A stretch of DNA of 64,000 nt from Daphnia pulex (lineage: Eukaryota > Arthropoda > Branchiopoda > Diplostraca > Daphniidae). The position numbers were made by a program, and so were the translations under genes. Of the stretch, positions 1-64,000 are shown piece after piece. Each line of letters starts with the position of its first letter. Within the stretch, counting starts at the first letter, position 1. The stretch covers positions 3,968,001 through 4,032,000 of the forward strand of contig NC_060017.1 in NCBI RefSeq assembly GCF_021134715.1, given 5' to 3'. The notes under the pieces were generated by a model that was not told where the DNA came from, did not search any database, and saw nothing but the letters and a program-made list of their open reading frames with translations.

Positions 1-447
1 TATAGTCATAATAAAACTGGGGTTTTAATTGATCCTGAAGTGATCTAAGATGAGGACTGACAAGTGACTTTCGGCAGGTTATTTCTAATTCTTCAATGGC
101 CTGGATATCGGGAGACGAAGCTATAATTCTTTGGTTCAGCCTTCAAAGGCGAATTCCGAGGTTGCTATATTAATTACACGTCCGCAAGTTATCTGCTTTT
201 ATCCAATTACTCTTTACTCTCTGTAACATTGATTTCACCCTCGATTTTTCATATATAACAGTTTGCTTAATTGAGCTATTTGAGTGACGAAAACCCTGCC
301 GAAAGTTCTTGTCAATTTTTCCCGAAATCAGTAGTGCACCGTAGAGAGTAAACGCCCCTTTCACCAATCTATTCTTACTTTGTAGAGCGTCTCTTTTCTA
401 TAGATGCGTAGTATACCACAGCAATTGACAACTATTTTTCTTTACAG

Positions 448-693
448 GAGGAGCTAAAAAATAGTTGTTCCAGAAAATGCCTGAATAAAGACAGCAAAGA
501 CGACACGAATCACATCAACCATCCATCAGCAGATCCCTCCATACTTCTCAAATTTTTGCGTTCAGCAATATTTTATTTATTAACAGACAGTGAAAACGGA
601 GCAGAGCATCTACGAGCTATTCAGAGTATACTGGAATTCAGTCCTGAAGAGCGCTATGCGGTAGAACGTGCAGCAAGACACGGTTATTTGTAA
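448..693 (+). CDS. Golgin-like protein, last coding exon (GRIP/GRAB-type C-terminus), partial
   Basis: An acceptor (TTCTTTACAG) precedes an open exon of 82 codons ending in TAA; earlier exons lie outside the window. The tail contains SILLKFLRSAIFYLLTDSE followed by AIQSILEFSPEER. This resembles the helical GRIP/GRAB modules that end golgins and bind Arl1 or Arf1 on Golgi membranes. The usual GRIP tyrosine (YLKNV) is absent, which favours a GRAB-type end as in GMAP-210/TRIP11 over a classical GRIP. Positions 1-447 look like intron, with no open coding frame. Family assignment rests on this short tail alone. Confidence 0.5.
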   Translation, partial: EELKNSCSRKCLNKDSKDDTNHINHPSADPSILLKFLRSAIFYLLTDSENGAEHLRAIQSILEFSPEERYAVERAARHGYL

Positions 694-1206
694 AATTTGC
701 CTTCTCTATCCAGACTCATTTTATTCACGAACATCTCACTACAGAATTTGTTATGACAGCTTCATTAACACGTTATATAAAAATACTATAAGATTTATTT
801 GTTAGCAAATACAAAGCAGTTTTTACCTTCAAATTAAATTTATTTGATTTAGTATTATATTATTACGAGAAGCGTTGCGACCGCAGCGCTACTTTGCCTA
901 GTTATTTTTTAAAGTAGGAGTTGAGTACTACGCTTAATAAGTAATAACTATAGACAAATGGGTTAGATCAAGATTATAAAAAGTTGCTACCGACAACTTT
1001 TTCAGTTTATTGGTGATTTCATCAAGCTTTCGCGTTTCATTTAAATTTGATAGGCTGTTTGTGATTTTTTTCCATGAAAAATAAATCAAAATAGCACATG
1101 GCTTGCTGATTGTACATTTAATGATTTTTTTTTCAGTCTTTTATAGCCTAAGTCATGTGCTGTTTTGATTTTTTAAAATAGAAAAAAAAATAAATAAAGG
1201 CTCTCA
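694..1206. other. AT-rich 3' flank of the golgin-like gene
   Basis: No coding signal was seen. The stretch is AT-rich with poly-T and poly-A runs. An AATAAA hexamer lies near 1193-1198, just before the repeat element, but it is far from the stop codon and may not be the signal in use. Confidence 0.4.
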
Positions 1207-1489
1207 CTAGGTGGCTAAAATTTAAGTCCACTAGACGGCGCGGGTGTCTTTTTAGAAAACATATTCGGCCATTATTTAACGAGACACTGATCGAGAAGGT
1301 ATGCGTTAGGATGTGACATGTGGTATACTTTTTCCTGACATTTTTCGTCGTACAAAATGGTAATTCCTACCTGTATTCTTTAAGGTTATCAAATGTAAAA
1401 TTTGTGTGTGCTTAATTTACAGGTAACATGTCCTTCAGTTTATACTTGGCAATCCGGCCAATTCCATCTGATCCCGTGCCTGAAACTGC

Positions 1490-2020
1490 TGTACATTTTC
1501 TCAAAATGTCGTCTTTTGCCGTATGTACCGGCTGTACGTTTCGTCACATGCTGAAATACTTCAGAACAGTAAAGGTACTTATTTTGATCAAATTTTTAAC
1601 CCTGAGGTTACACATTAGTTATTTTATGGTTTTCTTATAGTAATTTTATTTTTCTGTTAGCAGCCTGGAGCCTGGTGAGGTCTGAGCTTCTTCATTGCAG
1701 TCCCATGTGCACATTGATTTGTTACAACCAACTGGCGAAAGGTGTACCTCTTGCAGGCTTACTACCTGTACTGGTTGTAGTTTTCGTCACATGCAAAGAA
1801 CAATTTCAAGTAATTAAGTTTGTAAACTTTTTTTTTACAGTAAGGCTACACATTTGTTGATGACAAGCTCTTTGCTTTATTTCTGTTGACTTTTCAGTTA
1901 TAAGGCAATTTCAGAAGCTTGCCAACTGTAGATTTCTTTGTTACATTAAAATTTTTTTTAAGTAATTGGATTGCTTAGTTAAAATTATTCTGTCTGTATC
2001 GGTTGTATGTACAACCCATG
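1490..2020 (+). repeat. Degenerate direct repeats of about 230 bp
   Basis: Two to three related segments follow each other, near 1490-1640, 1715-1870 and 1921-2020. They share blocks such as TTTCGTCACATGC and a 'tgtac-ggttgta' core, followed by a run leading to 'gaggttacacatt' or 'aaggctacacatt'. They lie inside the left part of the element, outside the inverted repeat arms. Their reading frames are short and not conserved between copies, so they are not treated as genes. Confidence 0.45.
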
Positions 2021-2809
2021 CAGAAACACTTGACAGCAAGATTAAGTGTGTTATGTCAACCTATTTCCAATCAAATTTAATTAATTGTTGACGAGTAGAT
2101 CTAGATCCTATTTTGTACCTGAACCGAATGTGTTACATCTTCAATGGACTAGTGGTTTTATGATTCAATTTCGATGGGGTTGAACTAGACTTACTATTAT
2201 TGTAAGTTGGGGAGTCTTGCCAAGTGTAGATGCTATTGTAAAATTTATGGTATTAGAATGGTAACGAGCACAAATTCCAAAATAGATCATCCTTTTAGTT
2301 TCGAGGGACTGTTTAGTTCAACTTATGCCTTTCATAATATTACATCACACGAGACATTTCCTTCTCAATATTAATTAAATATTTTTTCAATTGTTTTAAT
2401 AACATATGAGTATGAGCTGCATCCAGTTGGTGGAAGTTGTGAACATATGTTAGCTGTTGCAATCAGTTTGTGAGGCACCAATGCAGAAACCAGAAATGAT
2501 AAGGTAACTGTTCATTTATTTCTATTTAAGAAAGCTTTAGAGTATTAAGTAATGGGATACCAGAGAGTAGATTTCTGTGCTAAATATTGTAACTTTCTGG
2601 TGAAGTCTGTGGATGTGTGGTTTTAATTTACATGATTTGATTGTCATCCTTTGCATTTTTTTTTTTTCAAATGGGAAGTATAAAGAAAATTTTCACAAGG
2701 TGATCTTTGGTCATCTTCATGATACCTTTTTTCTGTAGTAATCTAAATTTGAAGTATATCATTGTCTTAACTACAACACATTGCAACCATTTATGATACA
2801 TTTGCAAGC

Positions 2810-4453
2810 TAGTCAAATATCATTTGCATATATTTTTCGTGTTTTGCTTTGCAATTTTTTTTATTATTTTTCAGTTGAGAGATGCATTTTTACTAATCTA
2901 CTTTAACTTTGTGACAAGCATGGCGGATATCTTGCCTTTCTTAACGTGCGGTGCCGTGTCGACAAGATGTCTCTTTGATGAGGTCTTTAGTTCTCTACTA
3001 TGTTGCAGAACAAAAATGTGAAGAAAACAGGAAATCTGAAATGGTAATGATTTGTTATAAGATAAATCAAGTGGGTTAGAATTTTGTTTAAACTTTTGTT
3101 TACGTATGTGTGCTACCTATGCGTATTCTTTGTTTAGAATTTACTTAAGTTAAATATTTGATTTAGATGAAATTTGACTAATTCCTGCTTCTAAATAAGA
3201 CAGCTTTTATGAAAAGAACATCAGCTTGTGAAGTTTTAAATTTTGTTTGATCAAACAGAATAGAAGTTTCCTTCATTCTTAAAAACTTGAAATGAAATCT
3301 TCATATTTGGTCATGTTCTTGATTTATTTTTCTCTTGTTCAATGTAAATTTGAAGAAAATCTTTGCCTTATTAATTACTAAGCGTTTGAAACATTTATTT
3401 TACGATTGTAAGCTAAAGATAAACATCACTCGCATTTTTTTATTTGCTTTGTAAATTTTATTTTCTGGTATATTTTTTCACATTTCAAAAAAATAATGTT
3501 ATTGTTTCACTTACGTTCTTTTGCTTTGTAGGTTTCCATGGTCAGTTTGATGTTTGAGCTGTTTATGGTGTTGCTGTTTGGTGTGAAGTGGGTTTGCAGT
3601 CATTTTCCACCCGAGAGATGCGCTGAAATGGAGCTTTGTCAGACTTGCAGTTCAACATCATACTTAGATTTGTTATTTCCCTATGTTTGTGTCCGTGAAT
3701 ATTGAGCTGTTGGGCAAAACAGTCAACAGTTAACCTGTTTTGTGTGTGTGTGTGTTACGGAAGCTGCATCATTGTTTTGTTGAATTGTCATTGTGTCTGC
3801 AGTTTACCGTTTATAAGTTAGGAAGGGAAAAAACAGAATTTTGGGGAATTTATATCAAACAAATAATAAACAAGGTTTCGGGATTGGGAAAGGAATGTGG
3901 AGGTTGTCAGGTGGGAGGGTGATGACTTGAATTTTCATATCTCAATATATAATGAGGTATGTTAATATGTACTGACGCGATAAATGTGGATGAAAACTTA
4001 ATAAGTCCATAACAACTCCTATAATGTTACAATGTATTACATAATTTACCTTAAAACATACAACATCTTAATCCTCCAACCTTTAACCTAATTAATCTAT
4101 AATCCCATAACCCATGGTCCTACAACACAATATTTAATTAACCCATTTCCCTACAACATCCATATTCCTTCTACCTATTAACTAATAACCCTGTAAACAC
4201 AACTGTTGTATGTTTTAAATTAAATATTATATTGTAACATTATAAGAATTGTTGTTGATCTATTAACTCTTTATCCAAATTTATCACATTAGTACATTTA
4301 AACAAACTTCATTATATTTTGAAATATGAAAATACATGTTATCACCTACCAACCTCCACATTTCTTTCCTAATTCCGCAACCTTGCTTATTATTTGTTTG
4401 ATAATATTACCATAATATTCTGTTTTTTCCCAACCGATAATTTACAGACACTA
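2810..4453 (+). repeat. Left arm of long inverted repeat
   Basis: This arm is the reverse complement of 4556-6215. Long blocks are identical as far as could be checked by eye; for example 3361-3720 matches 5300-5660 except for a CA-repeat length change. A few substitutions appear outside about 3360. More diverged pairing continues outward (2258-2610 against 6245-6625). About 160 bp of the left side (near 2610-2770) are missing from the right arm at the matching place. Confidence 0.85.
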
Positions 4454-4555
4454 TATCAATTCAACATATATTAAATTAATATATTATATCTTATAAAGTT
4501 AAATTTTTTTTTAATTTAATTTTTATTATAAATTTGTAATATTGTATTAGTGTTT

Positions 4556-6215
4556 TTATTGTAATTTATCGGTTATAGGTTAGGAAGGGAAAAAACAGAA
4601 TATTTTGGAATTTTTATCAAACAAATAATAAGCAAGGTTGCGGAATTAGGAAAGAAATGTGGAGGTTGGTAGGTGATAACATGTATTTTCATATTTCAAA
4701 ATATAATGAAGTTTGTTTAAATGTACTAATGTGATAAATTTGGATAAAGAGTTAATAGATCAACAACAATTCTTATAATGTTACAATATAATATTTAATT
4801 TAAAACATACAACAGTTGTGTTTACAGGGTTATTAGTTAATAGGTAGAAGGAATATGGATGTTGTAGGGAAATGGGTTAATTAAATATTGTGTTGTAGGA
4901 CCATGGGTTATGGGATTATAGATTAATTAGGTTAAAGGTTGGAGGATTAAGATGTTGTATGTTTTAAGGTAAATTATGTAATACATTGTAACATTATAGG
5001 AGTTGTTATGGACTTATTAAGTTTTCATCCACATTTATCGCGTCAGTACATATTAACATACCTCATTATATATTGAGATATGAAAATTCAAGTCATCACC
5101 CTCCCACCTGACAACCTCCACATTCCTTTCCCAATCCCGAAACCTTGTTTATTATTTGTTTGATATAAATTCCCCAAAATTCTGTTTTTTCCCTTCCTAA
5201 CTTATAAACGGTAAACTGCAGACACAATGACAATTCAACAAAACAATGATGCAGCTTCCGTAACACAGCACCAACACACACACACACAAAACAGGTTAAC
5301 TGTTGACTGTTTTGCCCAACAGCTCAATATTCACGGACACAAACATAGGGAAATAACAAATCTAAGTATGATGTTGAACTGCAAGTCTGACAAAGCTCCA
5401 TTTCAGCGCATCTCTCGGGTGGAAAATGACTGCAAACCCACTTCACACCAAACAGCAACACCATAAACAGCTCAAACATCAAACTGACCATGGAAACCTA
5501 CAAAGCAAAAGAACGTAAGTGAAACAATAACATTATTTTTTTGAAATGTGAAAAAATATACCAGAAAATAAAATTTACAAAGCAAATAAAAAAATGCGAG
5601 TGATGTTTATCTTTAGCTTACAATCGTAAAATAAATGTTTCAAACGCTTAGTAATTAATAAGGCAAAGATTTTCTTCAAATTTACATTGAACAAGAGAAA
5701 AATAAATCAAGAACATGACCAAATATGAAGATTTCATTTCAAGTTTTTAAGAATGAAGGAAATTTCTATTCTGTTTGATCAAAACAAAATTTAAAACTTC
5801 ACAAGCTGATGTTCTTTTCATAAAAGCTGTCTTATTTAGAAGCAGGAATCAATCAAATTTCATCTAAATAAATTGTTTAACTTAAGTAAATTCTAAACAA
5901 AGAATACGCATAGGTAGCACACATACGTAAACAAAAGTTTAAGCAAAATTCTAACCCACTTGATTTATCTTATAACAAATCATTACCATTTCAGATTTCC
6001 TGTTTTCTTCACATTTTTGTTCTGCAACATAGTAGAGAACTAGAGATCTCATCAAAGAGACATCTTGCTGACACGGCACCGCACGTTAAGAAAGGCAAGA
6101 TATCCGCCATGCTTGTCACAAAGTTAAAGTAGATTAGTAAAAATGCATCTCTCAACTGAAAAATAATAAAAAAATTGCAAAGCAAAACACGAAAAATATA
6201 TGCAAATGATATTTG
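4556..6215 (-). repeat. Right arm of long inverted repeat
   Basis: This is the reverse complement of the left arm, with an AT-rich spacer of about 100 bp (4454-4555) between them. Each arm is itself partly self-complementary. One block of about 100 bp, recognisable by AACAAATAATAA and GAATGTGGAGG-like sequence, occurs four times in alternating orientation: near 3817-3916 (+), 4345-4447 (-), 4575-4675 (+) and 5100-5200 (-). A single strand could fold into a hairpin of more than 1.5 kb. Confidence 0.85.
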
Positions 6216-7311
6216 ACTAGTTTGCAAATGTATCATAAATGGTTGCACCAAAATGGGTTCACCAGAAAGTTACAATATTTAGAACAGAAATCTACTCTCT
6301 GCTGGTATCCCATTACTTAATAATCTAAAGCTTTCTTGGATAGAAATAAATGAACGTAGTTACCTTATCATTTCTGGTTTCTGCATTGGTGCCTCACAAA
6401 CTGATTGCAACAGCTAACATATATGTTCACAACTTCCACCAACTGGATGCAGCTCGATGCAGCTCATACTCAGATGCTGTTAAAAACAATTGAAAAAATA
6501 TTAAATCAATATTGAGAAGAAACTTTCTTGTTGGATGTAATATAATGAAAGGGATACAATTAAACTTAACAGTCCCTCGAAACTACAAGAATACACTATT
6601 TAGAAATTGTGCTCACTTTAAGCTTGCAACCGTATCATGTGTTTGCAACATGTTGTAGTTGAGGCAATCATACAACTTTAGATTACCAGAGCAAAAGAAA
6701 TCATGAAGATGAAGATCATTTTGTGAAAATTTTCTTAACATTTTTTTCAAGTTGAAGGGGAATTTCTGTACTGATTGATTAGAAACTGACAACAAATTTA
6801 CCACAAAAGCTGTCTTATTTGAAAGCACGAAATAAGATGTTACTTGTTTTCGACATCAAGAACAAAATGCTAACCAACTTATTTTACCTTAAAAGTACAT
6901 TTACCATTTCAGATTTCCTGTTTTCATCACATTTTGTCTTGCAATATAGTAGAGACCCTCTCAAAGACACACCTACATGACACGGCAGCGATCACGTGGA
7001 TAAAGGCAAGATCTTCGACATGCTTTTACAAAATAAATTGAAGTCGATTAGAAACTGGACTTCCAAAAAGTCAAAACTCTCATAATTGACTTACTTGCTT
7101 TAGAATTATTCACTTTCGATTCAGCTTTGTCGAATGGCGTGGAAACATTTATAAAATTTAAAATCGAAGAACACCACCATTAAGCACCAACACATTCCCG
7201 TACACTGTCTCAAAAGCTAATGGCGGCTTCGTCACTCACGAACAGACACTCCGCCATCTGGTGGACACAATTTTATACACCTAGACAAACGACATATTCA
7301 AGAAAATTTGT

Positions 7312-7349
7312 GGTACCGCGGGGCACCCGCGTCCCGCGGTAGCGGTACC
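7312..7349. repeat. GC-rich short palindrome
   Basis: GGTACCGC and GCGGTACC flank a GC-rich core that itself contains CCGCG and CGCGG. It stands out in AT-rich surroundings 28 bp outside the right end of the repeat element. Function is unknown; it could be a scar or a structured site. Confidence 0.6.
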
Positions 7350-9106
7350 ATTCACCATTGGAGGACATTGGCGTTTGGCCGTTTGCCTAGAGCAGGCCAC
7401 CAAATATCTCAAAGGCGGACACCTCATGGCCCTTTCTTTATTTAAAGACTGGAAAAAAATTTCTGGATTTTTTCACCACATTGTGCAACTTTACTGTACA
7501 ACAAAACTTCTGAAACCTGTCTTGACTTGTTATGGTCTCACATAGCGATTCCCACATAGCTCATAACTAAACACAAAAAATATTATTGGGAAAGATAAAC
7601 TAACTCTAACTCTGTGCATTCCAGTCGTTTGGGGAGATGTCACACAGCAGTCCATATGTGAATGAATTCTGGCAAAATTATACCAAAGTCTCGAACAGTC
7701 AAAAGTGTCTCAACATATTATTCAGTGTCAAGCAGTTATTCCACAACATGTTCCTTGATAAAAAAAAAAGAAATACAACACATTTTCTTCTCTAAGATCT
7801 TGCAGATCAGATTTTCGTTAGGAGATTCTTATTGTTATTTAATTCTAGTCTGATAGTGTACTTAATTGTAATACTACTTCTCCCTGGAATCACAATGCGT
7901 ATTTTAGGGACACGAGAAATTGAGAACAATCACAGCATCAAACGTCCAAATCGGTGACGGGATCATGGCGGGATCATGGCGGGCTGTCATTTTGAAAGAG
8001 GAGGAATGGGCAGGGTTGTACGATAGCGGAAGTAATCATTTAGAAGCTTATGAGACGCCTTAGATTAAATGGACTAAATTACCATTAGTCCATTACGGGA
8101 TCACGGAATAACCAATTACTATTTACCAAAGACAAAGGTTTCATTGATTGAAATACATTGAAAGAGGGTCACGTTTCCGTTGAAAAGGCTTTTTGCATCC
8201 GTTTTTAAAGAACAGGTTGCGTTCTTTTGGTATTGACATGCCCACCATGGACATGCCGTGTAATTAGTATGATTTAAACTTACCAATTAGGCAACTACTA
8301 TTTAAAAATGAAACGTGAAACCTTGGTAATATCGCCAATTAACTCCAGCTCCTCCCAGAGGCCGGCAGGGAACCTGGCGATGCAAGTCGCGTAGCACAAT
8401 TTACTAAACCGTTAACGGTTGCAGCCTATGTCATCAATAACGCTGTGGAACAGTTAACAAATGTTTTCCTCGAATACTGCACCCTAGATAGCGAACTAGT
8501 CAAGCTGTACTAACGGTTTACCAATTCAAAACAGGGCATTAAGAACTGTGATTAAATAAGGCATCTTATTGATGGCAGTGCACTAAGTCTAAATAATGAT
8601 GAAGTCATGAAGATGAACCTTTACATTTCCCGTGAAACGTGGTACGAACCATTGCCATAGGTCAAGTACGGGGAATATTGGCCTAGCATTGAGACTAATG
8701 TCCTACTACTATTTACCTTTTCGCCAAGTATTTAATTGTGCTAAAAACGATCGTAACAATATTTAAAATAAAAAATCACTTTTTTCAAGTTTATTTTTCC
8801 ATTTTAAATGCTGATTCAAACCACACGAAGCTCTTCTGTACACCATTAATAAACTAATCATTTTCTTATTTTGTTTTAATAAACCCCAGTTGACCATTGA
8901 CTGACCTCTGCACAATTTTGCTTCCAACTCATCTTACTCCAGATTTATCCCTTTTTCATCAACACAGTAAAATGAAAAAGAAATTAATATTAATAATAAG
9001 GAAAAAAAAATAGTTGTAATATGTATATATATAGAAGGGAAACTGCTGAAATCCAGACCTATCAAACACTACAAGACTCCACAGAAGAAATCTTGGTCTT
9101 GAAAAT
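7350..9106. other. Gene-free stretch between the repeat element and NIPSNAP
   Basis: No coding exon could be supported. A short tandem of GGGATCATGGC occurs near 7960-7982, and a 14-bp palindrome AACCGTTAACGGTT lies near 8406. The part closest to 9107 probably includes the NIPSNAP 3' untranslated region. Confidence 0.5.
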
Positions 9107-10573
9107 TCACTGAGTAGGTGAGAATGGAAGTGGGACCATGATCTTAGTGTGCATCTGTTGAATTAGGGGTACAGTATAGGCCACGCATTCATCCCATCCA
9201 GGTTTTCTCCAAGCTGCTTCACGAGTTTCCTTACGTGACTGAAGGTCTGAATATGCTGCAAAAAATTAAATTTATGAAACGATTTTAGGTGGTTTAATTG
9301 GGAGTAATAATGTCTGATTTTTCTACCCCAGATGTGATGAACATTATATAGTCTTCCAATTTGAGAAAAAAAGCCAGCAAACGCCTCGTCGTTTTCACGC
9401 CTAAAACTGATGGCTCTTGCCCAATTGTTACCCCACTCAATCATCGTTCCTGGCTTTAGAACGTAATTGCGGACCTCATACACGTTGGAGTCTTTTCGAC
9501 TCTCAATCTATTGAAATAAACTCGAATGGCAATACGAAATAAGGGAATTTATGTGATTGTAATACCTGAGGCCAAAAGCTAAAGGTGAGAACGTATTGGT
9601 TATGTCGAGCACGAATGCACTGGCCTTGCTCATTCCACAAACGGCGATACTCCTGAAAATAGATTAAAATTTCAATAAACCAACATACATGTTGACGTTC
9701 GAAAATTTATACTTGCATTGTTCTTTGCAAAAGTTACGCGTGCTCTGTCAATTTCAGCATAACCTCCAATGTAGCGCCAAACGTGAAATGCTTGATCCTG
9801 ATCACCCACAATCACTGACCAGCTTCCAACTAATTCAGCATTGATACCAGATGAGCCCATGAGCTGGCAATGCTTTTCACTGAAATTATGTGTCAAAAAC
9901 AGATCTTGTAGTGTCTAACCATAAGGAAGCATATCTGTGAATTACTATCCATTTTCAACTTAAGCAAACTAAATTTAAATCATTATATATCATGTTAACA
10001 TTTGTTAAAGGACAATACATGAAAGGTGACAGCTAACATTAATTTTTAAACTAGATTGAGCTTCAAAATTAGTTCAAACAGATAATTTATCTTTTTAAAA
10101 TGTAACGAAAACCACCATTTTAAACCTGAAAAGAGTGTATCTAAAAGCTGTTTAAGTGCTACCATTGCATTAAGATATGTTGAGACATCAGAAATTATTA
10201 TAAAAAAGTAACATACTAATTTGAAATGTATTTGTCCATCATGTCAGGCCTAATGTTGTGAGTTTGCAGTTCGTAGATGACATCTTTATCAGAGAGAAGG
10301 CGAGAATGAGACTCCTTTGTTGGTTCAATTTTTCGAACAAACACTTTGGAAAACCAATTATCTTTTGATTCATTCCTGAAATTGTGACTAGTGGACAGGG
10401 TCCTAAATTGAAATAAATATTGTGTATTTTCAAAATAATCATAGTATATAGCCGAAGACACTAAATTTAGGGAAAACACAGAAATTTAATTATTACCTGG
10501 TACAAGACGGCGAGTTATACACGATTCTAATGCCTGTCACCAAATTCTTGAGCTTTACAACAGCTGACGCCAT
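9107..10573 (-). CDS. Nipsnap: NIPSNAP family mitochondrial protein
   Basis: Six exons join to a 280-residue protein: 10573-10497, 10402-10217, 9879-9717, 9652-9566, 9507-9327 and 9255-9107. The first 25 residues are basic and hydrophobic without acids, like a mitochondrial presequence. The family core is clear in the second half: [29 protein letters not shown] and AWRKPGWDE, ending in PFSPTQ. Length and layout match NIPSNAP1/2, proteins of mitochondria linked to mitophagy signalling in vertebrates. Intron 3 fits only if it uses a GC donor (GCAAGT after codon 142). A GT donor 4 bases later breaks the frame of the well-conserved next exon. Confidence 0.93.
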
Positions 10574-11054
10574 TTTCCTCAGTTTATATGCAAGTCTATG
10601 AAATCAGCAGAGGTCTATGTATGTCTATTCAAGAAGCAACTTGAAGCCGGAAAGCAGCCGAAATTTCTATGGCAAGCGCTGCCTAATTTATTAACCGAAA
10701 TTGTTTCATTATTTTTTTATATATATTTGTTTTATTTAAAGATCAAATTATTCCGTCGGTTACTTCCCTTCACAGTCGATTACCGATCTGATCTAGCAAA
10801 GAAGGCATTATAAATTATTGAAACGTATTTCATTATTCTAATTATTTCCATTTTTTAAGAGCAAATTACCTATGCGAAATAGGTTTTCCAAAATTATTTT
10901 TTCTTGTAATACACGTTGAATCACAAAAAATATTTTATTTGAATTTGTCTTTTTCCCAAAAATTACCTGAAAAAGCATTTTGATTGGTTGTCATAGTGAT
11001 CAATAAACGAATCCCAGGCTACATTTATTTGTGTGTAACATTCTTTATCGCAAA
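10574..11054. promoter_or_regulatory. Divergent promoter region between NIPSNAP and the coiled-coil gene
   Basis: About 480 bp separate the two start codons, which point away from each other. A shared or back-to-back promoter is implied by position only. No TATA element was assigned. The sequence is AT-rich. Confidence 0.5.
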
Positions 11055-12761
11055 ATGGAACTTCGCAATGAGCTAATGTAAGAAGTTTATAATTTCTTAA
11101 TCTTTTTTATAAACAATAAATTTTTTTCGTATATCAAGTCGACCTTCTCGCAATAAGCATCGTTCAAACGCTGTCACGGCTATGCGAGTCATTGTAAGTA
11201 AAACAAAAAAATTCCCATTGGATTAGATTTGCTGTCTATAAAGACATGAGCATGACGATCAATTAATCATGGCAGGATAGAAGAGAAACTGTGACGCAGT
11301 TGGAGCAAAAGTTGGCCATAAAAAAGAACGAACTTTTACAAGAAGAAGCGATTTCGTTAGAAAAGCAAAGAGCAATAAAAGAAAAGAGGGAGCAACTTGA
11401 ACGCGAAGAGTATCAAAGTTTGCAACTGTTTCAGGTGATACTTAAATGAGTCCAATCTTTTAAATTAATATGAATATATTAAACTATTAATTATAAATTT
11501 GGCTGGAATCCAATAAGTTAAATGGGAAAGTCCGCGAATCTGTTTCTCTGGCTCTGGAACATGATCTAGAAGAATGTCGAAAATTAGACGATGAACAACA
11601 TGCACACTTACTCCAGGTATTATATTTGATCTAGCGTCATGCCCCAGCACACCATGGCTCAATTCCATCAAACAGTTACAATATTTGTATTTCTTGTTAA
11701 TATTACTCTTTATGTTTATTTTCATCTTTTTTAGATGGAGAACCTTGAAAGCGAATTAACCGAGTTGACTACCAAACTGGAGTTCTTGCAAAACTATCAG
11801 GTACTAAGAACATTACCGTACTGCACGTACAAGCATACCCACCAAATTAATCGTGTTTATCTTTTCCAAATCGTATACGATTACTCAGAACACTATATCT
11901 GACGTTGAAGGATTCGACCGAGTAGTCAGCAAATTCCAAGAGTTAAATCAAACGTGGCAAAATATGGCAAATGAATATCGTTCAATTCTATTCGATGCAG
12001 CGAGGTCATCGTTCAAGAAGGGTCATCAAACGGTAAAACTTTGTGTTTGTCATCAAATCCCATATAAGCGATCTTTGTTACTCACAACATTGCAGGAAAT
12101 CCTCATGCGACATCTACTTGGAATTAATTCGGATGATAGTCAACGAGCTACAGATGCGTCTGAGTCAACAAATCGCAACAAGACGGCTCGAAACTCTCAA
12201 TGGCAAATTAGTACCATGGCAGAGTCGTTCAAGCAACACGGTCACACTTATTTAGCGATTATCAATTTAGCTGCCCACTTGTCCAGTCACCCTATAGCCC
12301 GGACTCTTATGAGCATCGGTGAGTCTAAATCGAATCTCAAGTCGATCAAGCCCAGCAAAAGTCACCTTGGGAAGAAAGAGGAGATGGAGCGGGTTCCTAG
12401 TGTCGAGCAAATTCATCAGCCGGTGCAGGACTACAAAGAGCGATGGAGAACATTGGCCGCGGCTGCCATGGGCGATAGCAGACAATACCGTGGAGAAACG
12501 GATGCCTCCGTTTCTTCGGAGATTGGCAGAACTGCGGACTCGGTTAGTCTTGAAGTGCAGAACAAACTAAGCAATTTGGCGAATATTGATGACTTCGGGG
12601 CATCGTCGACTGGTCCTAAGCAATCAATCATTAATAAAGTCGCCGCTAATAAACTTGGTTTCATCGAGCAAATTCTCTACGACCTAACTTTGATTAAAGA
12701 CGAGATTGAGTTTCATACGGACCCTCTATATTACAACGAGCCTGGGCACTCATTTGCTTAA
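11055..12761 (+). CDS. Unrecognised coiled-coil protein
   Basis: Seven exons give 403 residues: 11055-11077, 11139-11193, 11276-11434, 11518-11616, 11735-11800, 11889-12032 and 12096-12761. Residues about 27-140 form a charged heptad-rich helix (for example EKQRAIKEKREQLEREEYQ). A globular or flexible tail without a recognised domain follows. The intron at 12033-12095 is 63 bp and in frame, so reading through it would add 21 residues. Inside the last exon a second open frame (about 12098-12253) also looks helix-like (DIYLELIRMIVNELQMRLSQ), so alternative splicing or a different exon structure there is possible. The frame used here is preferred because it stays open to 12761. Confidence 0.7.
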
Positions 12762-12888
12762 GAGGGAACAATTTAAAATGTTCTCGCTTTTCACACAAGG
12801 ACACGGCAATGTCACCTTAATTTAAAAAGAATTATTAGACTAATCAACAGGTATAGATGAAATGTGACTTACTGATAGCTGATTGCTA

Positions 12889-12894
12889 AATAAA
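12889..12894 (+). promoter_or_regulatory. Poly(A) signal AATAAA of the coiled-coil gene
   Basis: The hexamer lies 128 bp after the stop codon on the same strand and is the first AATAAA downstream. Confidence 0.6.
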
Positions 12895-14735
12895 ATTTGA
12901 CGAGTGTATTGTATTCGAATATGTTTCGGTAACACTCATTCCTTGCGTTTGTTGTAACAGAGAGGATCAAGAGGGTCTATATAGAACTTAGGTATGGGGA
13001 TGAGCTATAGGTTGGGAGAGAAATCCCAAAGTTAATACCTCCCTCTGACGAAGATTTTTAAAAAATTAAAAATTATTAAAAAAAAAAATGGAACAAATCC
13101 AAATAAGAAAAGTGGCAGAGAAAAAAAGAGCGGAACACGAGGGGAAATACACGCACGGAATACTTCGGGAGAAAAAAAAAATCTTACAACGGTCCAAATA
13201 TTCCACTGACGAGAAAATCTACACTCTTGCCTCCTTTTGACCCTATTTTTTTTGAGGTGAATAATTTGCACGTTATGTGAGCCGAAATTCAAAAGTCATT
13301 GAAGAATTCAAAGAACTAGGCAACTTTAAACGGAAAGCACTTCAGGAATAGCTAAGAGTGAGGTGATTATTACGCAGTTGTGGGAAATCTTGGCGGCATA
13401 AGGAAGAACTTTCTACAATTGGGCTACGAAAATTTTCGGCTTTTCCTTTTGCTGTAACACAACTTGCTCACTTGATGTAAAACGTGCTTATACTGTCTCT
13501 TTTTTTCCCTTCTAGATCGATTTCATCATTGTCCTTGCGTGAAAGTGTATGACGTGTCTGAAACTTGTCTTTGTTCGTCGTTAACATACATAAACGGAAT
13601 TCGCACAAAACACGCCTTTCACCAGACAATTGCTGTAGTTAGAAAAAAGCAAATGAAAACGGATGAAATCAACTTTAGCATCAACAGATGACTACGATAG
13701 TTAGCTGTGGCTGTTGGAAATTCCTTGACATAACAGGGAACGTTAAAGATGCTAAACATAATTGTCCTATATGATTCATTAATATTGGGTTTCAATGAAG
13801 AGGGAAATCAAAATATTTGCATGTTTATGATGAAGTCAACTATGCGATAATCAAATGCAACATGAATAGGGCAGAAACATCTCTTTTGATCTAAGATGCG
13901 GGAGTCCACTATTTCGCTGTTCTGTTTGTTCAAATAGTCGAGTTCAGAGCCCACTCGTCATAAATAGTGACATGTTCACTAAATATAATTTGAAAACAAA
14001 CGTGCGCAGACGAACGGTTACAAGCAGGGGGACATGCCAGTAGATTCGTGAACAGTACGGGTCGAAGTTCGAATGTGATATGTACCTCAAGTCAAAATTA
14101 TGTCTAGCATTTCCACTTAACAAGATCTTTTCCCAAAAACCTTAAAAACGGCCTGAATAAGTTTCGCGTTTGGCTGTAACAAGTCTTCGGGTGAAAAGCA
14201 TGGCGATGCAAAAACTCTTTGACAAGACGCATTCACCAGTACATTTGTTTGGCCCATCCTAATCACTGACGAAGGACACGAAATGAGAACGGACTTTCTA
14301 CTATCAGATTGTGTTGCAGTCAATGTATCTGGGATGTTTTTTTTTGTGTTTTTTTCTATTTTGTTTTGTTAGTTTAGTTTTTTTTTGTAAGTTTTAGTTT
14401 TAGTTTTAGTTTTTTTTTTTTCAAGGAGCGTGTGTGGATTTATGGCCTGTTAAACATTCGGATAATTACAATTTTAAAAAGCCGCTTCGCCCGAGATGGA
14501 TTTCGGAGGAGGCTGTTGACTAATTGCCCACCACCTCCCCTCACCTCTCCATGACCTAATGGCTCTATCAATCAATTTTGTAGACGCAAGCCTGCGAGCT
14601 TGTTCCCTGCTTAGAATGCTAAGGATCGATTCGACCATCATTCCTGTGCCACGTCTAGCTGGCGTGTAGAGGTGCTGAGAGTAAATACTATACAAGGGCG
14701 GGAGGTCGATAAAACCTATTGGATGGCCATACAAG
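12895..14735. other. Gene-free stretch and probable Tao 3' UTR
   Basis: No coding exon was supported. A T-rich tract with repeated GTTTTA-like units lies at about 14337-14422. The part next to 14736 should be the 3' untranslated region of Tao. An open frame there (14474-14758, -) overlaps the last Tao exon in another frame and is not conserved-looking. Confidence 0.5.
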
Positions 14736-18835
<4,100 letters not shown>

Positions 18836-20544
18836 AGTATGGCTGTAGATTAATCACAGCCTCTATTACACATAACACATTGAAGCTCACAGCATCACTC
18901 CAGTTCCCATGACAAGCTATTATACAAATTCAGTTATTGTGTGTGTACATAGTTCAATTCTAACGAATAAATAGATAATTAGATATGCCTATCATCAAAA
19001 ATTTTAAGAAATACTTTCAATAAGCAATTTATTGGGAATAGAACTACAATAAGTGGGTTTTTAATAAATAAATTAACTTGCTTTACTCTAAGAAACTCCA
19101 ACTCTTCAAATGAAATAAAATGAATGACTGACAAATTAATCAATTTGGGGTATAGGAAATCATAACATCTCACAAAAATGTTTCTGAACTTACAATCACT
19201 TGAAAGATTTGTCACTCAATCAATGGGGTCATTCAAATCAATTACACCCTCCAAGGAACAAATGCAATGATGGAACTACTTTCGCCGTTAATAAAAATGA
19301 ATCGAATAAATGAGTGCAAGTGACTTTTGTCTGATCGGACGATATAATCCCACTATGAAAAAAGTTAGAGAAGCACAAATCTAGGCAAAAATGGCGACCT
19401 TCCTCAATTCAAGTACATCCTGAATATTCATCAGACAGGTAGATGAACAATCTGGCTGTTGGTGACTAGAGAATTTTAATCCTTGGAAATGAACTTACCA
19501 AAGATCACGGTAATTTTTTACGTCGGAACGACAGATCTGTAAGAAAAATCGAGTATCGGTAATTCCGGTTAGAAAAACAAGAAGAATGGCGATGGGATCT
19601 ATAAATTTTTCAGTAACTTAGAACAGACAAAACACCATCTAGGGAGTGAAAAATCAACTAAAGAATCCATCTCGCGGGTCTTGAAAACGGAAAAATTGTC
19701 GAAATCGTCTGCTTGTGTTTTGCTTTTGCTGATTGTTTTGATTTTGATTTTCTGATTAAAATAATTAATAATAACCTATTAAAATTAAAATATATATTTC
19801 TATTTTGGGGGGTTTTCATATTCTCTGATCGCTAAATAACTTGCATGTAGCCTCCGCCGATAGGAAACGGGAGGCCTAGTCGAATACAACGTAGTAGCCT
19901 ACAAGAACTTTTTTTCATTGATTACTGATTAGGTGAAAATTAAAATTATATTTGCTGAAATTGCAATAACCTGGAGATTTTAAAATATTAGTTACATTTA
20001 AAAGTCCAATAATTTCCATCAAACCTATTATGGATCCTTAGCATTTTAATTAAAAATGCTCCTCCTTCACCTTAGTTTAAATTACTTCTGGAGTAAACTT
20101 TTAACTTCATTTATGTTAGTTAGGAAAATTTACTTAATTGGGACAATAAAATATCTAACCAAGGCGAACTGAAGGCTTTATTTCACTTTGTTTTATCGGC
20201 AGTCTTGAGTATATACCAGACGAAAGAGACATCTAAAATGAAATGACGAATGTCGCGGCACAACACTCAATAAATGGAATAAATAGGCTAACTATTGACA
20301 AAACGCAATTATCTAAGCATCTTTCGAATCCCAAGAGGAGAAAGGTTAAATAAAAATAATCATCGGCTACTGTGAAAATGAGCAAATCAGACGAGGATTT
20401 TGTAATTGCCACAATTCCAATTGGGAAGACAATGAAAATGATGCAAGAAATAAACAACAAAACGTAAAGTGAAAAAAAAAATCTTCATGACTGGAGGCGC
20501 TGAGTGTTAACGTGATTCTTTCGATTCTTTTCATTCGAACATTT
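18836..20544 (-). other. Tao leader/promoter region and SH2B 3' flank
   Basis: A likely non-coding 38-nt exon of Tao lies at 19536-19499. It is preceded by TTCTTACAG and followed by GTAAGT, both read on the minus strand. It contains no ATG. Upstream DNA to about 20000 probably holds the transcription start. On the minus strand AATAAA occurs at 20182-20177, a candidate poly(A) signal for the SH2B gene 363 bp after its stop. Confidence 0.45.
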
Positions 20545-22759
20545 TCACGTGAAGCTGTAGGCATTCTCGATTGCACGACTGGATCCTGAGTTTCCTGCGT
20601 TATTTTGTTGATTCAAAGGAAGTTGTTCCATTGACTCGATTCTTCGACGGACAGATTCTCCTCTCACAATCACCTATTCCAATCGAATCAACCAAATTGT
20701 TTGTAAGAAACATTTTTGAAAATCTTTTCAACGAAGTATACCTCCCGAATAAGGGGCGGAGTCGCAACTCTTCTGTCTGACAAGTTGCTCATCCCTTGTC
20801 GAGTAGACGTCGACACAGTCATCGCCTATAGTAAAAAGTTTTAATACAAAATCGGGTACGTATTTGAATAAGGCCAAAAATTCACCTGAAATGCGGATTC
20901 GGCAACTACATACTGAGTAAGCGTAACATCGGATGAACCCCCCGACTCCAAGGGGATCGGATGCGAACGAAAGTGTTCCAGCATGTCAAAAACTGACTGA
21001 AACCAAAGGTGTTGAACTCGACATTGTCCCTCACTACTAATTGTAAGGCGTAGGTGCTGTGAAGTAAGACGATACAATAAAATAAAGGTAAATCCTAATT
21101 ATTTTAAATGATTTACTTTGGCGCGTCCTTGGAAGTTGAACGTCAAAACGAATTCGCCTTTACGTGTTTCACTTTGGCGAACAAGGAAAACTCCGTGTCC
21201 AACAGCTCCTTCTTGAAGGACGAGACCAGCTGCATCAGATCGACTCAACGTTCCGTGAAACCAAGGGTAGTGTCTCAGTGTTCCATACAAATCTGTTACA
21301 TAATCTTGATTTTAAAAATTACTATCTAGTTTACCAGTTTGGTTGAATTTTTCATCAACAACAGCATGAAGTCTCCTTAAACAAGGATCAACACAGTGAA
21401 CTGATTCAAATACCTTGTTCCTGATCAAGTCGACTAGTGACTAAATCGGAATCTTCGACACTGGGAGAGACGGGGAGCAGGGAACGAGATCCCCTGAGAG
21501 ATAGAGTTCGTGTACCAGAGAATTCGGATGGTTGGTTTGCACTGACGGGTGTCGATAAATTTCCATTCGACTCGCTTTCTCCTTCGCGCAATACGTCTTC
21601 TGTTGGAGATCTGTTGAAGACAGACCAATGCTGGTTAGGAAAATTAACGTGCGAACCCATTCTGAACCATTTTTACCCATTGGTTGTGTTTATGCAACGA
21701 GCTCCAGACAGTCGAATCGAATGCAACCACTTATGCATTTCATCGCTGCTAGCAGCTTCAATGACGTATTCTAGGTTATTGGCAGCCTACGTCAGAGGTG
21801 AAAAAGATTCGAAATTTTTTCATAAATCAACTTTTTGCAATGCCTAAAATATGAGACTTACTTTTAGGACAAAGGTATTTTCCTTATCTGGCATTTCTAA
21901 AGCTGTTGTTTCTCTTGCTTCTGTTATCAAGAAGCAGAACACTCCACATTTTGGTTGGCTGGCTTTTGGTGGAGAGAAGAACTCTAGCATATAGCCACCA
22001 ACAGTCTTCACCAAACAGAGACGGCAGCGCTCCCATTTGGGAGTCCCGTCTAAGCTTTCACTGGTTAGGTAGTTGACGGTACCTTCAAATAATGACTCGA
22101 CGACAAGCTTCGACATGCGAATTTTGCCACGCAACAGAAGATTCGAGTGTTCAGGTTTCATTATGGAGGTAGAGTGACTTCCAGAGAGTTCAACTTCATC
22201 AGAGTGTTGCTTGTGAAAGAGTCCTTTTCCTTTTCGAAACCCTTTCAAAGAGAAGCGTCTGAAGAATGGCTTGGGACCTGGTTGTCTAGGTTTAACAGAA
22301 GGGTATCCAGAGGTAGATGCAATATCTCTTTCAGTATCAGAATAATCACTACAGTCCTGTGTTGTTCTTGAAACACTGCCTGTTGACCTCAGAGGAGATG
22401 GAAAGTGCATGATCCCATTGCTTTTCCCATACTTGACAAAGTCACACGAATTCACTACTATGCCAGAGAGTTTTTTCAGTTCCACATCATAGCTTCTAAC
22501 AAAGAGGTCCACAAAACGTTGAGCACAATCTTGATACAGGGATATCAATGCTGAGTCTGCTATTATTTGGGATTCACTGCTAAAGTGGGCATGAATGTGA
22601 CGTGCAAGTTCAAAGGCAGCTGATCTAGCCCTGTAATTAAGTTAGGTAGAAATAATTTACGGAAATAACTTAATTTTTAATGTTAACTCACTGTCTCTCG
22701 CAGATTTCACTCCAGACAGCTACATCTCGAGCATCTGCGGTAATCGCCTGAACGGCCAT
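20545..22759 (-). CDS. Lnk: SH2B/Lnk adaptor protein
   Basis: Eight exons give 567 residues: 22759-22692, 22630-21862, 21786-21677, 21610-21414, 21292-21117, 21056-20886, 20825-20742 and 20673-20545. Order: N-terminal helical dimerisation (phenylalanine zipper) region, about 10-70; PH domain split by an intron after FVLK, about 170-310; SH2 domain, about 391-490, with YPWFHG and the phosphotyrosine-binding arginine in FLVRQSE. The protein ends [10 protein letters not shown], matching the C-terminal tyrosine motif of vertebrate SH2B2/Lnk that recruits Cbl (here Tyr564). SH2B adaptors act downstream of insulin and other receptor kinases. If the intron at 20741-20674 is missed, the last exon reads into a false tail. 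Confidence 0.93.
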
Positions 22760-24516
22760 GACCACAACTTAAAAATTTTGACGTGTCTCGCTTCGTAGTT
22801 GATATAGACTGCTGCTTCCTATTAGAAGAATTAGTGAAGCTCAATGCTTAATGAATACCTCCTTTTGTTGTCTCAATTCCAGACTTATTTAAGCATTTAA
22901 CCACATTCTTTTTTTTTTTTACTTCATTCAATAAATCTGATAAGACATTCGCAAGAAAAAAACAATTAACGTATCGATCGAAAGCCTCTATCGATCATGA
23001 AATCAGTTCGATGATAGAGAGAATGGGAGGAGCCTGTGAAAAAGCCCGGCTGGTAGTCCGTTAGTGCTGCTAGCCTGCTATCATTTTTACCCCTAAAGAA
23101 ATTGTAAAAAAAAAATATTTTTTCTCGTGAGCTTTGTTGATGTTGTAATTATAGCTGTCCTACTAAAACCCTCCCTAAAATATTTAGGTTTAGTGCCATT
23201 AATTCCTTATCAAATAGTGTTTGTTTTTCAATATAAATAAACCACAGCGAATGAAATAAAGGGTAATAAATGTGTTTTGATGATTATTCATTTCCCTATA
23301 TATGCGTGCCAAGTTATAATTTCTTTAGGCGTAAACATGTCGTATTCGTGCCTAATTTGGTACAACCAAAATCTCGCATCCGCGTTTTACATGGCGCTTC
23401 TGGGAAAACAACCGAAATGGTGTAGGCTTTCTCCGGAATAGTCTCATTTAGTTAAATACATCGGAAGGGATTAAACTTTGTTGGTTTTTATAAGGAAATT
23501 GAAACCCCATTTTAGGTTTCCCTTTATATGTTTTTTAGTAACAGCCACACCCGCATCTAGCGACTTGGCGTTGACACGCCACATCGCCATGCGGGATTGG
23601 CTTCAACTAGATTATGTTCAAACGAAAGGTTAGACCGATTTTTTGGTTAATCCAGAAAATTACTAATTAAGTAATAGCGGTTATATATATATTAATGGAC
23701 CAATTGTATTACACTGGCGGTACATATCGTGAAAAGTGCGTCGTGACAGGGAAGATGATTGTTTAGGACAGCAGTCGGTGACTAACCGAGATAAATGCCA
23801 AAGTAATATATATGTATATACCAAATTGTAAGAAAATCGACGATAAAATAATGGAGAACAGCACAGATTTCACACCGAGATGAACAGCTTATACACGCAA
23901 AGATTTTGAATATAAAGTAAATAGAAATGATGGGGGCACAACATAATTTCCACGAGAAGAACTAATTTCCAAACATCATATAGCCTATATTATTTACAGG
24001 TAAGACAATTTGTCGCATTGTCGTGTCAATTCTCGAGTGAGACGGGATTTCACGTCCAAGTTGAGCTCTGAATAGTTTAGAGTGGCGTGAATAAGTCTAA
24101 TTTTATTAGTTAAAGATTATTTATATAATGACGTGCTTTACTCAAACATTCACGCGGTACAATCGGGATTCCTCGATTGTAGACGATATATAGCTGGCCC
24201 CAAACTAATTGTAACAACGGGTGGAAAAATACAAAACCAATAATAAAACGCAATTAGAATAATTCACCATCTGAATTAATAAAATTAAAAAAATGATTTC
24301 CCCCTTCAATCGAGAGAGAAAAGCTCACCGGCCGATTGTTATATAATAATAAACACGTACATACATACACACACACACACACGCAGACCCACTATAACGA
24401 ACGAAATGGTAAGTACACGTACACACAACATATCAAATATATAGCGAGTGTTGCCTATTATGATACACACAATCAGCGATAAATGTCAGAGTATAGACTG
24501 GGCGTTGATTATTAGT
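22760..24516 (-). other. SH2B promoter/leader and NRF1 3' region
   Basis: The first few hundred bases upstream of the SH2B start contain two ATCGAT cores (22973-22978 and 22990-22995), like the DREF/BEAF-type elements of arthropod housekeeping promoters; function is inferred. The rest is AT-rich. A CA microsatellite lies at about 24361-24383. Some of the DNA next to 24517 must be the NRF1 3' untranslated region. No coding exon was seen. Confidence 0.45.
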
Positions 24517-27500
24517 CTATTCTGAATTGGAAGAGGGTGACGTTTCTTGAAGATCGACGTCACCTGACGTCACCTGCTGCATGGCCGATGCCAAAATGGA
24601 GGAGTCGACCTCGCCGAGAAGCTGTGAAGTCACCATGGGCGCAGCCGTCACCTTTTGCCCGTCGCCCGTTAGCCACATGGTGGTACGAGATTGATTAACG
24701 TCAAATACCTGCAGGATGTGTTGCTGCGTCCCGTTGGGTCCCAGTGCCAGGACGGGGGTGACGGACAGTCCACCGACGTTCATTCCCCCGGCTGCTGTCC
24801 CTGCTGCTGCTGCTGCTGCTGAAGTTGTCGACACCATGGCTCCATCATCTCCTCCATTAGAATCTGATTTCGGTAGGGACGATATTAAAGGTCCCAAAAC
24901 CTGATCAATGACAACGGGCAAATATCGCGATTAAAAATAAACATTTAGTCTTGCATCACGCACTCGACTAGAGCGTTCACGGACGCAATAGCAACTTGAA
25001 CTCGCTGCGCTTTCCTTTGGGGGAGTCCATCAGCCACAATTGAACCGGGTGCAAATAATAATAACGGTGATTTAAAATGAAAACACAATCATGACAACAT
25101 CAAGAAGGAAAATACATCAAGATGTATTGCTGTGTAACAAAGGCAACAAAAAGGAAAAAAGAAGGTGGAGAAAAAATGAAAGATGTATACAGGAACGTTC
25201 CGAAACAACATTCAAAAACCAAAAAAAGAAAAATGAACGAAATAATAATTTTTGAATTAGGGTTTGACCTTTGGGTTAAATAACATTGACATCATACAAA
25301 TAATAAATTACAGCCATTTCTTAAAATGTTTTCTGCATAAGAGGAGAGAGACAAAGGGGCATGTAGTAGTTTTATGTAAAAAGGAACAAGTACACTTTGG
25401 CCACGAAGTACTAAATTTTTGACGTTTCCTATACTGTATCGATGATTATAAACGACTGACAAATCGAAGAGAAAGAGAGACTTTCGTGTCGTAACACGCA
25501 GACGGGATTAACAATTGCGGGATCATCTTCGTTATTGGACACGTATAAATTATGATCTATAAGAGCTATAAGATAATATAAGATCGGAGTCGACCGATGG
25601 GTTTTCGCGAACGATTGCTTTGGTGTGTGTGACTGTTCCCGTGTTTGCTGTGACTAGACTAGTGTATAACCTTGGCCGTGGTGACACCAAGTTGTGACTG
25701 ATTAAACCACTGGCGGATATTAGATGAGACCCGAAAAACAAATCGAAACAAACAACAAATACACAAAACACACACATATACAGGCCACCGTGACCATGCG
25801 TGCAGAAAAACAAATAAAAGAAGGATCGAATCATGGATGGTCGAACGGATTTCGAAATCGCCCAATTTCGCAGCGGGATTTTTAAAAAATGTTAATTTTT
25901 ATAAGAAATATACGGGTGGCGACTTCAGGAATCGTCGTGTTTTACCATGAGACGTGGCGGCTCGCATCGACGCCCCTGCGCCCCAAAAAAATAATTCAAA
26001 ACGAAAAAAGAAAATAAACAAAATTGCATGCTGCTCACAATATAATTGGCCTCATTGCCATTAAGTAATAACATTGAAAACGAAACCATTTTTGCTAGAT
26101 TCTATTTTTTTTTTTGGCTGCTGTCAGTGTACCTGGACAGAAGCATCCGATTGACCCATCTGTGAGATGTTGGCAACGACGGCCTGGTACATGGCCGGCA
26201 CGGTGATCATTCCTGAGACGCTGACTGGATACGCTGTTGACAATGCATTAATGATTAGTTTATTTTTTTTTTATTATAATAGATTCGATTGAGTCAAACT
26301 TACTTTGACCATCTTCACCGGTGAGAAGGATGTGGTGCTGTCCTTCTTGACCAATGGTGGACTCGGTAACGGCCGACAAGTCGACGGTGGTGACTGTCGT
26401 GCCATCGGCGGAATTGGTGAGCGTCGTGACGCCGTCCGAATTCGTGACTCCCGTGATTTGCGAAGTGGGGACGAATTGCCAAATCATGGGCTTTGGATTG
26501 ATGAGGTGATGATTGCGATCAGACTGTTGCTGCTGTTGGTCGTGGCCGCCATTGCCATCATCATCATCGCACTGATTGACGGTGGCCACTCCTTGGGTGG
26601 CCACCACTTGAGCTGTTGTTCCGTCCGGCAGTGTGATGATGGGATTGTTGGGATCCACCTGGAAGAATGAATTAGTGAATGAATGAGGATCGACCTGCAT
26701 GAAATAATCGAATGGAATTGTCAGTGAGTTTCGTTTCATTAGAATCATCCATCAATTGTAAAAATGTCGTTAGATAAAATTTTGTTGGAAAAAGCCAAGG
26801 AACAAACCAATCAACAAGGACAATTACTTGTCTATGTTCTCAATCTAAACATTTAAAAAGAAGAAAAACAATTTCAAAATGATAAAATCATAGAACGGTC
26901 TGAAATTGGCATGCCACAATCAACGGCGATACGTCAAAATCATATTGATGGAAAACTGGAAACATAAACGAGAAACATCATTTTCAATATAGAAAAACAA
27001 ATATGGAAATTATAAATATATAAATGAAACAAAGAAAAATACCCACTTCAAGAATAAAGTAATTGAATTAAATCATATAAAACACAGAAATTAAGAGAGA
27101 GGGCAACCGAGAAACGAAAATAATAATAACAACTCAGGTTGTGTGTAAGTCTAGCGAATCATCACTAAAGTTAAACCAACCTGAATGATGGACACTGTCC
27201 CGTCTGGATTGCTGATGGTTTGAACGACTGTTGGTGCATACTGAGCAGTAGAAGCCGGAGTCGATTGAACCAATTGCTGGACATTCTGTTGCTGTTGAAG
27301 TTGGGCCGGTTGAGACGACGGTGGTTGTTGTTGCTGTTGTTGTTGTTGCTGTTGTTGCTGCTGTTGTGGTGGCTGAACTTCAGCTGTTCGATCGGCTTGT
27401 TGCTGTTCCGTTTCTGTTTCTGTTTTTATCACTTTGGCTGGACGACTAGTTTCTTCCGTTGCATCTTCGGAGAAGGCGGGTAGTAGATCTTCCCGTCCGT

Positions 27501-28661
27501 GATACTTGTAACAATTGATGACGATTTGCCGCAATGCATGCGTCCACGATACCTGCGCAAACAAAAATGTTGTTTACCCAAAAATAAAATGGAAAACAAC
27601 TTAATTATTTATTACCCTTTGTTTGTCATCTTCGGGACGAGCGTCCATTCGGACATTAGCCCAAGGTACTTCTCCTGGCCACCAAGGCGGCCGTGTGGAT
27701 TCTTTACCCCATCCGGGTTTTCCTCGGCCTACGACGAACGGCGACACAAAAGGTTAAAGCAAATATCTCGATATCGACATTGAATATCGATTTTTCTTTA
27801 CCTGTGGAAAACTTGAGCATCAGCGGAATAAATGCTCGCAGCTGTGCTTGCGTCATTTTCTCGACTGGTGTAGGTATTCCGTCTATGACTAGCGGAGGTA
27901 GCTCGTAGAGCGATGGATCGTCTTGAGCTGGGGGTGGAGCGTGGTGTGCCAAAGCCGTTTCCAAATCCTACACGAAAAGATTGTAGACAAACGACAAAAT
28001 GAAATACAATTGAGGACACTTTTACCTGGAGGACTGTGGATTTGACATTTTTGACAACGTCTTCTAAAGGTTTGGCACCAAAGACCCGGAAATTGTTCTG
28101 CGGCTTTCCAGGTGTGGCGATTAATACGATGGCTTGTTGTCCGACCCGAGTGGCGTATTCGTCAATGGTCTGCCGGAGTTTGCGGAGGAGTCTGGTCTGT
28201 TGCCGCCGACGAATGGACGGATTCGTCTCAAACGAGTGCGGTCTCTTCCGCTTCTTGGACGAGTTGATGGCCGCAGCCGCCGCCATGCCAACGGGACCTG
28301 AGAAAGAAGAAAAATTTAAATCAACACCTGCTGCTGCCCGACCTATTAAAAGGATCGACTAACCAGCGGCTGCCAACTGAGCGGTGATGTCATCGCCGAG
28401 TGTCGTGTTGGACATGAGATCCGATCCATCGTCGTCGTCGTCGTCGTCGAAATCCATGGAATCTGAATCTTCCGACCCGACATCGCCACCTTGTTCGTCA
28501 TCCGTGTGGTCGGCGATGTCGTCTTGGATGCGTCCACCTGAACAAGCTTCGGCCACGGCGTCCGTTCCGTCAACACCGGCACTAGTGCTTCCATTTCCGG
28601 CCTCTGAGCCGGCTAGGACGGCCAGGCTTCCGCCGTTACTGGTAGCCATTTTCACCACCAT
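24517..28661 (-). CDS. ewg: Nuclear respiratory factor 1 / erect wing transcription factor
   Basis: Eight exons give 686 residues: 28661-28364, 28297-28026, 27967-27802, 27728-27616, 27552-27181, 26658-26304, 26233-26133 and 24900-24517. An acidic Ser/Asp-rich start (with a run of Asp) precedes the basic KKRKRPHSFETNPSIRRRQQ region. The conserved DNA-binding and dimer region includes GKPQNNFRVFG and RPPWWPGEVPWANVRMD. A polyglutamine insert of about 14 residues and a transactivation half with VDPNNPIITLPDGTTAQVV follow. NRF1/Ewg activates nuclear genes for mitochondria and, in flies, neuronal and muscle genes. The vertebrate protein is about 503 residues and the fly protein about 730. Exon 6 has a second in-frame acceptor at 26694. 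Confidence 0.95.
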
Positions 28662-31584
28662 CTAGGCGGTTCGATGAGAATGGATTTCGCCGGCGATACA
28701 CGTTGAAGCGGGACGGTTGAAATGGCCACGAAGCGAAAGTCGGCAACCACTTGGAACAACTGGCGGAAATACAAAGAAAAAAACAATTTAGAAAACAAAC
28801 CAAAAGGCCAAAGGTTTCAAAAATCCATACGATGGGGGATAAAAACCAACCTAAAACCCAAAGCCAAACTAGCTGCTTTTTAAACGACGATCAACATAAC
28901 GAGAGATAGAAATAATAAACAAATGTCCAAACATAGAACGGGAGCGCGATGGCCGGTCAATGAATTTGTTTGGTGGGAAACTGCTGCTGTTGAAAATAAT
29001 GTGAACAGTTTGGATTCAAAACGATGACCCTAGAAGGAGGCGAAACTGCTGCTGCTGCTGGAATAGAATCGACCCGCATCGGCAGGATCAATACGGTCGC
29101 CTTGGAAACGGGTGGTGGGGGGGACACACAAACAACCCCACACGGTGTAGGATAGAAGGGCGGCCCTTTAAACGAACCCACTCGTATCGATTCACGTGGT
29201 TCCTGATGGAAATGCTGGATGGAAACCCACCGCCCCAAGCAAATCATTCCGAGTTAATAAATAGGGCCAAGTAGACTACGTCGGGCGGAGTGTGTGACGT
29301 CACGGGGTAGTAGTTGGATCGATAAACACGACGCTTGGGGTTTTTTCTCCTATTGAGCGACGCGATGGGGGGAACAAAAGATGAGAAAAACCCTGTGGTT
29401 ACCTTGGACGACTCCATTTTACTTTTAAGAGTTCACTTTGCGGCCTGTCGGGTCTAACTTTAACGTGCGACATTAAGTTTAAGTTAAATCGGGTGGGGAA
29501 AGCTAAGAAACACGTGCGACGACTGAAATGACACCAAAGAAGAAGCAGAAGAAGAAGAAGAAGAAGTAAAGAGGAGGCAACCTGTAATCGAATAGAGTTG
29601 ACGGCGCAAACGACACGGCTTTTGTCCAAGCGCAATTCGGTCCACTACGTCTGCGTCCGCCGCCACCAAACTCGCACCTGCGTGAGTCTCGCAACGACGC
29701 CAGTGAGACTGCGTTAGCTTCACCAACTCCCTCCTCCTTCCTTTAGATTGTGTCCGGCTTAAAAACGCAACCCCCCCCCCCCTCTCTCCCGAAAAACCCC
29801 CCCACACACACACGATTCGTACACGGATAGAGTTTTAGGCTAGGGCGTCAAGGTGGCGGCCGAATAGACACGCGCAGCAAAGCGCACACACCATCCGGCG
29901 TCGATCCGGCGGAACTGGTCGTCCAATGTGCCTTTCGGTGGCGACCGAGATGGTTTCCCACCACAAATGGTCGTGATTTTTACCTTTTTTAGGGGGGGGG
30001 GGTGATTTCGTCGGTCGGGAACAACTTGAACAGACGATCCAACACAACTCTGACACTCGTCGTGTACTGTTGGCTAGTCCAAACTCGCTAGCGAAACTCC
30101 CTCCCGCTTTATTCCTCCTTCCCTTTTCGGGGTTTAATTCTACCCGCCTCCACCTCTCTCTCTCTCCGTTCGGCAGCAGTAGTGAACGGAGGGCCTCGAT
30201 CGATCGCTCCTACCAACCCCTCCCTCTTCGGCCATCTTTGTTGTTCGACCCAGTCCGAAGCGTCCTCTCTTCTCTAAACCACCCCACCCCACACACTATC
30301 GATTTCCCATCGAATCAATTCAGACGAATTTCTTTTTTCTAAAACTCTTCTAATCAATACGGAATATTACGCATAATATTTCATATCCAAATTTTAAAAA
30401 TAAATTAATTTTTTCATCAACGATGGAAGCCTTACTAGGGGAAAAAGGATTATTTTATTTTTATTCGGCAGCTGTTACAACTACGACCCCCAATGAGAAA
30501 TGGAACCATTATTCATCTCTACAGCCGGTCTACAGATTTTACACAAATAAAATACAAACATTCTATAGGATCACCGTTTCTTTCAGCCACGTAACCCTTT
30601 TTAAATTTTAATAATCTTATTGAAACGGATAATTGAGACATAAATTCTAAAAATTGGAAAGGGCTATCAAATGAATCGTTGTTTTGAAATGGGAAAGGCT
30701 TGTCTTCTGTTATTTCCGACAAATATCCAAGACAAGCAGCCATACAAGTTTAAATATAGCGAGCCGATACAGAAATAGAGCGCAAGTTGCCAGATGTGTG
30801 TGTGTACGTGGGTACGTAAAGAAACGGTGCACACAAAAGGTTGCATTACTGCCTTGGCCTCCCAGCCATTGCCCAATATGCAGATTCATTTATATCCCTA
30901 GTCATTACAAGGAGATTACGCTTCAACATCGAGTATTGATGATAAAAGTTTCAAATTCAACTGGTTTTGGCGCTAACCGTCCAAAGGTCCTCCGACTATG
31001 GCAAGAAATCACCCCTCTGGCAAATGGCCGCCATTGTGATTTGATGGAGTTTGCGCACTATAGAGCACTGCAGACGAAAACCAACACCCATCCCACTCAA
31101 GTAGACATTTTGATTCACGACAAATGTTCTCCAAAGGATCTTAATCATTTATATTCGTTTAATAAGGTGAATAAATAACATTTACTTACGATAGTAAAGG
31201 TAGTTTCCAAGCTGAGAATTGCAATTCATCGAGGAGCACTTTTATATAGGACTTCTGTACCAAGACTTGAACCAATATGACACCTAGCGGAATTTGTTGG
31301 TATTTGATGCTGGATTTGAATTTTATTCGTCTGCTCCTTTTCAGCTGTAAGTCACTAGTTTATTTGAAAAAGCCGTTAATAATCGTTTGCTTCTCCTTTT
31401 AGTGTTAGGCCTTAAGTGAAATCAAACGGAAAGTTATTGGAAAGAGCCGAGTCCATCTAGACAGGTAAATAATTTTAAACATTTTGGTTTTAAAAGTGAA
31501 CTCAATTACGTTTTATTCTCAACTATTTGATTCGTCTAGTCAGTATTGGCGTTGGACAGCACCTTCTTTCCACCTGCACTCAAA
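28662..31584. other. NRF1 promoter/leader and upstream region of Ana2
   Basis: This is the 2.9-kb gap between two diverging genes. 28900-30300 is locally GC-richer, with CpG-bearing promoter-like sequence, a run of about 12 C near 29770 and a run of about 10 G near 29991. Probable 5' non-coding exons of the plus-strand gene lie near 31400-31463, ending at a GTAAAT donor. A plus-strand frame of 164 codons at 30684-31178 shows no domain and is not called. Confidence 0.45.
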
Positions 31585-33004
31585 ATGTTCAGATCTGATA
31601 ATGACATGAGTATGAGTATGAATGAGCCGCGAATTCAAAGACCTTTTTCGCACAATCATCAGCAGGTATGTTAGTATTCTGATTAGTCTAAACAGGTAAT
31701 AAACATAAGGGACATTTCTTTTCTTATTATTTTTTATTTTAGGGTTTACACATGCTACCGCCTCAAGTGTCTGAACCATCTTTATTTTCTGAAGATATTT
31801 CATTTCCTTTTAAAGAAGTATTTCAACCAAGATCAACTGTTGCTCAGACATCGCCTGTTAAAAGTCCAGGTTTCATTCCACAGCTGACTCCACTTTCAGT
31901 CCTCAAAAAGACATCAAGGTAAAATTTATGAAATGGGTTTGAAAACAAATAGGTTTATAATAATTTTTAAAAATTCAATTATACAGCTGGCCACAAAAAA
32001 CATCACCTTGCAGTTGTAAAACATCTCCATTCAACAATAGCACTATTACATCTCCATCTGTTGATCCTGAAATCAAAGAGCTTATTCAGGATCAAAACAG
32101 ACAACTTAATCTTCTTCAAACACAAGTTAAACAGCTTCTTCATTATCAAGAAAGGCTGCAGGACAAGCTTGGAGAGAAAGAAAGAGCTAATGGAGCTACT
32201 CAAACTTCATCGTACTTTGATGATGAAAGTCCTAACTATAACCCCTCTCCAGTGAGAGTCTTCCCCCGTTCCAACAATGGCTCTCCTTCAATGCGTCAAC
32301 CACAGGATCGCACTGAAATTACTTTGACGTTCAGAGATCTCCAGCTTGAGACAATTGTGGAGCAGCCACCAAGTCCACAGCCTTCTTTTGTGGTCAACAT
32401 GCAAGACTATCAAGAATCAGTTTCTGAAGAGTTTGACGACAGCATTGACTCTTGTGTCAATGTCATGGAACATGTTCAAAAGTTGTTGGCACAAGCCAAC
32501 ACAAAAGAGGTTCAAAGACCTCTGATTGAAAAACCACAGGAAATGTTGCATGTTCTGAATGAAGTACCCGAAAGGCTTTTATTCAACGGCAGTGCTCCTC
32601 CGGACAACCCTGTTCGTAAAGTAACGATGCAACGAGTACAAGAGTTAGGAATCAGTTTTATCAATCCATTTCCCGCTAAGTAATTTACTATTCTCGCGTC
32701 TAAATCATTGTAATATTCTAACTGTGTTCAATGTTTTTTTCTTTTTAGTGCTCCTCGCAATCCCATCTATTACCCCCGTTCCAACTCCAGAAACAACCAC
32801 ATGTGGGACGTACGTAAAGAAACGGATCAAAGTGTGGAAATGCAGCGTTTGGCCGAAAAATACCTAGGACAATCGAAACAGCAAGAAAGTAAAAAAATTG
32901 ACTTTACGTATAAAAATTCGCGATCGGTGGAAATGAGTATGTCATCTCAGCAATATCTTGAGCGGTATGGTCTTCAAGAAGATACGGAATACTCTTCGCG
33001 TTAA
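31585..33004 (+). CDS. ana2: Ana2/STIL centriole duplication factor
   Basis: Four exons give 401 residues: 31585-31665, 31743-31918, 31987-32679 and 32749-33004. A short coiled coil lies at about 112-145 (DPEIKELIQDQNRQLNLLQ), as in the tetramer/Plk4-binding coil of STIL and Ana2. The C-terminal segment has the two STAN-like helices, EMQRLAEKYLGQ and SSQQYLERYGLQ (about 382-393), rich in serines that Plk4 phosphorylates in flies to load SAS-6. The size matches fly Ana2 (about 420) rather than vertebrate STIL (about 1290). The start is the first ATG of the exon. Identity rests on coil plus STAN-like tail; overall sequence is low complexity. Confidence 0.75.
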
Positions 33005-33082
33005 TTGTTGGTGATGTTTAACTCACCTTGAACCAATTTTCATTTTAGCTTACTGATTTTCTGAGTATTAAATTATAAATAG

Positions 33083-33088
33083 AATAAA
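33083..33088 (+). promoter_or_regulatory. Poly(A) signal AATAAA of the Ana2/STIL gene
   Basis: The hexamer is 79 bp past the stop codon on the plus strand and only 22 bp from the opposing signal of ISCA1. Confidence 0.75.
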
Positions 33089-33110
33089 GTATGTTTGACT
33101 ATGTATTTCA

Positions 33111-33116
33111 TTTATT
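33111..33116 (-). promoter_or_regulatory. Poly(A) signal AATAAA of ISCA1 (minus strand)
   Basis: Read on the minus strand the hexamer lies 29 bp after the ISCA1 stop. Cleavage downstream of it would fall inside the 3' end of the plus-strand gene. Confidence 0.7.
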
Positions 33117-33144
33117 ATGTACAGCCCCAATTTAAATTTACTAA

Positions 33145-33791
33145 TTACACAGAGAAACTTTCTCCACATCCACATGTTCCTTTTATATTTGGATTATTGA
33201 AAACAAATTCAGAGGAAAGTTCATTTTCAACATAGTCCATTTCGGTGCCTAATAAATGAAGTTGGGCTTTCATGTCAACCAATATTCTAACTCCTTTAAT
33301 CATGATAACAAAATAAGTTAATTAATTTGTTTTTTGGAAAAAAAAGTATTTTGAACTTACCATCTTGAAGAACTTCTTCATCAAATTTCTCTTTCTTTGA
33401 AACAAAGTCTAGAGTATAACTGAAGCCATTACAACCACGCTGCTTTACGCCTATTTTTAGACCAATCTAAGACGAAAAATTATCTTTATTGTAGATTGAA
33501 AAAAATGAAACAAAACAAACTTACATAATCGTTTTTGCCCTCGAATAGTTTTTTCACTTGGTTCACAGCACTTGGAGTCTGTCCAGATCAGAAAAATAAA
33601 AGAATTGAAATTGACTTATCTGACCTTCTATTATTAACACCACACATACTGTAATGAAAAAAAAACGTAATTTGCAAATATTATTCCTTCCTCAGAAAAG
33701 AACTTACAAGAACTAGAGCTGCTCGAGTAGGAAACGGTTTCCTAGCTTTAACAGCTCGTACGGTTGCGGAGGCTGCTACACGAGCTGCCAT
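33145..33791 (-). CDS. ISCA1: Iron-sulfur cluster assembly protein ISCA1
   Basis: Four exons give 130 residues: 33791-33708, 33578-33525, 33466-33361 and 33293-33145. An arginine-rich start (about 1-25) without acids fits mitochondrial import. The three conserved cluster-binding cysteines are Cys58 (QRGCNGFSY) and Cys122/Cys124 (GTCGCGESF). Length equals human ISCA1 (129). It assembles [4Fe-4S] clusters with ISCA2 and IBA57 in the mitochondrial matrix. It is tail-to-tail with the Ana2/STIL gene, with only 140 bp between stop codons. Confidence 0.96.
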
Positions 33792-34343
33792 GTCGGATGG
33801 CTGGTGAAGATTATGTTTGTTTAGAAATTAGTTGCAGTCGAGATTCGACAATCGAGAATAATTGCATAATAACAAAAAAACATGGACCCTTTTATTTCCA
33901 GAAGTCACTCGTTGTAAACATTCAGCATTGCCAGATTTCCATAAAGATCAAAATATGGAATTTAAATTGAAAAAAAAATCGTCGAATAAAAAGAAATTAT
34001 AATTCATTCATTTCATTCATATAATTCATGATTATATTCCTCAAATAATCTTTGCAAATCAATTCTGTACAAATATAATGTATTAATCTTGTTTGTTATG
34101 TTATAATGCATCCATTTCATCGAAAAACACTATATGGCACTGGACCTTAAATGAACATTGCATTTGCTTACATCGTATATTCCATTCAATGCATTTTTAC
34201 TTTTGGAAACGTGAATATGTTGGTGTATTTGATTAAACCCACACTTTACGACGTCGGGTGATTGATCTTTCTTCTGTCGAATTGTGTTGGCGATCTACAT
34301 AAATTAAAGAGAATAATCGATTACATCAGGTGTTGTATATAAC
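33792..34343. other. ISCA1 upstream region and WIF1 3' flank
   Basis: This 552-bp gap must hold the ISCA1 promoter and the 3' untranslated region of the Shifted/WIF1 gene, both on the minus strand. A run of ATTCATTTCATTCAT-type repeats lies at about 34003-34025. Nothing else was recognised. Confidence 0.5.
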
Positions 34344-37300
34344 TTAGCACTCGTTCGTCATACTTCGATGGCATAACTTTCCGTGCCAGCCCTCATGGCA
34401 GAGGCAGCGGTTTTGGCCAACGCAGGTTCCGTGTCGACAAGGGCGCTGGCACAGGTGCCGCTGGGCCAGACGTCCAGGTGGAGTCACCTCGCAGTGGTCC
34501 CCTTTGAAACCGGGTGAGCAGCGACATTTGTTGACGCCCTTACAGCGCCCACCGTTCAAGCACGGTATCACGCACTTTGCTGTCAAACATGTATTCGTAC
34601 ACAGGCAACGCTACAATGATCATCCACCACTCACTTAGCAAATATGTCAATCAAAAATTCATCCGGCGTGGATGAATTTTCAATTGGGTATTGTTTACGG
34701 TAGGTTTTCATTTTTCATTAACTATTTAACATCTTCCAGTGAATAATAAATTCCCCAAAAGTGTATAATATCATCATGAAACCTACCCTAAAGAATACCT
34801 CATCCAAATTTTAAATTTTTAGCGAATTTTGAAACTGGTTTCACCGTCCAAATTAAGACCGCATGATAATAATAAGAACCGCACAGTGGATGGCGTGGTA
34901 TATAACCTTCATTAACTTTTAGGATGCCTGGGTTATTTGATATACATACTGAACTCGCAGCGTAGGCCATAGAATCCTTTGGGACAATCACAAGTATCCT
35001 TTTGTATACATTTCCCGCCATTGAGGCACTTGTCTTTGCATATACCTGTTTTAACGGAACAACATTTCTTTAATTGAACAAATGATGATGTTTAATTTTA
35101 AAAGACTCGTCTTTCTGATTATCATTTGGCCAAATCGCCTCGCTAAGAAGATGTACGTTTTAAATAATAAGGGCTGATTGACTAACCTCCTTCGCAATGG
35201 TGGCCCTGAAATCCAGATGGGCAGCTGCACATTCCGGGTGAGGTGCAACTTCCGCCGTTCATGCACTGCGGATAACAGAGAGCTGTGCGGCAATGTTGAC
35301 CCATGTATCCTTCCAAACATTGGCAAATCTTCTCGTGATTACACCAGCCTCCATTGGCACATTTTTTGTCACACTCTGGATCTGGACCTACTTTATTTAA
35401 TTACATAAAAAAGAAATTGTCAGATGAAACATGTAGGAAGACATTTTTTGATTTGTTTGTTTCGTTTTTAATTGGTTTTTTGGCTTGAATTTTCCCCACT
35501 GTTGAGAGTGCATGTTTGTTTGATTAACTTTTGATGGTGTGCCTATAGTGAACAGTATCAAGACTAGAGAGCTCCTAATTTTCTGAATTAGTTGAGTGAT
35601 GTGTGTGAAGAAACAAAAACAAGAAAAACCAAACTGCGAATGTTAGACAAACAGTAATAGTAAAATGCTCCCAATCAACGACGAGCCGTTGATGTTTTGG
35701 AGTTTTTCGTGTCGTGGCAATTTGGTGAGGTACGGGGGCGAGTGGGTAAGCGGGGTCTGGGTTCAAGCAAAGTCTCACCGTGACGCAAGCCGGTGAATGC
35801 AAGTCGGGAACGGTTGACGTTCGATGCAGCTGAGTTCGAAGCGGCTAGTCTTCCAGTCTGACCGTGAGTCACCAGCAAGTTCGGATCTGGAAGCGAAGAC
35901 AGCGGAGGCCAAGCGGATGCGGATGAGGTGGAAGCGTGCGGGGACGGGACCAGGTGGTGGTGGTGGTGGTGGTGTTGGTGGGGGGCACCAGCGGCGGGAC
36001 GGAACGCACCCCCGCCGTCGCTCACTTGAGTCACTGCGTTATCATGACCGTATGTTTTCAAATTACCCAAAATCGTTTTCTCTCTCTAAGCTTTTTGTTT
36101 TATTTTTAAATTAATTAGACGCAGCCAATTTTCAACTAACAGTTTTTCAATAGTTAAACCAAATTAAAAAAGAATCGCTTCCCTCTCTGAGAAATATTTC
36201 AGTGACAAAATGACTTATCTTCATCTATTGTTCTCTCAGTGTTTATAAATAGACATGAATTTGTTAGTTGAAGGATATATAAGAGAGCTGGAGGATATTA
36301 GCTAATCACAAAGAAAACGAGATGAAACGAGTATATCCAACCCTTTTGTCAATTGTATGTGATGCAGTTACGATTAGAAATCATCGGGGAATCAACGATA
36401 AAAAAAACTTTTTCATCCCAGGTATATTATAATCATAACGAAAAAGGTCTATTCGTATAAAAAGGAGGGGGGACGCCAGATCGTAAAAAAAAAAAAGTTC
36501 TATTATATTTTTATTACGGAATAATATAAGAAGCGGTCACGAGGACACGAGAAACGCAGGTGCCAGCCGACACGGGCCGTCAAACAGTTAAACGATCTCT
36601 TATAACAAAGGACCGTGTGTGCTGCTGCTGCAATGAATAGAACAAAAAAACTATAGTACTTTCCCCAAGGGCAAACTGACTTATTATTTTTCAAAAGAAG
36701 AAGGGAGAAAATCTATTTCCTGTATATTACACCCTCACACATTAAATAGTCGCGGGCAAATCGGCGTTGCCAACTGCTGCTGCCAACATATAATCTGAAC
36801 CAACTATCTCTCTCGGTATAGACACACACAATGTCCCATCCTGTTGGCTTGTCCTATACTCTAATACAGAACCGTCGTTGACGCGTGATTTAACATTCAA
36901 AGGGAAGATGGGGAGCGAATGCAAATGTGTCGATGGAACTAGCTTACCTCGTTCGGCGCATTCTTTACGGAGCCTCAAGCGAAGCGGAGTACCTGGAAGC
37001 GGTTTGCCTTTGTGCGACTCGATCAGCAAGCCGATACTGAAGGAGGCGACTCCGCTCGAATTGCCAGAGCACGGCAGCAGAACGCTAAACACTGATGAGC
37101 GTGTCGTGTGAGATTTTCAACGTCGAGTATAGTCCATAAAAAAACCAAGAAATCAGAAATGAGTTGGCGGCGATTTCACTGATTGATAACACGCAAGATT
37201 AGGCCTATAGGTGATAACAATAATTACCTTTGGGTTTGCGCGGAACGCGTCCACGTATCTCCACCGAGACGGTCGGCGGTTGCAAAATGTCCTCGTTGAA

Positions 37301-40300
37301 CGATTGAAGACGATCGAAATGGTAGTAGTACTTTTTGTGCTCGCCCGATTTCCACGTGAAATTAACATAGCCTACCTATATAATAAATACAAGTTCAAAT
37401 AGAATGGATAAACCGAATTATCTATACGATTCAATTATTTTTCAAAATAATGTGAACTTGAGTCTAAAAGGGGAACAAGGCATTTTTTTGTTTTGTTGAA
37501 ATTGTTATTTTCTGTATAGCTTTCTAGACTAAACGAAGGCCACGAGTAAAAAGATCCCGCGACTTTTGAACGCGGGTGTCGAGCGTCTTATTGTTCATTC
37601 AGAAACAGATATAAAAAGGCAGCGGGCGCGACATTCTGTTGACCAAAGTTGGCCTTGTGATATTTATTGTCGGTGTCAGAAGAAAAGGCCGGCTGGTCGC
37701 TGGTGCTGGCGTGATGAAAGAAAACGCCGACCATAAAGAGAGGAGAAAGAATGGGCCAGCAAGCAGCGGAGCTCGTTGGTTGTTGTGCTGTGTGGGGATT
37801 CTTTTATTTCTATTTTATTCCGGCTGGATTCCGAAAGAGGCGAGAGGTGAGACAAATGGCTGGTCAGCAGCAGCAGAGTCCGGCCATCAAGACAACGGGC
37901 TAGAAATCAAATTGTGTTGCGCTAGCTGATGGACATGACGAAGAGATTCGAAAGGGTCGTCGTGCGTTCGCCCGGCTGCTGCTGTTTCATGGGCGATATC
38001 TGCCATCCGTCGTTTGTTGCTGCTGCTGGCCCTTTTTTTGTTTTCTTTTTCAAGAAGGTCATTTCCTTCGACTGTCCATTAGCTCCGTGCCATGCAGCAG
38101 CATCAGCAGCAGTCACCGATTTTTATTTCTTTGTCGCGTCGGATGGGGTTGACGAATAGCGTGACCCTCTCATTCGAACGTTTCTTTTTTTCTCTTTCCA
38201 GCAGGGCTCTTTGCATTCACATTCAGTCTGGACCCTGTTGAGAATCCCGTTGCTTGATAGATTCCCTTGTTTTTCCTCGTTTCGAAAACGGTCACGAGCT
38301 ATTCATCTCACTGGGCGCAGGCTAGACACGTTGACGACAAAGAATGACAGCAGCTAATCCAACAACTAATCTATACTACTACAACTGTGTGCACCGATGC
38401 TCACATATACTACAAATCAAAGACGTATACTTCAATTGCCCTTGAGACCCAAGCTGAGTGTACATCTTTTGTTAGTTATAAGAAACAAACGATATATGAC
38501 TTACCTCCGATGGTATGACGGGCAAGTACTTTTCAAAGTTGGGATCCAGAATGTAAGACAAGACTCGGCCTTCTGCCGCTATGTATATCTCCATGGGAAA
38601 ACCTGTTGGAGTTCAGCAATCATTAAATAATCATCTCTCGTTAACATTTATCTGCACGAATTTCAAAGGGCGCAAACTGAAAGGTGTTGCCGAAGAAAAG
38701 AAGAACAATAACACAATTGTATTTTCTCTGCTCAATCGATTTTCTATTTGGAATAGGCAATCTTGTGTCTAGATTAACACCGTGAAATCCCATGTATACT
38801 ACGATCAGAATATAAAACTTCCAAATGGGAAAAGAAACAAATCCAATCAACGGGATTCTTCAGTTCTATCGTCTGTGAAAAACCCGAAAGATGTTAACTG
38901 GATGGCTGCGTATAGCAATAAATAGAATGCGCTAGAGGAAATATGCACAAAGCAATAACGCACGATATTGCGTATGTAGATAAAGCGAGGAGAGATGATG
39001 AGCCATCAGTTAATTTCAACAAGGTCGCAGGATCGCCCTTCCAACCTCCTAGCGCACGGGCATTTGGCATCGGGCGTTATATTAGTGGAATAATATACGG
39101 TGCGAACCCAACTAAAATCTTGATTCAAAATCAAACGACACCAAGAATATATTAAAATGATTGCGACATCCAATTGAAAGTCTAATAGCTGCAAGCCACA
39201 AACTATAATATATAAAGGAGACTATAAGAAAAAAAAAGGAACTGAAATAGTTAACCAAGGATATTTCTAAAATGCGGCATTTGATAAAGGAAATGATGTG
39301 GAAAGATATGTACGACAGCTCACACCATTCAATATCAAAAACGTTTAACACATTGTGTTTCTGAGTCTAAGCCAAAGAATTGAGAAAGATAATCAAGCTG
39401 ATGATGAGATAAAAGAACAAATTTTACGAGCCAAGATAAGAAAACGCTTTATAGATGAAGGGCAAAAGGGATTCAAGAAACGGCCATCGAAATCTTGACT
39501 CGAAAAAAAAACAATCTAGCGCCTCTGGCGAGTTGGGAAAAAAAACGACGAAACTATGTGCCCGTTACATAACACCCGATTATGTCTATATACCAATAAT
39601 ATATCAAGCAATGTGGTTGGACCTGAAATAGAATCCAACTGTTGTTGCGCTCGATGTCGCTTTCCCGTCTCCCCAGCTTTAACAATATCGAATGCACGTT
39701 CAAATATCATTGCGTAATAACCCAATACGACAAGTTCTAACATGTTAGAAATAAATCCGTAACTTGTAGGTAAAAATTAATAGAACATGTGTTTCAGCTA
39801 ATATGTAATTCAATCGCAACGAAGGATCTAAATATCGAATAAAACAATCAAGGCAATTTGACAAGCGCCATAATCTGTCATACTCATCGGTTATTCTTCT
39901 ATTCTTTATCGTCTTTTCTTAGATTGTCGTCGTCTTATTTTGTCTCATATCTTTTCTTTCATGAGCCAAGCAACTGATTTGCTTTTTCACCAGACATATG
40001 TACCCACACGTGTTCCATGCAGCACCGCACCTTCCTACTTCTTTCTTTTACTTTTATCTCTGTTTTGTTTTTATGTTCCTCTAAAACTGGTGTTGCGCTG
40101 ATGTTTCGGATGACTCGTTTCTATTGTTAACCCCTTCCAGCCTTTATTGGAAAAATTTCCGATCTGAACGTCAATGCGTTTCTTTCTTTCTTTTGAAAAG
40201 AATAGAGTAAAGGAAAATTACTTTATAGAGAGAAAGTCGGAAAAATGTGGAAAGGAAAGTCATAGATTTAAAAAAATAAAACTTAAATACCGTATACTAT

Positions 40301-40759
40301 TCCGGAATAAGTAAAAAGGTAAAGGTAAAGGTAGAGGTCAAAGGATAGGAAATAAACGAATAAGTTGCAGTTACCTGAGAACATTTTGACTTGTTGCTGA
40401 TCGATCCAAAGTGACAAATCGTCTTTGTCTTGTTGCTGTTGGCGATTGCGCCGTTCCATTCGTCCTCCGCGCTTGGTCGCCCCATTGTTGTTGTTGTTGT
40501 TGTTGTTGTTGTGAGCAACCAACGACGAAGACTGGTTGCCAGCAGCGGTGACGTCAGCCGCTATGATGGAAGAGGTTTTGACTGTTGTTGACGAGTGATG
40601 ACGTAAGCGCACGGATGCCGTCGTCACAGGGGCCGACGCGCTGCAAATTGGCCGTCGTAGCCCGTCCGGCAGGTCGACACCGAGGGCCAGGAGCAAAAGG
40701 CCAGTGGCGACGGTTGTGATGATGGATGGTGGCAGTGGTGATGCGACGACGCGAGTCAT
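34344..40759 (-). CDS. shf: Shifted / Wnt inhibitory factor 1 (WIF domain and five EGF repeats)
   Basis: Eight exons give 520 residues: 40759-40375, 38602-38505, 37375-37228, 37091-36948, 36033-35779, 35387-35187, 35045-34950 and 34579-34344. A signal peptide (about 1-30, [13 protein letters not shown]) is followed by a variable region with runs of Asn and Gln. The WIF domain (about 117-258) runs from [14 protein letters not shown] through VNFTW. A His/Ser/Pro-rich exon of 85 residues (259-343, seven consecutive His) separates it from five EGF repeats (344-520), each with the six-cysteine pattern. The last is [12 protein letters not shown]. In flies Shifted binds Hedgehog and heparan sulfate and lets Hedgehog spread; vertebrate WIF1 binds Wnt. 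The first two introns are long (1.8 and 1.1 kb). Confidence 0.93.
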
Positions 40760-43700
40760 TGCACACCTCACCTAACCTACCCCCTCTTCCTTCTTCTACC
40801 TTAGCAGCAGCAGCAGCAGCAACGGTAGCGTTCGTCTGATGACTCTTCCGTCCGGCTCACATCGGTCATCGCCCTTCTAATCATTTCGTGAAAAAGTCAA
40901 GAAAAATCAACAAGCGCCAACCGAAAAACGGGCCAATTGAAAAACAATCCATCAGACATGATGTACATCATCTCACGTCTATTGAATTTTTTCTCTCTGC
41001 TGTTGACTCTTGACTTGTCGTCACTTCATCAACAAGTTTTTCAATATTTCTTTTTTTCTTTTTAGACTCCCCCTCCCCTCTCTCGTGTTGATGTAATAAC
41101 ACGATGGTAGATATATTCCGTAGAGATAAGACAGACGAGCTTATCAGCATGATTTCCGAAGCTATAGGAAACACACAGACACACGCAGGGCAACACACAG
41201 ACGAATAAATAAGGGGATGATTGAGTATATTCCGTTTGATTTGACAGAGATGAATGAGCTTAGAGAAATACTATCTGGTGATGGCGTGGGCTACATGATT
41301 TTAAGGTAAATAGCAGACAACCAGCCCAACATTCACCGGGGCTCTCAAATACAAAATTTCGATTGGCTCCTTCAGCGCGCGCGCAAGGTGCGAATAAACT
41401 TATTCATTTGATTTATAGTTTAATCCCATCATCAGGCTGACGACTTTAATTCGCACAAGTGCCGTGCTGTGTCAAGCGCAAGTCACTGGCTAGAGAGAGA
41501 AATGAACCGGAGAATTTAATAGTGAAGAAAAAGTGGATGAAGACGACAGCAAAATCGGTAAAAATGAAATAAAAAAGGTGCCAGCAGAGTGTGCGATAGG
41601 ATAGGTGCGCCGGGGTGTTGAATGCTGTGGCCTCTGGTGTGTATAGCTCTCGCTTGATTTATTCCACGAAAGCCATCATCATTGCCGCCAGGCGTGAGGC
41701 TGACGATGCCAATCGGCTGGAAGTGGAGGCCGCCTATATTTTTGTTTTGTTTTGTTTTTCCCTTCGCTTTTGACTCTCTCAAACTTTATTTTTTCTTCTC
41801 TTTCTTTTTCTCTTTTATTCATTTCAGTCTCTTCTTTTCTCCCTTTTATTTTTTCCAGACCATATTCACATTGTCCTTTTTTTCAAATGATCAAAGAACT
41901 GGGGAAACGGAATAAAAAGACTATCCCCCTTTTTTCTCAAATGTTTCATCCTCTTTCCAATGGTCTCCAGCAACATAACCAGCAGGGGTTGAAACCTTCG
42001 ACCAAAAGATCGTCGTCCATGCACCTTGATGAGTTGGCAACCTGAGACTCGGAAGAATATGTATACATTGAGTGAATGGACTTTTGACCTTTTCGGGGTT
42101 TTTTTCTTTTCTCATTCGGACTCTGCGCCGGACTGTTGACTTGTTGACGCGCCTATACATTCGAATCGCTTCATTGGCTCATCATCTCATCCGCAGCAGC
42201 AGAAGGAAAAGAGAAATTGGATGACCGCGGGAATTTGACAACTCGACTTCAACCCATGGCTGGTTGGAGGAAATTCGATTCCTCTCGATGCCGCGCCATT
42301 CGATTCAAACGATAGTTAGACACACCTCTGTCGTGTCTCAAACCTGCAGGACTTTTATTGTGTCCAGTCGTAGTTAAAACGATACGATGACAGAGTGAAT
42401 ATGGGTGGAATCAAATCTTAAATCAAAACCTGGAAAAAAGACAATTTAGAAATTCGGGAAGGAAGCAAAATAAAATTTTTTCCGACTGGGCATCTGAGAA
42501 CACTGGAGACGAGAGATGAAAGGGGACAACAATAAAATAAGGAAAAAGGTGGAGATGATTTAGGCGACAGGTTGTTTCCACCTTTCTGCCCTTTCTCCAT
42601 CTTTCCCAAAAAAGAAAAGCAAACCCGCAAGGTAGAATTTTGGACATCAAAACAAATGAAATCATTTGGCAATATACTTGCTTCTTTTGAAGCACACACG
42701 TTTGAGAGAATAATAGAAAAAACCAATCTACTTTAAAAAGGTGTGAGCTGTATTATATACCTGCTGTGCTCATGTAAGGCCGGGAAGTGGACGCGAGATT
42801 AAATGGGAAATGTCGTTGCTGAAATGTTAAACTGTGTGTCGATTCCTAGTGATGTGAAATAACCGTGAAATGCCGTCGTCGGTCGGCTAGCACTTCTTCA
42901 ACTGATGCACAAGACTTGCCGTACGCTTTTCTTTAAAGGGAATAATCCTCCTCACCACTTTCAACCGATTCCGTGTCTGTGCGTGTGTGTGCACTATACG
43001 GTATACCAGTCTCTACTAGTGGTAGGAGATGGAAAGGAAAGAAGAAGAAGAAGAAGAAGAAAAAAGGAGGAGGTCAATAAAAGGAGAGAAGGAGGAGCTT
43101 TGCCTCTTGCCCGCCTCTAACCGTTTGACGGGCAAAGGACAAACCGCATTTATAGGTGACAGCACACGCACAGGCGGGTATAAAAATGCTACATCAGCAG
43201 GCACGAAAAACCATTAGATTTATTAACAGCTGCCATCATAATTGGTTCCAGCACTCGCTGGACGCGTCAGAGACGTGCTGGACAAGTGAAACGTTGAATT
43301 GACTTTCGCTGCTCCGTCTATAACTACATTCCTGTGGCGATGAAACACCAAACGGTGGTAGCTGTCAAATATGAGTTAATTAGACATTTCGATTCAGATT
43401 TTTAGCAGCTGTCAAGAATTTTAAACGTTGGATTTTGTGTGTCACATTTTATGCTGGGTAACTTGAACAAACAGATGAAGTCAGACATTGCGGGGAAACA
43501 CAATTCGAATTCTGGCAGACGCTATTTTCCATTTTGCGATATTTTCTCTTAATAAACAAAGGGGGGAAATGGCTGGAAAAGTCTGGAGAAGGGTCGCTCC
43601 TAGTAGTCGGAGATGAAGCTGCTGAAGAACCGTCATTTCACCTCAAGTGATGATGTTTGGGCGTGGATGACTTGCGAACTGACTGTGCATCTCCCGCTGC

Positions 43701-44327
43701 TTTTCGTCAGTTTTCCCATCATCACTTCATCATTCGTTACGGTATGGGCTTTTTGAGAAAATTATTCAGGCCAGCATTCGATTTTAGGGAAACCCTTCAA
43801 TTTTTTGGTTGTTTTTTTCTCTCTTTTTTTAAAATGACAAGGGTAGGCGCAACTGCAATGCTGTAAGACAAATCGATAACATTCAAAACAAATCTATTCT
43901 CCGCGATTAAGTTTTTTGGGTCGATACGGCATTAACAAAATTCATTATTTAGGCCTAATTCAATTTCATAGAGCTTCGCATTCTCAGATCTAGAGGAAAG
44001 TCGAGGCACACTATTACCAGACCAAATAGTAATTAAATAAGAAAAAACTACGATAAATTAGAATGCTATCAAAGAACATGTATATGTAATGAAATTACAA
44101 CGGGGTGTTTCGAGGGTTAAAGTAACGGTACACAATACAGTGATTTAAAAATCTGGTTCAAACTCTTTTTTTTTTTTTTTACAAAACATCCAGCTTAATG
44201 TCGTCAACGAGCTGATCACTGGATGTTATAATCTTCGATGGAATGTGGAATATATAAATCACTAGAACAGCATTATAAAATCAAATATTTCAGACAGTGT
44301 TACAGCTTGTCGCGGAGAAAACACTGG
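40760..44327. other. Gene-poor region upstream of Shifted/WIF1
   Basis: No coding exon was supported over 3.5 kb. A CAG repeat (40806-40821) and promoter-like sequence lie just upstream of the Shifted start. A GAAGAA-type purine tract lies at about 43038-43072. A short GCGCGCGCGC block occurs near 41376. Open frames here are rich in Phe/Ser or Arg/Lys because of the tracts and look spurious. The 3' untranslated region of the cyclase-like gene adjoins 44328. Confidence 0.5.
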
Positions 44328-46775
44328 TCATATCCTTTCAACTTCGCGTTTAGGTTGGGTTCCAAGAAGCCAGTAGGTTTTCAGCCGACCTTTACCTAAA
44401 ACGTGAACACACTGTTGGTGATTCCATTTAAAGACAAATCATCCTGGTTAACAATGATACCTTTGATGTAAGTCATGTCACGCTCTTTCGTAATAAAGCC
44501 TCCCGTTTTTACTAGAGCTATGTGGCACTCTGAGCTAATTTGAATTTGCGAAGGTTCACCCGTTGTACTCAGTCGCGATGTCATGTTCACGGTATCTCCG
44601 AACAGACAAAAGCGTGGTTTATCCAGTCCAATCACGCCTGCTGCCACTGGACCTAAAATGTAAGCGAATTTTAACGAAAATGTGACTCCAGAGCGCTTGA
44701 AATTCCCTACCTAGATGCATCCCGATACGAAGGTAAACTGGAAGTGACGGACAATGAGGGATTGTATAACTTCGGAAAGAATTAAGAAGATGAAGGGCCA
44801 GCAACGCAGCTTCAACTGTATGATGAATTTCTTGGGGAACAAGCCCTGAAGCCTATTAAAAAAAAATTATATTTAGACATAGTACTTTGACAATACGACG
44901 CACAAAAGAATATCAATTAGTTTACCACGAAATATGTGTCTTTTACTGTCTCTACTTTATAGACGCGATATCCTTGGACGACAGAATCAAACAAATTGTA
45001 GAGATCATCGAGCATGCGTACATGCTATTGAAACCATTCAAAATGAAAGTGGTTAGAAATTGAAATTGACATTCTGATGGAAGAGACGGATTACCTCATG
45101 TGGCGAGCTGGTCTCGGAAATTCGACGAAAGTTACAAATATTCGTAAATAGAAGAGTCACTGATTCAAAAAACTGTGGTTTTACACGTAAACCTTTTACA
45201 AGCTGATTGGCTGCATGACTTCAAGAAAGACCCGCAGGTAACATGTGTAGAAATACCAATAATATGCCACATATAAATTACCTGGGAATTATGCTGGAAA
45301 GCAATCTTGATTTTTTGTCTTTGACATTTTGCAAAGCAACGAGTTCATCATCCGCGTTTTGGAAAACCATTTGAGAGTCCCTTTAAATACAAAGATAAGA
45401 TCAGTAAGCAAACAACTGAAATGTACACCATGTTAAAATTAGCTAGACAACTTACGTTTCATTTCTCATGAGCGAAAGTCGGCAAAATACTTCATCAATG
45501 TTAGGTCGCAAATTAGGCTTTTCTTGCCAACAGTCTTCTAAACAACATCGAATGTAAAAGGGACAACCAGACTCTATATTCGAATCATCCTTTATTAAGC
45601 ATTTTACCGTTTAAAAGGGAACACAGTAGTAAATTAGTAATGCAATTATTTTTGAAATAAAAGACACAAATAAATTTGCTGTACCTTGATTTGAGGGCGA
45701 AAATATTCTGAGCGACCGAATATATTAGGTCTAGAACTCTGCCGGATTTGGCTCACTATAAAACCAACATCCACCGAAGGCGTTGCGTTTACATTAAAAG
45801 GGCCCTGCCGATGAATGATTTCATGAAGGATTACGGCAAAAGCATAGATATCTGCTTGACAAGATGGGTTATAACGTTCATTTCGCAACAGTTCTGGGGC
45901 CAGCCATAACCTGTCTTACATATGCTAAGTTAGATGATTTTAAGCCCACAATATTAATATAGGTGTGTAAGACGCGGGAATATTACCAACTACAGCTGGA
46001 GACTTGTTTGGATTGAGTTCTCGCAACCGATTAATACCAAAGTCGGAGACTTTGAGTCGAAAGTAAGAATTCACCAGACAATTGGAGGACTTCAAATGAC
46101 CATGGCACAATATGGGACTATGGTGAATATATGCAAGGCCACTAATTAGGTCTTGAATCATAGAGATGATCACAGACTTTCTAAATGAAATGCTTGCATC
46201 TGAAAGTACATCCTGCAACAGAAACTGTTCATTAATATTTATTCAAAAAATAATAGGAATTATGACAATACCTGTAAGCTTCCTAGTACACAATATGGAG
46301 TTATCAAATATAATTTGTTGTCTTCGAAAATTGCACCAATGAAGGGATTAATGTTGGTATGATGCATGTTTCGCAACAAACCCAAATTCTTCCTAAGCCT
46401 CTGCGGCAGCTCCAGGGGTTTGTTTTTAAACAACAATACTGGTTTGACCCAAAATCTTGAACAGTGGTTACTTTTATTACAAGAATACTTAAAGTCAAAT
46501 CTTTGTAAGCCAGACTAAAAAAAAAAGTTACTTCATCATAAATACTTGGTATAAACTATACACTATAGGAAACTTACTTGACTAGAAAATTTATTCTGGT
46601 GGTGACGAAAGCAGTCTTTGGTTTCAACAATCAAAGTTTCTGGTTTAACAACATTTGCCTCTACTCTCCAAAAACACATTATTAAAATAGACAAGCTGAC
46701 AAAACAAATTCCAATTGGGCCAATCAACCAGATTCCTAGTAAAGAAGATATTAGAAAACCACCGTCGGTATTCAT
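44328..46775 (-). CDS. Small membrane guanylyl-cyclase-like protein with altered metal site
   Basis: Eleven exons give 584 residues: 46775-46578, 46514-46272, 46212-45987, 45914-45685, 45589-45456, 45380-45282, 45218-45095, 45024-44926, 44852-44711, 44652-44461 and 44395-44328. A hydrophobic segment (about 6-36) is followed by a kinase-homology domain (about 95-350, CHGHLKSSNCLVN, VSDFG, LWLAPELLR) and a cyclase domain (about 378-575). Receptor guanylyl cyclases normally have a large outside domain and about 1000 residues; here only about 5 residues precede the membrane segment. Asn403 (FTNICNF) replaces the first metal-binding Asp, and Lys446 replaces the Gly before Asp447. Glu443, the CLFGDTVN loop and its Asn/Arg are kept. 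Activity is therefore doubtful. More exons upstream cannot be excluded, but the next gene starts within 600 bp. Confidence 0.85.
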
Positions 46776-47372
46776 AACCCTTTTTTGCTGATCGTTTAAG
46801 GGTCTGTTTCGAATAGTCGGAAGGTGATTTCATCCAAGCCAGACATGCTTCAGCATATGTGAATACACAAGTCAAAGAAGCTGAATTTCAATGTTTTCAA
46901 CTTGGAAAAATGAAGTAATATTTTAAATAGACATGTCTTCTTTTTTTTCAAAACAAAAGTACGTGTTCCTCATGAGATCAAACTCTTTGTTTACATTTTT
47001 TTAGTGGGCCATCTATCTGGTGCTATCCGCAATCGGTGCTTTAAAATTCTAACACTAGATGGCGAAGAATTTCAACCTGTATACGCGCCCTGTAGAAATG
47101 CAGCGTAAACTTGGCAACATTGCAAGCATTTGTCAATTCGTCGCCATTTCGTTCTTTGGTGAGAATTGTGGTTGTGCGTCTTGGATATTTTAAATTATAA
47201 AATTCATAAATGGATATTAAGGTGATATATTTTTCATTTTTTATTATATTGTTTCGATGTAACTTCAAATTGTGTCAGATTTGGACACGAGTGGGGTCCA
47301 ATTCTACTACTATAAACTTTCAAGAATATATTTTTTTGGACCAAGCTGAATGTTTTATTGTTATTTTAGAAG
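46776..47372. promoter_or_regulatory. Head-to-head promoter region, cyclase-like gene and NonA
   Basis: Fewer than 600 bp separate two diverging start codons. A non-coding first exon of NonA probably ends at 47221 (AAG before GTGATA) and splices to TTATTTTAG at 47360-47369. A CACTAGATGGCG block lies near 47052, similar to CTCF-type motifs. Confidence 0.5.
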
Positions 47373-50033
47373 ATGCAGAAACAGGAACCGCCTATTTCCG
47401 AAAAAGTGAATAAGGACAATTCAGCACCGTCAAATCCTGCTTCCATTCCATCTACACCTCAGAATTCTGTAAATGGTGGTGCCACTAATGTTGGGAACAA
47501 CAGTGGAAGAGGGAAGCGTGGAAGCGGTAGAGGTGGTGTAGGAAGAGGTGGACAAGGAGGAAGAAACAATCAAGGCAACGGCAAGAATGGGAATGGTGCT
47601 GGACGATTTCAGAGGAATGCCAATAATAATAATCTTGGCCAAAACCATACAGAGAAAAAGTGGGAAGACAATTCCCACGGTAATGGGCATCAAAAATTGT
47701 CTGAGGTTTGTCAAAGTAACAAGTGCTATTATTTAAGGATATCTATAGCAATTTTTTAACATTTGTGCAGGATCGGCAGTTATTAGAGAAACTTGCAACA
47801 TTATCCAATTCAACTGCTGAGCTTCCAATTAGATCCTTCACTGAAACCAAATTTTCAGGTCGCAGCAGGTTATATGTCGGAAATCTAGGCAATGACATAG
47901 TAGAGCAGGATTTAAAAGAATATTTTTCTGCTTATGGAGAAATCGCTGAAGTATTCCTAAACAAGGAAAAGGGATTTGCTTTTGTCAGATTGGTAAGTGT
48001 TTTTTTATTTTATTTTTTACTTTTTTTTTTTACCTTTTTTTTTTAAATTCTTATTTGCTGTATTGGAAATCATAGGACTATCGTTCGAATTCCGAAAAGG
48101 CTAAGCGCGAATTGGATGGCAAAGTTTTGAAAGGCCGCACATTACGTGTTCGCTCCGCTCCGCATAGTGCCGCTGTCCGCGTGAAAAACTTGTCTCCCTT
48201 CGTCACTAATGAATTACTAGAAAAAGCCTTTTCTATATTTGGAGATGTAATTTATTATTTACTTACGCCCAAATTTAAATTTGCCCTTAAACATTTTATT
48301 GTGGTTCCCAAATAGATTGAAAGAGCTATCGTGGTTGCTAATGAGCGTGGGCAGTCGACGAATGAAGGTGTAGTCGAGTTCGTTCGTAAGCCAGGTGCCC
48401 AAGCAGCAATTCGTCGCTGCACAGATGGATGTTTCTTCCTTACTTCGTCGTTACGACCTGTAGTGGTAGAGCCAATGGAACAGTTAGACGATGAGGATGG
48501 ATTCTCAGAGCGTGCATTTACTAAAAAGACGCCAGAATTCTCGAAAGAGAGAGAAGTAATTAACTGATACATTTTGTATTTATTGAAAATGTCTAATCTT
48601 TCTTTACTGAAAATCACAGGCGGGGCCAAGATTTGCTGAGCCCAACAGCTTTCAATTCACTTACGGTCAACGTTGGAAACAATTGCTCGAGCTGTACAAG
48701 CAAAAGATGGATGCTGTTGAGCGCGAACTGAAAATTGAAGAAGATAAGCTTGTTTCTCAGATGGAGTATGCTCGGTATGAACATGAAACAGAGCTTCTCC
48801 GCGAACGTAAGTAGTCATTCTCCTATATGAAAGATTATTTTTTTTTTATTTTTAAATCGTTTTCAATTGGAATGTAGAACTCAGACAGCGCGAACAGGAT
48901 CGGGAGAGGCAAAAACGTGACTGGGAAATGAAAGAGCGTCAACACGAAGAATCCCGATTGCGGGAAGAAGAAACTCTTCGCCGACAACAGGACGAAATGC
49001 AGCACCGATTGCGTCAACAAGAAGACGAAATGCGTCGTCGTCAACAAGAGAACACCATGTTCATGCAGGAGCAAAATACAGAAGCGTCTCCCCCAGATTT
49101 CCGTCGACCACTTCAGCCTCCCATTTTTGATCGCCCTATGATGGGTGGCAACGGACCTCACAATCTCATGGATCTTCAAATGGTATGTCAATTCAATTTA
49201 TTATTGGGTTTCGGTCAAGTTATGGAATTTCTGTGTCCTTAGAGGATTTCAGCTGTATCTTTTTTTTTTTTTTTGAGCTTTCCCCATTTAAATCTGTTTT
49301 TATCGAAAGAGATTTAATTTTAAGTTATGGAAGGCGTGTTTATATTTTATCTTAGGGCGCCTTCTTTACAGGCCTTTGTTTTACTATGGACCTTTTCGTC
49401 CTTTTCTGAGCAGCATTGCCCTATAAAATTGTTGTCATGCACTGGGGAGGCTTTTGAGGGTGCAAGTAACTAAACCAGAATTTGTTTGGAAATTCAGTGG
49501 AAGCTTTTATTTTTAAAAAAGCAATTCTATCCAATTACCACTTGAAGACTTTGGGAATACTCATCGGGCTTTTAAGAATTCAGACTAAACGGTTTGAATC
49601 CATTAAGTATTCGGAAATTTTTATTTGTGGAAATATCCTGCAATTGGGAGGATCTTCAGGTTCTTTCTTTTTTTTTATTGATGACCGTTGATTCAACGCC
49701 AGTTTTTCATATCAGTTTTACCCATGACGATGTTTCTGCGCTGGAGCCCATTTCTGCTTTTTAGCCGAATTCTAAAATTAAGACTTATCAATGCGTCCCC
49801 TATATTGTTATCTAAAGGAAAATAAGCCGTTCCACAACTCGTTTGAGCAGCGGCCTTTGGAGCCGCCACCGATGTTTAACAACATGCCTATTGGGGGTCG
49901 TATGGATGGCCCAAATAACAACATGGGAAATATGCCACCCCGTGGGCCACCTCACGGAGTCAATGCTCCGCGATGGGGCCGCCCCAACGAGCGCGATCGT
50001 GAGGATTTCCTGGTCAAGCGTCGCCGTTTCTAA
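47373..50033 (+). CDS. nonA: NonA/NONO DBHS-family RNA-binding protein
   Basis: Seven coding exons give 557 residues: 47373-47705, 47771-47992, 48076-48246, 48316-48555, 48620-48806, 48878-49182 and 49818-50033. The order is a Gly/Arg/Asn-rich start, RRM1 (about 144-212, [16 protein letters not shown]), RRM2 (about 218-295, [13 protein letters not shown]), a NOPS segment and a long charged coiled coil (about 345-455). A Pro/Gly/Met-rich tail ends in KRRRF. This is the core of SFPQ/NONO/PSPC1 and fly NonA, nuclear proteins of paraspeckles, splicing and nuclear retention. The 635-bp intron before the last exon is the longest. The acceptor at 49816-49817 is chosen because it keeps phase. Confidence 0.95.
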
Positions 50034-53000
50034 GGGCTCTCTTGTGCTTGTCTATCCTGACTCATTTTCAGCTATCATTGAAAGGCATTACAAAGATGCA
50101 GTCCCGTGCAAACTTTAAAAAACAAAAAAGAACGAAAAACATTCTCTTTACTTGAATTATCATTTCTTTTCGAAACGACGTTTCAGTTTTGCTTGGATGA
50201 CTCAGTTTAAAAAGTAAAATTTGAAATTATCACGATTTTTGTCTTCGTTTTTGCGAACCTTTCATTTCTTTTTTTAAAACTTCACTTTTTTTTTGTAATC
50301 TTCATTTCCATTCTACATCTCTCCATTAACTGTCATCATCTATATCTGCCATCCCAACCGATTCGGACTAATTTTTTTTAATGACTTTAAGTTGGTTTTG
50401 TTGGTATGTGCGCAATCAAATTGATGACCAAATAAGGTCTGTCTTTTTGGTTGCTCGTCTTAAAAACAATAAAATTCTTTTCTTAAACATCAAATTTCGT
50501 TGCCGCTTCTCTCGTGGGGAATTCCGTTTCATTTTTAGAAAACAGCCTAGTTCAGTTACGGCTACAAAGCGTAGGAATCTGTTGTGTGTTTTTTCTAGAT
50601 GAATATACCCGTCACCCTCAGCTGCCAAAGGCAAATCATCCATAGTAGATGACTTGCGTTGCAATTTGACGGAATTTGACAACTCTTAAAGAACATGCTC
50701 GTTTTCCACAATCATTTTCCCAACATTCCCACTTTTTCGTTGCCATGCCCGGTCAGGTCATGTTGCCGCAGACGGCCTAAATTCATACACGATAAGTGTA
50801 TGAAGGGGGAAAATTGAAGTTCACTCTTGTATTGGGCAAATTGGCAACGAAAATCACCTGGGGGACTGACGATGGCTGATTTTTTTTTTTTTTTTTTATA
50901 ATGCTCTGTGACCGTAACTGAATACCGAAGTAGGCTATGATAATTGCGGGTAAATAGACTTTGAAACTAACAGATCAATGAAAGAATGGAGTAGAAATTT
51001 CAAGCTAGTGGATTTCAAAATGCTTTAAGGTTTTAAAGTTACATTTTATTTTGTTCTGTCATTGGTCTTTATTATTAGGTGTAAGAAATATTTTACGTGT
51101 TGACTTTTGATTAGCAAAAATATAGTAACCTAACCTTGTATCCTCACGAAAAATAGAAAAAAAACTCAAACATCTCCGAAACTAACATGCGATTATCATG
51201 ATTGGCGAAGGAGAAATCAGTGATTATCACGGTGCTACCATGTGTTTTCGGAAATGTCATTAGTTTCTTTCCCCCTTTTTTTATATTGATATTGGGGATG
51301 TCCGGTTTAGCGGTCTTGAGCGTCTGCTGTGATCTGAAAAGTATTGAGTCTCTGGGTTCTACTCCTGGCTGAACCCGTCGTAAGACCTTTCGTTGCGCAC
51401 TTGTGCATTCAGAGCACATGAGCACAAGATTCTTGACTGCTTTCGTGCCTATAACGTAACTACTGCTACTACGGTGTGTACAACATCTTGATAAACCGAA
51501 AGCGCCATTGCACACACTTAAGTGGAAATCGCGCTACAGCAATCGAACAAATTTCATTCCCCTTTGCTCCACAAAAAGAAATAAAAACATATAGAAGTTT
51601 GAAAATCAAAAACACCTTTCTCTCGCAAAGAAAATGACGACGTTTACTTGATGAGATGGGTATGTCAACTTTTTTCAATCGCCAAACCCTTTGATTTTTA
51701 TGGATTGAAACAAAATGCATGTTGCTGAGATTTGTCTCCATTTTCAATCTCGTCCAGCAGTTTGTCTTACTAGATATATATTAACCAATTTACCTGCAAT
51801 CAATTCAAGACTTTTGCTCATTTGTATTGAAACGTACCTTACCTTTTAAAAAGCCCAAAGCCGCGACTTGTTTAAATCAATGCCGGTCTGATTCGTAATG
51901 TTTTTGTTTTTTGTTTTTTTGCTGGAAAGTGAGAGGATCTTCAAAAATGTCTTGATCAAGTAGGGTGTAGCTTTTTCTAAAGGCTAGCATTTGAAAGAAA
52001 GTAATCCAAAACATGTTCATCGTAATAATTTTTGTTTTTAGGAAATAGGGTTTACTTCAAAATATTATTAGAATTGTTGGAAAAGGCACACATCAAAGAT
52101 GCATGTATACATTCGATCAAATTTCACCCTGATTCGTCTGGCGTTGAGCTTCATGTTGAATATTTCAGGGGTTTCATCCGGTTTCATCCGAGATCATATA
52201 TATTCATCTATTTCATGACGTAAGAATTGCAGCATAATGTGAATTTGTGATGAATCGAAATTTACGTGATGCGTCTGTTCGTTGGCTGCTTCTTTGAATG
52301 ATCTTCAAGGGGAAATTCCAGTTTGTTAATATGAAAGAAAAAACACCCTTCTTTTATACCCTGAATGAACTAACTCATTAATAAGTAGAATGGGACAGTC
52401 AAATTTAATCCATTTTGATTTCAGTCATTCTTGCGTTTATTGTTTGCAAAGATTTTCTATTTTTCCATAGGACGTGAACGTAATGCATTTTAATTCTCTC
52501 AATAGACCATGCCGATAGCACGTCAAGATTTTCAATAAAAAGCCTTCTAATTAAGTCCGGCTAAATTAACCTTTTGAAGTAGTGCTAGCTTTGCTCTCGG
52601 GAAAAAACACGATTGGCTTATCAACTGGTTAGGGGAAACTATTGCTTCATTGTTTTTCTAACTTAGTTTTAGACTAAAAAATCACAAATTAGCATCATCT
52701 CAATATGTTTTAGATTTAATATGGGTTGGAACTGCTTTAAAAATAAGAATTAAATTAAAATCGTATTTAACCACGCCACAGGGGAAAGTTGTTCTTTTGG
52801 CCACTCTAGTATTTCTTGTGACTATGAGAAATTAGCCTAGTTCTATATTTTGATTAAAGCAAAAAAAAAAAAAACTAGCTGATTTATTAATCAGTTTCTA
52901 ACCAGTTTCATCAAATAAAGGTAATTTTCAATTTGAAGTGTCATATTCCTATAATTCTGCATTACTTCCACATCGCCCAGCCAGCAAGCCTCAAATTAAT

Positions 53001-56000
53001 GGCCGGGTCGGCTCATTTGTCTTTGCAATTTGGCACAGCTCTTATGGTCGAAGTAATTTCGCAAACATTGTCCAGAGATTCTCGCACCTTCGTCGTGTTT
53101 GCTGCGCCACCTATTAAAGGTATGCTACGTCAAAATTGGTGTCGATGTTTATTTTTCGGGCGAAACTTCCCGAAAATCAGTGACTTCTTTGCATTTTCTG
53201 CCATGGAATTTGTGGAAATTTAAATTAAAGCTAACAATTAATTTTTAAAAATTTTATTTAAAAAAAAATTACAAACGATTTTTCTATCCAATTTCCATTT
53301 TAGCCCACCTCAGCTAAAGAAGTCTTTAGAGCCCCGGTTTGAATAGCATTATTAGAATATGTTAATTACATTTAAACCAGAATTGAACTCGTCCTGTATT
53401 CTTGAAATAACGACTTGGCTTTAATTCGCTTGAAATTGAAAACAAATGTGGAAATTCGCGATGAAAAAGCTAAAGTTAAGAAGAACGAAATGGAATTGAA
53501 GGCGTTTTGAAAGGTGAAATTGGTGTTTTGAAAACTCAATTTTTGACAGGTGAAAGGTTGAAGCAATTTGGTATAATTATTGAACAATAATCGTGTACAT
53601 CTTAAAGAAAAATCATCGAAACAGACCAAATGGTCTGGTAATGTGAATTTGAATTTGAATAGTTTTTGGCCCTTTCAAAGCGTGTCACCCACCATGTTTG
53701 AATTTTTTTAATCCTGGATGTGACTAAACATAACAAAAATATGTTTCTAAAAGGTAAATATTTTGTTATTTTTATGCATTTATATTTATCATGTGGTTGA
53801 AAACCTAGTTTTACCATCGACACCTTTTGTCGGGGTGAGTTGTCTAGTACTGTGATGTTAATTAATGGGGCAAAGTAAATGTAGTAGGGAAGGACAGTCC
53901 CGAACTGGACGCTATCTGTTTGGGCACTTGGAAAACAAGTCTGAAAAAATGGAATTGACTTGATCGAAGCCAAATAAGAATCGTGAAACACGTTTTATTT
54001 GACAGAGATTCTACTTATTGATCAGATGACGTAAGCAGCAAGAAGTCACCAACTAATATGAAAAGATGACGATTTTTGTTTGGGGGGGGGGGAGGATTTT
54101 CGAGAAGGATAGTTTTGAGCCGAGTATAACGCTGATTTTAATCCCATATTTTGTCTTTCCACCTTTCCAATTCAATGAAGCCCACACCATTCCTTTGAAA
54201 TGCTGCTGGCTTTGAACGCCGTGCGTGCTGATGTCCTACAGAGAAGCAATCAAGACCCTCTTTCATCTTTCAGTCTATTATAGTGAAGTAGGCTATTCTT
54301 TGGGACCGGATTTTTAAAGGAAATTTTGATCTACTTGCAATGCGCTGGCAGAAAGTTTTCAGGCCTTCGTGTAGAGCGCGAAGAAAGTTCTGAAGGCGGA
54401 CTATCTACGTCACGGCGTCTTGGAAATCAATAAAATGGAATCAACTTTTGGAGATTGGTGGGGGGTATGAAAGGAATTCGAGAATGCGGCTGAAATTGAT
54501 TTCTAATCGGAAAATACGCACCCAGGTGATCGATGTATGTAGTAAATGCTTCAATGCGCGAGAATTTCGCTTCTCTTTGCGCACTCGTATTGATTTGTGC
54601 ACTCACCTACGTAAAAGACCAAAAGAAAATACTGTGACGAATATGCATCAAAGTAGGAGAACTGGAAATGATGGAAGTCTATCAAATGAAAATGACTTGA
54701 GGAGCGCAACAGCAGATTTCATTTCGATGCTATTGTTAATCAAACTTATGGAAATTAATTTCGGGTCAAATTCAACCAACGTGTTTATTTCTCTTTTTGA
54801 ACTGTCGTTTCCATAACTCTTGGTCAACGTTCCAAGGTCTAGGATTTAACGGATAACAACCATACTTTTGTCTCCGTGCCAAAATAGATATTGCTCTCGA
54901 CCTAAATTGAAGTCACAAGAAGCAGCGAAATTATTCATTGCAACTACAGTGGATTCACTGAAGCAGAAAATCCGCCAGTCCATTAGCACAATGGAAACTG
55001 GTTTTGGGAACCGACGGCACTCTTCATTATTTGTTGAGGTGGGAATTGCACCGGAACCGTTCTTTCATCTGTAACAAGTTTCTTTGACATTAATAGGTCT
55101 TGTCTATTGCGTGAGCAGATTCCGCTGGAGGAAAAATGAACCTATTGAATGGATTCGTCTTTCCGTTGGCGTGAAAGGCGGATTGCACTGTCTGGAAAGG
55201 CTGACTCTGCTCCTGAGCGTTCCCATTCATCTCTCCTGGCATCCTGACTAAATAGAAAAAATCCTTCCGCACCATACGGTATGTATACCTTATTAAACTA
55301 TTGATAGAAGTCTAGCGTGTACTGAGAATGTTTTATTCTTTCAGGAGGTATAGACTGTGTTGGAAGTCGAGGCGCCGGTTTCTCTCCGTCAACTCAACCC
55401 AAAAGGACTAAGGGAAAATCTAATAGAAGGAAGACAATGACGAAAGAACAAAGGAGCTTAAATAAGGACTCCACGGGTATAGCAAATACCGAGAAAAAAA
55501 AAACAAAGAAGAATCGATTGGGCTTAGATACATCTCTTCCAGAATTATCTTTATTTATCCTAGATGACAAGTTGTGTCGTTGCCTTTCCCTAAATCAAAC
55601 TAGAACGTCGTTGTTGGGACGAACGAGCTACAGGAAAATAGGCAACCTGCATTGGCTAGACCAAAGTAATAGAAAACGTGAGCAAAAGATTAGAATGAGA
55701 ACCAGCACCCCCTAGTGTATATGCTCCATTAAGATATACGGGACAACTTATTATACTGGAGCGCGCGCCTACGCCATGCCCTTATTACGAAACCCCCTGT
55801 AATTGTCCAGTATCGATTAATTTTTCAAGCGCTCGTCATCATTCTCCGTTTTCTTCGTTCGCGCCTTTGCTATAAGGTTACAGCATGCAATTTGTACCAA
55901 CCTATTGTGCTTCTCAAAATGAAATAAAGTAAATCGGCGGCTAAATCTCACAAAAACTTTATGGAATGCATCTACTGCATTGCGTTAGCCATTTAAAAAA

Positions 56001-57121
56001 TCCAGGTCACTTTCAGTAACCATCGAACCCTGTGGCTGGTTTTCCCTACGACTAGCTGAGAGAAATGAGAAGGAAGAAAAGGCGGATGATAAAATTATAA
56101 AACTTCCAAGAGAGCCGGAAAGAGCGTGAACTGGATTGTGATGCTTACACTTTTTGTGGTCAACATTTACTTCTGAGAAACTGGCACACTTCCGGGTAAA
56201 GTAATCTCCCTATTCGTCTATATAATGTAACTCAACGGGAATCGAATAAGAGGGGGGCGGTGGACCGTTTATCTAGTATGCGAAGCACGTACACATGTAT
56301 GGCCGGTCTAATGCGGAGCTCAATCATCTCTAAATTTGTTTGGTAGCCTAATTTAATGGAAAGATGAAGGCCAACTTTTCAGACTTTCAAAATGGGGAAA
56401 TAGTTATACTATAGAAATGGTTTCCCCTGACTTTTACTACGTGTTTGTAACTTGCAAACTTTGTGGTTTATGACATGGTGGATAATGCTGTAGATATTCT
56501 TCCTGTCGTCTACAGCTGTTTCGTTTCTTTCGCTTCAAATCTAGTATGGTTCATATAGAGAAAACTCTTTCATTATCAGCCAATCTGTCAAGACTTGATG
56601 CAAGCAAAACGACAAGGTCCTATTCCATAGTCATACTCATCCGGATTCAGGAAGCGCTTGTTCATTAGGACTCGGACGAAAAGAAAATATCTATAAGTGG
56701 GTTAGTGGAGCAGAGTGTTGCTTTATTAATATAAGGTCAACAAAAAAAAACACTCGTGTTAATAACTAAAGTACCCTGTTCCTTCCTTGATTAAATTTAA
56801 TATAAAAGGGAAATATAGTTCGAACATAATTTAGAGGTTCCTCAATAAGTGTTTGTGTGTAAGTTTGAACAAACCACCATTCAGGATCGATAGTGAGAAG
56901 AGGACTCACGAGGAGATGAAATTGAATGCGCAGAAGAAAATTTTTAAAACTAGGTGATATGAAAAAACAGCGACCGGATCTGAAAGCGACACGTTAGATG
57001 GAGAGTCTGCTGTCTGGCATCGCCGGTTTAGTTTATTTGTTTCCTCGTTTTCATTTCTGAACTCAAGTCAATGAGTCAAAGGGAAAAAAAAGGCAAGGCC
57101 TAAGAGTCTCTCGAGTCAAAG
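50034..57121. other. Seven-kilobase region without supported genes
   Basis: The NonA 3' untranslated region occupies the first part, with AATAAA at 50468-50473. The rest is AT-rich and has no exon chain. Two short open stretches stand out but show no known domain: 52950-53120 (+, GC-richer) and 55335-55715 (+, Lys/Arg-rich, preceded by CTTTCAG). A poly-G run lies at about 54081. Confidence 0.5.
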
Positions 57122-57157
57122 TATAAATGTGCAGGTCGGTGCATTGGACTCGGCAGT
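57122..57157 (+). promoter_or_regulatory. TATA box and initiator-like core promoter of the Gln-rich gene
   Basis: TATAAA at 57122-57127 is followed about 30 bp downstream by a CAGT initiator core (57154-57157) and 77 bp later by the start codon. This spacing fits arthropod TATA/Inr promoters. It contrasts with the housekeeping genes here, where no such pair was noticed. Confidence 0.55.
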
Positions 57158-57233
57158 CGAAGTTTCAAGATCGAACAATTCTACAGTTTCTTTCCCGTTT
57201 CGAGTTGTCCATTATTGGTTCCTTGGCCCTACC

Positions 57234-58466
57234 ATGAGATCGACTACGTTTTATCTATCAGGTATATTTTCGTCACCAGCAATAGTGAAGTGTTTGGATG
57301 GTATATCGGATATTCTTTTAATCTATTCACGTCCATTAAATTGTAGCCGTCATTGTATTGGCGTCCGTCTGGAATGGATTCACTCTGGCTGTTCCGCTAC
57401 CTCAGCCAGACGTCGCCAACTCAACGGCGCCGGTGTCTCCTGCCGAAAAGTCGTCCAATGTCAAAAGTCGCCAGTTCAATGCGAACGTGCCGACAGGAGC
57501 CACTGGGCTGAGCGGTGGAAGCGCGGCCGGAATGCAAAGTCCTCTTCAGCAATTGGCCCTCCTGCAGCAAATGACCAACTCCAACAACAACCCCATGTCC
57601 ATAGCCTCCGAACTGGAGGCACAGAAACAGGAAAACTTCCATTTGCAGAACCAAAAACAACAGCAGGGTCTATTAGCTTCGGTTCACATCAAGCAAGACC
57701 AGATTGCAACAGCACAGGCAGCCATAACAAGTATGTATGCGTGTGACACACAAATGACAGTCGAATTCCGTTCACGCCATTAAGAACCGTTTGATCAGTT
57801 GATTGACCTCTATCTTGTTTTTCCTTCATTCTTGCATTTATAGATCAGAGTAATATGGTGAACGGCCACCAACCTGGTGCTGTGATGCAAGCGGCGCTCA
57901 ATCCACAGTTGCAGCAACTTCAACAGAACCTGGAAGCGCAAAAGCAGCAGCTCTTGGTCCAGCAGCAGGTACTCCAGCAGCAGGTGAAACCGGAAGCTCA
58001 GCAATTTAACAAACAACAAATCCTGATGGCCCAGCTTCTGAACGAGCCTCCGGCTAAGCGTCCTCAGCTTTGGGAACAAATCAAGCAGACGGTGACGAAA
58101 CAGGAAGCTGCCATGATGGTCAATCCGTTGGCCCAGCAAGGACAGTTGGGCTTCTCTCAGATGAGCCTGGCGCAGCAGCCGAGCAGAAGCCAACAGGAAT
58201 TGCAACGATACCAGACGTTGATTCAACTCTTGGGTTTGGCCAATCTGGCCTCTTCAAGCAACCCCAACCGCCAAGGATACTACACCGATCCCAATAGATC
58301 AATGGTCGCCGGTGGTCTACCTTATTCATCGTTCGGGAGCAATGCGGCAATGAGCGTTCAGGCCGTACAAATGATGCATCAGCAGCAAATGCTCTTGCTT
58401 CAACGACAGCAACAAATGATGATGCTTCGACAGCAAATGGCGATGATGAATCCGTTCATGTTCTAA
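57234..58466 (+). CDS. Secreted glutamine-rich protein of unknown function
   Basis: Three exons give 344 residues: 57234-57261, 57347-57730 and 57844-58466. The first exon encodes only MRSTTFYLS plus one base. Joined to exon 2 it makes a typical signal peptide (about 1-26, hydrophobic AVIVLASVWNGFTLA). The mature part is rich in Gln, Met, Ala, Leu and Asn, with runs such as QQLQQNLEAQKQQLLVQQQ, and ends in MAMMNPFMF. No Cys-rich or known domain is visible. The TATA promoter, signal peptide and low complexity suggest a tissue-specific secreted or structural protein; this is inference. Reading frames for other long open stretches on both strands here arise from the CAG-rich composition. Confidence 0.75.
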
Positions 58467-58585
58467 CATCGTCCTCCCTTTAATAACTTTATTCTTATAT
58501 TTATGTTCCCACACTTTGCTCCCTAAATTAAAGCGTCCACTTAATTTTATTTGCATCTCTCTTTCCTGTTTCTCGTCGAGGAAGG

Positions 58586-58596
58586 AATAAAATAAA
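58586..58596 (+). promoter_or_regulatory. Overlapping poly(A) signals of the Gln-rich gene
   Basis: Two AATAAA hexamers share one base (58586-58591 and 58591-58596), 120 bp after the stop codon. Confidence 0.65.
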
Positions 58597-58908
58597 TATA
58601 CATTGTTTTACGTTAGTAAAATATTGAATGTTGTTACTGAATGTTGAATTTGATTAGATAATAATTTAATTTTTTAAATAATTTTAACGAAATTAGTAGA
58701 TTCAGCATTCAGTACGCTGGTGCGCCGGTAGGCCTACGCTGTTTGTTGTCTCTCCGTACCGATAATCCCGCACTTTACGCGTTTCCAACCCTTCTCTGCA
58801 CTTTACCACTTTATATTGTGATTTTCTTATTGGTGACTGCTGATCAAGTTTGTGTTATAGTTTTTTTCTTCTCTTTGAGTATATATATTACTTTCAGAGT
58901 TAGTCATT
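58597..58908 (+). promoter_or_regulatory. APC7 promoter/leader region
   Basis: About 310 bp lie between the Gln-rich gene's poly(A) signals and the APC7 start codon. The APC7 promoter should be here, but no core element was recognised. A perfect TATCGATA (DRE-type) site lies just inside the first intron at 59010-59017. Confidence 0.4.
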
Positions 58909-61736
58909 ATGATTCTTCACGAGCAAATTCAAATGTTGTTTGATAACAAACTTTATACAAATATTGTTGCTCTGGTAACTATATAGTTTCTTGTGCTTTC
59001 CGTGAATGTTATCGATAGCTAAATGTCACCATTGTATTGCAATGCTATAAATATTAACAAATGTTTTAGTTATATCATTTATATTTTTGTTTGGGCAGTA
59101 GTATCTACTCCTACAACTCATATTATTCCATTTTGAATAAGTGCTACTGGTGACTTTTACCTTGAGTATGACAATAGGAATGAGTTCAGTGTAGATTTCA
59201 TTCTATTACCATAGACTACGAAGTAGTGTAGTCTATGCTAATTACCAATCTAATGAATATCTGGAATTTTTCTACAGGCTCCAATGGTTCTTTCAGCTAC
59301 TGATAACAATCCTGAGCTTTTACCTCCTGCAAGCATTGCCCAAACAATGGTGTACCTTGCAGATTCATTCCTTGAACAAAAGGAATATGGAAAAGCAGAA
59401 GTTTATTACAGAAAAGCCCTAGATCTGAGAAAAACCCTTTCTAAACAAAGGGGGATGGGAAATAGTGCTGCCAAAGAGCTTTCAGCTGAAACAGGTTTGA
59501 TGTTCTGTTTTAAAGTATAAACAAGTTTTTCCTAAATAAGTTTGAAATAACAATTCTAGAGATTCGCTATCAAATGCACATATGCCACCTTGCTTTAAAA
59601 CAGTCAGTGCAAGCACTTCTTGTCCTTCAAGGGATCCCAGCCAAACTACGATCAGTTAGGGTTAATATGGCTTTAGGCAAGTTGTATGTTATGAATGGGC
59701 TTGAACGCCCAGCCATTTCTGCTTTTAAAGAGGTTATTCGTGAATGTCCTTTGGCCCTAGAAGCTATATTGGCTTTGATTAAACTTGGAGTTAGTTATGT
59801 TGAACTTGTTCGTTTAATTTTTAATGGAAACCCATCAAATAACTTAGATTGGTGAGTAGGCTCATATGTATAAAATGTAAATCTTTGTTGAATAATGTTT
59901 ATTTTCGTTTTTTTCCCTTAAATTCTGAAGGGTTGTTCAGTGGATCAAAGGACAGTGCCATCTTCATTCTTGTGAATATTTGAGTGCTTCTACCATTTTT
60001 TGCCATTTGCAAGATGCATCATTGCTCAAAGATGATGTAACAAATTTGGTATCACAAGGAACAACCCTTTTCTTGGCCGGGGATGGAGCGGGCGCCCTTC
60101 TACCGCTTCAACGAGTATGTTAAATGATTTGAGAAAAAAAATATCTGGTGCTCATCTCATATTTGCGTTTGTTCAGGCGCATTCCCTCGATCCTTTGTCG
60201 CTAAAAGGAATGGATATTTTAGCAGTCATTTTAGCGAATGAAAAGAAAAGTGTTGAACTTGAAGCACTAGCTCTCAAGCTAATCTCTGTTTCTGATTCTA
60301 GCTTCGAATCGTGGGTAAAATTATTTGTTTTTTATTTCTAATTACCCTTGTTCCTGTATTAATTTTAATTTATCAAATTAGGTGGCCATGGGATACCATT
60401 ATCTTTTGTCACGCAAACTAACTCGCGCTCTGTACCTTGCGCATAAAGTAAGATAGCAATGCCGATGTGGTCTTATTACAAATAGTTTTAAAAACCGCGC
60501 AAACATATTTCTCATAGGCTTGCACATGTTGCATTCCAACCCCTGGGATAGAGCCCCTAATCCTTAAGGGTACGATTTTACAAGAGCTTAAAAAATGGCC
60601 TGAAGCTATCACACATTTTAGGTAAGTCCTGTGATGTTTAAAAAAAAATTATTGAAATATATTTTTTAATTATTGAGATATTTTTTAAATTTTAGTAATA
60701 TTTAAAAAAAAATTATAGTAATATTAACAACAAGTTTAACATGATAATAGGGAAGGATTACAGACAGCTCCGCACCGATTCGAAATCTATCGTGGTATAG
60801 TTCACTGTTATCTAGCGCTTCAGCGAAGTCGAGAAGCCATGAATATAGCTGCTAGCTCTCTTCATCATATTGGTCATACACCTCGCACTTTCACGGTTAG
60901 CATTCTTTACAGTGTTTCGTGTTAATCATTCGTTTAAAGCAGATTTTTATCAAATGAGCCATTAATTAAATTGCTGACTGCTCTTTGCAGCTCTACGCAT
61001 CCGTCCTGTTGAAGGATCCTGTTACAACCGCAAAGGGCAAGGTTTTCCTTGAAAGAGCTTTGAACATGGGTAAAATTAACATGAATAGTTTCCGGTGTAA
61101 AAAAAAAATTGTATAACGTTTTCCGTTGTAGATCCTCGATACACTCCAGCTGTATTCCTTTTAATCGACTCGTATGAGCAGGTGAGTAGCTGTACAATCC
61201 TACAGAACCACTCACTGAACTACCATTGACTACAATTATTTTCAGGCTGGCCAGAGATCAAAAGCCATTGAACTGCTTACTAAGCAAATAAATCAGCAAC
61301 CTACAAACAGGTTACATCATATTTTGGGAGACCTATTCATAAAAAATGGAGATATGGATAAAGCATTGGAACAGTACAATTCTGCACTAATGTACGAGAA
61401 TCTTTATCACTTGATTTTACTTTAACTTGCATATTCACATACTATGCATGTGTTTAATTTTTTTCTTTGTAATTTTAGGCTTGAACCGAATAACGTAAAA
61501 ACCATTGAGGCCATCAATAGGCTTGAAAACGCATTGGTAGCTAAACTAGAAAATCATCTGGATTTGGAAGCTGATGATCTTCCTGATTCTGATGAAGAGG
61601 TAAATTCAATTTAAAGTGAAAAACAAAATATATGCATATGTTAAAAGCTATCGTTTTCAAGCCAACCATTGAAGAAGTCGACATCGATCCTATGGGTGGA
61701 ATGTGGGCCGACATGAACTTGGATCAATTTCGGTAG
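58909..61736 (+). CDS. ANAPC7: Anaphase-promoting complex subunit 7 (TPR protein)
   Basis: Thirteen exons give 560 residues: 58909-58974, 59278-59494, 59560-59851, 59931-60114, 60177-60314, 60382-60447, 60518-60621, 60751-60895, 60991-61069, 61132-61181, 61246-61391, 61479-61599 and 61662-61736. Tandem TPR helices fill most of the chain (for example YLADSFLEQKEYGKAEVYY and LYASVLLKD), ending in an acidic tail with PMGGMWADMNLDQFR. Human APC7 is 565 residues. It is a scaffold in the TPR arm of the APC/C ubiquitin ligase that drives exit from mitosis. The start ATG (MILHEQIQMLFD) lies in a short first exon separated by a 303-bp intron. Confidence 0.94.
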
Positions 61737-62239
61737 TTTCATGATTTATTTGTACAATCACTCAAAAATACATTTTCTACAAAAAGTATAATCCTATTAG
61801 CGCTTCCCGCATTCTATTGATTTTATCATCGAAATGAAAAATTAATTAGCCTACCTTTTCCATATTTGGTTCTCTCAGGTGTCCTCTGAGGATTACTTCA
61901 TGTATACTGTAATTATTTTCATTTTGTTATTCACTCCCCAAGAATATCTTGATGACCAGCTTGTACAACCAATTGATCAACTAATTTAATTAATATATAG
62001 TCTAGTCCTTTCTACACATTTTAAAAAATATGGTTTAAATGTTATTCACGAATGATCTATTTAATAAGGGAAAAATTTCATTTAACAAGACTTGCAATCT
62101 CTGAACATTTCACTTTTAATTTTCATATATATAAATCCACTGTCTAGGAAATTTTCGAGAAATACTTCATTAAAAGTATAAACCCCGGGAATCTTTAGAA
62201 TAAAAAATTTACAACACAGAAGAACCAAGAACCACAAGT
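61737..62239. other. Convergent 3' region of APC7 and RNF185
   Basis: Five hundred bases separate two facing stop codons. The DNA is AT-rich and should hold both 3' untranslated regions. No coding signal and no clear AATAAA pair was seen. Confidence 0.5.
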
Positions 62240-63112
62240 TTAAGCTACCAATAACCAAAAGATAAAAAGAATTGCAACCCACAAAAATAATTGTGACAAA
62301 AAGCGTTCGTCTTCCAAATTTGCAGGATTTGTTCCATGGGCTCCGTGACCTATGCAAGATTTTTACTATTATTAACCAGGTTGATTGATTTCTAATGTAT
62401 CTTCACCTCTAATAACAGGATCACCAAAGTTGAAAGTGGAAGCAAATAATCCAAATGGAAAGGCTCCAATTCCAAAAGACATTTGAAATCCCCCATCAAA
62501 TCCAAAATTCGAGAAAGCCTGAAAAAGTAAATTTGAAAAAGAAAATGATTCAGTAGTCTGAAATGTTTGGTCATGGTTAATAAAAAAATATTATTCTTAT
62601 TTTACACTTGCGTAAGGGTACACAATATGTGTTACCAACTTCATCATTTACACAATGAAATGTAGTGAAATTATATAAATATTTACTCCTGTATTTTCTG
62701 GTTCTGTCCTTTGACCTTGAGGTCTAGGAGGCAATTTCTCTCTTGGATCTTCTTTTGAGCCCCCACGTCCATATAATGGTATAACTTTATCTCTGCTTAT
62801 AGCAGCTTTGCAGACAGGGCATGACTGCCTGTTTGGTCTTGTTTCCAGCCACTGATGCAAGCACGGCCAGCTTCATGTAATAAAACAGGGAAATTAAACA
62901 ACACAATCTCTGAAAACATGGAAACATTCCTTAGACTTGTACCAAAAAAGATGTCCACACATACTAATGACTGCATCTTTTGCCGTATCCAAACATATGT
63001 TGCATTCAAAGGCTCTTTCTTCTTCACCTCTACTTTCATTTCTTTTATTTTCTGTGTTGTCACCTCCTGCGCTATTTTTCGCAGTAGTGTCGGGTTCTTC
63101 ATCTACAGCCAT
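62240..63112 (-). CDS. RNF185: RNF185/RNF5 RING E3 ubiquitin ligase
   Basis: Four exons give 191 residues: 63112-62943, 62870-62687, 62518-62407 and 62349-62240. The RING finger spans 37-77 (CNIC, MCGHLFCWPC, CPVC) with all ligands. The conserved KVIPLYGRG and [17 protein letters not shown] segments and a C-terminal hydrophobic anchor follow. The length is one less than human RNF185. The family sits in the ER and outer mitochondrial membranes and drives ER-associated degradation. The last intron is only 57 bp (62406-62350). If kept, it adds about 10 codons and a stop, and removes the membrane anchor. Confidence 0.95.
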
Positions 63113-64000
63113 TCTAATTAAAACCTAAAAATACAAGCATTTCATTACATTCACTAGCAATATTATTTAACTTTTTTTTAACGTGTCTAATACCACTCAC
63201 GAAAAACGTTGAATGGAAAATTAGAATACTAGTTTACAATTGGATAATTCAAAGTTAAAGCATCTAGTCTGTGAACTTTAACATTGGTTTAATTTCATTC
63301 CCAGCTGCTGCACTTTCAGTAGGCCACTGACTGACTATTCACTATTCAATACAAAACTCAACTACGTCATAAAGGTTGCCAATTTCACTTTTTTTTTTAG
63401 ATTCGGCAATATTATCACATCTATTTACACGGAAATTTTTTCAACCATGTTTTCAACTAAAATTTTATTTCGATGAAGGTATACTGCAAAGTAAGTAAAT
63501 GTTTACAAAAAAAAAGTTGACTATTAATTATTGAGTTTTTATTTGAAAAATAGGGCATTGATCATTGGATAACATTCAAATGGCTGGCGCAGTCAAGTTG
63601 TAAATAATCTCGTGGAGTTTGATTCTCCCACGATGACATCCAAATATAACGTTGACACAACACGATTTAAATATTTGTAGGCCATTTCCTGTTTCAATTA
63701 TACACACTGAAAACATTTGACATGCGCAAGCGCATTGCTACCCGTAGGTGACGTAAAACGTTGAGCTCTGTGAATACGTTCATGCTGCGGTTTTGTGCTT
63801 CCCACAGGCTGTCGAACCAACCAGTTTTTTAGTTTGACGGACATCGACAACAAGTGCCCGAAGACGATAGTGTATTCATGTACAATCCGAACTTCTACTA
63901 CTCCATTTTACCATAAACTTTTGACTTCCAACACACTGAACCCTTCGTAGATTGGCAATTGCCAATTGGCCGCCCCGCTATAAGTTGTCGTGTTGATCTG
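63113..64000. other. RNF185 promoter side and window end
   Basis: No coding exon was supported. The segment near 63770-63900 is less AT-rich and could be the promoter or leader of a gene beyond the window, but nothing decisive is visible. Confidence 0.4.

Follow-up and report, generated by a model that had tools for sequence, protein, structure and literature searches.

A giant palindrome in Daphnia pulex as a probable, partly decayed member of a dispersed family with arms kept alike by conversion

Long near-perfect palindromes are generally regarded as too unstable to last, except in special settings such as sex chromosomes. The stretch of Daphnia pulex DNA analysed here (64,000 nucleotides, hereafter the window) contains a giant palindrome, which raises the question of how its arms have come to be, and to stay, so nearly identical. 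Based on sequence comparisons, we propose that it most probably belongs, in a partly decayed state, to a multi-copy family of giant palindromes dispersed through the genome, the arms of which are kept alike by conversion. Our search of the open-access literature, outside which most subscription papers fell, returned no report of Daphnia palindromes, fold-back elements, inverted duplications or the repeat motif.

Structure of the palindrome in the window

The giant palindrome of the original prediction was confirmed: Self-BLAST matched 2782-6247 to the reverse complement of the same interval with 96.1% identity across 3,502 columns, gaps included (E=0), and, farther out, 2266-2604 to 6258-6614 at 86.9% (E=1e-118). 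By self-BLAST and an ungapped repeat finder, the coordinates predicted earlier were correct within tens of bases; the spacer is AT-rich as described, but the repeat finder extends it from 100 bp to 155 bp. To that description we add left and right homology out to 1995 and 7310, a second nested inverted repeat in each arm and a 177-bp heterology (Table 1). The outer limits are those of BLAST homology to sibling palindromes, and the left one falls at 1995-2005 in five of the six siblings. On comparison with the sibling L021, in which 1516-1563 and 2525-2571 are direct repeats, the left remnant is joined to the inner part via a deletion between direct repeats of about 50 bp.

Table 1. Features of the palindrome, in window positions
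Feature	Coordinates	Strand	Basis or remark
Entire surviving family copy, left remnant to right remnant	1995..7310	.	BLAST homology with sibling palindromes
Outermost left-arm remnant	1995..2320	+	Match to L021 1231-1565; 2266 onward then matches L021 2521 onward
Left outer arm, homogenisation apparently lost, 8.0% mismatches	2266..2604	+	Self-BLAST and arm alignment
177-bp left-arm segment without mirrored counterpart; site of identity step	2605..2781	+	Self-BLAST and arm alignment
Left inner arm; over 1,649 bp, 16 mismatches to right arm, none in 3267-4404; one gap event at 3750	2782..4431	+	Arm alignment
Conserved exon-like module, after 3' splice-acceptor-like TTCTTTTGCTTTGTAG	3506..3697	+	Mirror at 5332-5523 (-)
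Older inverted repeat nested in left arm (3909-4048 / 4216-4355, 79%)	3909..4355	.	Ungapped repeat finder
AT-rich axis spacer, 155 bp	4432..4586	.	Ungapped repeat finder; one alignment to L021 crosses the axis here
Right inner arm	4587..6247	-	Self-BLAST and arm alignment
Older inverted repeat nested in right arm (4663-4802 / 4970-5109, 79%)	4663..5109	.	Ungapped repeat finder
Right outer arm, homogenisation apparently lost	6258..6614	-	Self-BLAST and arm alignment
Further right outer arm; left counterpart lies within left-arm deletion	6621..7310	-	BLAST, self and siblings

In the clean arm alignment, the inner arms differ additionally by 3 gap events and the outer arms, over 338 bp, by 27 mismatches plus 7 gap events. 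The mismatches form a gradient, from none in 3267-4404 through 12 in 2782-3266 to the 27 in 338 past the heterology. The further right outer arm holds older internal copies of 2683-2810 and 2890-3088 (76-77%). The longest open reading frame in the arms is 80 aa, and no tRNA was found in the window. The exon-like module is also found in palindromes of other chromosomes. It was considered as coding since it contains a seemingly conserved open frame, about 60 aa long (MVSLMFELF...), but this is frame-shifted in L023 and L027; a splice donor on its minus strand was likewise rejected, as only the window and L021 have one.

Related palindromes in the genome

A search of one assembly (133.19 Mb; 12 chromosomes and the mitochondrion) for other copies of the same architecture yielded 46 candidate mirror-pair centres with related sequence, on all 12 chromosomes. 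These candidates are opposite-strand pairs picked from similarity-search matches; 15 of them, on 7 chromosomes, were read in sequence, and 13 of those 15 have arms 97.7-99.9% alike and a length of about 6-22 kb. The arms are unequal in at least two of the 46 candidates, both on C6 (centres 3133207 and 3284626). Spacer length runs from about 70-155 bp (L044, window) up to 1-3 kb (e.g., L029/30, L031/32 and L033/34), and apparently one-armed copies with the spacer also occur (e.g., C9:815373, C9:956298 and C7:8874065). Matches 12-24 kb apart had prompted the idea of a Polinton-like large element with terminal repeats, which was dropped: Those read (L027-L037) proved to be palindromes across most of their interval, in which genes of that kind could not be recognised.

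Related palindromes carry copies of a tyrosine-rich repeat gene, tail-to-tail and mostly broken; in L027, L029, L036, L044 and L045 the gene is scattered over several frames, so there are no intact paralogues in both arms. Equal-score pairs among the 150 matches listed were convergent in 37 cases, divergent in 1 and same-strand in 1. In the cuticle family, used as a control, there are 1 opposite-strand and 26 same-strand pairs among the 150 matches listed (rows sharing a score were selected by eye and then counted by script), and for trypsin, a second control, no equal-score pair within 30 kb was seen by eye among the matches listed out of 184. The family probably arose from a unit in which the multi-exon tyrosine-rich repeat gene had been duplicated tail-to-tail in inverted orientation; the copies of this gene would now be mostly pseudogenes.

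Arm-to-arm likeness and its possible causes

Our comparisons point to gene conversion that still goes on between the arms, and not to a recent duplication, because the arm pairs are mostly sisters in a tree, the nested structure is common to the copies and divergence climbs at the arm ends. In the tree of 14 arm rows, the arms are mutually nearest in five of the seven palindromes (window, L021, L022, L023 and L024, with both arms identical in the stretch used for L023 and L024); those of L025 are adjacent with their sisterhood unsettled, and those of L026 are not sisters. The window's outer arms do not come out as sisters either. Ten pooled palindromes, excluding the window, the decayed L026 and three that run off their loci (L025, L044 and L045), have 76 mismatches in 48,853 interior columns (0.16%) versus 95 in 5,000 outermost columns, a roughly 12-fold excess of divergence in the outermost 500 columns over the interior; a somewhat raised edge divergence is favoured by the setting of the palindrome ends by BLAST. 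Three of the ten (L022, L031/32 and L036/37) have only 1 mismatch in these outermost columns. The copies differ from one another by 5-25% (BLAST identity), far more than their arms do, whose identity, compared here in one assembly, could be inflated by consensus polishing.

The original prediction had offered two accounts of the contrast between inner and outer arms, gene conversion inside the palindrome and a recent inner duplication within an older fold-back element. The first is strongly supported by an arm identity well above copy identity, by the shared structure and by the divergence rising toward the ends. The second conflicts with the nested inner repeat, which has the same arrangement in all six nearest siblings (L021-L026), and with the single alignment running straight across the axis in four of them (L021, L022, L024 and L025). 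Because of these two observations, the inner palindrome is as old as the family, and because the axis layout and the nested repeat are common to the siblings, these descend from palindromes.

A plausible scheme is that the arms pair, as a hairpin, as a cruciform or after a break in one of them, and that repair then copies one arm onto the other, which would keep the palindrome near-perfect with no need for protein-level selection. An indel that blocks pairing, such as the one at 2604-2782, would halt homogenisation and let the outer arms drift apart. Such maintenance seems not to be universal, since L026 has lost arm sisterhood and some copies seem one-armed. The GC content of the arms (31-33%, versus 38-41% outside, in the four family-A copies measured) is the opposite of what GC-biased conversion predicts, raised GC being a frequent correlate of conversion and no strict requirement.

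A possible but doubtful explanation of the family is a fold-back DNA transposon of the FB, Galileo or large MITE type, its inverted repeats forming nearly the whole element and its transposase coming from elsewhere. It would cover origin and spread, and is compatible with conversion between arms. FB and Galileo elements of Drosophila have long inverted repeats, internal sub-repeats and many copies, and so do the dispersed Daphnia palindromes. L023, L024 and, at both of its ends, L031/32 have a related end zone of about 100 bp, of which L026 has a 38-bp part; the right end of L023 and both ends of L031/32, two C6 palindromes, share an exact 18-bp outer end, and the five bases adjoining it in L031/32 are ATAAC and ATAAT, alike in four of five, a possible target duplication. 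Unlike in FB and Galileo, however, this common end is present in only two palindromes and has only 3 exact occurrences genome-wide, the ends vary between copies, and at those read (both of seven palindromes, one of L025) no single motif recurs throughout and inspection by eye showed no target duplication, a comparison in which arm growth could have hidden or moved the original ends. In Pfam searches with 15 ORF pieces of palindrome loci, repeat-gene pieces included, no family exceeded its cut-off, and no transposase was seen among the pieces. Thus, of the original prediction that finding many copies would favour a mobile element, the multiplicity and dispersal stand, and transposition is a candidate reading.

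It is unlikely that the palindromes are functional long-hairpin RNA loci, in which read-through of convergent arms would give double-stranded RNA and small RNAs against tyrosine-rich repeat genes, with selection for pairing. Long-hairpin RNA genes of Drosophila are likewise inverted repeats derived from gene copies; their arms are much shorter. Consistent with a hairpin RNA are the 37-to-1 excess of convergent over divergent pairs among the 150 matches listed, the retention of pairing while coding frames are broken, and the splice-acceptor-like tract before the module, identical in 9 of 11 aligned copies with the AG retained in all 11. Against it, family A retains only the module and adjoining sequence, BLAST of the repeat-gene palindrome L044 against the sibling L021 gave no match, and no known RNA family (Rfam) was found in window positions 1-12000.

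Very unlikely is a series of recent, separate inverted duplications at a common hot-spot sequence, the spacer, with arms alike because they are young. The apparently one-armed copies with the spacer would fit, and an inverted duplication would likewise carry flanking DNA such as the ENPP segment described below; the nested repeat and axis-crossing alignments persisting despite 5-25% copy divergence, and the 12-fold edge excess, argue against it. Long-read sequencing and assembly are known to create spurious perfect palindromes, but an assembly or amplification artefact is extremely improbable here, given the substitutions and indels scattered over the arms (an 8% difference in the outer arms) and the recurrence of homologous palindromes with different flanks at many sites.

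Arm growth and relation to known palindromes

Returning to the conversion reading, one palindrome bears on how arms lengthen. An ENPP coding block is intact at C6:2962412-2963065, and its mirror copy at C6:2944707 contains a stop; three other matches to the block are 32-56% identical. The ENPP 5' exon sits outside the palindrome on the right side; on the left, no copy of it turned up in the 2.1 kb beyond the palindrome edge. Because part of the neighbouring gene is, on this evidence, mirrored into the palindrome as a dead copy, arms can grow; repair tracts overrunning the homology could copy flanking DNA to the other arm and so lengthen the palindrome.

This scheme recalls the palindromes of mammalian Y and X chromosomes, large inverted repeats with arms more than 99% alike through gene conversion (PMC8981503); such palindromes, e.g., the VCY palindrome P8, are described as expanding by mirrored flank duplication and dying by loss of one arm (PMC6790999). 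The likeness lies in near-identical arms, apparently kept so by conversion, and in growth by mirrored flanks, whereas the Daphnia palindromes lie on many chromosomes and their genes are mostly broken. Inverted paralogous gene pairs of Caenorhabditis, convergent or divergent, resemble each other far more within one genome than from species to species, in non-coding sequence as well, and the examples detailed for them carry a gene in each arm, with intergenic arms 124-160 bp long (PMC1803023); the Daphnia arms are in contrast kilobases long with mostly broken genes, and their loci form a dispersed repeat family. For the asexual animals Adineta vaga and Folsomia candida, palindromic blocks were proposed to permit gene conversion; these are gene-synteny blocks, and D. 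pulex is among three species that the survey could not screen for lack of annotation (PMC7953838).

Going further, the palindrome itself could be the replicating unit, homogenising its arms, growing by copying host flanks and moving from chromosome to chromosome through fold-back-primed or break-induced replication, with no transposase involved. We consider this idea rather unlikely; if true, it would define a self-maintaining class of repeats that survives as structure, not as sequence. Daphnia pulex is kept as mutation-accumulation clones. With dozens of candidate mirror-pair loci in such clonal lines, conversion, palindrome growth and palindrome death would be directly countable, and such a genome would reveal whether being a palindrome is by itself enough for a repeat family to survive.

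The window palindrome and its relatives

From 2782 to 6247, the window matches its own reverse complement at 96.1% identity over 3,502 columns with gaps counted, and its outer arms (2266-2604 and 6258-6614) match each other at 86.9% in the same self-BLAST. Our clean alignment of the arms gave 16 mismatches and 3 gap events over 1,649 bp for the inner arms (2782-4431 and 4587-6247), with no mismatch from 3267 to 4404, and 27 mismatches and 7 gap events over 338 bp for the outer ones. The two analyses agree with the palindrome coordinates of the original prediction and confirm the contrast it drew between inner and outer arms. An older second inverted repeat, about 79% identical, is nested within each arm. 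Near the palindrome, a NIPSNAP-domain exon (window 9163-9483, minus strand; PF07978, E 1.7e-14) marks a recognisable host gene.

The genome searched has 133,188,837 bp in 13 contigs (C1-C13). Because COX1 on C13 carries nine in-frame TGA codons, we take this contig to be the mitochondrion, leaving 12 nuclear ones; a pair of similar COX1-like fragments separated by 15 kb (C4:8522513 and C4:8537517) probably represents nuclear copies of mitochondrial DNA. A single-arm DNA query gave 142 genome matches. Six other copies of the window's own family (family A) are palindromic, L021 on C1 and L022-L026 on C6: five align to themselves by BLAST at 98.0-98.9% identity over 7.8-9.9 kb, and the sixth, L026 (C6:5259000-5268999), is a decayed palindrome at about 81-90%. 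Eight further related palindromes read in sequence have arm identities of 97.7-99.85%. Pieces of a tyrosine-rich repeat gene, of a kind typical of D. pulex, gave 185 matches when used as query; among the 150 listed, 76 form opposite-strand pairs with the same score and query range, and there are 37 convergent and 1 divergent opposite-strand pairs versus 1 same-strand pair. As controls, the trypsin matches listed held no equal-score opposite-strand pair by eye, and 150 listed cuticle-protein matches gave 1 opposite-strand versus 26 same-strand pairs. Pooled opposite-strand pairs from several similarity searches, extending the search for other copies proposed in the original prediction, yield 46 candidate mirror centres, at least 1 on each of 12 chromosomes; 15 of them, the window included, were read in sequence on seven chromosomes, and the remainder are placed by match positions. 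Since the searches score best candidates only, there may be more such loci. Arm identity is unequal in at least 2 unread C6 candidates (centres 3133207 and 3284626).

Locations of the palindromes and shared modules (slash pairs denote one palindrome)
Feature	Location	Remark
Window	C1:3968001-4032000	
L027/28	C8	related palindrome
L029/30 and L036/37	C2	related palindromes
L031/32 and L033/34	C6	related palindromes
L033/34	about C6:2944583-2963189	palindrome with mirrored gene part
L035	C10	related palindrome
L044	C9	related palindrome
L045	C5	related palindrome, read in part
190-bp module	window 3506-3697, mirror 5332-5523	common to palindromes on several other chromosomes
Shared outer end zone	L023:8990-9154, L031:2001-2171, L032:6324-6507, L024:8783-8881	

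The candidate loci appear to cluster at C1 4.4-5.2 Mb, C5 8.0-11.2 Mb, C6 2.9-5.3 Mb and C12 8.6-9.8 Mb. The sole divergent equal-score repeat-gene pair among the matches listed (C1:4614302-4616043, about 1 kb apart) has 357-codon open frames on both sides, possibly intact genes. Window 8247-8352 (about 105 bp) has 19 dispersed, diverged matches (74-91%), two of which sit mirrored in the L036/L037 arms. The open-access literature we searched gave no description of palindromes like these in Daphnia; a study surveying parthenogenetic animals names D. pulex as a species that it could not screen for palindromes (PMC7953838).

Carried sequence, growth and ends

Among the ORFs listed for the window arms, the longest has 80 aa (6009-6251). 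A splice-acceptor-like tract precedes the 190-bp module: 9 of 11 copies have the same sequence there and all 11 keep its AG. The reading frame of the module is broken in L023 and L027. In L036, L027 and L029, pieces of the tyrosine-rich repeat gene sit inward of the module; the gene is oriented toward the axis and scattered over several frames, and we infer that the ancestor was likely a tail-to-tail pair of this gene. L033/34 has an inner part in common with L031/32 (94%), and its outer ~2.6 kb, absent from L031/32 and L021, is still mirrored and includes coding sequence of an ENPP-type phosphodiesterase (E 1.6e-25 to ENPP1). The ENPP 5' exon (PF01663) is located beyond the right edge of the palindrome, the 2.1 kb read beyond the left edge contains no equivalent, and the whole genome holds 1 intact copy of the coding block, the mirror with a stop codon and 3 matches at 32-56%. 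This mirrored outer part, the single-sided 5' exon and the one intact copy together indicate that L033/34 has copied part of the adjoining gene into its opposite arm.

The original prediction held that many copies of the same architecture would support a mobile element. The many copies were found; seven palindromes read at both ends and an eighth read at one shared no end motif and had no target duplication by eye, and 15 ORF pieces from palindrome loci contained no transposase. A related ~100-bp end zone, possibly an element terminus, occurs at the right ends of L023 and L024 and at both L031/32 ends, and L026 carries a 38-bp part of it. An 18-bp end, AATCATCTCAGGTATTTT, is identical at the L023 right end and both L031/32 ends and has no other exact occurrence in the genome (25 matches with at most 2 mismatches, 3 of them exact, versus 8 matches for a reversed control); the five bases beside it in L031/32 are ATAAC and ATAAT. 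The 18-bp end is not a family-wide terminus; it fits either an element terminus limited to a few copies on C6 or a segment copied among them.

Decay, base composition and probable arm-to-arm conversion

Decay is apparent in the window, in L026 and in copies with one arm found. The window left arm has lost about 1 kb between direct repeats, and its right-arm homology ends at 7310; at C9:815373, C9:956298 and C7:8874065 one arm only was found, where overly diverged partners would escape scoring. GC content was measured in four copies of family A (window, L021, L023 and L024) and is 31-33%, versus 38-41% outside. GC-biased conversion is described for mammalian X palindromes (PMC8981503); the AT-rich composition of these four copies does not match it.

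The arms could be alike through recency, and the original prediction offered a recent inner duplication as one of its two readings. The nested inner repeat, which is in place in all six siblings, L021-L026, among copies 5-25% apart, speaks against this. Taking this together with the single window-sibling alignments that pass through the axis in 4 of 6 siblings (as with L021, whose 2521-6521 aligns to window 2266-6246 at 88%), the sequences show that these palindromes descend from palindromes. In a 14-row tree, arms are nearest each other in five of seven palindromes (window and L021-L024); those of L025 are adjacent with sisterhood not resolved, and those of L026 are not sisters, which would reflect decay or else conversion from a different copy.

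Arm interiors pooled from 10 palindromes have 76 mismatches in 48,853 columns (0.16%), far below the divergence between copies; the pool leaves out the window and L026 as decayed and L025, L044 and L045 as overrunning the fetched stretch, and all results come from one assembly, in which polishing can erase the small differences between near-identical arms. The outermost 500 columns of the same 10 have 95 mismatches in 5,000, about 12 times the interior, somewhat exaggerated by edges set by BLAST; L022, L031/32 and L036/37 have 1 mismatch each there. Of the 250-column bins of L044, the innermost holds all 34 mismatches and the remaining nineteen are free of them. The window has no mismatches over 1.1 kb near the axis, some in the next 0.5 kb and then 8%, starting beyond a 177-bp stretch that the opposite arm lacks. 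After a single duplication event, the arms would be evenly diverged along their length; since divergence instead rises at ends and heterologies, conversion, the other reading of the original prediction, is favoured. These patterns indicate that the arms are kept alike by arm-to-arm conversion, not by recent origin, with homogenisation failing near ends and heterologies and so producing the divergence gradient.
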